Source: Halioglobus japonicus
GTDB lineage: Bacteria; Pseudomonadota; Gammaproteobacteria; Pseudomonadales; Halieaceae
Assembly (NCBI RefSeq): GCF_001983995.1
Contig: NZ_CP019450.1
Span: forward strand, 2,480,001-2,544,000
DNA length: 64,000 nt
Direction of reading: 5' to 3'
The number at the start of each line of letters is the position of its first letter. The first letter of the stretch is position 1. Positions 1-64,000 of this stretch are shown here, in pieces. The notes beneath the pieces were generated by a model, which ran no database searches, was not told the DNA's origin, and worked only from the letters and a program-made list of their open reading frames with translations. The position numbers and the translations under genes are program-made.

Positions 1-2
1 AC

Positions 3-2697
<2,695 letters not shown>

Positions 2698-2730
2698 ATC
2701 AGCTGATGATCCCGTGTCATCTCCCCTTGC

Positions 2731-2774
2731 TGCGAATCGTTCGCAATAGCTAACAATCTGTGGCGAAAGTTCGC
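2731..2774. promoter_or_regulatory. Pair of GCGAA/TTCGC palindromes upstream of the KorAB operon
   Basis: Two related inverted repeats lie in the 205-nt gap before the GltD-like gene: TGCGAA-TCG-TTCGCA (2731-2745) and GCGAA-AG-TTCGC (2763-2774). The second begins about 31 bp after the first, close to three helical turns, so both would face the same side of the helix. This is the layout of a two-site operator for a dimeric regulator. The regulator is unknown, and no strong sigma70 -35/-10 pair was identified beside them. Confidence 0.4.
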
Positions 2775-2902
2775 ATAAGTAACCGAAAAGTAACGAATAT
2801 CAGACCGCTTGCGTGGTGAAATAGCGCCGCAGCTGTGCCACACTCTTAGCGCTTTAGGCGCAGCGGACCAAAAGCGCCCAATAACCACACAGAGCTGCTC
2901 AC

Positions 2903-4674
2903 GTGAAACAAACTGATACTCAGAACCCGGAGTACTTCCACAAGGTTGTGGATTGCCAGTACGCCTGCCCCGCGCACACCCCAGTGCCTGAATACATTCG
3001 CCTGATTGCTGCAGAACGCTATACCGACGCCTACATGGTCAACTGGGAATCCAACGTGTTTCCCGGTGTCCTGGGCCGCACCTGCGATCGCCCCTGTGAA
3101 CCCGCCTGTCGGCGTGGCCGGGTCGAAGAGGAGCCGGTAGCGATTTGCCGATTGAAGCGGGTGGCTGCGGATAACAAGGAAGATATTTCTGATCGTTTGC
3201 CGAAAATTCCCAGCAAGAAAAACGGCAAGCGCATAGCGCTGATTGGCGCTGGTCCCGCGTCGTTAACGGTGGCACGTGGTCTGGCCCCCTCGGTTACAGT
3301 ATCGACATCTACGATAACCAGTTTGCTGGCGGTGGCATGATGCGCAGCCAGATTCCCTCGTTCCGCCTGCCGGCGGAAGTGCTTGATGAGGAAGTGAACT
3401 ACATCCTGGATATGGGTATTAACGCGACCTTTGATACCTACGTTGACAGCCTCAAGAGCATTCTCGATAAAGATTACGACGCGGTATTCGTCGGCACCGG
3501 TGCACCCAAAGGCCGCGGTCTGAACCTGCCAGGCCTTGAAGATGCCAGCGAGCACGTTCACCTTGGTATTGACTGGTTGGCGAGTGTTGCCTTCGAGCAC
3601 CGTGACAGTGTCGACAAGAAAGTACTGGTGCTGGGCGGTGGTAATACCGCCATGGATTGCTGCCGAACTTCCAAGCGCCTCGGTGGTGAGGACGTTCGCG
3701 TGGTTGTTCGAAGTCCCTTTGAAGATATGAAGGCCTCTCCCTGGGAGAAAGAGGATGCCATGCATGAGGGCATTCCCATCTACAACAACCATGTCCCCAA
3801 AGAGTTCGTCATCAAGGACGGCAAGTTCTTGGGCATGCATTTTGAAAAAGTAGAGGCCGTTTACGACGAGGCAGGCAAACGTTCGCTGGTACCTACCGAT
3901 GAGCCGCTGGTCTTTATGGAAGCGGATACCGTGCTCATGGCGATCGGCCAGGATAACGCCTTCCCCTGGGTGGAGCGTGACCTCGGTATTGAATTTGGCA
4001 AATGGGATATGCCGGTGGTTGATCCGGTGACGTTCCAGTCAACCAACCCCAAGGTGTTTTTTGGTGGTGACGCGGCCTTTGGTCCTGAGAACGTGATTAC
4101 CGCCGTGGCCCATGGGCACCAGGCAGCGATTTCCATCGACCTTTTCTGCCAGGGCAAGGATGTTACCCAGCGCCCGGCGCCGGGCGTGACGCTGTCCAGC
4201 CAGAAGATGGGTGTGCACGAGTGGAGCTACGATAACTCGGTAGAGTCCGACCAGCGCCACATTGTACCGCTGGCACCGCTGGAAGTAGCACTGTCTGATC
4301 GCAAGGTGGAAGCCGAACTGGGTTTCGACAAGCCCACCGGGTTCAAGGAAGCCGAGCGCTGCCTGAACTGCGATGTGCAGACGGTGTTCGACGCGCCGCG
4401 CTGCATCGAGTGCGATGCCTGCGTGGATATCTGTCCGACGGACTGTATTACGTTCACTGACAATGGTGAAGAAACCGACCTGCGTGCGCGCCTGACGGGC
4501 CCGGCAGGTAACCTGGCCCAGGACTTGTACGTGTCCGCCGATCTGCCGACCGCGCGGGTCATGGTCAAGGATGAGGATGTTTGTCTGCACTGTGGCCTGT
4601 GTGCCGAGCGTTGTCCCACTTCCGCCTGGGATATGCAGAAGTTCCTCTACAATGTCATGAAGGCGGGGCAGTAA
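2903..4674 (+). CDS. GltD-like FAD/NAD(P)-binding iron-sulfur oxidoreductase (one frameshift)
   Basis: Related to the glutamate synthase small subunit and to electron-transfer partners of 2-oxoacid:ferredoxin oxidoreductases. The N-terminal Fe-S domain has CPAHTP and RTCDRPCEPACRR. An FAD motif IGAGPASLTVAR and a second nucleotide fold VLGGGNTAMDC follow. The C-terminus has two ferredoxin-type clusters (CIECDACVDICP and CLHCGLCAERCP). About 590 residues in total. The frame breaks at the C run 3285-3289: one more C joins LAP to LGYSIDIYDNQFAGGG and restores a single protein. GTG start at 2903. It lies 2 nt before korA, so it probably passes electrons between KorAB or ferredoxin and NAD(P). Confidence 0.8.
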
Positions 4675-4676
4675 TT

Positions 4677-6539
4677 ATGAAACGATTAGAATCCGTTAAC
4701 GACTTCGTCATCAAGTTTGCGAACGTCAATGGCACCGGCTCCGCCAGCGCCAACAATATGTTCGCCAAGGCCTTGTTCCGCATGGGCCTGCCTGTGTCGC
4801 CCAAGAACATCTTCCCCTCGAATATTCAGGGTCTGCCCACCTGGTACGAGGTGCGAGTCAGTGAGAAGGGTTACCTCGGTCGCCGCGGTGGGGTGGATAT
4901 CGCCCTGTCGGTGAATCCGCAGAGCATGGCCCAGGACATTCAGGAAGTGGAAGAGGGCGGTTACTTCATTTATGACAATACCAAGCCCCTCGATCTGCGT
5001 TTGGTGCGCAACGATGTCAATATTATCGGCATTCCTCTGACGCGCATCTGCAACGATGAGTACTCCGATCCTCGCCAGCGCCAGCTGTTCAAGAACGTCA
5101 TTTATGTCGGCGCGCTCGCCGCGTTGCTCGATATGGACTTCAAGGTGCTGACCGATCTGGTGAAGGACCAATTCAAGGGCAAGGAGAAACTGATCCTGCC
5201 CAATATCCATGCCCTGGAACTCGGCCATCAGTACGCGAAGGCGAATCTCGAGTGTCCCATTGGCATTCGGGTGAAAACGTCCGACAAGGTCGGCGACAAA
5301 ATTTTGCTCGACGGCAATACGGCGCTTGGCCTGGGCGCGATATACGGCGGCGCCACCGTGGCGGCCTGGTATCCTATTACGCCTTCGACATCCGTCGTTG
5401 ATGCCTACGAAAAGTACGTTCGTCGTGTTCGGATTGATCCAGGTACCGGCGAAAAGAACTACGCCATTGTTCAGGCCGAGGATGAACTGTCGGCGATTGG
5501 TATGGTGATTGGCGCGAGCTGGAACGGTGCCCGTGCGTTTACTGCCACCAGTGGCCCGGGTGTATCACTGATGAGTGAATTCCTGGGGCTGGCATACTTT
5601 GCCGAGATTCCCACGGTGCTGTTTGATGTACAGCGTGCCGGCCCCTCCACCGGTATGCCGACGCGCACTCAGCAATCCGATATTCTGTCGGCGGCCTATG
5701 CGTCGCACGGGGATACCAAGCAAGTGTTGCTGTTTCCCTCTACGCCCAAAGAATGTTTCGATTTTGGCGCCCAGTCATTTGACCTGGCCGAACGCCTACA
5801 GACGCCGATCATTCTGATGACAGATCTAGACCTGGGCATGAATGACAATATGTCCGAGCCGCTGGAGTGGGATGATGCACGCCAGTACGATCGCGGCAAA
5901 GTCATGACGGCAGAGCAACTCGAGGACGGCATTGAGTTCGGTCGCTACCTGGATGTGGATGGCGATGCCATCTGCTATCGCACCTATCCCGGCACCCACC
6001 CCAAGCGCGGCGCCTTCTTTACGCGCGGTACTTCGCGTGATGAGTACGCGGTGTATACCGAGAAGGGCGAAGAGTATGAGAAGAACATGCTGCGCCTTAT
6101 GCGCAAGTGGGACACCATCAAGGAATATGTCCCGCAGCCGGAAGTTGTCGAGGCCTCCGAGAAGACCGACGTCGCGGTGCTTTATTACGGCACCAGTGAA
6201 GAATCGTCCCGCGAGTCACTCGATCATCTCGCCGGAGAAGGCATTCACCTGAATGCCATGCGCGTGCGGGCTTTCCCGTTCAACGACGATGTGAAAGCGT
6301 TCATCGAAGACCACGAGCAGGTGTTTGTGATCGAGCAGAATCGCGATGCACAGCTGCGCACATTGCTAATGGCAGAGTTTGAGTTTGGTCCGGACAAGCT
6401 CAAGTCGGTGCTGTGTTTCGATGGCACGCCAATCAGTGCACGTAATATCAGCAAGCAGATTAGGCAGCATCTCAGCGGAGGGGCGATTGAGCCTCTGCAC
6501 CGCACCAAGATTGCCAGCCAGGCGGGAGAGTCAGCATGA
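4677..6539 (+). CDS. korA: 2-oxoacid:ferredoxin oxidoreductase subunit alpha (KorA type)
   Basis: Large subunit (620 residues) of a CoA-dependent 2-oxoacid oxidoreductase, most likely acting on 2-oxoglutarate. A gamma domain (about 1-200, with GYLGRRGGVDIALSVNP) is fused to an alpha domain that begins near GNTALGLGAIYGGAT and has the YPITPSTSV motif, followed by a transketolase C-terminal-like region. ATG at 4677 is chosen over the earlier in-frame start at 4581, which lies inside the preceding gene. It sits 2 nt after that gene's stop and overlaps korB by 4 nt (ATGA). The family architecture is clear; the exact 2-oxoacid is inferred. Confidence 0.87.
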   Translation: MKRLESVNDFVIKFANVNGTGSASANNMFAKALFRMGLPVSPKNIFPSNIQGLPTWYEVRVSEKGYLGRRGGVDIALSVNPQSMAQDIQEVEEGGYFIYDNTKPLDLRLVRNDVNIIGIPLTRICNDEYSDPRQRQLFKNVIYVGALAALLDMDFKVLTDLVKDQFKGKEKLILPNIHALELGHQYAKANLECPIGIRVKTSDKVGDKILLDGNTALGLGAIYGGATVAAWYPITPSTSVVDAYEKYVRRVRIDPGTGEKNYAIVQAEDELSAIGMVIGASWNGARAFTATSGPGVSLMSEFLGLAYFAEIPTVLFDVQRAGPSTGMPTRTQQSDILSAAYASHGDTKQVLLFPSTPKECFDFGAQSFDLAERLQTPIILMTDLDLGMNDNMSEPLEWDDARQYDRGKVMTAEQLEDGIEFGRYLDVDGDAICYRTYPGTHPKRGAFFTRGTSRDEYAVYTEKGEEYEKNMLRLMRKWDTIKEYVPQPEVVEASEKTDVAVLYYGTSEESSRESLDHLAGEGIHLNAMRVRAFPFNDDVKAFIEDHEQVFVIEQNRDAQLRTLLMAEFEFGPDKLKSVLCFDGTPISARNISKQIRQHLSGGAIEPLHRTKIASQAGESA

Positions 6540-7588
6540 GTTATCAAATTCCGAAGTTTCGCCACCCAGAACTGCCCGTCAACGACCTCGGTTATACCAA
6601 GGCCGATTACGAGGGCTCCATTTCCACGCTGTGCGCCGGCTGCGGTCACGACTCGATTTCCGGTGCTATCGTCAAGGCCTGTCACGAGCTCTCTATAGAA
6701 CCGCACAAGATTGCCAAGATGTCCGGTATTGGCTGCTCGTCCAAGTCGCCCACGTACTTCCTGGGTAAGTCCCACGGCTTCAATTCGGTGCACGGGCGCA
6801 TGCCGTCCGTGGTTACCGGTGCCGCTATGGCTAACCGCGACCTGATCTACCTGGGTGTGTCCGGTGACGGTGATACCGCCTCCATTGGCATGGGGCAGTT
6901 CGCCCATGTCGCGCGCCGCAACCTGAATATGGTGTATATCGTCATGAACAACGGTTGCTACGGTCTGACAAAAGGCCAGGATTCTGCCACCGCGGACGAG
7001 GGTTCCGTCAGCAAGAAGGGCGATGCCAACGTATTCAGTGCGATCGACCTGTGTTCCACCGCGCTGCAAATGGGCGCGACTTTCGTCGCTCGCAGCTTCT
7101 CTGGGGACAAGGAGCAGCTGGTGCCGCTAATCAAGGCAGCGATCAGTCATCGCGGTTTTGCGCTGATTGACGTGGTATCTCCCTGTGTGACGTTCAACAA
7201 CAACGCCGGCTCGACCAAAAGCTACGAGTTTGTGCGCGAACACGCAGAGGCTACAGGCACGGTCGACTTTGTGCCTATGCAGAAGGAAATCACCACCGAC
7301 TACGCGCCCGGCTCCAGTCATGAGGTGACTCTGCACGATGGCTCTTCCATTCATCTTTACAAGATGAGCGAAGACCTGGATCCCTTTGACCGTACTTCCG
7401 CCCTGATGAATATGGAGAAGCACCGCACTGCCGGCGATATCCTGACGGGGCTGATCTATATGGACAAGGATTCCCGCGACCTGCACGACGTTCTGGAGAC
7501 CTCCAGACGTCCTCTCAACACCCTGGATGCCGAGGATCTTTGCCCCGGCAACCAGATGCTCAAGAACATTAACGCAAGCCTGCGTTAA
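6536..7588 (+). CDS. korB: 2-oxoacid:ferredoxin oxidoreductase subunit beta (KorB type)
   Basis: Thiamine-diphosphate subunit, 350 residues. N-terminal cysteines in TLCAGCGHD and GIGCSSKSP fit the Fe-S ligands of this family. GDGDTASIGMGQF followed by NNGCYGLTKGQ is the TPP/Mg2+ motif. It is translationally coupled to korA and pairs with it for oxidative decarboxylation of a 2-oxoacid to the acyl-CoA with ferredoxin as acceptor. This window also encodes a complete NAD-linked 2-oxoglutarate dehydrogenase, so KorAB is not needed simply to close the oxidative TCA cycle. Confidence 0.88.
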   Translation: MSYQIPKFRHPELPVNDLGYTKADYEGSISTLCAGCGHDSISGAIVKACHELSIEPHKIAKMSGIGCSSKSPTYFLGKSHGFNSVHGRMPSVVTGAAMANRDLIYLGVSGDGDTASIGMGQFAHVARRNLNMVYIVMNNGCYGLTKGQDSATADEGSVSKKGDANVFSAIDLCSTALQMGATFVARSFSGDKEQLVPLIKAAISHRGFALIDVVSPCVTFNNNAGSTKSYEFVREHAEATGTVDFVPMQKEITTDYAPGSSHEVTLHDGSSIHLYKMSEDLDPFDRTSALMNMEKHRTAGDILTGLIYMDKDSRDLHDVLETSRRPLNTLDAEDLCPGNQMLKNINASLR

Positions 7589-7595
7589 TTCGACA

Positions 7596-7637
7596 CCCGG
7601 TGCCCTGTTTAGCCAAAAGCGGGGCCACCGGGCGATT
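7596..7637 (+). terminator. Weak terminator-like hairpin after korB
   Basis: CCCGGTG (7596-7602) pairs with CACCGGG (7626-7632), followed by ATTTTA. The loop is long (23 nt), although an inner GGGGC may pair with GCCC, and the T tract is short. Termination here is plausible but not strong. Confidence 0.3.
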
Positions 7638-7667
7638 TTATGGTCCTGTTTGTAATTCTTTGGCCGA

Positions 7668-7696
7668 TTGTCATTTTGTTGTCATAATTTCATCAT
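7668..7696 (+). promoter_or_regulatory. Pho box upstream of phoB
   Basis: TTGTCAT at 7668 and TTGTCAT at 7679 form a perfect direct repeat with an 11-bp period, followed by a degenerate third unit TCATCAT at 7690. The 7-bp repeats separated by 4-bp AT-rich spacers are the known PhoB binding architecture. The box is 38 nt before the phoB start, so phoBR is probably autoregulated under phosphate limitation. Confidence 0.8.
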
Positions 7697-7733
7697 CTAA
7701 TACCTGCATTCAGGTGAATGAAGGAAATGGGCT

Positions 7734-8438
7734 GTGATTGGCGAACGTACTGTTCTGGTTGTCGATGATGAATTTGCGATCCGCGATATGCTGCGCATGG
7801 CGCTCGAGATCGCTGAATTTCGTTGCCTGGAAGCGCCTAATATTCAGGAAGCGTATGCCGCTGTGGTCGATCATCGCCCCGACATTATCCTGCTCGACTG
7901 GATGCTGCCCGGCGGCAGTGGCCTGGAGCTGCTGCGCAGGCTTAAGCGCGACGACACGTTCCGTGAGATACCGGTGATTATGCTGACCGCCAAGACAGCG
8001 GAGGATAACGTCATTCAGGGGCTTGATGTTGGCGCCGATGATTACATCACCAAGCCGTTTGCCCCCCGTGAGTTAATTGCCCGGATCAAGGCGTTGCTGC
8101 GCCGTACGGTGGGCGGTGAGGAAAATGCCCGGATGGAGGTCAACGGCCTCATTTTGGATGGGGAAAGTCGCAGGGTGTTCGTGGGCGACGACGCCGTCGA
8201 TATGGGGCCAACGGAATTCAAGCTGCTGCAGTTTTTTATGTCGCATCCGGAGCGCGCCTATACCCGGGGCCAACTCCTGGACCAGGTATGGGGAGCCAAT
8301 GTGTATGTGGAAGAGCGCACCGTGGATGTCCACATCCGCCGGTTGCGCAAAGCGTTGCAGGGCGCGGATGCCGACCACAGTAATTTGATCCAGACCGTGC
8401 GCGGCACGGGCTATCGTTTTTCATCACGCGGGATATAG
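7734..8438 (+). CDS. phoB: Phosphate regulon response regulator PhoB
   Basis: OmpR-class response regulator, 234 residues. The receiver domain has acidic pocket D11/D12, phospho-acceptor D55 in LLDWMLPGG, T85 and K107 in TKPF. The C-terminal winged helix has the expected YTRGQLLDQVWG, VDVHIRRLRKAL and VRGTGYRFS segments. GTG at 7734 follows AAGGAAAT. It binds Pho boxes and activates phosphate-starvation genes. phoR follows 18 nt later, and a Pho box lies just upstream. Confidence 0.95.
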   Translation: MIGERTVLVVDDEFAIRDMLRMALEIAEFRCLEAPNIQEAYAAVVDHRPDIILLDWMLPGGSGLELLRRLKRDDTFREIPVIMLTAKTAEDNVIQGLDVGADDYITKPFAPRELIARIKALLRRTVGGEENARMEVNGLILDGESRRVFVGDDAVDMGPTEFKLLQFFMSHPERAYTRGQLLDQVWGANVYVEERTVDVHIRRLRKALQGADADHSNLIQTVRGTGYRFSSRGI

Positions 8439-8456
8439 GGGGCAACGCCGGAACCT

Positions 8457-9725
8457 ATGGAGTGGTTGGCATCGGTATTTCGGCTGATAGGCACGATCGC
8501 ACTCGCGGCCTTGGCGGGCTTTTACTTCGGTAATCCACTGGTATGGGCGCTGCTTGCTGCAATTGGTCTGCTGCTGTTCTGGTCGCTGCAGTTGTGGCGG
8601 CTCCAGGAATGGCTCGCTGACAGTAGTAAGGCGCCGCCAGACCTGTTTGGTGTGTGGGGCGAGGTTGTCGCCCGCGTCTACAAGGGTCAGCGCAAGGCAA
8701 CTGCCACTGAAGAGCGACTGCAGTCGACGGTGGATTATCTTCTGGATTCATTTGCCGCGATGCGCGATGGCGTGGTGATTATTGATAGTCAGGGAGCGCT
8801 GCGCTGGTGTAACGATGCTGCCCAGGGCTTGCTGACGCTGCGCTATCCGGACGATATTGGCCAGGCCATATCCAATATCGTGCGCCAGCCTGAGTTTGCC
8901 GAATATCTTACGGAGGGCGACTATGGCGATCCGCTGGTATTTGAGACCAGCGGGCCTATCAAGTTTCACCTGCAGCTGGTGGTTACCCAGTTTGCAGAGG
9001 GCGATACCTTGTTATTCGTCCGGGATGTAACCAATGTGGTGCGCACAGAGCAGATGCGGCGCGACTTTGTCGGCAACGTTTCGCACGAATTGCGTACCCC
9101 ACTGACGGTGATAAGCGGTTACCTCGGAACGTTCATCGCTGACCCTGGCAACATTCCGCAGCAGTATGTGCGCGCAATGACACAAATGGCCGGGCAGGCA
9201 GATCGGATGGAAAACCTGCTCAAGGATTTGCTCTGGCTGTCGCGTATTGAGAGCACCGAGAGCCAGGCCAAGGGAGAGACTGTCGACGTGGCCACATTGC
9301 TGGAGGAGTTGAAGGAAGAGGTGAGCAACACACATCCGGACAATCCGCTACAATTGGATATACAGAGTCAGGGCAAGGTCTCCGGCGATTATCGGGAATT
9401 GTATAGCGCTGTCTCTAATCTGGTGTTCAACGCCTTTAAGTACAGTGATGAGGGTGTTCCTGTCACGGCTCGTTGGCGCCAGGATGAGAGGAATTTGATA
9501 CTGGACATCGTCGATCAGGGGATTGGTATTGATCCCCGTCATTTTGCCCGGTTAACAGAGCGCTTTTATCGTGTGGACGATAGTCGCTCTTCCGAGACGG
9601 GGGGTACCGGTCTCGGCCTGGCCATTGTGAAACACGTGGCCGCAGCGCATGGTGCGCAATTGGATATTGATAGCAAACTGGGGTCGGGGAGTACCTTCTC
9701 TCTGGTATTCCCTTCGCAAGACTAG
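8457..9725 (+). CDS. phoR: Phosphate regulon sensor histidine kinase PhoR
   Basis: Inner-membrane histidine kinase, 422 residues. Two N-terminal hydrophobic helices (about 8-46) have almost no periplasmic loop, typical of PhoR, which senses through the PstSCAB-PhoU complex and not an external ligand. A PAS-like region (about 95-190) precedes the HisKA motif NVSHELRTPLT with phosphorylated H210. N box SAVSNLVFNAF and G boxes DQGIGIDP and GTGLGLAIV complete the ATPase domain. It phosphorylates PhoB and is 18 nt before phoU. Confidence 0.94.
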   Translation: MEWLASVFRLIGTIALAALAGFYFGNPLVWALLAAIGLLLFWSLQLWRLQEWLADSSKAPPDLFGVWGEVVARVYKGQRKATATEERLQSTVDYLLDSFAAMRDGVVIIDSQGALRWCNDAAQGLLTLRYPDDIGQAISNIVRQPEFAEYLTEGDYGDPLVFETSGPIKFHLQLVVTQFAEGDTLLFVRDVTNVVRTEQMRRDFVGNVSHELRTPLTVISGYLGTFIADPGNIPQQYVRAMTQMAGQADRMENLLKDLLWLSRIESTESQAKGETVDVATLLEELKEEVSNTHPDNPLQLDIQSQGKVSGDYRELYSAVSNLVFNAFKYSDEGVPVTARWRQDERNLILDIVDQGIGIDPRHFARLTERFYRVDDSRSSETGGTGLGLAIVKHVAAAHGAQLDIDSKLGSGSTFSLVFPSQD

Positions 9726-9743
9726 AGCCCCGAGGAACAGGAT

Positions 9744-10463
9744 ATGCTTAAGCAGGACGATTACAAACAGCACATTTCCGAGAAGTTCAATACTGAACTT
9801 GAGGCCATCAAAAATCACTTGCTGGAAATGGGCGGCAAGGTAGAGCAGCAGCTCAGTGAGGCGGTAGAGGCGTTGGTCTCTCGTGACACGGGTGAGGCCG
9901 AGACCATTGTGCAGCGCGATCACGAGGTCAACGAAATGGAGATGGCCATCGATGACGAGTGCGCCACTATCCTGGCCCGGCGTCAGCCTGCGGCCAGCGA
10001 TTTGCGCCTGGTTGTGGCGGTTATGAAGGTAAATACCGACGTTGAGCGCATTGGTGATGAGGCAGCCAAAATCGCCCGCCAGGCCATTCGCCTCGCAGAG
10101 GAAAACATCTCGCCGAGCAACTACGTCGAGATTCGCCATATTGGGAGTCATGTGGCCTCCATGCTGCGCAAATCGCTCGACGCCTTTGCTCGCCTGGACC
10201 TGGAGCTTGCGGTAGAGGTGGTTAAGGAAGACCGGGCGGTCGACAAGGAGTACGACAGTGCCATGCGCGCCCTGATGACCTTTATGATGGAGGATCCGCG
10301 CGATATCGGGCCGATTCTCAACGAAATGTGGGCACTGCGCAGTCTGGAGCGCATCGGCGATCACGCGGCCAATATTGCCGAGCACGTGGTCTATCTGGTG
10401 CGCGGACAGGATGTGCGTCATCGCAGCCTGGAAGATTTCATCGAGCAGGTTGGCGATATTTGA
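9744..10463 (+). CDS. phoU: Phosphate signaling protein PhoU
   Basis: 239-residue helical protein made of two PhoU domains. E/DxxxD-type acidic metal-binding stretches (for example DVERIGDEAAKIARQ and SLERIGDHAANIAEH) occur once per half. It links Pst transporter state to PhoR and keeps the regulon off when phosphate is plentiful. A good ribosome site (GAGGAACAGGAT) precedes the ATG. The gene follows phoBR here and does not close the pst operon as in E. coli. Its TGA overlaps the TTG start of the next gene. Confidence 0.93.
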   Translation: MLKQDDYKQHISEKFNTELEAIKNHLLEMGGKVEQQLSEAVEALVSRDTGEAETIVQRDHEVNEMEMAIDDECATILARRQPAASDLRLVVAVMKVNTDVERIGDEAAKIARQAIRLAEENISPSNYVEIRHIGSHVASMLRKSLDAFARLDLELAVEVVKEDRAVDKEYDSAMRALMTFMMEDPRDIGPILNEMWALRSLERIGDHAANIAEHVVYLVRGQDVRHRSLEDFIEQVGDI

Positions 10464-10843
10464 TTTATCAGGGTAGCTGTCACTGCCAGGCCGTGCGGTT
10501 TCAGGTTGAAACCCCGGCAGCGGTGGAAATTGAGCGCTGTAATTGCTCTGTTTGCCGCAAGTCCGGCTACCTGCACCTGATTGTCCCCCGCTCGCGTTTC
10601 ACCCTGTTGGCGGGCGAGGAGCACATCACCACATACACGTTTAACAGTGGCATAGCCCAACATACCTTTTGCAAGATTTGCGGTATCAAACCCTTCTATA
10701 CGCCGCGTTCCAATCCCGATGGCATCGACGTTAACCTGAATTGTCTCGACGAAATGCCGGCGCAGGTGAATATTGTCGAGTTCGATGGCCAGGACTGGGA
10801 AAACAACGCTCACAAGCTCGCCCACAAGTCGGTCGAGATTTGA
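10460..10843 (+). CDS. GFA-family (glutathione-dependent formaldehyde-activating enzyme-like) zinc protein
   Basis: 127-residue protein of the GFA/CENP-V fold. Zinc-binding cysteines occur as CHC (7, 9), CNCSVC (27, 29, 32) and CKIC (71, 74), with the typical start YQGSCHCQAVRF. The TTG at 10460 overlaps the phoU stop (TTGA) and gives the canonical N-terminus, so it is preferred to an upstream in-frame ATG inside phoU. The family name comes from a glutathione-formaldehyde adduct activity, but most members are uncharacterised. Location behind phoU suggests coexpression with the Pho regulon; no phosphate role is known. Confidence 0.82.
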   Translation: MIYQGSCHCQAVRFQVETPAAVEIERCNCSVCRKSGYLHLIVPRSRFTLLAGEEHITTYTFNSGIAQHTFCKICGIKPFYTPRSNPDGIDVNLNCLDEMPAQVNIVEFDGQDWENNAHKLAHKSVEI

Positions 10844-10907
10844 CATGAAAGCCCGCCCCAGTAGCCCTTGTTGTCGCTAATTTTTCATATAAAACAATAG
10901 GATACGA

Positions 10908-10936
10908 CTGTAATATTCCCGTAACATTTTCGCCAT
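10908..10936 (+). promoter_or_regulatory. Pho box upstream of pstS
   Basis: CTGTAAT (10908), CCGTAAC (10919) and TCGCCAT (10930) recur every 11 bp with 4-nt spacers, matching the PhoB direct-repeat pattern. The first two units resemble CTGTCAT most closely. The site is about 65 nt before the pstS start, leaving room for a sigma70 -10 element and leader. Confidence 0.72.
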
Positions 10937-11002
10937 AGACTGCTCCAGAATCCCTGCCAGTTGGCGGGGAAATATCGCCAAGACTCAGGGAGTTCTCAGC
11001 AA

Positions 11003-12145
11003 GTGAAAAAGCAAATTGCAAGTGTCATTGCACTGGCCGCGGCCATCGGGGTTGTGTCAAATGTGCAAGCCCAAGGACGCGATACCGTCAGTATCGTCGG
11101 TTCATCCACGGTCTATCCGTTCGCCACCGTCGTCGCAGAGCGCTTTGGTCGTTCCACAGACTTCAAGACTCCCAAAATCGAGTCGACAGGTTCCGGTGGC
11201 GGACTGAAGCTTTTCTGTAAGGGCCTCGGTGCCGGTACCCCCGACATTACCAATGCATCGCGCCGCATCAAGAAGAGCGAGTTTGATGATTGCCAGCAGA
11301 ACGGCGTGACCGATATTCTGGAAGTTCTGGTAGGCTATGATGGCATTGCCATTGCCAACAGCCGCAAGGCCGATCAGATGGAACTTAGCCTGAAAGATAT
11401 CTACATGGCGCTGGCCAAGGATATTCCCGGCCCCGACGGCAAGCTGATGCCCAACCCATATACCACCTGGAAGGATGTGAACCCCGCGCTGCCGGCTATC
11501 AAGATTGAAGTGCTTGGTCCGCCCCCCACATCAGGTACCCGTGATGCGTTTGCTGAGCTTGCCCTGGGCGGCGGTGCTCAGGCAGTACCGGCTCTCAAGA
11601 CCCTGCGTGGCATGGGTGCTGACGATGCGGTAGCCCTCAAGGCAGCCATGGCATCGTTGGGCATTCCTGCCGGTGTTTACGATTCCTATCTTGAGAAGAA
11701 AGGCAAAGCACCCAAGGGCAAGGACATCTTCAAGACAGTGGCCTACGCGGTGCGTGAAGATGGTGCCTACATCGAAGCTGGAGAGAACGACAACCTGATC
11801 GTGCAGAAGCTGGAAGCCAATCCCAATGCCTTGGGCATCTTCGGCTTCAGTTTCCTGGATGAGAACGGAGACAAGGTTCAGGGCTCGCTGATTGATGGCG
11901 TAGCACCTTCCTTCGACACCATCGCGGATGGCGACTATCCGGTGTCTCGCCCCCTGTACTTCTATGTCAAAGCTGCCCACGTAGGTAAGATTCCAGGTAT
12001 TCAGGAGTACGCTGCTGAGTTCGCTTCCAACAAAGCGATGGGCGAAGACGGCTACCTTCCTGAGCGCGGCCTGATCCCCCTGGGTGATGAGGAATTGGCC
12101 CAGGCTCAAAAGGACGTTGCGAGTCTGAAATTGCTGAAGATGTAA
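11003..12145 (+). CDS. pstS: Periplasmic phosphate-binding protein PstS
   Basis: Substrate-binding protein of the high-affinity phosphate ABC transporter, 380 residues. A signal peptide (about 1-23, ending NVQA) is followed by the phosphate-binding start VSIVGSSTVYPF. STGSGGGLKLFCKG and GPPPTSGTRDAF supply further conserved loops. This is the long PstS type common in marine and pseudomonad-like bacteria. The GTG at 11003 is chosen because it begins directly with the signal peptide MKKQIASV and has AGGGAG upstream. It is controlled by the Pho box at 10908 and separated from pstC by a hairpin terminator. Confidence 0.93.
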   Translation: MKKQIASVIALAAAIGVVSNVQAQGRDTVSIVGSSTVYPFATVVAERFGRSTDFKTPKIESTGSGGGLKLFCKGLGAGTPDITNASRRIKKSEFDDCQQNGVTDILEVLVGYDGIAIANSRKADQMELSLKDIYMALAKDIPGPDGKLMPNPYTTWKDVNPALPAIKIEVLGPPPTSGTRDAFAELALGGGAQAVPALKTLRGMGADDAVALKAAMASLGIPAGVYDSYLEKKGKAPKGKDIFKTVAYAVREDGAYIEAGENDNLIVQKLEANPNALGIFGFSFLDENGDKVQGSLIDGVAPSFDTIADGDYPVSRPLYFYVKAAHVGKIPGIQEYAAEFASNKAMGEDGYLPERGLIPLGDEELAQAQKDVASLKLLKM

Positions 12146-12176
12146 CGAGGAAATCCGTTACACATGCTGTAAACTG

Positions 12177-12209
12177 GTGCGCCGCCCTTGAGCGGCGCAC
12201 GTTATTTTT
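12177..12209 (+). terminator. Intercistronic terminator/attenuator between pstS and pstC
   Basis: A perfect 9-bp stem GTGCGCCGC (12177-12185) / GCGGCGCAC (12192-12200) with a 6-nt loop is followed by GTTATTTTT. Partial termination here would make more binding protein than membrane components, a usual need in ABC importers. Confidence 0.75.
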
Positions 12210-12221
12210 GAAAGGCCCGTA

Positions 12222-13610
12222 ATGCCCACATCGACCGTTTTTATCACCCTGGTAGCGCTGTGCCTTGTCAGCTTTCTGGTAGGACGGCAGCGCTCCCGAA
12301 TCGTTGCTACCGCCGCGGGGGGTATGCAAAGTCTGCACTCGCTTCCCAAGCACTATGGATATATGACCGCATTGTGGGCTGGGCTGCCGGCCATGCTGGT
12401 GTTGATTTTCTGGGTGGCGCTGGAGGGCTCGGCTATTCGCGGCCTGATCGTTGCAGAGTTCCCTGCAGAAATTCGCGCGCTAAGCGAGAATGAAATCGGT
12501 CTTTATTACAACCAGATGGTCAGCTTTGCTGTCAGTGGTGGCGATGCAAGTATGCTTGAGCCGACACAAGTTGCCGCGGCAGACTTTTACAACGAGCTGC
12601 TGGTGAGCAGTGGCAAGCTGAAGTTGTTGCTAGTGGTGGTTGTTGCGGTGCTGGGTGGCGCGCTCACGGTGCTTCGGATCAGTCCGGTATTGCGCGCAAG
12701 AAACTCGGTAGAGTCAACGTTTACCTGGATTCTGTTTGGCTGTTCCTCGATCGCGGTTCTGACCACACTGGGCATCGTGTTGTCGGTATTGTTCGAAGCG
12801 CTGCGCTTTTTCCAGACGATTCCTGTTCAGGAATTTCTGTTTGGCTTGAAGTGGAGCCCGCAGATGGCTATTCGTCTAGATCAGGTCGGAGCGTCGGGAT
12901 CTTTCGGCTTCGTACCGCTGCTGGTGGGCACGTTGTTAATCTCTGCAGTGGCTATGCTGATCGCGGTGCCGGTAGGGCTTATGTCGGCCATTTACCTGTC
13001 TGAATACGCGACACGCCGCTTTCGCGCTGTGACCAAGCCAGTGCTGGAAATTCTCGCGGGTGTTCCCACGGTCGTTTACGGATTCTTTGCCGCCTTGACC
13101 GTGGCGCCGTTTATTCGCAATCTCGGTGAGAGTCTCGGCCTGACCGTAGCCTCGGAGAGTGCGCTCGCGGCTGGCCTGGTGATGGGCATTATGATTATCC
13201 CGTTCGTGATGTCGCTGTCTGACGATATTATCAACGCGGTGCCGGACAGTATGCGAGAGGCTTCGCTGGGTATGGGCGCCACGATGAGTGAAACCATCCG
13301 CAAGGTGCTTCTCCCTGCGGCCTTGCCCGGTATTGTGGGCGGTATTCTGCTTGCCGTATCGCGTGCCATTGGCGAGACCATGATTGTAGTAATGGCGGCG
13401 GGCTTGTCCGCAAAGCTGACGGCCAATCCACTGGAGGCCGTGACAACCATTACCGTACAGATCGTCACTCTGCTGGTCGGTGACCAGGAGTTCGACAGCC
13501 CGAAGACGCTGGCGGCATTTGCGCTGGGTCTGGTGCTGTTCTTCGTCACCCTGTTACTGAACATTATCGCGCTGTATGTCGTGCGCCGTTACCGAGAGCA
13601 ATATGAGTAA
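12222..13610 (+). CDS. pstC: Phosphate ABC transporter permease PstC
   Basis: Inner-membrane permease, 462 residues, longer than the roughly 320-residue E. coli protein. The extra N-terminal part (about 1-190) has hydrophobic segments near 1-22, 44-68 and 125-145 and a probable periplasmic stretch. The C-terminal permease domain contains the EILAGVPTVVYGFFA and REASLGMGATMSETI segments; the latter, EAA-like, contacts PstB. The stop overlaps the pstA start region by 8 nt. Extended PstC proteins are known in pseudomonads; the function of the extension is unclear. Confidence 0.92.
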   Translation: MPTSTVFITLVALCLVSFLVGRQRSRIVATAAGGMQSLHSLPKHYGYMTALWAGLPAMLVLIFWVALEGSAIRGLIVAEFPAEIRALSENEIGLYYNQMVSFAVSGGDASMLEPTQVAAADFYNELLVSSGKLKLLLVVVVAVLGGALTVLRISPVLRARNSVESTFTWILFGCSSIAVLTTLGIVLSVLFEALRFFQTIPVQEFLFGLKWSPQMAIRLDQVGASGSFGFVPLLVGTLLISAVAMLIAVPVGLMSAIYLSEYATRRFRAVTKPVLEILAGVPTVVYGFFAALTVAPFIRNLGESLGLTVASESALAAGLVMGIMIIPFVMSLSDDIINAVPDSMREASLGMGATMSETIRKVLLPAALPGIVGGILLAVSRAIGETMIVVMAAGLSAKLTANPLEAVTTITVQIVTLLVGDQEFDSPKTLAAFALGLVLFFVTLLLNIIALYVVRRYREQYE

Positions 13611-14889
13611 GCGAAGCTTCAAAAACACCGAGCTGATACAGGCGTCGCTGAAGAAACGCTACGCCCGCGAAAAGCGCTTTCAGTGGTACGGCCGCCTGGC
13701 GGTAATGCTTGGTTTCGTATTTCTGTTTATTTTGCTGTTCGATATCGTCAGCAAAGGCACGCCCGCATTCACCCAGAAATATCTGTTGGTGCCAATCCAT
13801 TTTGATGCCGACAGGATTGGGGTAACACCGGAGTCTGATGCCAAGCAGCTCAGGGCAGGGGACTATGCTGGTCTAGCGAAGGCCTCGATGCGCGATTTGT
13901 TTCCCGATGTCACCGGGCGCAAGGACAAACGCCAGCTCTATCGCTTGCTCAGCCTCGGCGCGGAGTATCAGTTGCAGGATATGGTGATGACCGATCCCAG
14001 CCTGCTGGGCCAGGCTAAGGATGTATGGCTGCTGGCACACTCGGAAGCGGCCAGTTATCTTAAAGGGCAGGTGACCCGGGATCAGCCCGAGGATGAGCGG
14101 CGTGTTAAGAACATGCAAATGGACTGGCTCGATCGGCTCGATAGCGAGGATCGGACGCAAACCCGCTTTAACGTGCTGTTCTTCACCGAAGGTGATTCGC
14201 GCGAGCCTGAACTCGCCGGTATTCGCGCCGCTCTGCACGGCTCTTTCTTTACCTTGATAGTGACCTTTTTGCTGGCGTTTCCAATTGGTGTATTTGCCGC
14301 GGTATACCTTGAGGAGTTCGCCCCCAAGAATCGTATTACCGACTTAATCGAGATTAATATCAATAATCTCGCCGCCGTGCCCTCGATTGTCTTTGGTCTG
14401 TTGGGCCTGGCGGTATTTATCAACTTTTTTGAGCTGCCGCGCTCGGCGCCGCTGGTAGGTGGTATCGTATTGTCGCTGATGACGCTGCCGACCATTATCA
14501 TTACCTCCAGGGCCGCTATTCAGGCCGTGTCGCCATCCATTCGTGAAGCCGCCATGGGTGTGGGTGCCTCAAAGCTGCAAACCGTGTTTCACCATGTCCT
14601 GCCCGTGGCTATGCCCGGCATTCTGACAGGTTCGATTATCGGTATGGCGCAGGCACTGGGCGAGTCAGCGCCCCTGCTGATGATTGGCATGGTGGCGTTT
14701 ATTATGGATGTGCCCGGTGGGGTCACCGATCCCGCAACGGTATTACCGGTGCAGATCTTCCTGTGGGCTGACAGCCCGGAGCGAGGTTTCACTGAAAAGA
14801 CATCAGCCGCCATTATGGTGCTGATGGGTTTCCTGATTATTATGAATGCGCTGGCTATCTACCTTCGCAAGCGCTTCGAACTGAAATAG
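13603..14889 (+). CDS. pstA: Phosphate ABC transporter permease PstA
   Basis: Partner permease of PstC, 428 residues. A first membrane helix (about 32-50) is followed by a long, probably periplasmic region (about 55-210). The permease core then has [14 protein letters not shown] and the EAA-like [15 protein letters not shown] motif. ATG at 13603 is chosen over 13576 because it overlaps the pstC stop in the usual coupled manner and gives [10 protein letters not shown]. pstB follows 14 nt after the stop. As with PstC, the N-terminal half is longer than in E. coli. Confidence 0.92.
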
Positions 14890-14903
14890 AAAGAGCATTA
14901 AAC

Positions 14904-15782
14904 ATGGAAGAGTCTGCGAAATTGACTGCAATTCCTGAAGCGGCCGGCAGCGACACGCCGGCGTTGGATATTCACCAGCACAGCGATGTCAGCGGCTACG
15001 AAACAGTCGGCGAGCCGTTTGTCGAGAACGCCAAAATGTCAGCGCGCAACGTCAATGTCTATTACGGCGACAAGCACGCGATTATGGATGTGTCGCTGGA
15101 TATTGCCGAGAACGAGGTAATCGCCATGATCGGCCCCTCCGGCTGTGGCAAGTCGACCTTTCTGCGCACGCTCAACCGGATGAATGACATCATTCCCATT
15201 TGTCGGGTGAAGGGGGATTTCTCTCTGGACGGGGAAGATATTTACGGTGCCAGCCAGGACACCGTTTTGCTGCGCGCCCGGGTCGGTATGGTGTTCCAGA
15301 AGCCTAACCCGTTCCCCAAATCGATCTATGAGAACGTCGCCTATGGGCCGCGTATCCACGGCCTGGCCCACAGCAAAGCTGAGCTTGATGAGATTGTCGA
15401 GAAGAGCCTAAAGCGTGCGAGCCTCTGGTCGGAAGTAAAAGACGTGTTGGACAAGCCGGGTACGGGTCTGTCGGGTGGTCAGCAGCAGCGTCTGTGTATT
15501 GCCAGGGCCATTGCCGTTAGCCCCGAGGTCATCCTCATGGACGAACCCTGTTCGGCACTGGATCCGATTGCCACCGCGCGCATTGAAGAGTTGATCGATG
15601 AGCTTAAGGCCCGCTACACCATTGCCATTGTGACCCACTCCATGCAGCAGGCTGCCCGGGTATCCGATCGCACGGCGTATTTCCATCTGGGCAAATTGAT
15701 CGAAGTAGGGGACACCAAAGAGGTGTTCACGATGCCGAAACACACCCTGACCGAGAACTATATTACCGGGCGCTTCGGTTAA
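14904..15782 (+). CDS. pstB: Phosphate ABC transporter ATP-binding protein PstB
   Basis: Cytoplasmic ATPase of the phosphate importer, 292 residues. Walker A is GPSGCGKST (77-85), the signature is LSGGQQQR, and Walker B is [31 protein letters not shown] and the C-terminal [15 protein letters not shown] are typical of PstB. The first about 45 residues are an acidic, low-complexity extension absent from E. coli PstB. It is the last gene of pstCAB; the next gene is convergent. Confidence 0.95.
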
Positions 15783-15869
15783 TCTGATAAGCGATGGCTG
15801 CCTGCTACGGCGGCCGTCGTTACTTGCAAGCGTAGGCAACCCTGTCAGGGGCGCCTTTTCACCGCTGGC

Positions 15870-16046
15870 TTAAGCCTCCTCATCCTTGGCGTCGAACTGC
15901 CCCTGCTTCTCAGCGGCTTTGACGGTGTCCTTAATCAGCTTTGTCACCCAGTTGGACAGTGAACGGCCGTCGGCTTCGGCGAGCTTTTTCGCCTTTTTCT
16001 TCAAATCGGGGTCGATACGGACGTTGAGAATCTTGGTTTTTGACAT
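15870..16046 (-). CDS. Small ribbon-helix-helix (CopG/Arc-like) protein
   Basis: 58-residue basic protein. The N-terminal strand KTKILNVRIDPDLKKKAKKLAE followed by GRSLSNWVTKLIKDTV matches the ribbon-helix-helix DNA-binding fold, also seen in solitary toxin-antitoxin-like regulators. The ATG at 16046 is preferred to a TTG eight codons upstream. No toxin-like partner gene lies beside it. It is convergent with pstB, 87 nt apart. Its target is unknown. Confidence 0.72.
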   Translation of the reverse strand: MSKTKILNVRIDPDLKKKAKKLAEADGRSLSNWVTKLIKDTVKAAEKQGQFDAKDEEA

Positions 16047-16168
16047 TCGAGAAACGCTTAAATGCGACAAAGAAGCGGTACTTTAGCACAGCCTTCCGGC
16101 TTGGCCACGGCTCATTTATTGTCTATTGTATGTATATACAAATGATATCGATTGAGTGGAGGGTGTGT

Positions 16169-16291
16169 GTGAACTTGCGTGCGGCGAAAAATGAACTGCG
16201 TAAACCGCCCAGGGTAGGGCTTCCGTTGCTGTTGGCAGAGGCCTGCGGCCTGTTGCTGGTCAGCTACCTTTGGGTGGGCTGGATCGCCTGA
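16169..16291 (+). CDS. Possible 40-residue single-pass membrane protein
   Basis: A short frame, GTG start, with a strong ribosome site GGAGGG (16158-16163) at good spacing. The product has a basic N-terminus (NLRAAKNELRKPPR) and one hydrophobic segment (GLPLLLAEACGLLLVSYLWV) at the C-terminus. No family recognised. Support comes from the ribosome site, positive-inside pattern and location between pst genes and a Pho-box porin. A GTG two codons earlier is also possible. Confidence 0.42.
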   Translation: MNLRAAKNELRKPPRVGLPLLLAEACGLLLVSYLWVGWIA

Positions 16292-16374
16292 ATCTACACC
16301 CCTGTCATAAAGCTGCCACAATCGCAGTTCGATTGTGGCAATAGTGCCTTTTTTCCCGCGTAATTCTCCGTCTC

Positions 16375-16403
16375 CTGTAACACTACTGTCACATTAACTT
16401 CGT
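16375..16403 (+). promoter_or_regulatory. Pho box upstream of the porin gene
   Basis: CTGTAAC (16375) and CTGTCAC (16386) are direct repeats exactly 11 bp apart with a 4-nt ACTA spacer; a weak third unit, ACTTCGT, begins at 16397. This is the same architecture as before phoB and pstS, and it stands about 60 nt before the porin start, placing the porin in the Pho regulon. Confidence 0.74.
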
Positions 16404-16462
16404 ATTCTGCGCCCGAACACGACAAAACGGCCATTTAGTGGCCAAATTCGAGGCTAGGAAAT

Positions 16463-17695
16463 ATGAACAAATTGTTAAGTGTTGCAGTGGCTGGTGTGCT
16501 CGCAAGTGGTGCAAGCATCAGTGCCCAGGCCGCTATTCCGGAGGCTGAGTGGGAGCAGTTCAAGGCCCAGTTTGCCGCGATGGCTGCCCGGGTAGAGGCG
16601 CTGGAAGCAGAGAACGCAGCGCTGAAATCCGGCGCGACCGTCCCCGAGGAAGATCTCTCAGTTCTGCAATCGGACATAGCCAGCCTCAAGGCGCAGAACG
16701 AGTCCAGCGCCTGGGCCGAGAAGCTCTTCTGGAAGGGCGATTTCCGCTACCGCTACGAAGACATTGACGATGGTGGCAACGACCGCCAGCGCAGCCGTAT
16801 TCGCGCGCGCGCCGAACTTGGCGCCAACGTGAGCGATGCCATTACCGTTGGCCTGGGTATTGCGACAGGTGGCGACGACCCTGTGTCCACTAACCAGACC
16901 CTGGGCGGCGGCGGTTCCACCAAGGACGTGCGCCTGGACAAAGCCTACTTCCGCTATCAGCCCAACGAATTCTGGCTGTCTGGCGGTAAGGTCAGCAACC
17001 CGTTCTACAACCCCGCCAAGAGTGGATTGATCTGGGATGGTGATTACCGTCCTGAAGGTCTGTTTGCCGGCTACGAGGGCAAGCACTTCTTTGCAAATGC
17101 ATCCTACTCTCACCTGGAGAGTGATACCCGCAACGGCCTGGACGAGTCGTTCTGGGGTGCCCAGATCGGCAGCGAGTTTGGCCCTGTGACAGTAGCCGCA
17201 GGTTATCTGGATTTCCCGATCAAGGGGCTCCCGGCGTTCTACGATGACGCGCTGTTCGGTAACTCCGCCGACGAGATGGGTAACTATCTCTACAACTACG
17301 AGTTGGTTTTCGTAGGTGCGGACGCCAGCTTTAACATCGGCGACATGCCACTGTCTGTGTACGGTGATGTCGTGCAGAACCGGGACGCAGATGATTTCGA
17401 TACGGGTTACATCGTCGGCGCCAAGCTTGGCAAGGCCAAGGCCCAGGGTACCTGGCAACTCCAGTACCAGTACCAGGACCTGGAAGCGGACGCGACTGTG
17501 GGTCTGTTGACCGACTCGGACTTCATGGGTGGCGGTACCGATGGCAAGGGTCATAAGTTTAGCGGCGCCTATACCATTGTCGACAAGTGGGTGCTGGGCT
17601 TCACTTACTTCGACGGTGAGAAGTGCACCGACAGCCTGAAGTGTGATGTGCGCGACTACGATCGCCTGATGATCGACGCCAAGTTCAAGTACTAG
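16463..17695 (+). CDS. Putative outer-membrane porin with coiled-coil N-terminus, probably Pho-regulated
   Basis: 410-residue outer-membrane protein. A signal peptide (1-23, ending AQA) is followed by a heptad-like segment (about 28-70, EAEWEQFKAQFAAMAARVEA and similar) and then a long series of amphipathic strands with alternating aromatic residues ending in a terminal aromatic (KFKY). The pattern resembles the Porin_5-like putative porin family. The Pho box upstream and the adjacent pst genes point to phosphate or phosphate-ester uptake, although its sequence is not obviously that of OprP/OprO. A strong terminator follows. Confidence 0.8.
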   Translation: MNKLLSVAVAGVLASGASISAQAAIPEAEWEQFKAQFAAMAARVEALEAENAALKSGATVPEEDLSVLQSDIASLKAQNESSAWAEKLFWKGDFRYRYEDIDDGGNDRQRSRIRARAELGANVSDAITVGLGIATGGDDPVSTNQTLGGGGSTKDVRLDKAYFRYQPNEFWLSGGKVSNPFYNPAKSGLIWDGDYRPEGLFAGYEGKHFFANASYSHLESDTRNGLDESFWGAQIGSEFGPVTVAAGYLDFPIKGLPAFYDDALFGNSADEMGNYLYNYELVFVGADASFNIGDMPLSVYGDVVQNRDADDFDTGYIVGAKLGKAKAQGTWQLQYQYQDLEADATVGLLTDSDFMGGGTDGKGHKFSGAYTIVDKWVLGFTYFDGEKCTDSLKCDVRDYDRLMIDAKFKY

Positions 17696-17712
17696 GCCTG
17701 GCGAGTAGGAGA

Positions 17713-17734
17713 GGGCGCTTCGGCGCCCTTTTTT
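17713..17734 (+). terminator. Terminator after the porin gene
   Basis: GGGCGC (17713-17718), loop TTCG, GCGCCC (17723-17728), then a six-T run. A UUCG tetraloop closing a GC-rich stem is a very stable intrinsic terminator. Confidence 0.9.
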
Positions 17735-17816
17735 ATGCCTGTATGACAGAGATGCAGCGAAACTGAACAAGGAATAATCAGTGTGAACTTTTTATGTCGA
17801 ATTCGCCCTCAGGGTG

Positions 17817-17844
17817 TTGCAATGCCCGGCCTGTTCCTTATAAT
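17817..17844 (+). promoter_or_regulatory. Sigma70 promoter of tRNA-Glu
   Basis: TTGCAA (17817-17822), 16-nt spacer, TATAAT (17839-17844), followed by GCGCGTC, a GC-rich discriminator typical of stable-RNA promoters. The tRNA begins 30 nt after the -10 element. Confidence 0.7.
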
Positions 17845-17873
17845 GCGCGTCGTCTGGTTGAGGCCAGTACAAC

Positions 17874-17949
17874 GTCCCGTTCGTCTAGTGGTCTAGGACA
17901 CCGCCCTTTCACGGCGGTAACAGGGGTTCGAACCCCCTACGGGATGCCA
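17874..17949 (+). tRNA. tRNA-Glu (anticodon TTC)
   Basis: 76-nt cloverleaf with encoded CCA. Acceptor arm GTCCCGT/ACGGGAT (terminal G-T wobble), anticodon stem CCGCC/GGCGG with loop CTTTCAC (TTC), T arm AGGGG/CCCCT around TTCGAAC. It has its own promoter and terminator, so it is a monocistronic tRNA unit. Confidence 0.97.
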
Positions 17950-17957
17950 ACACCAAA

Positions 17958-17986
17958 AGCCCGGCTCTTTGAGCCGGGCTTTTTTT
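17958..17986 (+). terminator. Terminator of the tRNA-Glu unit
   Basis: Ten-bp stem AGCCCGGCTC (17958-17967) / GAGCCGGGCT (17971-17980) with a TTT loop, followed by a T run to 17986. Confidence 0.92.
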
Positions 17987-18132
17987 ATGCTTGCGCCGTC
18001 TGTCCTGTTATTGACCCGAAGGGCACTGTCGCGATCGCGCCTGCGCTGCTCGATATCAGGCGGCGATATTGGCGACACCTCTGCGCAGCTCGGTTACACT
18101 GCCTGTGATTTGTTTGGAGAGTCAGATTTTAT

Positions 18133-19194
18133 ATGAGCCGTTTTTGGAGTGACCTCGCCAGCCAGTTGACCCCGTATGTGCCGGGGGAGCAGCCTAAAGC
18201 AGAGCGCCTGGTTAAACTGAATACCAATGAGAATCCCTATGGCCCGTCACCGGCGGTGCTGGAGGCGATTGCTGGCACCTCTGCGTCGGAATTGAAGCGC
18301 TACCCGGATCCCGATTCCAGCGCGCTCAAAGCGGCTTTCGCCGAGCGTGAGGGGCTTACCCCGGAACAGGTGTTCCTGGGTAACGGCTCAGATGAGGTGC
18401 TTGCTCACACGTTTCAGGCGCTGTTGAAGCACGACAAGCCGCTGTTATTTCCCGATATCAGTTACAGCTTCTACCCCGTGTGGAGTGAACTGTATCAGGT
18501 GAACTATCAGCCGGTGCCGCTGCGCGACGATTTCACTATCGACGTAGACGCCTATAGCGCGCCTAATAGCGGGATTCTCATACCTAATCCCAATGCTCCC
18601 ACCGGTGTACTGTTGCCGCGAGAGGACATTGTACGGCTGCTTGGCGCACACCCGGAGTCGGTTGTGGTCATTGATGAGGCCTATATCGACTTTGGCGGCG
18701 AATCTGCCACGGCACTGATTGCCGAGCATAACAACCTGCTGGTGATTCAGACGGTGTCAAAGTCGCGTTCCCTGGCGGGCATGCGGGTAGGCGCTGCGTT
18801 TGGACAGGCGCCGCTTATTGAGGGCTTGGTGCGGGTGAAGGACTCATTTAACTCCTACCCCATGGATGTAGTTGCCCAGCGCGCGACACTGGCGTCGCTG
18901 GCTGATGAGGCGTGGTTCAGGCAGTGTTGTGACAAGGTTGTGGCGACCAGGGAGCGCACCGATAAGGTGTTGCGCGATCTGGGATTTGCAGTACTGCCTT
19001 CGGCGGCCAATTTCATATTTGCCCGCCATCCGGGGCACGACGCGGCGCAGATTTTTGCCGCCTTACGCGAGCGGGGCATTGTCGTGCGCTACTTCAGTAA
19101 GCCGCGGATCGACCAGTTTCTGCGCATTAGCATTGGCACGGACGAGGAGATGGACGAGCTCTTTGCCGCACTGGCAGAGATACTGGCGATGTAG
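18133..19194 (+). CDS. hisC: Histidinol-phosphate aminotransferase HisC
   Basis: PLP-dependent aminotransferase, 353 residues, converting imidazole-acetol phosphate and glutamate to histidinol phosphate in histidine synthesis. N-terminal [14 protein letters not shown] is the HisC hallmark. [15 protein letters not shown] and the PLP-lysine motif [12 protein letters not shown] (K210) are intact, and the C-terminus has [14 protein letters not shown]. It is a single gene away from other his genes, bounded by the tRNA unit and a terminator. Its ATG starts 146 nt after that unit. Confidence 0.93.
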
Positions 19195-19214
19195 CCACTG
19201 CCTTTTCACAACCC

Positions 19215-19248
19215 CAAAAAAAAGCCCCAGACATGGGGCTTTTTTTTT
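19215..19248. terminator. Bidirectional terminator between hisC and the FabH-like gene
   Basis: Stem AGCCCC (19223-19228) / GGGGCT (19235-19240) is flanked by an A run on the left and a T run on the right, so it can end transcripts of both convergent genes. Confidence 0.85.
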
Positions 19249-19259
19249 GGGCGAGGTAC

Positions 19260-20381
19260 TTACACCTTCTTCAACACCACGCTGCCGATCGAGTAGCCGG
19301 CACCAAAGGAGCACAGCACGCCGAGCTCACCTGCCGCAAAGTCGCTTCGATGCTTGTGGAAGGCGATAACGGATCCCGCTGAGCTGGTGTTGGCGTATTC
19401 GTCCAGGATCGTCGGCGCTTCCTCGGGGCTCGCCTCGCGGCCTAGTACGCGCTTGGAAATCAGCTGGTTCATGCTCAGGTTGGCCTGGTGTAGCCACATG
19501 CGCTTGAGCTGGTCAGCGGGGATGCCCAGAGCGTCGAGCTGGGTGCTGATCTGCTTGGCCACGGCCGGGCACACTTCCTTGAATACCTTGCGTCCCTCCT
19601 GCACGAACAGCTTGTCGGCCTGGCCGATGCCGGATTCGTCGCCGCGATTGAGGAAGCCAAAGTTGTTGCGGATATTGTTGGAGTAAATGGTTTGCAGGAC
19701 GCTATCGACGATCACGTACTGATGGGCGCTGCTGGCCTGCTCGGCCCGTTCAACAATCACTGCCGTGCACACATCACCGAAAATGAAATGGGAATCGCGA
19801 TCGCGGAAATTCAGGTGTCCACTGCAGATCTCCGGATTCAACATGAGCACGCAACCGGCGCTGCCCGCGGCGACCATATCCCGGGCCTGCTGGATGCCGA
19901 AGGTGGCTGAGGAGCAGGCTACGTTCATATCAAAGCCAAAACCGGTGATGCCCAGGGCGTCCTGGATTTCGACCGCCATGGCGGGGTAGGGGCGCTGCAT
20001 GTTGGATGCGGCGACGATGACGGCGTCGATATCAGCCGCGTTTTTGCCGGCCTGTTCCATGGCTTCACGAGCCGCTGCGATAGCCATTTCGCACTGGATG
20101 GACGGTGCGTCGTCCGGGCGCTCGGGCAGCGAAGGCACCATGCGTTCGGGGTCCAGGATGCCGGATTTGTTCATTACATAGCGCGACTTGATGCCGGACG
20201 CCTTGTGGATAAATTCTGCCGAGGAGGGCTGCAGAGGCGCCAGTTCACCGGCTTCAATGGCGGCGGCGTGGGCGGCGTTATAGGCCTCAACATAGGCATT
20301 AAAGGAAGCAACGAGTTCGTCATTGCTAATGGATTCTTGCGGGGTGTAGAGGCCGGTGCCGCTGATGACAATATCGGTCAT
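19260..20381 (-). CDS. Beta-ketoacyl-ACP synthase III-like enzyme (FabH family)
   Basis: Thiolase-fold condensing enzyme, 373 residues, longer than the roughly 320-residue housekeeping FabH. The catalytic triad is visible: C156 in NVACSSATF, H298 in LHQANLSMN and N331 in EYANTSSAGS. The extra residues lie mostly in the N-terminal third (about 30-60). The length and these motifs recall the pseudomonad FabH-type enzymes reported to condense medium-chain acyl-CoA into fatty acid synthesis (PA3286 type); that match is from memory. The role here, fatty acid initiation or acyl salvage, is inferred. Confidence 0.82.
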   Translation of the reverse strand: MTDIVISGTGLYTPQESISNDELVASFNAYVEAYNAAHAAAIEAGELAPLQPSSAEFIHKASGIKSRYVMNKSGILDPERMVPSLPERPDDAPSIQCEMAIAAAREAMEQAGKNAADIDAVIVAASNMQRPYPAMAVEIQDALGITGFGFDMNVACSSATFGIQQARDMVAAGSAGCVLMLNPEICSGHLNFRDRDSHFIFGDVCTAVIVERAEQASSAHQYVIVDSVLQTIYSNNIRNNFGFLNRGDESGIGQADKLFVQEGRKVFKEVCPAVAKQISTQLDALGIPADQLKRMWLHQANLSMNQLISKRVLGREASPEEAPTILDEYANTSSAGSVIAFHKHRSDFAAGELGVLCSFGAGYSIGSVVLKKV

Positions 20382-20421
20382 GCTTCAGGTCCAAAAATTA
20401 TTGATTGCGTATTCTACTCAC

Positions 20422-20444
20422 AAAAAAAGCCGCAGTGCGGCTTT
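20422..20444 (-). terminator. Terminator of gltA
   Basis: Inverted repeat AAAGCCGCA (20426-20434) / TGCGGCTTT (20436-20444). Read on the minus strand it is followed by a T run (complement of the A run 20422-20428), right after the gltA stop. Confidence 0.78.
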
Positions 20445-20496
20445 CTTGTTTGGTAATTGTGGGAGCGATTTGCTGTGGCGCTCGCTCCCACATGCC

Positions 20497-21786
20497 TTAG
20501 CGGTCCTCGAGGGGTACGAAGTCGCGCTTGTCGTGGCCGGTGTACAGCTGGCGGGGGCGACCGATGCGGTAGCTGCCGCTGATCATCTCGTGCCAGTGGG
20601 CAATCCAGCCAATGGTGCGGCCGACAGCAAAGATCACGGTAAACATGCTGGTGGGAATGCCGATGGCCTTGAGGATGATGCCGGAGTAGAAGTCGACGTT
20701 GGGATAGAGCTTCTTCTCAATGAAGTACTCGTCTTCCAGGGCAATTTCTTCCAGGCGCTTGGCGATAGCCAGCAGCGGATCGTTTTCCAGGCCCAGTTCC
20801 GCCAGCACTTCGTCGGCGGCTTTTTTCATTACCTTGGCGCGCGGGTCGAAGTTCTTGTACACGCGGTGACCAAAGCCCATCAGGCGGAAAGGATCGTTCT
20901 TGTCTTTGGCGCGAGCCACGAACTCGTCGATTCGCGAGACATCGCCGATTTCCTGCAGCATATCCAGTACCGCTTCGTTGGCGCCGCCGTGAGAGGGGCC
21001 CCACAGCGCAGCAATACCTGCAGCGATACAGGCGAAAGGGTTGGCGCCGGAGGAGCCGGCCAGACGTACAGTGGAGGTGGACGCATTCTGTTCATGGTCG
21101 GCGTGGAGCAGGAATATCTTATCCATGGCATCGGCCAGTACCGGGCTGATGTTGCTCTTTTCACAGGGTACGCCAAACATCATGTGCAGAAAGTTCTCTG
21201 CGTAACCCATGCTGTTATCGGGGTACATGAACGGCTGGCCGATGGAGAACTTGTAGCTCATGGCGGCCAGGGTAGGCATCTTGGCGATCAGGCGAAACGC
21301 CGCCACCTGGCGGTGCTGCTCATCGGAAATATCCAGTGAGTCGTGATAAAAGGCGGACAGGGCGCCGACAACACCACACATAATGGCCATGGGGTGGGAG
21401 TCGCGACGGAAGCCGTTGAAGAAGTGAGCCAGCTGCTCGTGCACCATGGTGTGGTTGGTGACGGTGCTGACAAACTTATCCTTCTGTTCCTTAGTGGGGA
21501 GCTCTCCGTACAGCAGCAGGTAGCAGGTCTCGAGGTAGTCTGAGTGCTCGGCCAGCTGCTCGATGGGGTAGCCGCGGTGCAGCAGAACGCCCTTGCCGCC
21601 GTCGATGTAGGTGATCTGGGATTCACAGGAAGCGGTTGATACGAAGCCAGGATCATAGGTGAACATGCCTTTGCCAGTGAGGCTGCCAACGTCCACAACG
21701 TCCGGACCGATGGTTCCGGAGTAGATGGGCAGCTCGACTGCCTCGTCCATTCCATCGATCGTGAGGGTGGCTTTTTTGTCACTCAT
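20497..21786 (-). CDS. gltA: Citrate synthase GltA (type II)
   Basis: Condenses oxaloacetate and acetyl-CoA to citrate. The 429 residues are the usual length of the NADH-sensitive hexameric type. Key segments are [16 protein letters not shown] and [12 protein letters not shown] with catalytic histidines, and [13 protein letters not shown] around the substrate-binding arginines. The ATG at 21786 ([12 protein letters not shown]) matches family N-termini and is preferred to one 13 codons upstream; AGGA lies ahead of it on the minus strand. It is divergent from the sdh-suc cluster, a common gammaproteobacterial layout. Confidence 0.96.
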
Positions 21787-21974
21787 AAGGGGGTCCTGCA
21801 GTGAGATATCAGTAGGGTGGCCCACTATAGTGATTCAGCACTTTTTGTCAATCAATCAAGGACTAATGTCGCCTATCGTGTGCGCAGTTTGGGCGTAAAA
21901 TCGGCAAACAGGTTTTTCGATGATCGACGCAGATAGGCGTAAATCGTGAAATTGCCCCCGGGGGGGCGCCGGGT

Positions 21975-22003
21975 TTGTAATTGGCGCCCTAAGTCCTTAT
22001 AAT
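21975..22003 (+). promoter_or_regulatory. Sigma70 promoter for the sdh-suc cluster
   Basis: TTGTAA (21975-21980), a 17-nt spacer and a perfect TATAAT (21998-22003). It faces sdh, about 88 nt before the SdhC-like start at 22091. The rest of the 456-nt gltA-sdhA gap holds only this promoter and the sdhC remnant. Confidence 0.72.
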
Positions 22004-22090
22004 TTCGCGCGTTTTGGACTTGCCGACCGTCCGGGTGGGCGTCCAAAGCGGGCTTCACGCCGTACACATTAATCGTCTTGTGGCGCAACA

Positions 22091-22237
22091 ATGGTATTCA
22101 ATGTGAAAGACAATCGTCCTGTTAGTCTGGACACCGGTAGCCAGCGGATTGCTATCTCCTCCGCGCAACCGTCCTTTTTACTTCGCGTCTATGGCGCTGC
22201 TCACCCCGTTCAGGGGACCCAGATCCTCAAGGGTTAA
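22091..22237 (+). pseudogene. sdhC: Truncated sdhC remnant (48 codons) where sdhCD should be
   Basis: This short frame begins MVFNVKDNRPVSLD, which matches the start of succinate dehydrogenase cytochrome b556 subunits (typically a basic lead-in then RPVNLDL). After that the sequence has no membrane helices: PSFLLRVYG only vaguely recalls the conserved SILHRISG segment. It stops 5 nt before sdhA, so about 230 residues of SdhC and all of SdhD are missing. Membrane-anchor subunits are normally essential for complex II. Either a natural deletion or an assembly collapse joined the sdhC start to the sdhD end. The SdhC resemblance is inferred from a short match. Confidence 0.5.
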
Positions 22238-22242
22238 ACACT

Positions 22243-24014
22243 ATGTCCGGAATTCGCACAATCTCTTTTGACGGCGTTATCGTCGGCGGCGGCGGCGCTG
22301 GTATGCGCGCTGCTCTGCAACTTGCCCAGTCTGGCTATAAGACTGCGGTGATCTCCAAAGTATTTCCCACTCGCTCTCACACGGTGTCCGCCCAGGGCGG
22401 CATTACCTGTTCCATCGCCTCGTCTGACCCCAATGACGATTGGCGCTGGCATATGTATGACACTGTTAAGGGCTCCGACTATATCGGTGACCAGGACGCT
22501 ATCGAGTACATGTGCTCCGTTGGCCCCGAGGCCATTTTTGAGCTTGAGCACATGGGGCTGCCGTTCTCACGCACCGAGGAAGGCCGTATTTACCAGCGCC
22601 CTTTCGGTGGCCAGTCAAAGAATTTCGGTGAGGGCGGTCAGGCTGCCCGCACCTGTGCTGCGGCCGACCGCACCGGTCACGCACTGTTGCACACCCTTTA
22701 CCAGGGCAACATGAAGAACAATACCGTGTTCTTTAACGAGTGGTACGCCACCGATCTGGTAAAGAACCAGGACGGTGCAGTGGTGGGTGTCATCGCTATC
22801 TGCATGGAAACCGGCGAAACCGTCTACGTGAAATCCAAGGCGACCGTCTTCGCTACTGGTGGTGCCGGCCGTATCTACGCCTCTACCACTAACGCCCACA
22901 TTAATACCGGTGACGGTATTGGTATGGCCCTGCGCGCCGGTTATCCCGTGCAGGATATCGAAATGTGGCAGTTCCACCCCACCGGTATTGCCGGCGCGGG
23001 TGTGCTGGTCACCGAAGGCTGTCGCGGTGAAGGTGGATACCTGGTGAATAAAGACGGCGAGCGCTTTATGGAGCGTTATGCCCCGAATGCCAAAGACCTG
23101 GCCGGCCGCGATGTAGTGGCCCGCTCCATGGTCATGGAAATTATTGAAGGCCGCGGTTGTGGCCCGAGGGTGATCACGTGTTCCTCAAGCTCGATCACCT
23201 CGGCGAAGATGTGCTTGAGTCGCGTCTGCCCGGTATCTGTGAGCTGTCGCGCACCTTTGCCCACGCAGACCCGGTGAAAGAGCCCGTACCCGTGGTACCC
23301 ACCTGTCACTATATGATGGGCGGGATCCCGACCAATGTTCACGGCCAGGCCCTGACCCAGGACGCCAACGGCAACGATGTGATCATTCCAGGCCTCTACG
23401 CCTGTGGCGAAGTGGCCTGTGTATCAGTACATGGTGCCAACCGTCTTGGCGGCAACTCGCTGCTGGACCTGGTGGTGTTTGGCCGCGCCTCTGGCCTGTT
23501 TATCGAGAATGCCCTCAAAGACGGCATTGAGATGAGCGACGCCTCCGAGACCGATATTGAGCAGGCCATGTCCCGCCTCGATAAGCTGAACAATTCCACC
23601 GGTGGCGAGAAGGTCGCCGACCTTCGCAAAGAATTGCAAAACACCATGCAGAACCACTTCGGCGTGTTCCGCAACGGTGAATTCATGGCTGAAGGCATTG
23701 AGAAGCTGGCTGACCTGCGCGGCCGCATCGAAAATATTCACCTCGAGGACAAGAGCCAGGCCTATAACACGGCCCGCATCGAAGCCCTGGAGCTGCACAA
23801 CCTGTTTGAAGTAGCAGAAGCGACCGCGATTACTGCTGAGGGGCGCAAGGAGAGCCGCGGAGCGCATGCTCGCGACGACTTCCAGGAGCGCGATGATGAG
23901 AACTGGCTGTGTCACTCCATGTACTACCCCGGCGAGAAGCGCGTGGGTAAGCGTGATGTGAACTTTGAACCCGAGACCGTTGAAGCATTCCCGCCCAAGG
24001 CACGGACTTACTAG
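22243..24014 (+). CDS. sdhA: Succinate dehydrogenase flavoprotein subunit SdhA (one frameshift)
   Basis: FAD-linked catalytic subunit of complex II, about 590 residues, oxidising succinate to fumarate. FAD-binding [14 protein letters not shown], the covalent-flavin histidine motif [10 protein letters not shown], active-site [11 protein letters not shown] and GRDVVARSM, and C-terminal [14 protein letters not shown] are intact. The frame breaks just after [10 protein letters not shown] at CCC (23163-23165): one more C reads [15 protein letters not shown] and continues to the proper stop at 24014. No other lesion is seen, so a base-call error is likelier than gene decay. The gene precedes sdhB by 12 nt. 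Confidence 0.93.
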
Positions 24015-24026
24015 GAGTTTTGATCG

Positions 24027-24737
24027 ATGTTGAATGTAAGTATCTACCGCTATAACCCAGAAGCCGACTCTGAGCCAAAAATGGAGGAGTTCCTGGTAGA
24101 CACCGCTGGTAAAGACCTGATGGTGCTCGACGTACTGGAACTGATTAAGTCCCAGGATACGACGGTTGCCTACCGCCGCTCCTGTCGTGAAGGTGTTTGT
24201 GGCTCTGACGGCCTCAACATGAATGGCAAGAATGGTCTGGCGTGCATCACGCCGCTATCTGAGACTGTGAAGAACAATAAGCTTGTTATTCGCCCGCTGC
24301 CCGGCCTGCCGGTGGTTCGTGACCTGGTGGTCGATATGGCGCTGTTCTACAGCCAGTACGAGAAGGTTCAGCCCTACCTGCTGAATGAATCTGAAGCCCC
24401 GGGCATTGAGCGCCTGCAGTCACCCGAAGAGCGCGAAAAGCTCGACGGTCTGTACGAGTGTATTTTGTGCGCCTGTTGTTCTACCTCCTGCCCCTCATTC
24501 TGGTGGAACCCCGACAAGTTTGTGGGCCCCTCCGGCCTGCTGCAGGCTTATCGCTTCCTGGCGGACAGCCGCGATACCGCTACCCGTGATCGCCTGGCCA
24601 ACCTGGACGACCCGTTCAGCGTATTCCGTTGTCACGGCATTCAGAACTGCGTAAACGTGTGCCCCAAGGGTCTCAATCCGACCCGCGCCATCGGGCACAT
24701 CAAGCACATGCTGCTCTCTCGCAACCGCGCATCCTGA
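24027..24737 (+). CDS. sdhB: Succinate dehydrogenase iron-sulfur subunit SdhB
   Basis: Electron-transfer subunit of complex II, 236 residues. The plant-type 2Fe-2S site SCREGVCGSDG with a later LAC cysteine is followed by the 4Fe-4S motif CILCACCSTSCP and the 3Fe-4S motif CHGIQNCVNVCPKG. The C-terminal helix NPTRAIGHIKHML is typical. It carries electrons from SdhA flavin toward the membrane anchors, whose genes are not present upstream. sucA begins 205 nt downstream. Confidence 0.96.
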   Translation: MLNVSIYRYNPEADSEPKMEEFLVDTAGKDLMVLDVLELIKSQDTTVAYRRSCREGVCGSDGLNMNGKNGLACITPLSETVKNNKLVIRPLPGLPVVRDLVVDMALFYSQYEKVQPYLLNESEAPGIERLQSPEEREKLDGLYECILCACCSTSCPSFWWNPDKFVGPSGLLQAYRFLADSRDTATRDRLANLDDPFSVFRCHGIQNCVNVCPKGLNPTRAIGHIKHMLLSRNRAS

Positions 24738-24807
24738 TATCGCGCCATTCAGTGATCGCCTTTGTGGCATAAGTCACTGTAATAGAGAGCCATTTGTGTT
24801 TTAGTTC

Positions 24808-24837
24808 GCCGCTGCCGATGCAGCGGCACACTTTTTT
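24808..24837 (+). terminator. Hairpin between sdhB and sucA, possible attenuator
   Basis: Perfect 8-bp stem GCCGCTGC (24808-24815) / GCAGCGGC (24820-24827) with a CGAT loop. The T6 run starts 4 nt after the stem, so termination may be partial, permitting read-through into sucA. Confidence 0.55.
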
Positions 24838-24942
24838 AGGGGGCTAGACCTTGGTCTTATCGGCGACCATGGCCAGTCACTGCTAAACTCTGGATATATC
24901 TGCCCAATGACGGGCATTAACCTCCTCTCCGGAAGGGCTGAA

Positions 24943-27801
24943 ATGCAAGAGAGCTCAATGGAACTCCTATGGCGGAGTTCTCATATTGCTGGTGGCAATG
25001 CCACCTATGTAGAAGACCTGTACGAGTCCTATCTCAAGGACCCGAACGGCGTGCCTGAACAGTGGCGCGAATATTTTGACAAGTTGCCCCGGGTGGAATC
25101 CGATCACACCCAGATTGAGGACATACCCCACTCAGTCGTGCGCGATCGTTTTGCCCAGATCAGCAAGATGCGTGTACGCACCGAAGCCACCGTGCAGCAC
25201 GATTCCCAGGCCACCGAATACGAGCGCAAGCAGGTTCGCGTGGTGCAGCTGATTTCCGCCTACCGTCAGCGCGGTCACCAGAAGGCGGACCTCGACCCAC
25301 TGGGTATTGCGGAACGCGAACATGTGCGCGACCTCGAGCTGTCCTTCCACGAGCTGTCTGAAGCCGACTTCGATACGGTCTTCCAGACCGGCAGCCTGCA
25401 CATCGGCAAAGCGGATGCCACTCTCGGTGAAATCCACGATGTCCTTGAACGCACCTACTGTAAGTCCATCGGTGCTGAGTTTATGCACATCGTTAACACC
25501 GATGAGCGCCACTGGATTATGACCCGCATGGAGTCAGTGCGCAGCGCACCTGATTTTGGCGCCGAGGTTCAGCTCACGCTGCTGCGTCGCCTGATCAAGG
25601 CAGAGGGCCTGGAGAAGTCCCTGGGGTCGAAATATCCCGGCACCAAGCGCTTTGGCTTGGAAGGCGGCGAGAGCCTGATTCCCATGCTGGCCGAGATGAT
25701 CCAGCGCTCCGGCAGCTACGGTGTGCAGGAAATTGTGATCGGCATGGCCCACCGCGGGCGCCTGAATGTACTCGTAAACACCTTTGGTAAGAACCCGGCA
25801 GACCTGTTTGACGAATTCGAAGGTAAAGCCGAGTACGAGAGCTCTGGCGACGTGAAGTACCACCAGGGTTTCTCCTCCAACGTGATGACCCCTGGCGGCG
25901 AGGTGCACCTGGCCCTGGCCTTTAACCCCTCACATCTGGAGATTGTATCTCCGGTAGTGGAGGGCAGTGTGCGAGCACGCCAGGAGCGTCGCAACGATAC
26001 CGACGGCGACAAGGTCGTGCCGATTGTGATTCACGGCGACGCTGCATTCGCCGGCCAGGGTGTGGTCATGGAAACCTTCCAGATGTCCCAGACCCGCGCT
26101 TACAAGACCGGTGGCACGATTCATATCGTCCTGAACAACCAGGTGGGCTTTACCACCAACCGTCGCGAAGATGCACGCTCTACTGAGTACTGCACCGACG
26201 TAGCGAAGATGGTTCAGGCGCCGATTTTCCACGTTAACGCGGACGACCCCGAGGCGGTGCTGTTTGTCACCCAGATGGCGGTGGATTATCGCACCGAGTT
26301 CCAGAAGGACGTCGTCATCGATCTTATCTGTTACCGCCGTCGCGGTCACAACGAAGCGGATGAGCCCTCGGTGACCCAGCCGCTCATGTACCAGACCATT
26401 CGCAAGCACAAGACCACTCGCGACCTGTATGCCGCCAAATTGATTGGCCAGGGTGTTTTGAGCAAGGAAGAAGACGATTATCTCGTCAACGGCTTCCGCG
26501 ATTCACTCGACCGGGGCGAGCCACTGGTCAGTAGCCTGGTGTCAGAGCCTAACAAGACCCTGTTTGTCGACTGGTCGCCTTATATCGGCCACACCTGGAC
26601 CGATGAGGCAGATACTACAGTGGATATGCAGCGTCTGCAGACCCTGGGTCAGGAGATCAACGCAGCGCCGGAGAATTTTCCGCTGCAGCGCACCGTCAAC
26701 AAGATTATTGAAGACCGGCGCAAGATGGCCGCCGGCGCAGCGCCTGTTAACTGGGGTTTTGCGGAAACCATGGCCTATGCAACGCTGCTCGAAGACGGCT
26801 ATCCGGTTCGCTTGACGGGCCAGGATGTGGGTCGCGGCACGTTCTCGCACCGCCACGCAGTGCTGCACAATCAGAAGGATGAAAGCTGCCACGTGCCGCT
26901 GCAGCATATCGATGAATCCCAAGCGCCTTTTGTAATTCACGATTCACTGCTGTCTGAAGAGGCGGTGCTGGCTTTCGAATATGGCTATGCCACCACCATG
27001 CCCAAGGGCCTGGTCATTTGGGAGGCGCAGTTTGGTGACTTCGCCAACGGCGCCCAGGTAGTAATTGACCAGTTCATTACCTCTGGCGAACACAAATGGC
27101 AGCGCCTGTGCGGCCTGACCATGCTGCTGCCTCACGGCTATGAAGGGCAGGGCCCCGAGCATTCGTCGGCGCGTCTTGAGCGATTCCTGCAGCTGTGTGC
27201 GGAACACAATATTCAGGTGTGTGTGCCCAGTACGCCAGCCCAGGTATTCCATATGCTGCGCCGCCAGGCCATCCGCCCGCTGCGCAAGCCGCTCATCGTC
27301 ATGTCGCCGAAGAGCCTCCTGCGGCACAAGGAAGCGATATCCACCCTGGAAGATCTGGCCGAGGGCTACTTCCATAACGTGCTGGACGAGACCGATGATC
27401 TGGACAAATCCAAGGTAGAGCGCGTGATTATGTGCAGCGGCAAGGTTTACTACGACCTGCGCGCAGCGCGTCGCGAGCGCGAAATCGACAATATTGCGAT
27501 CATCCGCATTGAGCAACTGTACCCGTTCCCTGAGCAGGACCTGGTAGAAGTACTGGCGCAGTACCCGAACATCAAGGACGCGGTCTGGTGTCAGGAAGAG
27601 CCCATGAACCAGGGCGCCTGGTACTCCAGCCAGCACCACATGCGCCGAGCCATGTTCAAGCACAAGCAAGACGTGTACCTGCACTACGTCGGTCGCGACA
27701 GTTCAGCGTCACCGGCGGCGGGTTACATGGCCCTGCACCTGGAACAATTGGAAGCATTTATCAACAAAGCCCTGGCGCCCGAGACGCCCTGGGAACACTA
27801 A
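24943..27801 (+). CDS. sucA: 2-oxoglutarate dehydrogenase E1 component SucA
   Basis: Thiamine-diphosphate E1 enzyme, 952 residues, decarboxylating 2-oxoglutarate and reductively succinylating the lipoyl group of SucB. It starts with the 2-oxogl_dehyd_N helix ([21 protein letters not shown]), then [11 protein letters not shown] and the TPP motif [15 protein letters not shown] with [27 protein letters not shown] is also characteristic. The ATG at 24943 is preferred to one 12 codons upstream because of the well-placed GGAAGG. sucB follows 16 nt after the stop. Confidence 0.97.
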
Positions 27802-27817
27802 GCGCGAAGGAAAAGAG

Positions 27818-29053
27818 ATGGCGATTGAAATCAAGGCACCGGCCTTTCCCGAATCCGTAGCAGACGGCGAAGTAGCCGCCTGGCACAAGCAGGAGGGTGA
27901 GGCTGTTTCTCGCGACGAGCTGATTGTCGAGATCGAGACAGACAAGGTAGTCATGGAGGTGGTAGCACCGGAGGACGGTGTCATTACCAAGATCCACGCT
28001 CAGGAAGGCGATACCATCGAGTCTGAGCAATTGCTGGCGAGCCTGGAGCAGGGTGCTGCCGCGTCCGCGCCTGCGGCCGCCGCGAGCGACGCACCTGCCG
28101 AAGCTGCCACGCCGGCGGAAGCTGTCGAAGACCTCGCTGCGCTGCTGGGCCCGGCTGCGAGGCAGCTGGTTGAAGAGCACAAGCTCGATATCTCCCGCAT
28201 AACTGGTACCGGCAAGAACGGCCGTATTACCAAAGAAGATATTCTGATGTACATAAAAAGTGGCGATGCCGCTGCTGCCAGTGCGCCTGCCCCGGCCGCT
28301 GCTCCTGCGCCTGCCGCAGTACCCGCCACGCCTGTTGCGCCCACTGGCGAGCGGATCGAGAAGCGCGTGCCGATGACCCGCATGCGCGCCAAGATTGCCG
28401 AGCGCCTGCTCAATGCCACTCAAGAAACCGCCATGCTGACCACCTTTAACGAGGTGAACATGGCGCCGATGATGGCTCTGCGCAGTAAGTACAAAGAGCA
28501 GTTCGAAAAGACCCATAACGGTACGCGCCTTGGCTTTATGGGCATGTTTGTGAAGGCCGCCTGTGAGGCGCTGAAGCGATACCCCGAGGTCAATGCGTCG
28601 ATTGACGGTAACGACATTGTTTATCACGGCTACCAGGATATCGGTGTAGCGGTATCCACCGAGGGTGGCCTGGTGGTACCGGTGCTGCGAGACGCTGACT
28701 TTATGAGCGTGGCTGACGTGGAAGCAGCGGTCAAGGATCTTGGACTGCGCGCACGCGACAACAAGCTGACGATTGAAGATATGACCGGTGGCACCTTCAC
28801 CGTGACTAACGGTGGCGTGTTCGGCTCATTGATGTCGACGCCTATTCTCAATCCGCCGCAGACCGGCATTCTGGGTATGCACAAGATCCAGGAGCGCCCC
28901 ATGGCAGTTAATGGCGAAGTGGTGATTCTGCCCATGATGTATCTGGCACTGTCTTACGATCATCGTCTGATCGACGGCAAGACAGCGGTACAGTTCCTGG
29001 TGGCGATCAAGGATTTGATTGAAGATCCTGCGCGTATCCTGCTGCAACTGTAA
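27818..29053 (+). CDS. sucB: Dihydrolipoamide succinyltransferase SucB (E2)
   Basis: E2 core of the 2-oxoglutarate dehydrogenase complex, 411 residues. One lipoyl domain (1-75) carries the lipoylated lysine K43 in [11 protein letters not shown]. An Ala/Pro-rich linker precedes the E1/E3-binding domain (about 105-145, [28 protein letters not shown] is split by domain edges), followed by a second Ala/Pro linker. The acyltransferase domain ends with the catalytic [10 protein letters not shown] (H382). It is 61 nt before lpd. Confidence 0.96.
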
Positions 29054-29090
29054 TTCTAATGTTTAAATGGCCCCGCTGCGGCGGGCCTGA

Positions 29091-30554
<1,464 letters not shown>

Positions 30555-30683
30555 AATTCGCCCGCGCACGTAACAATAAGACCAATCGCCGGCGTGCACA
30601 GGTAAACAGGGGGCTTGATGGGGAAACTCATTGGGCCCGTTAATTAAGCAGCAATAGCTATTTAGAGAAAAGCAGGACAGCAC

Positions 30684-31853
30684 ATGAATCTTCATGAGTA
30701 TCAGGGCAAGCAACTGTTTGCCGAATACGGACTGCCGGTATCCAAGGGGTACGCAGTAGACTCCCCTGAGGATGCGGCAGAAGCGGCGGATCTGATTGGC
30801 GGTGATATGTGGGTGGTTAAAGCCCAGGTACACGCAGGTGGTCGCGGCAAGGCCGGCGGCGTAAAGTTGGTCAAGTCCAAGGATGAGATCAGGGAATTCG
30901 CCTCCAACTGGCTCGGCAAAAACCTGGTGACCTACCAGACTGACGAAAATGGTCAGCCGGTAAGCAAGATCCTGGTGGAATCCTGCACTGACATTGCCGA
31001 AGAACTGTACCTCGGTGCAGTGGTGGATCGCTCCACACGTCGTATCGTGTTCATGGCGTCTACCGAAGGCGGTGTTGAAATCGAGAAGGTAGCCGAGGAA
31101 ACTCCCGAGAAAATCCTCAAGGCGACCATCGATCCTCTCGCGGGTCCGCAGCCCTACCAGGGCCGTGACCTGGCGTTCAAGCTCGGCCTGACCGGTGTTC
31201 AGATCAAGCAGTTCGTTAAAATCTTCATGGGCCTGGCCCAGATGTTCATCGACAAGGACCTGGCGCTGATCGAGATCAACCCGCTGGTGATCACCGATGA
31301 AGGCAGCCTGCACTGCCTGGACGCCAAGATCGGCGTCGACAGCAATGCCCTGTACCGTCAGGCGGATCTGCGTGAAATGCACGATCCCTCACAGGAAGAC
31401 GAGCGCGAAGCGCACGCTGCCCAGTGGGAACTGAACTATGTGGCCCTGGACGGCAACATCGGCTGCATGGTCAACGGTGCTGGTCTGGCCATGGGCACCA
31501 TGGACATCGTTGCACTGCACGGTGGTTTCCCGGCCAACTTCCTGGACGTGGGTGGCGGCGCTACCAAGGAACGTGTTTCCGAGGCGTTCAAGATCATTCT
31601 GTCTGACGACAACGTAAAAGCGGTACTGATCAACATCTTCGGCGGTATCGTACGCTGTGACCTGATCGCAGAAGGCGTGATCGGCGCGGTCGAAGAAGTG
31701 GGCGTGGAAGTGCCCGTCGTTGTGCGTCTGGAAGGCAACAACGCCGAACTGGGCAAGAAAGTACTGGCTGAGTCCGGTCTGAACATCATCGCTGCAGAGA
31801 GCCTCACTGACGCTGCTCAGCAGGCAGTTAAAGCAGCAGGAGGAGCGGCATAA
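30684..31853 (+). CDS. sucC: Succinyl-CoA synthetase beta subunit SucC
   Basis: ATP-grasp subunit, 389 residues, forming succinate and a nucleoside triphosphate from succinyl-CoA with SucD. N-terminal [16 protein letters not shown], nucleotide-binding [17 protein letters not shown], and C-terminal [15 protein letters not shown] are canonical. It shares a base with sucD (TAATG), a tight coupling fitting an obligate heteromer. A 129-nt gap separates it from lpd; no clear terminator stands there. Confidence 0.97.
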
Positions 31854-32725
31854 TGAGCGTTCTGATTAACAAGGATACCAAGGTTATCTGTCAGGGCTTC
31901 ACTGGCTCCCAGGGTACTTTCCACTCTGAGCAGGCGATTGAGTACGGTACTAAAATGGTTGGCGGTGTGACCCCCGGTAAGGGCGGTCAGGAACACCTGG
32001 GCCTGCCGGTATTCAACACGGTTGCCGAGGCGGTAGAAGCCACAGGCGCAGAAGCGTCCGTTATCTACGTGCCTGCACCGTTCTGTAAGGACTCCATCCT
32101 TGAAGCGGCCAACGGCGGCATCAAGCTGATCGTATGCATTACCGAAGGCATTCCCACGCTGGATATGCTCGATGCGAAAGTAAAATGTGACGAGCTGGGC
32201 GTACGCTTGATCGGCCCCAACTGCCCGGGCGTTATCACACCGGGAGAGTGCAAAATCGGCATCATGCCGGGTCACATTCACCTGCCGGGCAAGGTAGGCA
32301 TTGTGTCTCGCTCCGGTACCCTGACCTACGAAGCGGTCAAGCAGACCACAGACGCGGGCTACGGCCAGTCTACCTGTGTCGGCATCGGCGGCGACCCGAT
32401 CCCTGGCTCCAACTTCATCGACATCCTGGAGATGTTCCAGAACGATCCTGCGACTGAAGCAATCGTGATGATCGGTGAAATCGGCGGGACTGCGGAAGAG
32501 GAAGCGGCAGCCTACATCAAGGCTAACGTCACCAAGCCGGTCGTATCCTACATTGCCGGTGTTACTGCACCGAAAGGCAAGCGTATGGGGCACGCGGGCG
32601 CGATCATCTCTGGCGGCAAGGGCACTGCAGACGAGAAGTTTGCGGCTCTGGAAGACGCTGGTGTGAAGACTGTTCGCTCTCTGGCGGACATCGGCAAGGC
32701 GCTGGCGGAGATTACCGGCTGGTAA
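31853..32725 (+). CDS. sucD: Succinyl-CoA synthetase alpha subunit SucD
   Basis: 290-residue subunit that binds CoA and is transiently phosphorylated on histidine. [18 protein letters not shown] binds CoA, and the phosphohistidine lies in [11 protein letters not shown] near residue 247. GPNCPGVI and [12 protein letters not shown] are conserved. It is the last gene of the sdh-suc cluster; a REP-like palindrome and a strong terminator follow. Confidence 0.97.
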
Positions 32726-32742
32726 TTGCTGCTACCCCTGTC

Positions 32743-32762
32743 ATCCCGGCGGAGGCCGGGAT
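32743..32762. repeat. REP-like palindrome downstream of sucD
   Basis: ATCCCGGC (32743-32750) / GCCGGGAT (32755-32762) with a GGAG loop, within a TCATCCCGG...CCGGGATCCAG context. This resembles dispersed repetitive extragenic palindromes seen in many proteobacteria. It may protect the operon 3' end or be the footprint of a REP-associated transposase elsewhere. Confidence 0.6.
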
Positions 32763-32775
32763 CCAGTGAGGAAGA

Positions 32776-32808
32776 GGGCTCATCTGATAGATGGGCCCTT
32801 TTTTTTTG
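32776..32808 (+). terminator. Terminator of the sdh-suc cluster
   Basis: Ten-bp stem GGGCTCATCT (32776-32785) / AGATGGGCCC (32789-32798), one pair being G-U, with a GAT loop and a ten-T tract. Confidence 0.9.
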
Positions 32809-32815
32809 GTTTCGG

Positions 32816-32957
32816 CGCATCTATACCGATTACTGTGCGGCCGGAGGGGTATTCCTGGGACCGCCAAAAGCGCCTTCCGTGGCAGGCTTGCGGCTCCGCC
32901 ATCCATGGCTCCGCACATCCCAGGAATACCCCTCCGGCCGCACAGCAATCTCTGTTG
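32816..32957. repeat. Long hairpin repeat element, copy A
   Basis: The shared lead-in CGCATCTATACCGAT (32816-32830) overlaps a long inverted repeat. The arms at 32833-32860 and 32918-32945 are perfectly complementary over 28 bp, and one mismatch away they extend by four more pairs. They enclose a 57-nt loop (32861-32917) containing CCGCCAAA, TGGCAGGCTTG and CATCCATGG. The element ends near ATCTCTGTTGG. No gene fits here. Copy B begins 172 nt downstream with different arms but a same-length, similar loop. Confidence 0.8.
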
Positions 32958-32987
32958 GAAGCACTTGAAATCAATATGGGTTGGGTT

Positions 32988-33127
32988 CGCATCTATACCG
33001 ATCTCTGCCCGGCTGGGGTACCTGACGGGGACCGCCAAACGGCGTCATCCATGACAGGCTTGGGCTGCGCTATCCATGGGTTCGCACATCCCCGCCAGGT
33101 ACACCAGCCTGGCAGATATCTCTCTCG
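32988..33127. repeat. Long hairpin repeat element, copy B
   Basis: Starts with the same CGCATCTATACCGAT as copy A. Arms at 33005-33031 and 33089-33115 pair over 27 positions with three mismatches and enclose a 57-nt loop (33032-33088), the same length as in copy A and sharing CCGCCAAA, GACAGGCTTG, TATCCATGG and TTCGCACA. Arm sequences differ from copy A yet remain complementary. It ends near ATCTCTCTCGAG, just before the htpG promoter. Confidence 0.8.
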
Positions 33128-33132
33128 AGTGG

Positions 33133-33160
33133 GTTGAATTTGATTGTTTTTGCCCCATAT
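33133..33160 (+). promoter_or_regulatory. Sigma32 (heat-shock) promoter of htpG
   Basis: GTTGAAT (33133-33139), 13-nt spacer, CCCCATAT (33153-33160). The CCCCATnT -10 element and TTGAA -35 at this spacing are the RpoH consensus, and htpG is a classic heat-shock gene. Confidence 0.78.
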
Positions 33161-33206
33161 CTGAGGGGAGCATTTTTTTTAGTCAGTTAGCACTCGAGGA
33201 AACGTA

Positions 33207-35123
33207 ATGACTGCCGACGCCAATAAGGAAACTCTGGGCTTCCAGACCGAGGCGAAGCAACTGCTTCACCTGATGATTCACTCCCTGTACTCCAACAAGG
33301 AAATCTTCCTGCGGGAGCTGATTTCCAATGCCTCTGATGCGATCGACAAGCTGCGTTTCGCCGCGCTGTCCGATGGCGGCCTGCTTGAAGGGCAGGGCGA
33401 CTATCAGGTGCAGGTCGATGTCGATAAGGACGCCAACACGATCACCATTTCCGATAATGGCATTGGCATGAATCGCGACGAGGTGATTGAGCACCTGGGA
33501 ACGATCGCCAAGTCTGGCACCGCGGCATTCCTTGAGAGCCTGACGGGTGATCAACAGAAAGATTCGCAGCTGATTGGTCAGTTTGGTGTGGGCTTCTACT
33601 CGGCATTCATCGTGGCCGATCGAGTTGCAGTCCATACCCGTAAGGCGGGCGAGGCGGCCGATACGGGCGTTATCTGGGAATCCGCGGGCGAGTCTGAGTT
33701 CTCGGTGGAAGTGCGTGACAAGGCGGATCGTGGCACGAGCATTACCCTGTTCCTGAAAGAGGGCTGTGAGGAGTTTGCTGAGGACTTCCGCGTGCGCAGC
33801 GTGATCAAGAAGTACTCAGACCACATCGCTGTGCCGGTCATGATGCTTAAGCCGGCCATGCCTGCGGCTGAAGATGAAGAAGAGACGGTTGTCGAGGTGC
33901 CTGAGTACGAGGCGGTCAACGAAGCGACGGCGCTGTGGACTCGCAGCCGCGCGGAAGTGTCGGATGAGGAATACAAGGAATTCTACAAGCACATCTCCCA
34001 CGACTTTGAAGAGCCCCAGACCTGGAGCCACAACAAGGTCGAGGGCAAGCTGGAATACACCAGCCTGTTGTACATCCCCAAGAAGGCGCCCTTTGATATG
34101 TGGAACCGCGACATGGCGCGCGGTCTCAAGCTCTATGTTCAGCGCACCTTTATCATGGATGAGGCTGAGCAGTTCCTGCCGCTGTACCTGCGCTTTGTGA
34201 AGGGTGTTATCGATTCAAACGATCTGCCGCTAAACGTTTCGCGTGAGATTTTGCAGCAGGAAGGATCGGTGGATTCCATGCGCAGTGCGCTGACCAAGCG
34301 CGTGCTGGATATGCTGGGTAAGCTGGCCAAGAAAGAGGGCGACGACTACGCCCAGTTCTGGACTGAGTTTGGCCAGGTGATCAAGGAAGGTCCGGCGGAA
34401 GATTTTGCCAACAAGGAAAAAATTGCCAAGTTGCTGCGCTTTGCCACCACTCACACTGACGCAGAGGCGCAGGACCAGTCTCTGGAAGATTACGTGTCTC
34501 GGATGCCCGAAGGGCAGGACAAGATCTTCTACGTGGTAGCGGAGAACTTCAATACTGCCAAGAGCAGCCCCCACCTGGAGGTGTTCCGTAAGAAGGGCAT
34601 TGAAGTGCTGCTGCTGTCTGATCGCGTAGACGATTGGCTGATGAATCACCTGCAGGACTTTGACGGCAAGGCGTTCCAGGATGTGGCGCGCGGCGCGCTG
34701 GATCTGGCCACGGATTCCGAGGAAGAGAAAGCCGAGCAGGAGAAGGTTCAGAAGGAAGCGGAAGGCCTGGTTGAGCGTCTGTCAAAGGTGCTCGACGACA
34801 AGGTTGCCGAGGTTCGCGCCACGTCGCGTCTGACCGATTCACCGGCCTGTCTGGTTGTGGGTGACTTCGATATGGGTGCGCAGATGAAGCGAATCATGGA
34901 AGCGGCGGGGCAGGCGGTGCCCGAGTCCAAGCCGATTCTGGAGGTCAATCCATCGCATCCGATTCTGGAGATGCTCGATAGCGAGCAGGACGAGGATCGT
35001 TTCGCTGATCTGGCGGGCATAGTCTTCGACCAGGCGAACCTCGCAGAGGGCGGTCAACTCGACGACCCTGCGGCGTATGTCTCCAAACTCAATAAATTGC
35101 TACTGGCCCTGGCGGGTCGCTAG
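33207..35123 (+). CDS. htpG: Hsp90-family chaperone HtpG
   Basis: Cytosolic ATP-dependent dimeric chaperone, 638 residues. The N-terminal GHKL ATPase has [15 protein letters not shown], the nucleotide-binding DNGIGM and [11 protein letters not shown] motifs. A middle domain with [11 protein letters not shown] supplies the catalytic arginine, and a C-terminal dimerisation domain runs from about 510. The residues are the family's usual length. A heat-shock promoter and ribosome site GAGGAAA precede the ATG, and a terminator follows, so it is a single-gene unit. Confidence 0.97.
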
Positions 35124-35141
35124 CAACAGCGCTACACGGGA

Positions 35142-35167
35142 AAGCGGGCTTTATAGCCCGCTTTTTT
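35142..35167 (+). terminator. Terminator after htpG
   Basis: Nine-bp stem AAGCGGGCT (35142-35150) / AGCCCGCTT (35155-35163) with a TTAT loop and T run to 35167. Confidence 0.9.
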
Positions 35168-35209
35168 GTTAGACTGCGGCGCTGCCTATAAAAGCATAAC
35201 AGGATATAT

Positions 35210-36226
35210 ATGGATCGAATGTACCGGGTTGCCGTTCTCGGCGGTGGTAGTTTCGGAACCGTCATCGGCAATATGATTGCCGAGAACGGTCACGAGGTAC
35301 GTCTCTGGCTGCGCAATACCGCGCGCGCGGCACAAATAAACGCTGAACGTGAGAACGCGGAATATCTTCCGGGCTATACGCTGAGCGATCACCTGCAGGC
35401 TTATGCGGAACTGGAGCAGGCGGTAGAGAACGTAGATCTGGTCTTTGTTGCGGTACCCAGTGCATCGTTTCGCGAGGTGGTGGCGGACCTGCAGCACCGG
35501 GTGACGCCCGACACGGTCATTATCAGCCTGACCAAAGGTATCGAAGCTTGCGGCTTCAAGCTAATGAGCCAGGTCCTGCGCGAAGAAATGCCCGGGCATC
35601 CGATCGGAGTTCTGTCCGGCCCGAATCTGGCTCGTGAAATTGCAGCCGGGCATATATCAGGTTCAGTTATCGCCAGCGAGCTGCCAGAGGTGACCCGGCT
35701 TGTACATGACCTGCTGCATTGTCGCTCATTCTTGATTTTCAGCTCACATGACATGTTCGGTGTGGAGCTGGGCGGCGCCCTCAAAAATGTCTATGCGATT
35801 CTCGCGGGCATCGGCGCGTCGCTGTCGTTTGGCGAAAATACGGTGGGTATGTTGCTCACCCGCTCACTCGCGGAAATGTCACGTTTTGCTGTGCATATGG
35901 GGGCCAACCCAATGACCTTCCTGGGTCTTTCCGGTGTAGGCGATCTGGTGGTGACCTGTTCATCGCCTTTGTCACGTAACTACCGTGTGGGCATGGCGCT
36001 TGCCGAGGGCGAGGGCCTTGAGTCCGTGCTCGCTGGTATGGATCAGGTGGCAGAGGGCATTAATACCCTGGCGCTGTTAAAGCGTGAAGCCGACCGCCGT
36101 GAAGTGGAGATGCCGCTGGTTCAAGGGCTGTACCAGATGCTCCACGAGAAGCAGCCGGTCGAAGCGGTGTTCAATGCTATGATGAGCACAGAAGAAGCGC
36201 AGGACGTTGAGTTCGTAGTGCGCTGA
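35210..36226 (+). CDS. gpsA: Glycerol-3-phosphate dehydrogenase [NAD(P)+] GpsA
   Basis: Makes sn-glycerol 3-phosphate from dihydroxyacetone phosphate for phospholipid synthesis; cytosolic, 338 residues. N-terminal VAVLGGGSFGTVIGN is the dinucleotide fold; SLTKGIE, GPNLAREIAAG, GGALKNVYAI (catalytic lysine) and FLGLSGVGDLVVTC are diagnostic. The ATG at 35210 has AGGA five bases upstream; a later in-frame ATG at 35219 would shorten it by three residues. sixA follows 14 nt after the stop. Confidence 0.95.
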   Translation: MDRMYRVAVLGGGSFGTVIGNMIAENGHEVRLWLRNTARAAQINAERENAEYLPGYTLSDHLQAYAELEQAVENVDLVFVAVPSASFREVVADLQHRVTPDTVIISLTKGIEACGFKLMSQVLREEMPGHPIGVLSGPNLAREIAAGHISGSVIASELPEVTRLVHDLLHCRSFLIFSSHDMFGVELGGALKNVYAILAGIGASLSFGENTVGMLLTRSLAEMSRFAVHMGANPMTFLGLSGVGDLVVTCSSPLSRNYRVGMALAEGEGLESVLAGMDQVAEGINTLALLKREADRREVEMPLVQGLYQMLHEKQPVEAVFNAMMSTEEAQDVEFVVR

Positions 36227-36240
36227 GATAGAGGTTAAGC

Positions 36241-36741
36241 ATGTACCTGACGATAATGCGCCACGGTGAAGCGGGAATGGCTGTTACCGATCGCATGCGC
36301 GAGCTGACCGAGCGCGGTGTTGCGGACGTTGGTCTCGGGGGGACGCTGCTGCTGCTCTATTGCACGCAGCGACAGCTGCCGTCGCCACAGGTGTTGCTCT
36401 ACAGTGAATGGGTGCGCACTGCCCAGACGGCGATGATCGTCGCTGAGGCGCTTCCTGGATCTCAGCTCGCTGCCGAGCAGGCATTGATACCCGGTCGGCA
36501 GCCTGACGATATAGAGCCGGCGCTGGCCCAGCGTTTCGGTGCCGAACTGCCCGAACATGTGCTGCTGATTTCTCACCAGCCGCTGGTCTCGCGGCTGGTC
36601 GACGCTTATCTCGGTGTTCCGGGGCGTCTGCCGGGATTGGTGCCGGGTGGATTTGCAACACTGGAAATGGCCTACCCGGGTCCCGATGCCGCTACCCCGG
36701 TAATGTGTGCCCAGCCACCGGATTACGAGGTTTTGATGTGA
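36241..36741 (+). CDS. sixA: Phosphohistidine phosphatase SixA-like
   Basis: Histidine-phosphatase superfamily protein, 166 residues. The catalytic RHGEAG motif (H8) lies at the N-terminus and a second histidine in LISHQPLVSRL supplies the other half of the site. SEWVRTAQTA matches the conserved SxxxRxxQT segment. SixA dephosphorylates histidine phosphotransfer proteins in E. coli. It follows gpsA closely, and its stop overlaps the GTG of the next gene (GTGA). Confidence 0.87.
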   Translation: MYLTIMRHGEAGMAVTDRMRELTERGVADVGLGGTLLLLYCTQRQLPSPQVLLYSEWVRTAQTAMIVAEALPGSQLAAEQALIPGRQPDDIEPALAQRFGAELPEHVLLISHQPLVSRLVDAYLGVPGRLPGLVPGGFATLEMAYPGPDAATPVMCAQPPDYEVLM

Positions 36742-37604
36742 GCGGAGAAGCGCTGAACTGGCAACTGCATGGGTTAAATTATGCAGGGCTCGCCTGGGGC
36801 GACCCCACCCATTCGCCGCTGCTGGCCCTGCATGGCTGGCTCGATAACGCCACCAGCTTCCAGCGCCTGGCGGAGCAACTGGCGAGCGGCTACTACGTTG
36901 TCGCCCCTGATCTGTCTGGACACGGTCTTACTGACTGGCGTTCCGCCGATGCCACCTATCATATTTACGACGATGTGCCGCAGTTACATGCGTTGGTCGA
37001 GCACATGCAGTGGGATAGCTTCACTCTGATGGGCCACTCTCGCGGCGCGGCGATCAGCGTCATGTATGCCGCTGCATTTCCAGAGCAGGTTACGCGTCTG
37101 ATATTGCTCGATGGGGCGACGCCCACGCCACTGGACGCCAGTGAATTTGCGCATCAGCTGCGCAACTTCGTCCTGGAGAAGCGGCGCCTGCAGGGACGTC
37201 AGACCCGGGTGTATAGCGATCGTGAAGCGGCAATTACGGCTCGTGAAGAGCAGGGTCTGGATCGCGAGGAAGCCGAGTTGATAGCAAGCCGCAACCTGCA
37301 TGCCTGCGAAGGTGGCTATACCTGGCACACTGATCCACGCCTGCGCGGCGGGTCTGCCATTAAACTTACCTGGGGCCACATCGAGGCCGCACTTGGAGCC
37401 TTGTCGATGCCGACGTTGCTGCTCCAGGCAGAGCGCGGCATGATGACAAGACACGAGGGCTATAGTGAGAAAATTCGCGCTATGATTCCAAGACCGACCC
37501 TTGCCCAATTTCCAGGCGGTCACCACTTTCACATGGAGGCCGGTGCGGAGCACTTAGGTACCGAGATTATCCGATTTTCCACCGAGGAGGGGGCCAATGC
37601 GTAG
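36738..37604 (+). CDS. Alpha/beta-fold serine hydrolase
   Basis: 288 residues. LALHGWLDNATSFQRLAEQL provides the oxyanion region, the nucleophile elbow is MGHSRGAA (S101), and the likely catalytic histidine is in PGGHHFHME near the C-terminus. The GTG at 36738 overlaps the sixA stop and gives the family-like start SGEALNWQLHGLNYAG; an earlier in-frame ATG inside sixA is less likely. It belongs to the general esterase/epoxide-hydrolase-like superfamily; the substrate cannot be told. The next gene overlaps by 8 nt. Confidence 0.85.
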   Translation: MSGEALNWQLHGLNYAGLAWGDPTHSPLLALHGWLDNATSFQRLAEQLASGYYVVAPDLSGHGLTDWRSADATYHIYDDVPQLHALVEHMQWDSFTLMGHSRGAAISVMYAAAFPEQVTRLILLDGATPTPLDASEFAHQLRNFVLEKRRLQGRQTRVYSDREAAITAREEQGLDREEAELIASRNLHACEGGYTWHTDPRLRGGSAIKLTWGHIEAALGALSMPTLLLQAERGMMTRHEGYSEKIRAMIPRPTLAQFPGGHHFHMEAGAEHLGTEIIRFSTEEGANA

Positions 37605-38142
37605 TTCAGCAGGGGGCGTCCATTGGTCGCTGTTGGCAGTGTTGTTACTGATGACCTTGCAGGCGATGGCGGAGCCACCTCACACACTGCTGGAGACATT
37701 GGACGCGTCGCCGCATATGCAGCAGGTCAGTCATAGCAGCGACGCGGTGATCGAACACGAGATCGGGCTCGGCGCCATGCAGAAAATTCGCGGCAGTTGG
37801 CGCTTCAAGGGCAGCGAGCGTGTCACTGGCGAGCGAGTACGCTACACCTGGCAAGTGCGCGATGGCTTTACGTCCAATGAAGTGCTGGATGGGCTTGAAG
37901 CGCAGTTGAACAGTGAAGGTGTGCTGTTTGCGTGCGAGGGGCGCAGCTGCGGTCAGGGTGTACAGTGGGCTAACAGGGTGTTTGGCGAACGGGTGCTATA
38001 CGGCCGCGATGATTTACAGCGTTATCGTGTATACGATCTTGCTGACGCCGATCAGTCGTATCGGTTGGTCTTGTTCAGCTCTGCGCGTACGGCCGATCGC
38101 CAGTATCTGCACGCGGAGCTATATCGCATCGCGACGCCATAG
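37597..38142 (+). CDS. Secreted DUF4892-type protein
   Basis: 181 residues with an N-terminal signal peptide (about 1-27, LLAVLLLMTLQAMA) and no further membrane segment, so probably periplasmic. The pattern IRGSWRFKGSERVTGERVRYTW, CEGRSCGQGVQWANRVFGER and the C-terminal YRLVLFSSARTADRQYLHAE resembles the uncharacterised DUF4892 family. Two cysteines in CEGRSC could form a disulfide. It overlaps the hydrolase by 8 nt, as the last gene of gpsA-sixA-hydrolase. Function unknown. Confidence 0.75.
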   Translation: MRSSAGGVHWSLLAVLLLMTLQAMAEPPHTLLETLDASPHMQQVSHSSDAVIEHEIGLGAMQKIRGSWRFKGSERVTGERVRYTWQVRDGFTSNEVLDGLEAQLNSEGVLFACEGRSCGQGVQWANRVFGERVLYGRDDLQRYRVYDLADADQSYRLVLFSSARTADRQYLHAELYRIATP

Positions 38143-38152
38143 CGCACCTGTC

Positions 38153-38701
38153 CTAGGTGCTTAATCGCAACAGTTGCAGAAATTCCTCGCGAGTCACCTG
38201 GGATTTCCTGAAACTCCCCAGCATGGCAGAGGTTTTCATGACGGAGTTCTGTTTTTCTACGCCGCGCATCATCATGCACATGTGACGTGCCTCGATAATA
38301 ACACCGACACCTTCAGCGCCGGTGACTTCCATGATCGTCTTTGCGATCTGGGTGGTCAGGGACTCCTGAATTTGTAAGCGGCGGGCAAATACATCGACGA
38401 TACGCGCCACCTTGGAAAGCCCCAGAACCTGCCCGGTGGGTATATAGGCGACATGGCATTTGCCGATGAATGGCAACAGGTGATGCTCGCACAGGGAGTA
38501 AAGTTCGATGTCCTGCACCAGCACCATTTCGCTCGAGTCTGAAGGGAATAGGGCGTTATTGACCACTTCCTCGACGGATTGGTGGTAGCCCCGGGTGAGG
38601 AATTCAAAGGCCTTGGCGGCCCGTTTGGGTGTGTCTACAAGTCCTGGGCGATTGAGGTCCTCGCCAATCGCTTCGATGATGCTAGCCCAGTTTTTTTCCA
38701 C
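38153..38701 (-). CDS. folE: GTP cyclohydrolase I FolE
   Basis: Opens GTP to dihydroneopterin triphosphate, the first step of folate synthesis. 182 residues from GTG 38701. [14 protein letters not shown], the zinc/active-site motifs [18 protein letters not shown] and [16 protein letters not shown], and C-terminal REEFLQLL are canonical. GTG at 38701 is chosen because GAGGA precedes it by seven bases and the length fits the family; an ATG at 38752 would add 17 residues and crowd the divergent prmB start. Confidence 0.93.
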
Positions 38702-38786
38702 GGAATATTCCTCAAATTGGGGCCAGCGATAGTAACAATCGGCCCATTGCATGGCAAACAAGCGCCGGCGGACTTACACTTGGTGC

Positions 38787-39692
38787 ATGACTGATATGAC
38801 TGTAGGGCAGGCCATCGACCACTGCCATGATGCGCTGTTGGCGAGTCCCGTATTTTATGGGCATGGAACGGACAATCCCTGGGATGAAGCCGTGCAGCTG
38901 GTGCTGGCTGTCGCCGACCTGCCTGCGGATGCTGACGAGAGTCATCTTCCGCATCCCGTCAGTGACGCTCAGTGGCGGCAGATCAGCCAATTGCTGAAAC
39001 GGCGTATCGACGAGCAGATACCGTTGCCTTACCTGCTCGGTCGAGCCTGGTTCGCGGGCCTTGAATTTATCTGTGATCATCGCGCGTTGGTCCCGCGATC
39101 ACCGCTGGCAGAGTTAATCCTGCACGATTATCAGCCCTGGTACAGTGGGCCCGCTCCAAAGCGCATTCTCGATTTGTGCTGTGGTGGTGGCTGTATTGGG
39201 CTGGCGGCTGCCTACTACACACCGGGTGCCAGTGTCGATTTACTCGATCTGGACCGCGATGCGCTGGCGCTGGCGAAAGAGAATATTGATCACATGGGAT
39301 TGGGAAACCGTGTCCGGGCGCTTGAGTCAGATTTGTTTACCGCTGCCGACGGTCAACAATATGACCTGATCCTCAGTAATCCCCCTTACGTCGATGCAAG
39401 CGATCTTGCCGCCATGCCGGTAGAGTTCAGTCACGAACCCGCTATTGCCCTGGGCAGTGGCGCCGACGGCCTCGATCTGACCCGACAGATTCTGGCCCAG
39501 GCGGCCGATTTTCTGACCCCTTCAGGGCTGCTTGTGGTGGAACTGGGCAATAGTTGGCCAGCGCTGGAGCGCGCCTATCCGCGAGTCCCGTTTACCTGGC
39601 TTGAATTCGAACACGGTGGCCATGGCGTTTTTGCCCTGACTGCGCAGGAATTACAGGAATATGCCGCCAGTTTGCGCCCAGAATCGGTATAA
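38787..39692 (+). CDS. prmB: Ribosomal protein uL3 glutamine methyltransferase PrmB
   Basis: SAM-dependent N5-glutamine methyltransferase of the HemK/PrmC family, 301 residues. The PrmB-type N-terminal domain (VGQAIDHCHDALLASPVFYGHG) precedes the SAM motif DLCCGGGCIGLAAA and the catalytic NPPYVD (N198-Y201). PLPYLLGRAWFAGLEF is typical of PrmB, as is its location directly before aroC in many gammaproteobacteria. ATG at 38787 is chosen to match the family start; one at 38751 would add 12 basic residues. Confidence 0.93.
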   Translation: MTDMTVGQAIDHCHDALLASPVFYGHGTDNPWDEAVQLVLAVADLPADADESHLPHPVSDAQWRQISQLLKRRIDEQIPLPYLLGRAWFAGLEFICDHRALVPRSPLAELILHDYQPWYSGPAPKRILDLCCGGGCIGLAAAYYTPGASVDLLDLDRDALALAKENIDHMGLGNRVRALESDLFTAADGQQYDLILSNPPYVDASDLAAMPVEFSHEPAIALGSGADGLDLTRQILAQAADFLTPSGLLVVELGNSWPALERAYPRVPFTWLEFEHGGHGVFALTAQELQEYAASLRPESV

Positions 39693-39725
39693 TGCCCCGG
39701 ATTTAATCCTCAGGCGCAGCTGCAC

Positions 39726-40829
39726 ATGTCCGGCAATACCATAGGTAAACTGTTTACCGTCACCACCTTTGGCGAAAGCCATGGCCCGGCTCTGGGCTGT
39801 ATTGTCGATGGGTGTCCTCCCGGACTGGCGCTGGATGCTTCAGATCTGCAGCGTGACCTTGATCGACGCAAACCCGGCACGTCGCGGTTCACGACGCAGC
39901 GCCGCGAAGCCGATGAGGTACGTATTCTGTCGGGCGTGTTTGAAGGACAAACCACCGGTACATCTATTGGCATGTTGATTGAGAACACGGATCAGCGCTC
40001 CAAGGACTACTCCAATATTGCGAATACTTTCCGCCCGGCGCACGCCGATTACAGCTACAACCAGAAATACGGGTTTCGCGACTATCGTGGTGGTGGCCGC
40101 TCATCTGCGCGGGAAACGGCCATGCGCGTTGCAGCGGGCGCTATCGCCAAGAAGTATCTGCTGACCCGATACGGAATTGAAGTGCGCGGCTACCTGTCCC
40201 AGCTTGGTCCTATTCGTGTCCAGACGTTGAATTGGGATGTGGTCGAGACCAACCCATTTTTCTGCCCCGATCCGAATGCCGTACCGGAGATGGAAGCCTA
40301 TATGGCGGCGCTCAATAAGGAGGGTAACTCCATTGGCGCACGCATTAACGTGGTTGCCAGTAATGTTATGCCCGGCCTCGGAGAGCCGGTGTTCGATCGA
40401 CTCGACGCGGATATCGCCCACGCGATGATGGGCATTAATGCGGTCAAAGGCGTGGAGATCGGCGCCGGATTCGATAGTGTGGAACAAAAAGGCACGGAAC
40501 ATCGCGATGAACTGACGCCGGAAGGATTTATCAGTAATCACGCCGGCGGTGTGCTGGGCGGTATTTCCAGCGGTCAGGATATTTTGGTGAGTATTGCGCT
40601 GAAGCCGACCTCCAGTATTCGTCAGCCTGGCGCGACGATTGATACCGAGGGTAATGCTATGGATATGGTGACTCACGGTCGACACGATCCCTGTGTGGGT
40701 ATTCGCGCCACGCCAATCGCCGAGGCCATGCTGGCGATTGTGCTCATGGATCATCTGCTCAGGCATCGTGGCCAGAATGCGGATGTGCAGTGTGATACCC
40801 CCGTTATCTCCGCTAGTTGTCCTGAGTAA
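39726..40829 (+). CDS. aroC: Chorismate synthase AroC
   Basis: Last step of the shikimate pathway, turning EPSP into chorismate with reduced FMN as cofactor. 367 residues. [18 protein letters not shown] is the signature start; [35 protein letters not shown] and GGISSGQDI also match. It follows prmB by 33 nt, the conserved prmB-aroC pair. No loss of motif seen. Confidence 0.97.
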
Positions 40830-40832
40830 GCC

Positions 40833-41057
40833 TTGAAGAAAGCCAATCGAAAGTACTACCGCACCATCTTTCTAGGGGTGGCCGCTATGGCGACCCTTAT
40901 CTGGGCGGCGGTGGATCAGTTTGGCATTCCCTGGGAGGATATGCTTGACCTGCTGTTGGCGTCGCTGCTGATGATGCTCGCGATTATCGTCGCAGCCGCC
41001 GTCTGCTTTGGTCTGGTTGTGGGTCTGCGAAGGTTGATTCGCGGGCCCCGGGAGTAG
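40833..41057 (+). CDS. Small two-helix membrane protein downstream of aroC
   Basis: 74-residue hydrophobic protein with probable helices at about 11-28 and 38-64 and a basic C-terminus (RRLIRGPRE), suggesting both ends are cytoplasmic. TTG start 3 nt after the aroC stop, so it depends on aroC transcription. No recognised family. It is convergent with the ACT-domain gene, 21 nt away. Hypothetical, but the hydrophobic pattern and tight spacing favour a real gene. Confidence 0.6.
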   Translation: MKKANRKYYRTIFLGVAAMATLIWAAVDQFGIPWEDMLDLLLASLLMMLAIIVAAAVCFGLVVGLRRLIRGPRE

Positions 41058-41078
41058 TTGGGGCCCCAAGCCCCATGA

Positions 41079-41591
41079 TTAGTCGAGATCGATGTCCAGG
41101 GTCATTTTATTGGCGACGGATTCAAGCGCACTTTCGAGTGCATCCCGGTCGGTCTTTTCAGGAATTTCCGCGTCGATTTTTGCCCGGAACATGGGTTCGC
41201 CGCTCATTGCCGCGCTTTCTACCTGGCTGTCCATCTCCACGACGTTAATGTCATGGGAGGCAAGTTCACGGGAAATTTCTTTGATGATGCCGGGCCGGTC
41301 GGGTCCCAGTACTGAAAGCGCAATGGGTTTGCCGTGGGCGGTGTCCGCAGCGCTGGCGGGCGAGACTCGTACACTCAGACCACTGCTGGAAAGCGCTTTA
41401 AGCTCCGCCTGGAGCGTGTCCGCAGCAGATTCAGGGAGGCTGACCAGAATGAGACCGGCAAACTTGCCACCCAACTGCGAGAGCTGGCTCTCCTGCCAGT
41501 TACCCTGGTTCTTCTCAATAGTGCTCGCGAGTGCCTCCACGAGGCCGGGGCGATCATCGCCAATGAAGGTGATGATGAAAGAGGTTTCCAC
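41079..41591 (-). CDS. Two-ACT-domain regulator, GcvR-like
   Basis: 170 residues made of two ACT domains: FIITFIGDDRPGLVEALAS (about 1-75) and LSVLGPDRPGIIKEISREL (about 90-165). The paired DRPG motifs are typical of GcvR, the E. coli protein that binds GcvA and represses glycine cleavage genes; PurU/SerB-type amino-acid binding is also possible. No DNA-binding domain is present, in line with GcvR acting through a partner. Neighbouring genes do not include gcv genes. Confidence 0.75.
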   Translation of the reverse strand: METSFIITFIGDDRPGLVEALASTIEKNQGNWQESQLSQLGGKFAGLILVSLPESAADTLQAELKALSSSGLSVRVSPASAADTAHGKPIALSVLGPDRPGIIKEISRELASHDINVVEMDSQVESAAMSGEPMFRAKIDAEIPEKTDRDALESALESVANKMTLDIDLD

Positions 41592-41667
41592 GATGGTGTC
41601 TCCACTTTGGGCTAAGCAACGCTTATATTAACCCGCATCGCGTCAATGCAGAAGGAACAGGGTGCAA

Positions 41668-41909
41668 ATGCCTGGCTATTTAGAAGTCCCCCCGGTCGAT
41701 TGCCACAGGAGGTGTTGCAGGCCGTGCTGGAAGAATTTGCCAGCCGGGATGGCACAGACTACGGCGAGCGGGAGTTGACCCTGGATGAGAAGGCAGGCAA
41801 CCTGCGCCGCCTGTTGGATACGGGAGAATTGTGTATCCTGTTTCATTCTGAAAGTGAGGCCTGGGACCTGGTGAGTCGGGAGCAGGCGGAAATCCTATTG
41901 AGCGAATAA
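41668..41909 (+). CDS. yheU: YheU/UPF0270-family small protein (one apparent frameshift)
   Basis: About 80 residues. [25 protein letters not shown] is split by a short linker but clearly matches the UPF0270 pattern, with [13 protein letters not shown] after it. The family start MPGYLEVPP lies in frame with ATG 41668, but the downstream body is one frame off: the C run 41688-41693 has six C where seven would join [17 protein letters not shown]. As called, the body can only be read from ATG 41646 with an atypical N-terminus. Function unknown. tusA follows 4 nt after the stop. Confidence 0.7.
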
Positions 41910-41913
41910 TGGC

Positions 41914-42156
41914 ATGTCATTAGAGCCTGATCACATTCTCGACGCCAGCGGGTTGTTCTGCCCGGAGCCTGTCATGTTGCTGCACAATCAGGTGCGCGAT
42001 ATGCAGGTGGGCGAGGTGGTGCAGGTGTTGGCTACCGATCCCTCCACACAGCGCGACATTCCCAAGTTCTGCACCTTTCTCGGCCACGAACTGTTGCAGC
42101 AGGACGAGCAGGATGGCCAGTATCGCTACTGGTTGCGAAAACAGGGCGACGCCTGA
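41914..42156 (+). CDS. tusA: TusA-family sulfur carrier protein
   Basis: 80-residue protein with the TusA/SirA fold. The sulfur-accepting cysteine is C16 in [10 protein letters not shown], and [20 protein letters not shown] matches the later strand-helix region. TusA family members relay sulfur, for example to 2-thiouridine in tRNA or molybdenum cofactor synthesis. It is coupled to epmC, whose ATG follows the stop directly. Other members of a Tus relay are not here. Confidence 0.85.
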
Positions 42157-42723
42157 ATGAATGTGGCGCTGCAATTTACTGCTTGTGAGTGCAGCAGACT
42201 TGAACACGTTTTTGCGCGATGTTTTGAGGCCACTGAACAAACGCTGCTGGCGGGAGGAGCCAGCGAGCCCTACTACCGGCCCGCCGACTCCCCACAATCT
42301 CAACACCTGCTGTATTACCGGGAAGATTTCTTCGCGAGCGCATTACATGAAATTTCCCACTGGTGCCTCGCCGGCATCGAGCGGCGCCAGCTGCCCGATT
42401 TTGGCTATTGGTATGCGCCGGAGGGTCGCACTCCCGAGCAACAGCGTGCATTCGAGCAGGTCGAGATAAAACCTCAGTCTATTGAGTGGTGCCTCTCCCG
42501 TGCCTGTGGTTACCCGTTTCGTGTCAGTGTCGATAATTTCACGCCGGACGGCACACTCCCGGATACGCGCTGGTTCCGCGCGCAGGTGTTGGCCCAGGCC
42601 CAGCATTGGCAGTTGCACGGGCTTCCCACTCGGGCACAGCAAATCTATGCAGCGCTGTGTCATGAGTTCGGTACCACCATGGCGCTCCCGGATCAGCGTT
42701 TCACAGCAGCAGATCTGGATTGA
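42157..42723 (+). CDS. epmC: Elongation factor P hydroxylase EpmC
   Basis: 188 residues of the YfcM/EpmC family, which hydroxylates the beta-lysylated lysine of elongation factor P. The metal-binding motif ALHEISHWCLAGIERR is intact; PDFGYWYAPEGRTPEQQ and VEIKPQSIEW are conserved. Expected metal ligands include the histidines of HEISH. It starts directly at the tusA stop. The following exonuclease gene starts 2 nt after the stop. Confidence 0.9.
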   Translation: MNVALQFTACECSRLEHVFARCFEATEQTLLAGGASEPYYRPADSPQSQHLLYYREDFFASALHEISHWCLAGIERRQLPDFGYWYAPEGRTPEQQRAFEQVEIKPQSIEWCLSRACGYPFRVSVDNFTPDGTLPDTRWFRAQVLAQAQHWQLHGLPTRAQQIYAALCHEFGTTMALPDQRFTAADLD

Positions 42724-42725
42724 TC

Positions 42726-43631
42726 ATGGAGCGGCGTAGCTGGCTTGTAGACGCGAGCATCTATATTTTCCGGGCCTGGTTTTCCATACCCGATCGTTGG
42801 CATACCGATGCGGGGATGCCGCTTAATGCCGTGTATGGCTACGCCGGGTTCCTTGTTGACCTGTTGTCCCGGGTGCAACATGGCGACGCCGTGGCAGCCG
42901 CCTTTGATGAGAGTCTCGGCAGCTGTTTTCGCAATGAGGTGTATCCCGACTATAAGTCAAGCAGGGCACTGCCTGACGAAGCCCTGGCGTTTCAGTTGCA
43001 GGCCTGTCGCGAATTGACCGAATGTGCGGGCATTGCCTGTTTCGCCAGTGAGCGCTACGAAGCCGATGACTTCCTGGCAACCCTGGCAAGGCTGTCCGCA
43101 GAGCAGTCGACCCCATTTTCCGTGGTCACCAGAGACAAGGATTTGGGGCAGCTGCTGTTGCACGAAGGCGCACTGTGGTGGGATTTTGCCGCCGATCAGC
43201 AGCTGGGCGCAGCGGATTTTTTCGAGCGATTTGGCGTGCGTCCATGCCAGTTCGCAGATTACCTGGCCCTGGTCGGGGATACGGTGGATGACATTCCGGG
43301 GGTACCTGGGGTCGGCCCAAAAACGGCTGCCGCGTTACTGGCCGAGTTCGGTTCCGTGGAAGCTATTGCCGCTCGTTTTGAGGCAGTGGCTGATTTACCT
43401 GTGCGCGGCGCGAAAAAACTGGCAGAAAGGCTTCCCGCTCACTGGGAGCAGGTGAGGGTGTCACACCAGCTGGCCACCCTGGAAGACAGGGTGCCGGGCG
43501 TCGATGCACTGCCGGAATATACGTTGCTCCGCGAGCATGTTGCTGCGGTCTGTGAGTATCTGGATGCGCTGGGCCTGGCTGGCCCGATGCAGCGACGCTG
43601 GCAGCAGCTGCCCATAGGGGGCTTGCAATGA
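42726..43631 (+). CDS. 5'-3' exonuclease, PolA-N/Xni-like flap nuclease
   Basis: 301 residues, equivalent to the exonuclease domain of DNA polymerase I without the polymerase. LVDASIYIFRAW starts the domain; ERYEADDFLATLA, VVTRDKDLGQLL and DYLALVGDTVDDIPGVPG supply acidic metal ligands and helix-hairpin-helix. Comparable stand-alone proteins include Xni/ExoIX. ATG at 42726 is chosen over a TTG two codons earlier. It overlaps pdxB by 4 nt. Confidence 0.85.
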   Translation: MERRSWLVDASIYIFRAWFSIPDRWHTDAGMPLNAVYGYAGFLVDLLSRVQHGDAVAAAFDESLGSCFRNEVYPDYKSSRALPDEALAFQLQACRELTECAGIACFASERYEADDFLATLARLSAEQSTPFSVVTRDKDLGQLLLHEGALWWDFAADQQLGAADFFERFGVRPCQFADYLALVGDTVDDIPGVPGVGPKTAAALLAEFGSVEAIAARFEAVADLPVRGAKKLAERLPAHWEQVRVSHQLATLEDRVPGVDALPEYTLLREHVAAVCEYLDALGLAGPMQRRWQQLPIGGLQ

Positions 43632-44764
43632 CACTGAGCGTTGTCGCCGACGAGAATATCCCTGGCGTAGAGGCGCTGTTGGGGGCGGGCGCTGAAGTAA
43701 CCCGGGTCAACGGCAGGTCGCTTCAGCCAGAGCAGCTGCGTACGGCCGACGCGCTGTTGGTGCGTTCGGTGACTCGCGTCGACGCAGCGCTTATCGCGAA
43801 CACCAAGGTGCGTTTTGTTGGCACGGCAACCGCTGGTACGGACCACATCGACCAGCAAGCGCTGGCGTCGCTGGGCGTGCGTTTTTGCAGTGCCCCAGGG
43901 TCCAATGCCAATGCCGTGGTTGAGTATGTACTGGCCGCCATAGCGCAGTCTGAACAGTTTCTGGAGTGCCTGCTCAGCGGCGGTGTCGCCGGAATAGTCG
44001 GCTTCGGTCATGTTGGCCGTCTGCTGGCCAGGCGATTCGAGGCTCTGGGTATTCGCTGGCAGGCCTACGATCCCTGGCTGGACGAGAGCGATATCCCAGC
44101 AGCGGCGGGCTTTGCTGAGATTCTTCACAGCGACGTGATCTGTGTCCATGCTGAGCTCACCGATGCACAGCCATGGCCGAGTCGCCACTTGTTTGATCAA
44201 GCGGCATTAGCGGGGTTGACGTCGAGCCAGTTGCTGATTAACGCAAGCAGGGGGCCGGTGGTGGACAATCAGGCGTTACTGCGACGTTTGCTTGAAGACG
44301 CAGCTCCGCGTGTTGTGCTCGATGTCTGGGAGCGGGAGCCGCAGGTGGATACGCAGCTGCTGGCGAACGTGGCTTTCGGCACCGCACACATTGCCGGCTA
44401 TAGTCTCGATGGCAAACTGCTGGCTACCCGGATGCTCCTCGATGCCATGGCCGATGAATTTCATATTGAGTTGTCTGGCGGGCCCGGGACGGCGGCACCA
44501 TCGCTGCCCCTCGTCGCTCCCACTGCGCCTGAACGCGCTGCGGCTGTGCGTGAACTGTTGGCACAGGTTTACCGTATCGAAGAGGACGACACACTGCTGC
44601 GCAAAGCCGTGGCCGAGGCACCCGAAGCGATAGCCACTGCTTTTGATGGGCTGCGCCGCAGCTATCGTGTGCGACGCGAACTGACCTCAGCCACGCTGCA
44701 ACTGCTGCAGCATGATGCGCTGGTTGCGACGACCGCCAGGGCTTTAGGAATCACATGCACATAG
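43628..44764 (+). CDS. pdxB: Erythronate-4-phosphate dehydrogenase PdxB
   Basis: NAD-dependent 2-hydroxyacid dehydrogenase of the deoxyxylulose 5-phosphate-dependent pyridoxal phosphate pathway, 378 residues. VVADENIPGVEALLG is the PdxB start; GTATAGTDHID, the nucleotide fold VGFGHVGRLLARRF, NASRGPVVDNQALL and the catalytic HIAGYSLDGK histidine are intact. A C-terminal dimerisation region (from about 290) is typical. It overlaps the exonuclease (ATGA) and the NAD-kinase-like gene. Confidence 0.94.
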   Translation: MTLSVVADENIPGVEALLGAGAEVTRVNGRSLQPEQLRTADALLVRSVTRVDAALIANTKVRFVGTATAGTDHIDQQALASLGVRFCSAPGSNANAVVEYVLAAIAQSEQFLECLLSGGVAGIVGFGHVGRLLARRFEALGIRWQAYDPWLDESDIPAAAGFAEILHSDVICVHAELTDAQPWPSRHLFDQAALAGLTSSQLLINASRGPVVDNQALLRRLLEDAAPRVVLDVWEREPQVDTQLLANVAFGTAHIAGYSLDGKLLATRMLLDAMADEFHIELSGGPGTAAPSLPLVAPTAPERAAAVRELLAQVYRIEEDDTLLRKAVAEAPEAIATAFDGLRRSYRVRRELTSATLQLLQHDALVATTARALGITCT

Positions 44765-45897
44765 GATTACTGATCAACCCCCTGGCAGGATTGGGTGGTA
44801 GTCGCGGCTTCAAGGGCAGTGACGGCCGCGCTGTACGTGAGCTGGCGCTTGCCCTGACCCCCGAGGAATTGCGTCGCTCCCAGGAAAGAGCCGAGCGCGC
44901 CCTGAAGCTCATTTCAGGGCTCCCGAATCTGACCGTTAGCACCTATGGTGGGGCCATGGGCGCGCAGGTATGTGAGCAGTTGGGGCTGAGCGCACGCACG
45001 CTGGGTGAGCCCGAGGATTATCCGAGTGCGCCTCAGGATACGCGTCGTGCCGCGACATTGCTGCGCGACGCGGGTGTCGATGTGCTGGTGTTTGCGGGTG
45101 GGGACGGAACAGCGCGGGATGTCTATGACGCCGTGGGTGCCAGCCTGCCTGTGCTCGGCATACCCGCCGGGGTGAAAATGCACTCAGGCGTGTTTGCGGT
45201 GTCCCCCGAAGCCGCCGGTGAGCTGTTGCGTGAACTGGGGCAGGGCGGCCTGGTGGGGCTTCGCACCCAGGAAGTGCGGGATATAGACGAGGAAGCTTTC
45301 CGCGAGGACGTGGTGCGCAGCCGTTTTTACGGCGAGATGCAGGTGCCCGGGGAAGGCCGGTTTCTGCAACACACCAAGATAGGCGGTCGCGAAAGCCAGG
45401 AGCTGGTGGCGGCAGAAATTGCCGAGTGGGTTGTGGAACAGCTCGATCCTGACACGCTGTATCTCATAGGCCCGGGCTCAACCACAGCGGCAATCATGGA
45501 TACCCTGGGTCTTGAGAACACGCTGTTGGGCGTCGACGCGTTGCGAGCGGGACAGTTGCTGGGCAGCGATCTGGACGAATCAGCGATACTCGCGCTACTT
45601 GAGCGTGAGCAGGCATCTGCCAGTATTTTCGTCACTGCCATTGGTGGCCAGGGGCATGTTATTGGTCGCGGCAACCAGCAGCTCAGCCCCGCCGTGTTGC
45701 GCAGGGTGGGTCTTGAGAATCTGCAGATTGTTGCGGCAAAATCCAAAATTACGGCGCTGCAGGGACGTCCGTTGCTGGCGGACAGCAACGACCCACTGCT
45801 AGACAAACAAATCAGCGGTTACCGCGAGGTAATAACCGGCTATGATGATCGAATTCTGTATCTTGTAGCCACATCGGTAGAAGGAATAAATGCATGA
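44755..45897 (+). CDS. ATP-NAD kinase family protein (AcoX-like)
   Basis: 380 residues. GLLINPLAGLGG and GGDGTARD (115-122) are the nucleotide-binding motifs of the NAD kinase/diacylglycerol kinase superfamily; GIPAGVKMHSGVFA and IGPGSTTAAIMD also match the AcoX/ATP-NAD kinase group. It is distinct from the roughly 295-residue NadK. Substrate uncertain, possibly NAD or another polyol nucleotide. It overlaps pdxB by 10 nt and msrB by 4 nt. Confidence 0.82.
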   Translation: MHIGLLINPLAGLGGSRGFKGSDGRAVRELALALTPEELRRSQERAERALKLISGLPNLTVSTYGGAMGAQVCEQLGLSARTLGEPEDYPSAPQDTRRAATLLRDAGVDVLVFAGGDGTARDVYDAVGASLPVLGIPAGVKMHSGVFAVSPEAAGELLRELGQGGLVGLRTQEVRDIDEEAFREDVVRSRFYGEMQVPGEGRFLQHTKIGGRESQELVAAEIAEWVVEQLDPDTLYLIGPGSTTAAIMDTLGLENTLLGVDALRAGQLLGSDLDESAILALLEREQASASIFVTAIGGQGHVIGRGNQQLSPAVLRRVGLENLQIVAAKSKITALQGRPLLADSNDPLLDKQISGYREVITGYDDRILYLVATSVEGINA

Positions 45898-46276
45898 AAG
45901 ATGACGAGTATTGGCGCGACAAACTGACGGCCGAGGAATACGAGGTGTGTCGCGAGAAGGGCACCGAGCGCCCCTTTACCGGTGAGTACTGGAATACCAC
46001 TGACGAGGGCGTATACAACTGCCGCTGCTGTGGAGAGCCGCTGTTTCTCTCTGGCAGCAAATTTGACGCAGGCTGCGGCTGGCCGAGCTTTTTCCAACCC
46101 GCTGACGGTGGCGCTATCGAGGAGGCCCGGACCACACCCTGGGCATGACACGCACGGAAATCATGTGCAAGAAGTGCGGCTCGCACCTCGGGCACGTCTT
46201 CGAAGATGGCCCTAATCCCACAGGCCTGCGCTACTGCGTGAACAGCCTCTCGGTCAAGCTGGAGAAGTCCGACTGA
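45894..46276 (+). CDS. msrB: Methionine-R-sulfoxide reductase MsrB (one frameshift)
   Basis: Repairs methionine-R-sulfoxide; about 127 residues. Zinc cysteines are CRCCGEPLF and [12 protein letters not shown], and the catalytic cysteine is in [11 protein letters not shown]. The frame breaks near EEAR at 46127-46132: with one more G the text reads [20 protein letters not shown] and ends at TGA 46274-46276. As called, the first frame stops at 46148 without the active-site cysteine. A missing G in a short G run is likelier than decay. Confidence 0.85.
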
Positions 46277-46336
46277 TTACGATTGCCCTGTGACTGCCGG
46301 AGCAGAGTGCTGCTTCGGTGGCGCGTGGGTGGAAAG

Positions 46337-46440
46337 GAAATTGGAGCGGGAAACGGCCGGGGTGGCGACCCACCTCGAACATCTCAATCTTCAAGGCTGA
46401 GGAAATCGGAAAGATTCTGAGAGAAATTGGAGCGGGAAAC
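46337..46440. repeat. Duplicated 3' end of tRNA-Gly, possible decayed tRNA copy
   Basis: The 18-nt GAAATTGGAGCGGGAAAC occurs at 46337-46354 and 46423-46440; the second covers the tRNA-Gly 3' end with CCA and 5 nt beyond. On the minus strand the DNA before the first copy keeps hints of the anticodon arm (CAGCCTTG, AAGATTGAGAT) seen in tRNA-Gly (CAACCTTG, AAGGTTGAGGT). A degenerate second tRNA-Gly is the simplest reading. Confidence 0.45.
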
Positions 46441-46503
46441 CGGGTTCGAACCGGCGACCTCAACCTTGGCAAGGTTGCGCTCTACCAACTGAGCTATTCC
46501 CGC
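46428..46503 (-). tRNA. tRNA-Gly (anticodon GCC)
   Basis: 76 nt with encoded CCA. Acceptor GCGGGAA/TTCCCGC, D arm AGCTCAGTTGGTAGAGC, anticodon stem CAACC/GGTTG around TTGCCAA, T arm CCGGTTCGAACCCGG. It lies behind tRNA-Glu on the same strand, probably one transcript. Confidence 0.97.
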
Positions 46504-46561
46504 TTAGGAATGTACGTTTTACCACCGCCGTGGCGCCGTGCTTGGCGATACTCGCACTGAG

Positions 46562-46636
46562 TGGCGTCCCCTGGGGGTTCGAACCCCCGTTACCGCCGTG
46601 AAAGGGCGGTGTCCTAGGCCACTAGACGAAGGGGAC
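46562..46636 (-). tRNA. tRNA-Glu (anticodon TTC), one base short in the T arm
   Basis: 75 nt, nearly the same as the tRNA-Glu at 17874 (76 nt). Acceptor GTCCCCT/AGGGGAC and anticodon loop CTTTCAC are intact. The T arm reads GGGGG-TTCGAAC-CCCC, so position 65 is missing. The plus-strand G run at this point has five G where six are needed for a closed stem, which looks like a homopolymer undercall. First gene of the tRNA-Glu/tRNA-Gly unit. Confidence 0.92.
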
Positions 46637-46664
46637 AAAGCCGGTCTCAATCGAGAAGGCGCGC

Positions 46665-46693
46665 ATTTTAGGGACCGCGCTGCAGGGCGTCAA
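46665..46693 (-). promoter_or_regulatory. Stable-RNA promoter of the tRNA-Glu/tRNA-Gly unit
   Basis: On the minus strand TTGACG (46693-46688), a 17-nt spacer, and TAAAAT (46670-46665), followed by a GCGCGCC discriminator, the GC-rich type linked to stringent control of stable RNA. Confidence 0.8.
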
Positions 46694-46772
46694 GCCCGCG
46701 GGGAAGATTTTTTCCCGCTGTTTTTTGCTGCAACTTCAGCAGCTTAGTAAGGCTTCTCGGAAGGAGTGACAG

Positions 46773-47375
46773 GTGAAGATTTACGGTGACCGGCGGTCGG
46801 GCAATTGCTACAAATTGCAGCTCGCAGCGAGTCTTCTGGGTATCGACTACCAGTGGGTGGATATCGATATTCTGTCCGGCGATACACAGGCGCCAGCGTT
46901 TGCGCAGCTTAATCCCAATCGCAAAATTCCGGTGCTGGAGCTCGATGATGGCCGCTGTCTGACGGAGTCCAATGCCATTCTCAATTACCTTGCGCACGGT
47001 TCGGCCTTGCTGCCGGAGGACCCTTATGCCCGGGCCCTGGTTGAGCAGTGGCAGTTCTTTGAGCAATACAGTCATGAACCGTATATTGCAGTGGCGAGGT
47101 TTATCGCCGTGTACCAGGGTATGCCAGCAGAGCGAGCGAAAGAGTTCAGGGCCAAACAAGCAGGTGGACACAAGGCGCTGGCGGTCATGGAGCAACAATT
47201 GGCTCGTACGCCGTTTCTGGTCGGTGAGCAATTCAGTACGGCCGATGTGGCACTGTATGCCTACACCCATGTCGCCCCGGAAGGCGGTTTTGAGCTGGTG
47301 CAATATCCGGCCATAGGCGCATGGCTGGCCCGAATTGAAGCGCTACCGAATTTCGCAGCAATGGATAAAGTCTGA
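46773..47375 (+). CDS. Glutathione S-transferase family protein
   Basis: 200 residues. Thioredoxin-like N-terminal domain (MKIYGDRRSGNCYKLQLAAS) with glutathione-binding segments NPNRKIPVLE and LTESNAILNYLA, then an all-helical C-terminal domain with FSTADVALYAYTHVA. GTG start after GGAAGGAG. Probable detoxification or thiol-linked reduction role; the catalytic residue class (Ser/Cys) cannot be fixed from sequence alone. It lies beside a secreted cupin and an ABC exporter. Confidence 0.88.
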   Translation: MKIYGDRRSGNCYKLQLAASLLGIDYQWVDIDILSGDTQAPAFAQLNPNRKIPVLELDDGRCLTESNAILNYLAHGSALLPEDPYARALVEQWQFFEQYSHEPYIAVARFIAVYQGMPAERAKEFRAKQAGGHKALAVMEQQLARTPFLVGEQFSTADVALYAYTHVAPEGGFELVQYPAIGAWLARIEALPNFAAMDKV

Positions 47376-47439
47376 GCCTGATAATGCACTTGAAACGTGT
47401 ATCGGCCCGTGCAGTTACGACAATAACAAGGAGAAGATC

Positions 47440-47853
47440 ATGAAAAAGACATTGCTCACCTGCCTGCTGCTGGCGGCCAGCGCTAGCCATGCCGAACCCA
47501 TTCTCAAGGCGACCACCTCCTGGGATGACGGCGCGATCGCCTATCCGGATGGCCAGGCAGAAATCACGTCGATTATTTTGCGTATTGAGGAGGGGCAGGA
47601 ACCTCCGTTCCACTGTCATCCGGTACCTACCATGGGCTACATGCTCAAGGGCAAAGTGCGCGTTGATACGGTGGAAGGCAAGAGTGTCGTGCTGACGGCC
47701 GGCGATCCGCTGGTAGAGGTGATGAATACCGTACACAGGGGGATCGCTCTGGAGGGGCCAGCTGAAATCGTGGTGTTCTATGCCGGCGCTGAGGGTGTGC
47801 CGGTAACCGTCAAGCCGGAGGACGATCCCGACGGCAAGTACTGCAAGCAGTAA
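47440..47853 (+). CDS. Secreted cupin-domain protein
   Basis: 137 residues. A signal peptide (about 1-18, ending SHA) precedes a single cupin barrel: EEGQEPPFHCHPVPTMGYML holds the first motif with histidines and a glutamate-like position, and GDPLVEVMNTVHRG the second. The ATG at 47440 with AAGGAGA upstream begins directly with the signal, so it is preferred to in-frame starts upstream. Probably periplasmic, metal-binding; substrate unknown. Confidence 0.82.
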   Translation: MKKTLLTCLLLAASASHAEPILKATTSWDDGAIAYPDGQAEITSIILRIEEGQEPPFHCHPVPTMGYMLKGKVRVDTVEGKSVVLTAGDPLVEVMNTVHRGIALEGPAEIVVFYAGAEGVPVTVKPEDDPDGKYCKQ

Positions 47854-47865
47854 ATCGCCCTGGCG

Positions 47866-48249
47866 CTACTGCAAGCGCCCCAGGCTTTCGCGAGCCTGTT
47901 GTATATCCAGCACTTTGCCCTGCTCGGCGGCTTCATGGCGCAGCTCGTCCAGTTGCTGGTAGCGATTGATTTCTTCATCGGGCATGTAGTGCAGGCATTC
48001 GCCGCCGAGAAACCACAGCAGGTCGCGCGGCAGGGTGGGCGCGAAATCAGGGTAGGTTGTGAATAGGCGGGACACCAGCCCCGGACCATCGCTGTACAGG
48101 TCCCTCTCTCCGTTCGCCAGCGCTGTGAAAGCAGCGGCAAGTTCCCTCAGGCTATCGTTTTCACCCAGATCGGCGGTGCGCTTTTCAAGCGTTGCGGCGA
48201 ACTGAGCCATCTGGTCGCGGCAGTAAGTGGCGTATTGAGTATCGTCCAT
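47866..48249 (-). CDS. Uncharacterised conserved protein (PA2817-like)
   Basis: 127 residues, soluble and mostly helical. LVSRLFTTYPDFAPTLPRDLLWFLGGECLHYMPDEEI is split by domain turns but recalls a small pseudomonad hypothetical family (PA2817 type, from memory). ATG 48249 (MDDTQYATYC) is preferred to an upstream GTG-like or ATG start because it clears the divergent ABC gene promoter region. No function known. It is divergent from the ABC exporter by 69 nt. Confidence 0.65.
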   Translation of the reverse strand: MDDTQYATYCRDQMAQFAATLEKRTADLGENDSLRELAAAFTALANGERDLYSDGPGLVSRLFTTYPDFAPTLPRDLLWFLGGECLHYMPDEEINRYQQLDELRHEAAEQGKVLDIQQARESLGRLQ

Positions 48250-48318
48250 GGTGTCTATCGTCTGGCAACAAGAATGCGGGTACAATAACGCGCCTTTCTG
48301 ACAGCGCATTGAGCCCGC

Positions 48319-49235
48319 ATGATACCAGCACTTTACATCGAAAACCTCTCGAAGGTTTACGGCAATGGCTTCGAGGCCCTAAAGGGCGTGAGCCTTTCCG
48401 TGGAGCAGGGCGACTTCTATGCCTTGCTGGGCCCCAACGGGCCGGTAAGTCTACGACCATCGGTATTATCTGCTCTCTGGTCGCCAAGAGCGGCGGTCGC
48501 GTGCAGGTGTTCGATGCAGATATCGATAGTGATTTCGCGGCGGCGAAGAAGTACATCGGCATCGTGCCCCAGGAATTCAACTTCAACATGTTTGAACGCG
48601 TGCTGGATATTGTCGTTAACCAGGGCGGTTACTACGGCATGTCGCGTGCGCTGTCTGCAGAGCGGGCTGAAAAGTATCTTAAGGCGCTCGGCCTGTGGGA
48701 AAAGCGCGACGATGCGGCGCGCAATCTGTCCGGTGGGATGAAACGCCGGCTGATGATTGCCCGCGCCCTGGTGCACGAGCCGCGACTGTTGATTCTCGAC
48801 GAACCCACCGCCGGCGTCGATATCGAGATGCGCCGGGCGATGTGGGAGTTTCTGCAGAAAATTAATGCCGAGGGCACGACGATTATCCTGACCACACACT
48901 ACCTGGAAGAGGCGGAGGCCCTGTGTCGGCACATCGGTATCATTAACCATGGTGAGATCGTAGAGAACACCTCGATCAAGGAACTGTTAAGGCGCCTGCA
49001 TCGCGAGGTCTTCATTCTCGACAGCGTGGAGGACCTGCCCGAGCAATTGGACGTGCCAGGGTTTGTTGTCAGGCGCATGGACCTGCACAGCATGGAGGTA
49101 GAGGTGGAGAAGGGGCAGCACATTAACGACGTCTTTGCCGCCCTCGATCAGCAGGGTATTCACGTGAGCAGTATGCGCAATCGAGCAAATAGACTGGAAG
49201 AAATGTTTGTTAATCTTGTGGAGGCTGCATCGTGA
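48319..49235 (+). CDS. ABC-2 exporter ATP-binding protein (frameshift in Walker A)
   Basis: About 305 residues. The frame from ATG 48319 reads IENLSKVYGNGFEALKGVSL up to LLGPNG, then breaks at GGG (48439-48441). With one more G it becomes GPNGAGKSTTIG, an intact Walker A. Signature LSGGMKRRLMIARAL, Walker B LLILDEPTAGVD and the LTTHYLEEAE switch follow. The C-terminal 80 residues form a small regulatory-like tail. It overlaps the permease gene by 4 nt. Transported substrate unknown; this pair is the YadG/YadH (multidrug/polysaccharide-like) class. Confidence 0.88.
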
Positions 49236-50005
49236 ACGCACAGGAACAGTATCGCGCTTTCATGACTATCCTGCGCAAGGAAGTGCGCCGCTACATGCGC
49301 ATTTGGACGCAGACACTGCTGCCCTCGGCCATTACCATGTCGCTGTATTTTGTTATTTTTGGCTCACTCATCGGTTCGCGTATCGGCGATATGGGTGGGT
49401 TCAGCTACATGCAGTTTGTGGTGCCCGGCCTGATTATGATGGCGATTGTCACCAACTCCTATGCCAATGTGGTCTCATCATTTTTCGGTTCCAAGTTTAA
49501 TCACAGCGTCGAAGAGCTACTGGTATCCCCCACGCCCAACTACATTATTCTCATGGGCTATGTCGTGGGCGGTGTAACCCGTGGTTTGCTCGTGGCGCTG
49601 GTGGTCACGATCGTTTCGTTCTTCTTCACCGGCATGCAGATTCACAGTGTTTCGATCGTGATTGCCATCGTGTTAATGACCTCGACCTTGTTCGCGCTGG
49701 CCGGGTTTATCAATGCAGTGTATGCAAACAGCTTCGATGATATTTCGATTGTTCCCACGTTCGTACTCACACCCCTGACGTATCTGGGGGGCGTGTTTTA
49801 CTCGATGGACCTGTTGCCTGAGTTCTGGGCAAATGTGTCCAAGCTGAACCCGTTGGTGTATGTGGTTAATGCATTCCGCTATGGCGTGCTTGGAGTCTCT
49901 GATGTGAGTGTTGGATTCGCTTTTGGAATGATCGCGGTGTTCACAGTGCTGGCATTTGTCTACTGCATGCACTTGTTGAACACTGGCAAGCGCTTGAGGC
50001 AGTGA
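49232..50005 (+). CDS. ABC-2 type exporter permease
   Basis: 257 residues, six predicted membrane helices starting near residue 32. The ABC-2 pattern LLVSPTPNYIILMGYVVGGVTRG and the conserved PLTYLGGVFYSMDLLPEFW with NPLVYVVNAFRYG matches YadH-type permeases. Coupled to its ATPase by an ATGA-type overlap. Export substrate cannot be inferred. queF begins 3 nt after the stop. Confidence 0.9.
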   Translation: MNAQEQYRAFMTILRKEVRRYMRIWTQTLLPSAITMSLYFVIFGSLIGSRIGDMGGFSYMQFVVPGLIMMAIVTNSYANVVSSFFGSKFNHSVEELLVSPTPNYIILMGYVVGGVTRGLLVALVVTIVSFFFTGMQIHSVSIVIAIVLMTSTLFALAGFINAVYANSFDDISIVPTFVLTPLTYLGGVFYSMDLLPEFWANVSKLNPLVYVVNAFRYGVLGVSDVSVGFAFGMIAVFTVLAFVYCMHLLNTGKRLRQ

Positions 50006-50008
50006 CCG

Positions 50009-50827
50009 ATGGCTGATGAATTGGAAGGCCTGTTGTTGGGCAAGACCACGCCAGTTGTCGATACCTACAGCCCCGAATTACTTTTCCCGATACCGCGCAG
50101 CCAGGGCAGGGCGGCGATTGGCGTGGCCACCCCGTTGCCGTTCCACGGTGCGGATATCTGGCATGCTTACGAGGTTTCCTGGCTAAACGATCGCGGTGTG
50201 CCCCAGGTCCGGGTGGGCAAGTTCAGGATTCCCTGTGAATCGCCTAACCTGGTGGAATCGAAGTCCTTCAAGCTTTACCTGAATTCGCTCAACAGTACCC
50301 GCTACGCGTCTGAGGAGGCCGTGTGTGAAGTGATAGTGCGCGATGTCAGCGCAGCCGCTGGTGCCCGCGTTTATCTGGAGCTTCTGGGTCCCGATAACCA
50401 CGCGCTTGCCGGTACAAGCCTTGAGGGCAGCTGTATTGATGATGCCCCGATTGACGTGGTCGCCGGCGAACCCGATCCGACCCGATTGAAGGTGGGGCAG
50501 TGCGTCATTGAAGAACGTCTCTACAGCCACTTGCTGCGTTCACTGTGCCCAGTCACCGGACAGCCCGACTGGGCGACCGTCTGGATCGACTATACAGGGC
50601 CAACTCTGGATCGCACAGCGCTGCTTGAGTACATCGTGGCGTATCGCAATCACCAGGAATTTCACGAGCAGTGTGTTGAGCGTATGTTCATCGACATTCT
50701 GGCCCATTGCCGGCCGCAGCGGCTACAAATACAGGCGTTTTACACCCGCCGCGGCGGTATGGATATCAACCCGTTTCGCAGCACTGAAGCCGGCGCTCAG
50801 CCCCTGCCGAGGCTCAACCGCCAGTAG
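50009..50827 (+). CDS. queF: NADPH-dependent 7-cyano-7-deazaguanine reductase QueF
   Basis: Reduces preQ0 to preQ1 in queuosine synthesis. 272 residues, the long two-domain (unimodular tunnel-fold) type. The QueF motif ESKSFKLYLNS (about 83-93) binds substrate, and the catalytic cysteine is C180 in SLCPVTGQPDW. The C-terminal FYTRRGGMDINPFRS is typical. It follows the ABC permease by 3 nt, although the functions seem unrelated. Confidence 0.95.
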   Translation: MADELEGLLLGKTTPVVDTYSPELLFPIPRSQGRAAIGVATPLPFHGADIWHAYEVSWLNDRGVPQVRVGKFRIPCESPNLVESKSFKLYLNSLNSTRYASEEAVCEVIVRDVSAAAGARVYLELLGPDNHALAGTSLEGSCIDDAPIDVVAGEPDPTRLKVGQCVIEERLYSHLLRSLCPVTGQPDWATVWIDYTGPTLDRTALLEYIVAYRNHQEFHEQCVERMFIDILAHCRPQRLQIQAFYTRRGGMDINPFRSTEAGAQPLPRLNRQ

Positions 50828-50892
50828 CCCAAAATTTCGTTTGCCAGGGACTGGAAACTGCCACGGCTTGTGTTATGATGCGCGCCCTCAAC

Positions 50893-50980
50893 GGTGAGGT
50901 GGCCGAGTGGTCGAAGGCGCACGCCTGGAAAGTGTGTAACGGGAAACCGTTCGAGGGTTCAAATCCCTCCCTCACCGCCA
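50893..50980 (+). tRNA. tRNA-Ser (anticodon GGA)
   Basis: 88 nt with encoded CCA and a long variable arm (AACGGGAAACCGTT). Acceptor GGTGAGG/CCTCACC, anticodon loop CTGGAAA (GGA), T arm GAGGG/CCCTC around TTCAAAT. A TATGAT box (50874-50879) with a TGGAAA 16 nt before it may be the promoter. Confidence 0.97.
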
Positions 50981-50988
50981 TATCCTGA

Positions 50989-51012
50989 AGGAGCCTATTC
51001 GGCTCCTTTTTT
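50989..51012 (+). terminator. Terminator of tRNA-Ser
   Basis: Stem AGGAGCC (50989-50995) / GGCTCCT (51001-51007) with a TATTC loop, then a T run to 51012. Confidence 0.9.
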
Positions 51013-51030
51013 ATTGCCTGGAATTTGACC

Positions 51031-52356
51031 GTGAAAAAAATTCTCGTTATTGCCCTGGTACTCATCGCATTGCCACTCATTGCTCTGCATCGTTTGGACA
51101 TAAGCCCGCTCGGCCTTGGCGAGGCCATGACCATGGGTACGGGCATGACGGCCAAACTTGGGTGCTCTGGAATACATCTGTCCGGCTTCAGTGACGATGA
51201 AATCCTCGATGACCTGGCGAGCTATTCACCGGCGGCCAAAGCGATTTCTTTGCGACGCATTGATGCGACAACGGTAGAGGCGGATATTAACGGTATGAGT
51301 GTTACGCGGGCCCGGTATATTCCCGGTCTCGGGTGTGCGCTTGAGCTACCGGGTATGATTGATCGCGACGCTCTTGCCGTCCCTGTTATAGCAGCTACTG
51401 AAGGGCCGAAGCAGGCCGTTGATACGCAACTGCAGTCTATTGTGGATGCGGTTATGGCCGAGGACAACGTTGCAGGCCTGGATACCCGTGCGCTCTATGT
51501 GCTGCGTGATGGCGAGCTGGTGGCCGAGGCCTACCGTGATGGCATTAGCGCGGCAACGCCGCTGCTGGGGTGGTCCATGGCCAAGAGCGTGACCGCGATG
51601 ATGCTGGCTAGAATGGAAGCGCTGGGGCTGGCGGCGACCTCATCCGCAAACCTCTTTCCCGAGTGGCGCGACGACGAGCGGCGCGACATTACCTTGCTCA
51701 ATCTCCTGCAGATGTCTTCCGGCCTCGCCTTTGAGGAGGTTTATGGGCCGGGTTCTGACGCCACTCGCATGCTATTTACGGTGGTCGACGCGTCGGCTGT
51801 TCCCCTGGCTCAGCCGCAGGAGCATCCCCCGGCAAGCCATTTCGCTTATTCCTCGGGCACCACCAATCTTCTGGCGCGCTATGCCCAACTCCAATTGGGG
51901 GCAGCCCCCCAGGCTGCTATTGATTTCTGGTCAACGCAACTGGCCGGGCCTCTGGGGCTGGCAGGGACTACCTTTGAAATGGACCCCTCGGGTATTTTTG
52001 TGGGCAGTTCCTACCTGTACGCACCTGCGCGGGATTGGGCGCGCCTGGGGCAGCTGATGCTGGATGATGGCAGGCTGGGCGATCAACAATTATTGCCCGC
52101 GGGCTGGGTGGCCAGAGCCACGGCGCCTAACAGCAGCAGCAATGATCCTCGCTATGGCTACCAGTTCTGGCTTAATCGCGGTACCAAGGAGCCTCGCTGG
52201 CCCGCACTGGAGCCCGGCGCTTACGCCATGATGGGTAATCGCGGCCAGGTTGTCATGATGCTGCCTGAGCACAACGCGGTGGTAGTGCGGCTGGGTTGGA
52301 GCGCCACCGAATATCCCTACAGTCAGCAACTGGGGCGTATTCAGGCGGCGCTCTGA
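51031..52356 (+). CDS. Serine beta-lactamase-fold hydrolase (class C-like)
   Basis: 441 residues with an N-terminal membrane/signal helix (about 1-22). SMAKSVTAM gives the SxxK pair (S182, K185), YSSG (Y273) the second motif, and the later segment near GNRGQ may supply the third. The architecture fits the esterase/6-aminohexanoate-dimer hydrolase branch of the beta-lactamase superfamily, not necessarily an antibiotic-resistance enzyme. GTG 51031 starts with the helix MKKILVIAL; a TTG two codons earlier is also possible. Anchored or secreted; substrate unknown. Confidence 0.85.
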   Translation: MKKILVIALVLIALPLIALHRLDISPLGLGEAMTMGTGMTAKLGCSGIHLSGFSDDEILDDLASYSPAAKAISLRRIDATTVEADINGMSVTRARYIPGLGCALELPGMIDRDALAVPVIAATEGPKQAVDTQLQSIVDAVMAEDNVAGLDTRALYVLRDGELVAEAYRDGISAATPLLGWSMAKSVTAMMLARMEALGLAATSSANLFPEWRDDERRDITLLNLLQMSSGLAFEEVYGPGSDATRMLFTVVDASAVPLAQPQEHPPASHFAYSSGTTNLLARYAQLQLGAAPQAAIDFWSTQLAGPLGLAGTTFEMDPSGIFVGSSYLYAPARDWARLGQLMLDDGRLGDQQLLPAGWVARATAPNSSSNDPRYGYQFWLNRGTKEPRWPALEPGAYAMMGNRGQVVMMLPEHNAVVVRLGWSATEYPYSQQLGRIQAAL

Positions 52357-52362
52357 GGCGCG

Positions 52363-53379
52363 TTAGAGTGCGAGTTCGGCCATCTCGCGCAGGAAGTTCA
52401 CATCGCCGTTTACGAGCATGGTGGTCACCGGGGAGTTTTCCCAGTCCACCAGTCGCTCCTTGATCCGGTCTTTCGGGCCGGCCAGGGAAATGTCGTCGGC
52501 GAACTGGTCCGGGACAGCGGCGATGGCTTCGTCTCGCTTACCTTCCAGGAACAGGCGCTGAACCTCGTCAGCCTCATCTGGAAAGCCCATTCTCGCCATC
52601 AGTTCTTTGTGGAAATTGCGCTTGGCTGAGCCCATACCGCCGATGTAGAAGCCGAGCATGGCTTTAACCGGATACAGGGCCTGTTCCATATCGTCGTTGA
52701 TGTTCACCAACACCGTGGGGCAGATTTCAAAGCCCGGCTTAGCCGCGGTCAGCTGATCGGCGTAGACATCCTGGCGATAGGGCGAGTAGTACAGGGGCAG
52801 CCAGCCGTCGGCAATTTCGGCGGTCTGGGTGACGTTCTTCGGGCCCTCAGCGCCAATGAAAATCGGTACGTCCTTGCGAATCGGGTGGGTAATCGGTTTC
52901 AGCGGTTTGCCCATGCCCCAGGAACCAGGTCCATCATAGGGGAGCGGATAGAACTCGCCATCGCTGGTCACGGGCGCTTCGCGCGCAAGAATCTTACGGA
53001 CAATGTCGACATACTCGCGGGTGCGGGTGACAGGCTTCGAGTAGGGCTGGCCATACCAGCCTTCAACCACCTGCGGGCCGGAAACACCCAGACCGAGGCT
53101 AAATCGGCCACCAGACAAAGCATCAATTGCCAGGGTTGCCATGGCGCAGGCCGCGGGCGTGCGCGCGGAGAGCTGGGCGATCGACGTGCCCAGACGAATG
53201 GTTGAAGTCTGGGCACCAATCCACGCCAGAGGCGTAAAGCAGTCGTTGCCCCAGCTCTCGGCCATCCAAACTGAATCGTAGCCGAGGCGCTCGGCCTCCT
53301 GAGCCATAACGGTGTGGTTTTCGCCGGGGCACAATGCACCCCAGTAGCCGAGGTTAAGTCCTAGAGAGATTTTTGCCAT
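52363..53379 (-). CDS. LLM-class F420/flavin-dependent oxidoreductase
   Basis: 338 residues, luciferase-like TIM barrel. ISLGLNLGYWG and VWMAESWGNDCFTPLAWIGAQTS start the barrel; FSLGLGVSGPQVVEGWYG is the conserved flavin/substrate loop, and IGAEGPKNVTQTAEIADGWLP is diagnostic of the F420-dependent branch. Actual use of F420 or FMN cannot be read from sequence. The divergent gap to moaC is 135 nt. Related enzymes act on steroids, ketones or amides. Confidence 0.87.
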   Translation of the reverse strand: MAKISLGLNLGYWGALCPGENHTVMAQEAERLGYDSVWMAESWGNDCFTPLAWIGAQTSTIRLGTSIAQLSARTPAACAMATLAIDALSGGRFSLGLGVSGPQVVEGWYGQPYSKPVTRTREYVDIVRKILAREAPVTSDGEFYPLPYDGPGSWGMGKPLKPITHPIRKDVPIFIGAEGPKNVTQTAEIADGWLPLYYSPYRQDVYADQLTAAKPGFEICPTVLVNINDDMEQALYPVKAMLGFYIGGMGSAKRNFHKELMARMGFPDEADEVQRLFLEGKRDEAIAAVPDQFADDISLAGPKDRIKERLVDWENSPVTTMLVNGDVNFLREMAELAL

Positions 53380-53514
53380 GTTCGGTGCTCCTTTTGATAA
53401 ATGTCACTGTATGCGATACGCGCTCAAAGTTATAAGTATTTCGAGGCCAAATTGCATGGTCTAAATGCTCAAGGGGCTGGTAGACTCTGCCGTCGGCTCG
53501 ATTCTGGATTAATT

Positions 53515-53997
53515 ATGGCAAATCTTACCCACATCAATGATCAGGGTGCCGCTCACATGGTAGATGTGGGGGACAAGCGCGAGACCCAGCGGGTGGCCGT
53601 TGCCAGCGGCCGCGTGCTGATGTCTGCCGAGACGTTGGGCCTGTTGCGCGACAACAGTTTTGCCAAGGGAGATGTACTCGCAGTTGCGCGCATCGCCGGT
53701 ATCCAGGCAGCGAAGAAATGTGCCGATCTGATTCCGCTGTGCCATCCATTGATGTTGAACGCTGTCGAGGTCAGCTTTGAACTCGACGAAGCCGCAGGCG
53801 CAGTGAATATCGAAGGGCGCTGCAAGGTGTCCGGTAAAACCGGGGTGGAAATGGAAGCCCTGACGGCAGTCTCAGTCGCGGCATTGACGATATACGACAT
53901 GTGTAAAGCCGTCGACAAGGCCATGATCATCGATAGCGTTTGCCTCCAGGAGAAGCAGGGCGGTAAATCCGGCGACTGGATCCGACAGCATGATTAA
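53515..53997 (+). CDS. moaC: Cyclic pyranopterin monophosphate synthase MoaC
   Basis: Early step of molybdenum cofactor synthesis with MoaA. 160 residues. [28 protein letters not shown] and [23 protein letters not shown] carry the family's active-site residues. ATG at 53515 (MANLTHIND) is chosen; upstream in-frame starts would add 38 residues overlapping the divergent promoter. It overlaps moaD by 8 nt. Confidence 0.94.
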
Positions 53998-54700
53998 AGT
54001 GCTTTTCTTTGGTCGCGTGCGTGAATCCCTCGATTGTGCAGAGCAAGCGGTGCCGTTTACGTCGGGTCTCGATCTGGATGCGTTGCAGCAGGCGCTGATT
54101 GAGGAAGGTGGCCCCAGCTGGGGCGACGTGCTGACGGAAGAAAACATGATTCGCGCGATTAATCACGAGGTTGTCGATGGCAATCCCGAGCTGGCCGAAG
54201 GCGATGAAGTAGCCTTCTTTCCACCGGTAACCGGGGGTAATGGCGTGCCTCACTTGAGTGTGTCAGTCCAAACTGACGACTTTGATGTCCGCCAGCTGCA
54301 GCGTGACTTGTTGGCCGGCGCCAATGCGGAGGGTGCTGTCGCGACATTTACCGGCTATGTGCGCGCAGAGAATGTTGCCAGGGATGTGTACTCCATGGAG
54401 CTCGAACACTATCCAGGTATGACAGAAAAAAGCATTCGCGACATTCTCGAGCAGTCCTGTAAGCGCTGGCCAGTGATGTCGGCGAGTGTGGTACACCGGG
54501 TGGGCAAACTGATGCCTGGGGAGCAAATAGTGTGGGTGGGTATTAGTTCGGCACACCGTGAAGCCTCGTTTGCGGCCTGCGAATTTGCCATGGATTATTT
54601 GAAGACCAGAGCCCCGTTCTGGAAACGGGAGCTGGGTCCCGATGGGGCGACCTGGGTTGAGGCACGTGCGTCCGATAGTGCCCGGGCAGGGCGCTGGTAA
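53990..54700 (+). CDS. moaE: MoaD and MoaE read as one frame (probable artefactual fusion)
   Basis: The first 83 residues match MoaD, the small sulfur carrier ending in GG (FFPPVTGG); residues from about 86 match MoaE, molybdopterin synthase large subunit ([60 protein letters not shown]). MoaD must expose its C-terminal GG. At 54233-54237 the sequence has GGGGG: a sixth G would put TAA directly after GG, ending MoaD, and GTG 54245 would start a normal 151-residue MoaE. The fusion is therefore probably a base-call artefact, but natural MoaD-MoaE fusions exist. Together they convert cyclic pyranopterin to molybdopterin. Confidence 0.87.
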
Positions 54701-54782
54701 CCGAAACAGGGGATGCGGTTGGGCGGCGACTGCGTTCCAATAGTGACTTTGATTACACAATACCGATATTAAGGAGCAGGGG

Positions 54783-55259
54783 ATGAGCCTGGACGGACGA
54801 GAACTGAGAAATGCACTGGGGCGCTTTGCAACCGGAGTGACCGTGGTGACGGCACTGGATGCACAGGGCAGGGCGGTAGGCATGACCGCCAATTCGTTTT
54901 CGTCAGTATCGCTGGATCCGGCACTGGTACTTTGGAGCCTGCAGAACAACTCCGACATGTATGACACCTTCGCCAATCCGGGTAGCTTTGCGATCAATGT
55001 CCTGGCGCTGGACCAGGAAGGGCTGTCTAATCAATACGCCAAAAAAGGCGACCACCTGATGGATGAGGCGCACTATTGTATGGGCCGTAACGGGGCACCG
55101 ATTCTGCGTGGCGCGCTAGTCAGCTTTGAATGCACACTCCACCAGACGCACGAAGGCGGCGATCACCTGATCATTGTCGGTAAGGTCGAAGACGTCGTAA
55201 GCCGGCCAACCGGAGAGCCACTGTTGTTCCACGCCGGGCGCTACGCGGAAATTCGCTGA
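54783..55259 (+). CDS. Flavin reductase domain protein
   Basis: 158 residues of the FMN-binding split-barrel family. ALGRFATGVTVVTA and VGMTANSFSSVSLDPALVLWSL are the flavin-binding segments, and HLIIVGKVEDV with GRYAEI closes the fold. Usual role: supply reduced flavin to a monooxygenase, or reduce a substrate directly. It starts 82 nt after MoaE and precedes a Nudix gene; the P450 and LLM genes nearby suggest an oxidative-metabolism setting, but no specific partner is identified. Confidence 0.88.
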   Translation: MSLDGRELRNALGRFATGVTVVTALDAQGRAVGMTANSFSSVSLDPALVLWSLQNNSDMYDTFANPGSFAINVLALDQEGLSNQYAKKGDHLMDEAHYCMGRNGAPILRGALVSFECTLHQTHEGGDHLIIVGKVEDVVSRPTGEPLLFHAGRYAEIR

Positions 55260-55336
55260 TACCTCGCCCCCACTGCGGATAAGCTCTATACTCCTCGGCG
55301 TTTATCGAAGCTAATGGCCCAGGGACGGTCAATATT

Positions 55337-55885
55337 ATGAATTTCTGTACCAGTTGTGGCAGCAAGGTAGCGCTGAAGATCCCCGAAGGGGACGACCGCG
55401 AGCGCTTTGTCTGTGTCAACTGTGAAACAATCCATTATGTTAATCCGCGCGTAATCGTAGGCTGTGTGCCGGTCTATCAGGACAAGGTGCTGCTCTGCAA
55501 ACGCGCCATTGAACCGCGCTATGGCTACTGGACGCTGCCAGCAGGCTTCATGGAAAACGGTGAGACTACCCCCGAGGGCGCCGCCAGGGAAACCTGGGAA
55601 GAGGCCCGGGCACGTGTCAGTGGGCTTGAGCTCTACCGCGTTTTTGATGTGCCCTACATCAGTCAGGTCTATATGTTTTACCGCTGTGAGATCGATGACG
55701 GCGCGTTTGGCGTGGGTCCGGAGAGCCTGGAGTCGGCACTGTATAGCGAGGCTGAAATTCCCTGGGATGAAATCGCTTTTCCCGCGGTGAAGGAAACCCT
55801 TCGAGAGTATTTTCAAGATGTGGCCGAGGGCCGCTTTCCGGTGCGCGTGTCGGCTATCGAATACAAGCGCCGTAACAAGGAGTAA
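55337..55885 (+). CDS. Zinc-ribbon Nudix hydrolase
   Basis: 182 residues. An N-terminal zinc ribbon (CTSC and CVNC, residues 4-36) precedes the Nudix domain; GFMENGETTPEGAARETWEEA is the Nudix box, split here at its centre into the binding loop and the REXXEE core (RETWEEA). The layout resembles the NADH pyrophosphatase-like/YjaD-related small subset. Substrate could be NADH, ADP-ribose or similar. It starts directly with ATG and lies 3 nt before bcp. Confidence 0.9.
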   Translation: MNFCTSCGSKVALKIPEGDDRERFVCVNCETIHYVNPRVIVGCVPVYQDKVLLCKRAIEPRYGYWTLPAGFMENGETTPEGAARETWEEARARVSGLELYRVFDVPYISQVYMFYRCEIDDGAFGVGPESLESALYSEAEIPWDEIAFPAVKETLREYFQDVAEGRFPVRVSAIEYKRRNKE

Positions 55886-55888
55886 TTC

Positions 55889-56365
55889 ATGGCATTTCCT
55901 AAAATCGGCAACATGGCGCCGGCGTTCACCCTGTTGGACCAGGACGGCAACAAGGTCAGTCTTAAGCAATTTCGCGATGAAAAGAACGTCGTGTTGTATT
56001 TCTACCCCAAGGCCATGACCCCGGGCTGTACAGTCCAGGCCTGTGGTATTCGCGACAGCAAGAAGGCGCTGGCAAAGCTCGATACGGTGGTACTGGGCGT
56101 GAGTCCTGATCCTGTGGCCCGATTGGGGCGTTTTATCGATAAGCAGGATCTCAATTTCACACTGCTGTCGGATGAAGATCATGCCATTACCGAAAAATAC
56201 GGCGCCTGGGGGCTCAAGAAATTCATGGGTCGCGAGTTCATGGGTGTACTGCGCACCACATTTATTATTGGCAAGGACGGCAGGCTGAAGCACGTTATGG
56301 ACAAGGTGAAGACCAAAACCCATCACGATGACGTCATGGCGCTTATCCAGGAACTCGGTCTCTGA
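55889..56365 (+). CDS. bcp: Thioredoxin-dependent peroxiredoxin Bcp
   Basis: 158 residues, PrxQ/BCP subfamily. Peroxidatic C47 and resolving C52 lie in TPGCTVQACGIRD, the C-x4-C arrangement. FTLLDQDGNKVSLKQF and VVLYFYPKAMTPG match the family. It reduces hydroperoxides using thioredoxin. Coupled to the Nudix gene by a 3-nt gap; the MBL gene begins 10 nt after its stop. Confidence 0.94.
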   Translation: MAFPKIGNMAPAFTLLDQDGNKVSLKQFRDEKNVVLYFYPKAMTPGCTVQACGIRDSKKALAKLDTVVLGVSPDPVARLGRFIDKQDLNFTLLSDEDHAITEKYGAWGLKKFMGREFMGVLRTTFIIGKDGRLKHVMDKVKTKTHHDDVMALIQELGL

Positions 56366-56375
56366 GTTACGACCC

Positions 56376-57467
56376 GTGCTGAGTTACCCGTTTGAGGCCG
56401 CGCCCGAGCATGGCGAGCTGTGCGAAGTCGCCCCCGGTGTTTATTGGCTGCGCATGCCGCTGCCACTGGCTCTGGATCACATCAATCTCTACCTGTTGGA
56501 AGACGAGGACGGGTGGTGGATTATTGATTCCGGCATAGCCCTGGGGCCCACCGAAGAAATCTGGGAGCAGATTTTTGCCAACCAGCTGGGCGACAAGCCG
56601 GTTAAGGCGGTGGTTGCCACGCACTGGCATCCCGATCATACCGGCATGGCGGGTTGGCTGTGCGATCGCTGGCAGGTGCCTTTCTACTGTACCCAGGGCG
56701 AATATCTCACTGGCCTCGTGTATACCCGAGCCACCTCGGAGCACTTCGGCTGGACGAATGAACAGCATCAGATTCGGGCCGGAAGAGGGCAAGTTGGCGC
56801 CGATGCCGCGCGCAAGAGCATGGGCGGTGCCGGGCACATTACCCGTTCCCTGCCCACCTCATATCGTCGTCTGGAAGAGGGCACACGGCTGACGATTAAC
56901 GGTCAGCGCTGGCGCGTCGTGGTTGGTAGTGGCCACTCCCCGGAACACGCCTGCCTGTATGGCGAATCCCTCAATGTCCTTATCTCGGGTGACCAAGTTA
57001 TCCCGCGTATCACCTCCAATATCAGTGTTTCCGGTATTGAGCCCGAGGGGAATCCGCTGCGCGAATGGCTGCAGTCCCACGAGCGGTTCCTCCAGGTGTT
57101 GCCGGATGATGTCCTTGTGCTGCCCGCACACAATTTGCCGTTCTATGGTTTGCATCATCGCCTGCGCTACCTGATCGAGCACCATGAAGACCACTTGCTC
57201 GCGCTGGAAGAAGCCTGCTCCGACATCGCGCAGACGGCTGTCGAATTGCTGCCAGTGCTGTTCAAGCGGGAGTTAAGTGACAGCCAGATCGGGCTCGCCC
57301 TCGGAGAGTGTATTGCGCATCTCAATTATCTCTATCACCGCGGTCAGCTGGAGCGCAGTGTCGATGATGAAGGTCGTTATCGCTATCTGGCGGTGGATGA
57401 CACACTGCCGATGCGCCTGCGCAAACGCCAGCACCAGGCGGATACCGAGCTTCCTGTTCAGGTTTAA
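56376..57467 (+). CDS. Metallo-beta-lactamase-fold hydrolase
   Basis: 363 residues. N-terminal MBL domain (about 15-240) with the metal motif THWHPDHTG (H83, H85, D87, H88) and later GSGHSPEH plus the conserved aspartate in LISGDQVIP. A C-terminal helical region (about 280-340) resembles a BLACT-type winged-helix tail. GTG 56376 is chosen since earlier in-frame starts lie within bcp. Family members include thioesterases and glyoxalase-II-like enzymes; the substrate is not shown. Confidence 0.87.
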   Translation: MLSYPFEAAPEHGELCEVAPGVYWLRMPLPLALDHINLYLLEDEDGWWIIDSGIALGPTEEIWEQIFANQLGDKPVKAVVATHWHPDHTGMAGWLCDRWQVPFYCTQGEYLTGLVYTRATSEHFGWTNEQHQIRAGRGQVGADAARKSMGGAGHITRSLPTSYRRLEEGTRLTINGQRWRVVVGSGHSPEHACLYGESLNVLISGDQVIPRITSNISVSGIEPEGNPLREWLQSHERFLQVLPDDVLVLPAHNLPFYGLHHRLRYLIEHHEDHLLALEEACSDIAQTAVELLPVLFKRELSDSQIGLALGECIAHLNYLYHRGQLERSVDDEGRYRYLAVDDTLPMRLRKRQHQADTELPVQV

Positions 57468-57488
57468 CCATTAAAACAGATATTTAGG

Positions 57489-57608
57489 CGCGATATTTAA
57501 AGTGATATCGCGGTTCTACTGTGCCCGACGAGAAGACTTTGCCCATTGCAAACGGCCGCTCTGGACACCTCTACCCATTGATCTTTGATTTAGACTAATT
57601 ACTATTAG
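57489..57608. promoter_or_regulatory. Inverted repeats upstream of the P450 gene
   Basis: CGCGATAT (57489-57496) / ATATCGCG (57505-57512) is a perfect 8-bp inverted repeat with an 8-nt spacer, and CTAAT (57595-57599) / ATTAG (57604-57608) is a shorter one nearer the gene. Both are in the 180-nt gap before the P450. They could be operators for an aromatic or terpenoid-responsive regulator, for instance MarR/TetR type; no assignment is possible. Confidence 0.35.
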
Positions 57609-57647
57609 CCTGTAGCTCACAGCGGATAACTAAAAAGGAGTACTGTC

Positions 57648-58880
57648 GTGACCGGTTGCCCTCATATTAACCTCACAAACCCCGAGACATTTCAGGGAGG
57701 CCTGCCTCGCGAGGTCTTTCGCTACCTACGCAGCGACGAGCCTGTGTACTGGCACGAAGGTGAAGACGGTGCCAGCGGTTACTGGGTGGTCAGCCGCCAG
57801 CAGGAGCTCGATTACGTTTCCAAGAACCCCATGTTGTTTTCCTCTGCAGAGCGATCCTGCCTGCTCAATGAAATGGAAGGTGACGAACTCGCCATGGTGC
57901 GCACCCAGCTCATCAATATGGACCCGCCCCAGCATCTCAAGTACCGCCGGATTGTGCGCAAAGCGTTCACTCCCAAAATGGTCGATAGCTATGAGGCTCG
58001 TTTCCGTGAGATTGCTCGGGAGCTGGTTGAAGCGGCCATTGCGGACGGGAAGTGTGAATTTGTGCAGGACGTCGCGGTGGATCTGCCCCTGGTGGCAATC
58101 TGTGAACTCATGGGTGTGCCTCTCGAGAAGCGCCAGCGCCTGTTCGAACTGACCAATATCATGCTCGGCATGGACGACCCGGATCTTTCGACCTCCAAGG
58201 AAGACGGCGTTAATGCCGCCGCCGAGATGTTCATGATGGCTATGGAGATCGCCGCCGATCACAAGGCTAATCCACAAAACGACATCGTCAATGTACTGTT
58301 AAGTGGCACCGTGGAAGATGAACCTCTCAGCGAGGAAGACTTCTGCAACTTTTTCCTGATGCTGATTGTGGCGGGGAATGAAACCACCCGGACAGTTACC
58401 AGCCACGGTATGCGTTTGTTGATGGAACACCCGGCACAATACCAGGCACTGGTTGACGATCCCTCGCTCATCGATGACGCCATCGAGGAGTTCTTGCGCT
58501 ACAACCCGGCGGTCATTGCCTTCAATCGTACGGCCATGGAAGACCTGGAGCTGGCGGGCGCGCAGATCAAGAAGGGCGACCGGGTGCACTTGTACTATGG
58601 ATCGGCTTGTTCCGACGAGGCAGTGTTCAACGACCCGGATACCTTTGATATCACTCGTAACCAGCGTGAAGACGTGCGCAACGAGCACCGTGCGTTTGGG
58701 ATTGGCCAGCATTTTTGCCTGGGATCACACCTTGCACGGCTTGAATTGCGGGTGATTTTCGAGGAAATTACCCGTCGTATTCGCAATCCTCAGATGGATG
58801 GCGAGATTCAGTGGCTGCGCTCCAACTTTATCAGTGGCATTAAATCCATGCCCATCAAGTTCGAGGTGGCAAACGGCTAA
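57648..58880 (+). CDS. Cytochrome P450
   Basis: Soluble bacterial P450, 410 residues. The I-helix has AGNETTR, the K-helix EEFLR, and the heme loop FGIGQHFCLGSHLARLE with thiolate C357. GGLPREVFRYLRSDEPVYWHE starts a class often seen with steroid or terpene substrates. GTG start follows AAGGAG. No ferredoxin gene is adjacent. It shares strand with a HIT gene and a SnoaL-like gene. Substrate uncertain. Confidence 0.93.
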   Translation: MTGCPHINLTNPETFQGGLPREVFRYLRSDEPVYWHEGEDGASGYWVVSRQQELDYVSKNPMLFSSAERSCLLNEMEGDELAMVRTQLINMDPPQHLKYRRIVRKAFTPKMVDSYEARFREIARELVEAAIADGKCEFVQDVAVDLPLVAICELMGVPLEKRQRLFELTNIMLGMDDPDLSTSKEDGVNAAAEMFMMAMEIAADHKANPQNDIVNVLLSGTVEDEPLSEEDFCNFFLMLIVAGNETTRTVTSHGMRLLMEHPAQYQALVDDPSLIDDAIEEFLRYNPAVIAFNRTAMEDLELAGAQIKKGDRVHLYYGSACSDEAVFNDPDTFDITRNQREDVRNEHRAFGIGQHFCLGSHLARLELRVIFEEITRRIRNPQMDGEIQWLRSNFISGIKSMPIKFEVANG

Positions 58881-58902
58881 CACCAGCGGAGGCCCTGGCC
58901 GT

Positions 58903-59334
58903 ATGAGTGACGATTGTATTTTCTGCAAGATTCTCAGCGGCGAGGCGCCCTGTTACCCGGTGCATGAAACCCGGTACACGAAAACCTTTCTGGATATCTT
59001 TCCCGCTGATCCCGGGCACTGTCTGATCGTGACCAAGGAACACTTCACTGACATCTTTGAAGCGACGCCGGAGGCTGTGGGGATGGTGGGGCATGTATCC
59101 ACACTCATCGCCCACACGCTGCGCGAGGAGCTGGGCTGCGATGGTGTGGGCATTTACCAGCTCAACGGAGATTCTGCCGGGCAGAGTGTGTTCCACTACC
59201 ATATGCATGTCATCCCCCGCTGGAAAAGTACAGAGCTGAACATTCACTCGCGCGTACCCGGCGATCCCGCTGAATTGGAGGCGCTGGCACAGCGCCTGCA
59301 TGAGCGGGCCTATTCCATGCGAATCGACGACTGA
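58903..59334 (+). CDS. HIT-family nucleotide-binding protein
   Basis: 143 residues. CIFCKILSGEAPCYPV starts a histidine-triad hydrolase, and the triad is HYHMHV (H98, H100, H102) at VFHYHMHVIPRW. Zinc-type cysteines (CIFC) appear. Such proteins hydrolyse AMP- or nucleotide-lysine/amine conjugates. ATG 58903 is preferred to an upstream start inside the P450 gene. It is 14 nt before the SnoaL-like gene. Confidence 0.9.
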   Translation: MSDDCIFCKILSGEAPCYPVHETRYTKTFLDIFPADPGHCLIVTKEHFTDIFEATPEAVGMVGHVSTLIAHTLREELGCDGVGIYQLNGDSAGQSVFHYHMHVIPRWKSTELNIHSRVPGDPAELEALAQRLHERAYSMRIDD

Positions 59335-59348
59335 ACAAAGGACAAATA

Positions 59349-59801
59349 ATGCTCTCCCAGCAAGAAATTTCTGATCGCTTTGAGATCCAGGACCTTCTCT
59401 ATCACTACGCGGATCTTATCGATAAACAACAGATTGATGAGCTGCGAAACAGTGTTTTCACGGCAGATGCGCAGATCGACTATTCCGCAGTCGGTGGCAG
59501 CGTGGGCGACCTGGACATCACGCTTGAGTTTCTCAAGGCATCGCTGACCCGCGAGCTGTTCCCCAATTCGCAGCACCTCAATGCCAATCTCCAGATTCGT
59601 GTGGACGGCGACACCGGTCAAGGCCGTGTTATGTGCTTTAACCCTATGGAAATGCGGCTTTCTGAGAGCGAGACGCAAACCTACTTTATCGGTGTCTGGT
59701 ACGTCGATGAGTATCGGCGCACCGAGGCGGGGTGGCGCATTTGCAGCCGGCGCGAGGAGAAAAGCTGGGTATTTAACGCCCCGGACTTTATGAACCTCTA
59801 G
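59349..59801 (+). CDS. SnoaL/NTF2-like protein
   Basis: 150 residues with the NTF2 cone fold: DRFEIQDLLYHYADLIDKQQIDEL helix then strands FTADAQIDYSAVGG, VMCFNPMEMRL and a final YVDEYRRTEAGWRICSRREEKSWVF. Often hydroxysteroid-, polyketide- or ring-related enzymes. Convergent with marR: the stop codons share CTAG (59798-59801). Specific reaction unknown. Confidence 0.85.
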   Translation: MLSQQEISDRFEIQDLLYHYADLIDKQQIDELRNSVFTADAQIDYSAVGGSVGDLDITLEFLKASLTRELFPNSQHLNANLQIRVDGDTGQGRVMCFNPMEMRLSESETQTYFIGVWYVDEYRRTEAGWRICSRREEKSWVFNAPDFMNL

Positions 59802-60301
59802 TCCTGTTCGGCGGTCCAGGATTCGGGCAGGTATTCCAGCTCCAGTTTGTCCACCACGTGGCGTAGCTGAGTTTCCAGCGCGGTGAGTTCCTCGGCGCCG
59901 ACACGCTCGCGGTAGTGGGCGTACACCTCATCCACAATTTTCATGCTGTCGACCGCCAGTTGGATGCCCTTATCGGTGAGGCGAATCTCTTTGGCACGCT
60001 TGTCGGCGCTGTCGATGTCGCGGGCGATAAAATCCAGTCTCTCCAGCTCCTTGAGCATTTTTCCCATGGCTTGCTGCGTCACCTGTGCTCGCTCAGCGAG
60101 ATCCGACACACGCACTGAGCCCATACCGAGGTTGGCGAACACCTGGACGTGCGCGGGGCGGATTTCCGGGTATCCCTGCTCGTTGAGTTGTCGCCATATG
60201 CGTCGCTCAAAGTCCTTGCTGAATTCGCGCAACAACCGCGCCAGATTGTTGGAGAGGCGATAGGCGATATCCTTGTTGGCCTCAGCCGTGGACTTGCTCA
60301 C
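59798..60301 (-). CDS. MarR-family transcriptional regulator
   Basis: 167 residues. A winged helix with SVRVSDLAERAQVTQQAMGKMLKELERLDFIARDID is split by its wing; the DSADKRAKEIRLTDKG segment is the MarR wing. It lies convergent to the SnoaL-like gene and divergent from xthA (176 nt). A plausible local regulator of the P450-HIT-SnoaL group, but its operator cannot be identified by sight. Confidence 0.88.
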   Translation of the reverse strand: MSKSTAEANKDIAYRLSNNLARLLREFSKDFERRIWRQLNEQGYPEIRPAHVQVFANLGMGSVRVSDLAERAQVTQQAMGKMLKELERLDFIARDIDSADKRAKEIRLTDKGIQLAVDSMKIVDEVYAHYRERVGAEELTALETQLRHVVDKLELEYLPESWTAEQD

Positions 60302-60477
60302 AGTGAACTCCTGAGTGGGGCGTCCGGCCCCTGTACTTATAATTGACCGGATATTCTAGCGCAAGCTGACCATTTGGATAGGCTTGCAGGTCTAACAAAG
60401 TACGCAATTCGCCACAAAATTGGATACTCGTCAGATGGCGCGTTACACTTCGGCGCCTTACCTGAGGGAGTCGAATT

Positions 60478-61260
60478 TTGGCCAAGATTATTACTGTAAA
60501 TACCAACGGGATTCGCGCTGCTGCGCGCAAGGGTTTTTTCGACTGGCTGCCCAAGCAGGATGCGGATGTGGTCTGTATTCAGGAGACCAAGGCCCAGGTG
60601 GATCAGCTGGAAGATCCGGTGTTTCATCCGCAGGGCTATCATTGCTATTACAACGATGCGATTAAAAAAGGCTATAGCGGCACTGCTATTTATAGCCGCG
60701 TGAAGCCGCGTAAGGTCATATCAAGCCTCGGTTGGGACCCGGCTGACTCCGAAGGGCGCTATCTGCAAGCTGACTACGACGGCCTCAGTGTTATTTCCCT
60801 GTACATGCCCTCCGGTTCCAGCAGTGAGGCGGTGCAGGCCAAGAAGGATCGTTTCCTGGAGCTATTCCTCGACCATCTCAAAGTGCTGCGTCGCAAGCGC
60901 CGCGAGTTTGTGATCTGCGCCGACTGGAATATCTGCCACCGCGAAATCGACCTCAGAAACTGGAAGAGTAACCAGAAGAATTCCGGCTTTCTGCCCCACG
61001 AACGCGCCTGGCTGGATACACTCTATGACGAGGTGGGCTATATCGATTCGTTCCGGCTGATCAACCAGGATTCCGACCAGTACACCTGGTGGTCGAACCG
61101 TGGCCAGGCCTGGGCGAATAATGTGGGTTGGCGCCTGGACTACCAGGTCATTACCCCGAAGCTGGGTGATAAAGTGCTTTCCGCGGATATTTACAAGGAC
61201 GAGCGTTTTTCAGACCACGCGCCGCAAATCATGGAGTATGACTTCGACATTAAAGGCTGA
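60478..61260 (+). CDS. xthA: Exodeoxyribonuclease III-type AP endonuclease
   Basis: 260 residues. Endonuclease/exonuclease/phosphatase fold. IQETKAQ (E36), SLYMPSGSS, CADWNICHREIDL and C-terminal RLDYQVITP and ERFSDHAPQ (catalytic His) are intact. TTG at 60478 after a GAGGGA-like site starts the canonical MAKIITVNTNGIRAA. Cleaves at abasic sites in base-excision repair. Precedes the yajC-like gene by 70 nt. Confidence 0.94.
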   Translation: MAKIITVNTNGIRAAARKGFFDWLPKQDADVVCIQETKAQVDQLEDPVFHPQGYHCYYNDAIKKGYSGTAIYSRVKPRKVISSLGWDPADSEGRYLQADYDGLSVISLYMPSGSSSEAVQAKKDRFLELFLDHLKVLRRKRREFVICADWNICHREIDLRNWKSNQKNSGFLPHERAWLDTLYDEVGYIDSFRLINQDSDQYTWWSNRGQAWANNVGWRLDYQVITPKLGDKVLSADIYKDERFSDHAPQIMEYDFDIKG

Positions 61261-61330
61261 ACGCACTTCATTGCGGGGGATGCGGAAACCGGTTACATTA
61301 GCGCGGCCTCACGCTCCCGCAGGGAGCACC

Positions 61331-61690
61331 ATGAAAACAGGAATTTTTTGCATGAGTTTGTTTATTGCCAGCGCCCACGCCCAGACGGCGGGCGGTCAGC
61401 CTCCCGCCGGTGGCGAGTTGTTCCAGATCGGCTTTCTTGTACTGCTGTTCGTTCTCTTCTACTTCATTGCTATCCGGCCCCAGCGCAAGCGCCAGAAAGA
61501 GCACGCGGAAATGGTCGGTGCGCTCTCTAAGGGCGATGAGGTCGTTACCAGCTCGGGCATTCTCGGCAAGGTGACCTCGCTGGATGACAACTACATGGTG
61601 CTGAATGTGGCCAATAATGTGGAAATGAAGTTCCAGCGTATCCATGTGCACGCCGTGCTGCCCAAGGGCACGCTGAAGTCCATCAGCTGA
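61331..61690 (+). CDS. yajC: YajC-type preprotein translocase subunit
   Basis: 119 residues. A short cleavable-looking N-terminus (about 1-17, SLFIASAHA) is followed by a membrane helix (about 33-50, GFLVLLFVLFYFIAI), then RPQRKRQKEHAEM and KGDEVVTSSGILGKV, the YajC hallmark. Normally next to tgt, secD and secF; none is visible here, so this may be a second copy or a relocated gene. ATG 61331 has AGGGAG directly ahead. Confidence 0.87.
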   Translation: MKTGIFCMSLFIASAHAQTAGGQPPAGGELFQIGFLVLLFVLFYFIAIRPQRKRQKEHAEMVGALSKGDEVVTSSGILGKVTSLDDNYMVLNVANNVEMKFQRIHVHAVLPKGTLKSIS

Positions 61691-61709
61691 TACTCTCCGG
61701 GCCAGGCCA

Positions 61710-62699
61710 TTGCTGAACTATCCGCGCAAAAATGACCTGGCCCAGATTCCTACGCCGCTTGTTCCCATGCACCGCGCCAGTGAGCGCTGGGGCAGTGGCC
61801 ATCGTTTGTGGGTTAAACGCGACGACCTTACCGGCAGTACCCTAAGCGGCAATAAGGTTCGCAAGCTCGAATACATCACCGCCTATGCTCAGGATCACGG
61901 CTACGACACGCTAATCACCTGTGGTGGTATCCAGAGTAATCACTGCCGGGCCACGGCATTTGCCGGTGCGCAGCTTGGTATGCAGGTTCATCTCATTCTG
62001 CGTGGTACCGATGAGGGTCCTCGTCAGGGCAATTTATTGCTCGATTACCTGGCGGGCGCCGCGGTCAGCTGTTATCCCGTGCGCGAATATGTCACCGGGC
62101 TCGAGTCCCTGTTTGAGCATTGGCAACAGCACTACGCATCCCAAGGGCGCAAGGCGCTGGCGATTCCTACTGGCGGCAGTGACGGTATTGGTCTTTGGGG
62201 CTATATTGCCGCCTGCGAGGAATTGCGGTCAGACTTTGCCGCTGCCGAGATTGGGCAGGCGCATATTGTGAGCGCGACAGGTTCTGGCGGCACCCAGGCA
62301 GGCCTCACCCTGGGTGCGGCATTACACCAGCTGGATGCCCAGATCTGGGGTGTCAATGTCTGTGATGACGAGCAGTATTTTCTCGATAAAGTCGACCAGG
62401 ATATCGCGCATTGGTATGCGCTCTATCCCGATGCCCCGCGCGTGGACTACACCACACTTGTGCTCGATGGCCATGTCGGAGAGGGCTATGGTCGGGCTAG
62501 CGAGGCAGTATTTGATACCATTGCCGAACTCGCGGCCCTGGAGGGTCTGGCCCTGGACCCGGTCTATACTGGCAAGGCTTTCCACGGCATGGTGCAGGAA
62601 ATACAGGCGGGCCGCTTCGCCGGCTGTCAAGATATCGTATTCATGCATACAGGCGGAATTTTTGGTCTGTTCCCCCAAGGGGAAGGGTTCCGCTGGTAA
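61710..62699 (+). CDS. PLP-dependent D-cysteine desulfhydrase/ACC deaminase family enzyme
   Basis: 329 residues, fold-II PLP enzyme. The PLP lysine is K49 in LSGNKVRKLEY, with the phosphate-binding GGSDGIG and ATGSGGTQAG loops. Activities in this family include D-cysteine desulfhydrase and 1-aminocyclopropane-1-carboxylate deaminase; which applies cannot be told from motifs alone. TTG 61710 starts the canonical LNYPRKNDLAQIPTPL. It precedes the AGCS symporter by 34 nt, suggesting a shared amino-acid use. Confidence 0.87.
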   Translation: MLNYPRKNDLAQIPTPLVPMHRASERWGSGHRLWVKRDDLTGSTLSGNKVRKLEYITAYAQDHGYDTLITCGGIQSNHCRATAFAGAQLGMQVHLILRGTDEGPRQGNLLLDYLAGAAVSCYPVREYVTGLESLFEHWQQHYASQGRKALAIPTGGSDGIGLWGYIAACEELRSDFAAAEIGQAHIVSATGSGGTQAGLTLGAALHQLDAQIWGVNVCDDEQYFLDKVDQDIAHWYALYPDAPRVDYTTLVLDGHVGEGYGRASEAVFDTIAELAALEGLALDPVYTGKAFHGMVQEIQAGRFAGCQDIVFMHTGGIFGLFPQGEGFRW

Positions 62700-62733
62700 A
62701 CTTTCGTCTTTTGAATAAAAGGATTTTGCACAC

Positions 62734-64000
62734 ATGGTAGACCTGATTAATACCGTTAATGGGTGGGCATGGGGGCCTGTGACTCTGGTGCTGCTGCTGG
62801 GTACGGGCCTGTACCTCAGCGCTGGCCTGAAGTTTGCCACGATTCGCAAAATCCCCTCTGGCGTGCGCCTGTTACTGTCCGGTCGCAAGGGCGACGGCAA
62901 GGGCGATATTTCACCGTTCAGTGCTTTGATGACGTCGCTGTCAGCCACGATAGGCACCGGCAACATTGCCGGCGTGGCCACGGCCGTCGCCCTCGGCGGG
63001 CCGGGGCGCTGTTCTGGATGTGGATTACCGCGCTGGTGGGCATGGCGACCAAATTTGCCGAGGCGGTGTGCGCCGTGCATTTCCGCGAGCAGGATGACAA
63101 AGGCAATTTCAGTGGCGGCCCGATGTACTACATCAAGAACGGCCTGCACAAACGCTGGCACTGGCTGGCCTACGCATTTGCCCTGTTTGGCTCCCTGGCG
63201 GGCTTTGGTATTGCCAACACCGTGCAGTCGAACTCTGTCTCCCAGGTATTACACGATGCTTTTAGCGTGCCGCCACTGGCCACCGGTCTGGTACTTATGG
63301 TGCTGGTCGGGCCGTCGTGCTTGGCGGGATCAAACGGATATCCAGTGTGGCGAGCCTGTTAGTGCCCATGATGGCACTTGCCTACATCATGCTTAGCCTC
63401 GTGGTGATACTGCTCAACATCACGGCGGTGCCTGCTGCTATCGCCACTATCGTTGATAGCGCGCTGACTGGCTCAGCGGCCGCGGGCGGTTTCGCAGGCG
63501 CAACCGTCTGGGCAGCGCTGCGCTTTGGTGTGGCGCGGGGGATCTTCTCCAACGAGGCTGGCCTGGGTAGCGCGCCGATTGCTCATGCAGCGGCCAAGAC
63601 AGATCAGCCAGTGGAGCAGGGCATGATTGCCATGCTGGGAACCTTTATCGATACCCTGATTGTGTGCACCATGACCGGTCTGGTCATCGTCATCATGGAC
63701 GTGCTGCCCACGGGCATCTCCGGTGCCAGCCTCACGTCGTTGGCCTTTGGCAATGCCTTCCCGGGTGGCGAGTACATCGTCACACTGGGCCTGTGCCTGT
63801 TTGCATTTACGACCATGATTGGCTGGTCGTTCTACGGCGAGCGCTGTGTGGTGTTCCTGGTGGGTACCCGCGGTATTGTGCCGTTTCGGATCTTGTGGGT
63901 TGTCGCCATCCCGCTAGGCACCGTGGTGCAGCTGGACCTGGTGTGGTTGATAGCCGATACACTCAACGCCTTTATGGCGATTCCCAACCTGGTCGCCTTG
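62734..64000 (+). CDS. Sodium:alanine/glycine symporter (AGCS), cut by window end, two apparent frameshifts
   Basis: Na+-coupled amino-acid symporter, about 424 residues visible of a usual 440-500. The N-terminal VTLVLLLGTGLYLSAGLKFA helix, SATIGTGNIAGVATAV loop, and later GIFSNEAGLGSAPIAHAAA are AGCS signatures. The frame breaks at GGGG 63003-63006 and GGG 63309-63311; one extra G at each joins GGPGALFWMWITALVG and VLVGAVVLGGIKRIS. The rest (63312-64000) reads in a single frame through NLVAL. The true end lies beyond the window. Two lesions in one otherwise intact gene fit base-call errors. Confidence 0.88.

Follow-up and report, generated by a model that had tools for sequence, protein, structure and literature searches.

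Two hairpins between sucD and htpG of Halioglobus japonicus resemble TwoAYGGAY RNA and belong to a multi-copy family of candidate CsrA-binding elements

The window analyzed here is a stretch of 64,000 nt from the genome of Halioglobus japonicus (assembly GCF_001983995.1, contig NZ_CP019450.1, positions 2,480,001 to 2,544,000). Within it, two plus-strand genes, sucD (succinyl-CoA ligase CoA-binding subunit, 31853..32725) and htpG (Hsp90, 33207..35123), are separated by a gap which holds two hairpins at 32816-33127. Both are putative TwoAYGGAY-like hairpin RNAs on the minus strand. Element 1 lies at 32821..32957, which is also the extent of its match to the Rfam model RF01731 (35.6 bits). Its 5' arm (32918..32950) and 3' arm (32828..32860) are 33 nt each and 97% complementary, and the 57 nt between them carry a first loop, C-AUGGAU-G (32900..32907), and a second loop, C-ACGGAA-G (32874..32881). 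Element 2 lies at 32997..33123 (RF01731, 18.4 bits). Its arms are 32 nt each (5' arm 33089..33120, 3' arm 33000..33031) and form 28 Watson-Crick pairs, one G.U pair and three other mismatches around a loop of, again, 57 nt. The first of its small loops, AUGGAU at 33071..33078, has lost the closing C-G pair (C..A), and the second, C-AUGGAU-G, is at 33046..33053. A preliminary description of this DNA had reported two hairpins with an exact 57-nt spacing, which is real in both copies, and arms of 27-28 bp, which are in fact a little longer. It had also reported that both copies open with CGCATCTATACCGAT (32816-32830 and 32988-33002) and have loop blocks in common, as they do. Its view of the strand needed correction: the minus strand is the conserved one, so what had been seen as loop blocks were the GGA loops in reverse complement.

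On the minus strand the shared opening becomes a 3' extension, at 32816..32830 in Element 1 and, with the same sequence, at 32988..33002 in Element 2. Judged by eye, the 3' extension of the family is weakly conserved and CCGnCGnGTAnAGAAC-like, with CGCATCTATACCGAT as its reverse complement. A GTANAG-type match was found 3' of 11 of the 114 elements compared below, versus 1 and 2 in two controls, and CGCATCTATACCGAT is no strong mark of the family. The folding z-score of the locus was -8.8 on the plus strand and -9.8 on the minus strand, and none of 100 shuffles equalled it on either strand.

The gap has other features. Just 3' of sucD, at 32742-32764, is a short separate palindrome, CATCCCGGCGGAGGCCGGGATCC, which we take to be similar to common REP-like repeats. 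On the 3' side of sucD a stem resembling a terminator, its T-run ending at about 32807, was seen by eye; the terminator scan did not report it. Upstream of htpG, at 33133-33160, is GTTGAAT...CCCCATAT, which presumably resembles a heat-shock sigma-32 promoter, and several relatives without the elements have CTTGAAA and a CCCCAT-like block at the matching place. The arms of the window pair gave only short, chance-like matches when compared with the genome, and the idea that they are guides for, or copies of, sequence elsewhere was rejected on that basis. A plasmid or phage origin of the pair was rejected as well, with no matches in either collection, as were mir-23 and similar Rfam families, whose matches were to the long stem and far under cut-off.

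The preliminary description stated that no known pattern matches these hairpins, and this was wrong. Element 1 matches RF01731 with an E value of 0.0005, though under the curated cut-off of 43 bits, and Element 2 with an E value of 4.4. In TwoAYGGAY RNAs a long outer stem surrounds two neighboring hairpins whose loops read AYGGAY, and an outer stem around both hairpins is present here. As for the loops, Element 2 has AUGGAU twice, once without the C-G closing pair, and Element 1 has AUGGAU and ACGGAA, the latter departing from the consensus at the last Y. The elements differ from TwoAYGGAY in their wider loops (ANGGAN), in arms which are long and nearly free in sequence, and in the tens of copies per genome. 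The taxa listed for TwoAYGGAY include Gammaproteobacteria (in a table of PMC2864571). Integron attC sites, which have conserved core ends and a variable loop, were set aside on anatomy, since the elements have variable arms and a conserved center.

RF01731 found 18 places in the H. japonicus genome, including both window copies, and none of the 18 reached the cut-off. At the cut-off the model found nothing in 15 loci of this genome and nothing in 20 loci of relatives. The 18 places were aligned on the RNA strand and made into a covariance model, R1, which matched Element 1 at 32829-32949 (100.5 bits) and Element 2 at 32999-33121 (70 bits). In the whole genome R1 gave 39 matches, of which four were reverse-strand shadows, leaving 35 copies at 24 sites; 150 of 1123 candidates were scored, so 35 is a lower bound. 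The preliminary description depended on further copies existing, and they were found, at 35 distinct places in the genome. Among 17 loci found by R1 in distant genomes, two pass the RF01731 cut-off (51.5 and 45.2 bits), which suggests that bona fide TwoAYGGAY grades into the window elements, the latter part of the continuum falling outside the present Rfam model. Judging from these sequence matches, the window elements are very probably kin of TwoAYGGAY.

The comparisons below use 114 elements: 35 from H. japonicus, 22, 22, 18 and 8 from four genomes of the same genus (all 70 matches of G001, G003, G005 and G006), and nine of the 28 matches in one genome of the same order (G055). G004 and other element-bearing relatives are outside this set, as are at least five further matches in the fetched stretches (L155, L157, L160, L166 and L203). 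Some elements depart from the common form. Twelve of the 114, from five genomes, have an insert, CGGCCGGCGnnCCGG, between the two loops (for example at 3632155, 3657807 and 3926585 of the H. japonicus contig, G000:C1), and by their sequence these would be a subtype forming a third small hairpin. At G000:C1 1497285 and 2601302 are shortened elements with one GGA hairpin left inside the long stem. Beside the element at G000:C1 2410835 (L110), in its 5' flank, GGGCTGCA units form a short tandem array.

The preliminary description had suggested a structured RNA family, and with copies throughout the genome the covariation bears this out. In alignment A1, 30 of 40 pairs vary on both sides, none of 500 shuffles reached the covariation score, and 90.4% of cells pair versus 68.5% when shuffled. 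Alignment A2 (142 rows) has both-side changes in 36 of 40 pairs with 93.6% of cells paired, and here too the covariation score was reached by none of 500 shuffles; it was fitted to the model and includes nine reverse-strand shadow rows, so its pair counts are slightly impure, and A1 is unaffected. When the partner was slid by one column, paired cells fell to 41.7-48.2% in A1 and 41.9-44.4% in A2.

The constraint on pairing is seen on one strand. The outer arms of the 114 elements, aligned with G.T and A.C scored alike as mismatches, contain 2572 Watson-Crick pairs, 171 G.U, 15 A.C and 130 others, among which G.A (69) can be set against C.T (9), and G.G (35) against C.C (6). Element by element, G.U outnumbers A.C in 85, A.C outnumbers G.U in 4, and 25 are ties, and the bias of G.U over A.C is present in each of the six genomes. 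An excess of G.U over A.C on the TwoAYGGAY strand suggests that folding is probably selected on that one strand, and since the elements sit on both strands of the chromosome, unselected mutation gives no plain reason for the bias. The pattern of mismatches fits a folded single strand of DNA equally well as RNA. The selection on pairing therefore probably acts on the TwoAYGGAY strand, in the form of RNA or, with lower probability, of single-stranded DNA.

The inner hairpins were compared with known binding sites of CsrA. As described in passages of PMC7652899, the CsrA/RsmA site is an ANGGAN hexaloop in which N is free, a CsrA dimer can bridge sites 10-63 nt apart and does so best above 18 nt, and most SELEX hairpins have four or fewer contiguous pairs; passages of PMC4894983 describe CANGGANG hexaloops as CsrA sites. 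A two-loop architecture is the rule among the elements: C-A(N)GGA-N-G hairpins with at least three stem pairs occur twice in 90 of the 114, once in 23 and in one not at all, and on the opposite strand they occur in 0 of 114. The loops number 203, of which 194 are ANGGA and nine are AGGA, without the first N. In the 194 ANGGA loops the first N is T in 135, G in 42, C in 14 and A in 3, and the second N is T in 131, C in 50, A in 8 and G in 5. Motif starts in the 90 two-hairpin elements are a median of 25 nt apart (range 23-41). The H. japonicus genome is the weakest in this respect, with two loop hairpins in 18 of its 35 elements, one in 16 and none in one; window copy 1 has two hairpins which pass the rule, and window copy 2 has one. 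As read from their sequence, the elements have the form expected of CsrA sites, with an A(N)GGA loop closed by C-G and a spacing within the published 10-63 nt. As a counterpoint to the SELEX hairpins, the small hairpins here sit on a very long stem.

Rfam clan CL00106 contains both RF01731 and CsrB of E. coli K-12. Taken with the loop consensus and the spacing, this makes it quite probable that CsrA binds the elements. CsrA binding of TwoAYGGAY was proposed in 2014 from motif matches, in a paper whose accessible passages call its validation work in progress (PMC4333381), and no test of it was found in the accessible parts of the TwoAYGGAY literature. Of the 23 element-bearing genomes in the class sample, 22 have CsrA (the exception is a 67%-complete genome), as do 235 of all 274 class genomes (co-occurrence Fisher p 0.22) and 16 of 16 chosen genomes. 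Because CsrA is so common, its co-occurrence with the elements proves little and is only consistent with binding, and the presence of CsrA was rejected as a discriminating test.

Two known systems offer a comparison. The antagonist sRNAs of the Csr/Rsm systems (CsrB, CsrC, RsmY, RsmZ) also have GGA motifs in hairpin loops, and CsrB shares its clan with RF01731. Passages of PMC11882849 give 22 and 14 GGA motifs for CsrB and CsrC, and describe promoters and terminators as the means by which Csr-type sRNAs were recognized; the elements here differ in having two loops each and in giving negative promoter scans. The flaA 5'UTR of Campylobacter jejuni, as passages of PMC4894983 describe it, carries two neighboring hexaloops of CANGGANG-like sequence, spaced 21 nt apart, which titrate CsrA within an mRNA. 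It is, however, a single 5'UTR which overlaps the ribosome-binding site, whereas the elements here are dispersed and mostly near gene ends.

The placement of the elements was examined with neighboring genes called by a simple ORF rule. A gene converges on the 3' side of 79 of the 114 elements, with a median of 56 nt between its stop codon and the element, and the 5' neighbor is on the same strand in 83 of the 113 elements with a called neighbor. Within the set, 26 pairs lie within 500 bp of each other: 24 back to back, two in tandem, of which the window pair is one, and none face to face. The five extra matches named above each make one more back-to-back pair, judged by coordinates, and two face-to-face pairs are present in G014, outside the set. 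Simple consensus scans found no promoter signal upstream of the elements, and no sigma70-like site at 32680-33300 of the window. A strict terminator scan of the 3' flanks of the 114 elements found one sense and six antisense terminators. We considered that an element might be a separate sRNA gene with a promoter of its own, and that back-to-back pairs might share a bidirectional terminator; neither the promoter count nor the terminator scan supported this. Read-through from the same-strand neighbor is possible for most elements; the window pair, by the genes called, is an exception, with no called upstream gene reading the minus strand.

This layout can also be read in structural terms. The long stem might protect or process 3' ends, or block read-through between convergent genes, with the GGA loops being secondary. 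The 79 elements with a convergent 3' gene close to its stop codon, the 24 of 26 close pairs which are back to back, and an arm constraint which is mainly on pairing all agree with such a role. It leaves unexplained, however, why A-GGA is kept in the loops while N varies and why the core is conserved above the arms, and sense terminators follow just one of the 114 elements. We consider a purely structural role at gene ends quite unlikely.

The elements are present among the relatives of H. japonicus in a patchy manner. R1 matches were found in 35 of 58 genomes and, with reduced scoring, in 23 of the 274 class genomes, with H. japonicus included in both counts. Up to 62 candidates per genome were scored in the 58-genome search and at most 13 per genome in the class search, and the numbers of copies and of genomes are accordingly minimum values. 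Two genomes of the same genus, G002 and G007, gave no R1 matches among 150 candidates scored, and double as a negative control for the model. At the sucD-htpG site itself, seven relatives with the same gene order (G002, G003, G007, G008, G010, G020 and G021) have no elements in the stretches read by eye, which implies that the window pair is either a gain of its lineage or the result of repeated loss. In five other genomes the site was not comparable in this way: four have a different neighbor or sequence and one is at a contig end.

Arms and cores change at different rates. Arm identity between copies within H. japonicus is 40%, versus 28% for shuffled arms. Core identity is 70% within the genome and 57-61% to the four same-genus genomes. 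The best arm identity within any one genome (114 elements) is 0.77, which is unlike fresh copies. In some species the elements are present near the same genes: 34 locus pairs share flanking genes between species, shared within the few kb fetched and not matched gap by gap. For 31 of these the arms were compared, taking the best identity among the possible pairings, and identity was at most 0.44 in 12 pairs, 0.50-0.54 in 5 and at least 0.60 in 14; unrelated copies also reach up to 0.77. Four-fold site identity of the 31 locus pairs was 0.44-0.81. From these comparisons we infer that arm sequence turns over rapidly without loss of pairing, the behavior expected of sequence that is neutral except for having to pair. 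One locus pair stands apart. L159 (in G001) and L186 (in G006), near the same genes, have arms which are 98% identical and an identical core, with just 64% identity at the four-fold sites of the flanking genes and different immediate flanks. Their likeness may reflect either an element exchanged recently or some unusual constraint.

The preliminary description had also suggested a mobile extragenic element, and here the evidence is divided. The elements could be mobile DNA of the REP/REPIN kind, single-stranded hairpins recognized by a Y1 (RAYT) transposase, with no role as RNA. Like REP, BIME and REPIN sequences, they are hairpins in intergenic DNA that lie downstream of genes and frequently form opposed pairs (PMC3733652, PMC2817692 and PMC3116915), and the folding of single-stranded DNA would likewise give a strand-specific tolerance of mismatches. 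Their patchy presence, including their absence at sucD-htpG in seven relatives with the same gene order, points the same way. Within the genus (G000-G007), Y1 transposase and elements go together, with both in six genomes and neither in two. Five R1-positive members (G000, G001, G003, G005 and G006) have one Y1_Tnp gene each, and the gene and the elements are both missing from G002 and G007. This is not so in the wider family, where Y1_Tnp was found in 15 of 29 genomes with elements versus 2 of 8 without (p 0.25), and where three genomes lack Y1_Tnp although 24, 20 and 19 matches are listed for them. Around Y1_Tnp genes, no R1 match was found in any of ten stretches, each 8-10 kb long. RAYT-driven mobility thus looked promising on 16 genomes and was not upheld on 58, and the genus-level association is possibly accidental. 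There is also no sign of target duplication, as the longest common word of the two flanks averages 5.32 versus 5.31 when shuffled (114 elements). Unlike conserved REP stems, arms of copies within H. japonicus are just 40% identical, and the unpaired copies of this genome are evenly placed, seven on the plus strand and seven on the minus. REPs are 20-40 bp long and most have GTAG or CGTC tags; the elements here measure about 120 nt, contain two inner hairpins and lack a dependable link to Y1_Tnp. We regard REP-like mobile DNA as an unlikely account of the family, and transposition, lacking target duplications and a dependable Y1 transposase, is disfavored.

A decayed MITE family, in which the elements are remnants of insertions with inverted ends, seems very improbable. 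It draws on one distant genome, G305 (L226-L233), where the eight examined copies are near-identical and seven of them sit inside a larger MITE-like unit which has terminal inverted repeats of about 16 bp and whose ends, by eye, carry direct duplications of about 9-10 bp. That unit, however, encloses the element as cargo, and in the 114 elements from H. japonicus and its relatives the end marks (AGG...CCG) are short and weak and duplications are no commoner than with shuffled flanks. The MITE reading is disfavored; the G305 cargo shows that elements can be carried along.

The reading we prefer, and consider moderately probable, is that the window hairpins are a long-armed, multi-copy variant of TwoAYGGAY in which a CsrA dimer grips both loops, and which serves for titration or for tagging of the host RNA. 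In this model the minus strand would fold into a long stem of free sequence which holds out two small ANGGAN-loop hairpins about 25 nt apart. Most likely, one CsrA/RsmA dimer would bind per element, gripping both loops at once. The elements would sit in intergenic RNA, usually near a gene end, and probably either many weak sponges would jointly lower free CsrA, or each element would tie CsrA to its own host RNA. That they form a distributed sponge, dozens of two-site elements each in a different intergenic or 3'-end transcript, is a tentative idea. CsrA binding of TwoAYGGAY is the proposal made in 2014, and what is new here is the copy number, the behavior of the arms and the layout. No report of dispersed multi-copy elements within one genome was found in the accessible TwoAYGGAY literature, and the passages on CsrA with repeats or multiple copies describe other Csr-type sRNAs (including PMC11882849).

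TwoAYGGAY has had no known function since its listing in 2010, and 35 copies in one genome, with strong covariation and clean CsrA-type loops, make the CsrA idea directly testable. At the curated cut-off, an entire subfamily escapes the Rfam model. If the preferred reading holds, a CsrA-type RNA element can be scattered through a genome in the manner of a repeat, and if the elements do act as a distributed sponge, CsrA availability would read out the summed transcription of many loci rather than that of one or two dedicated sRNA genes.
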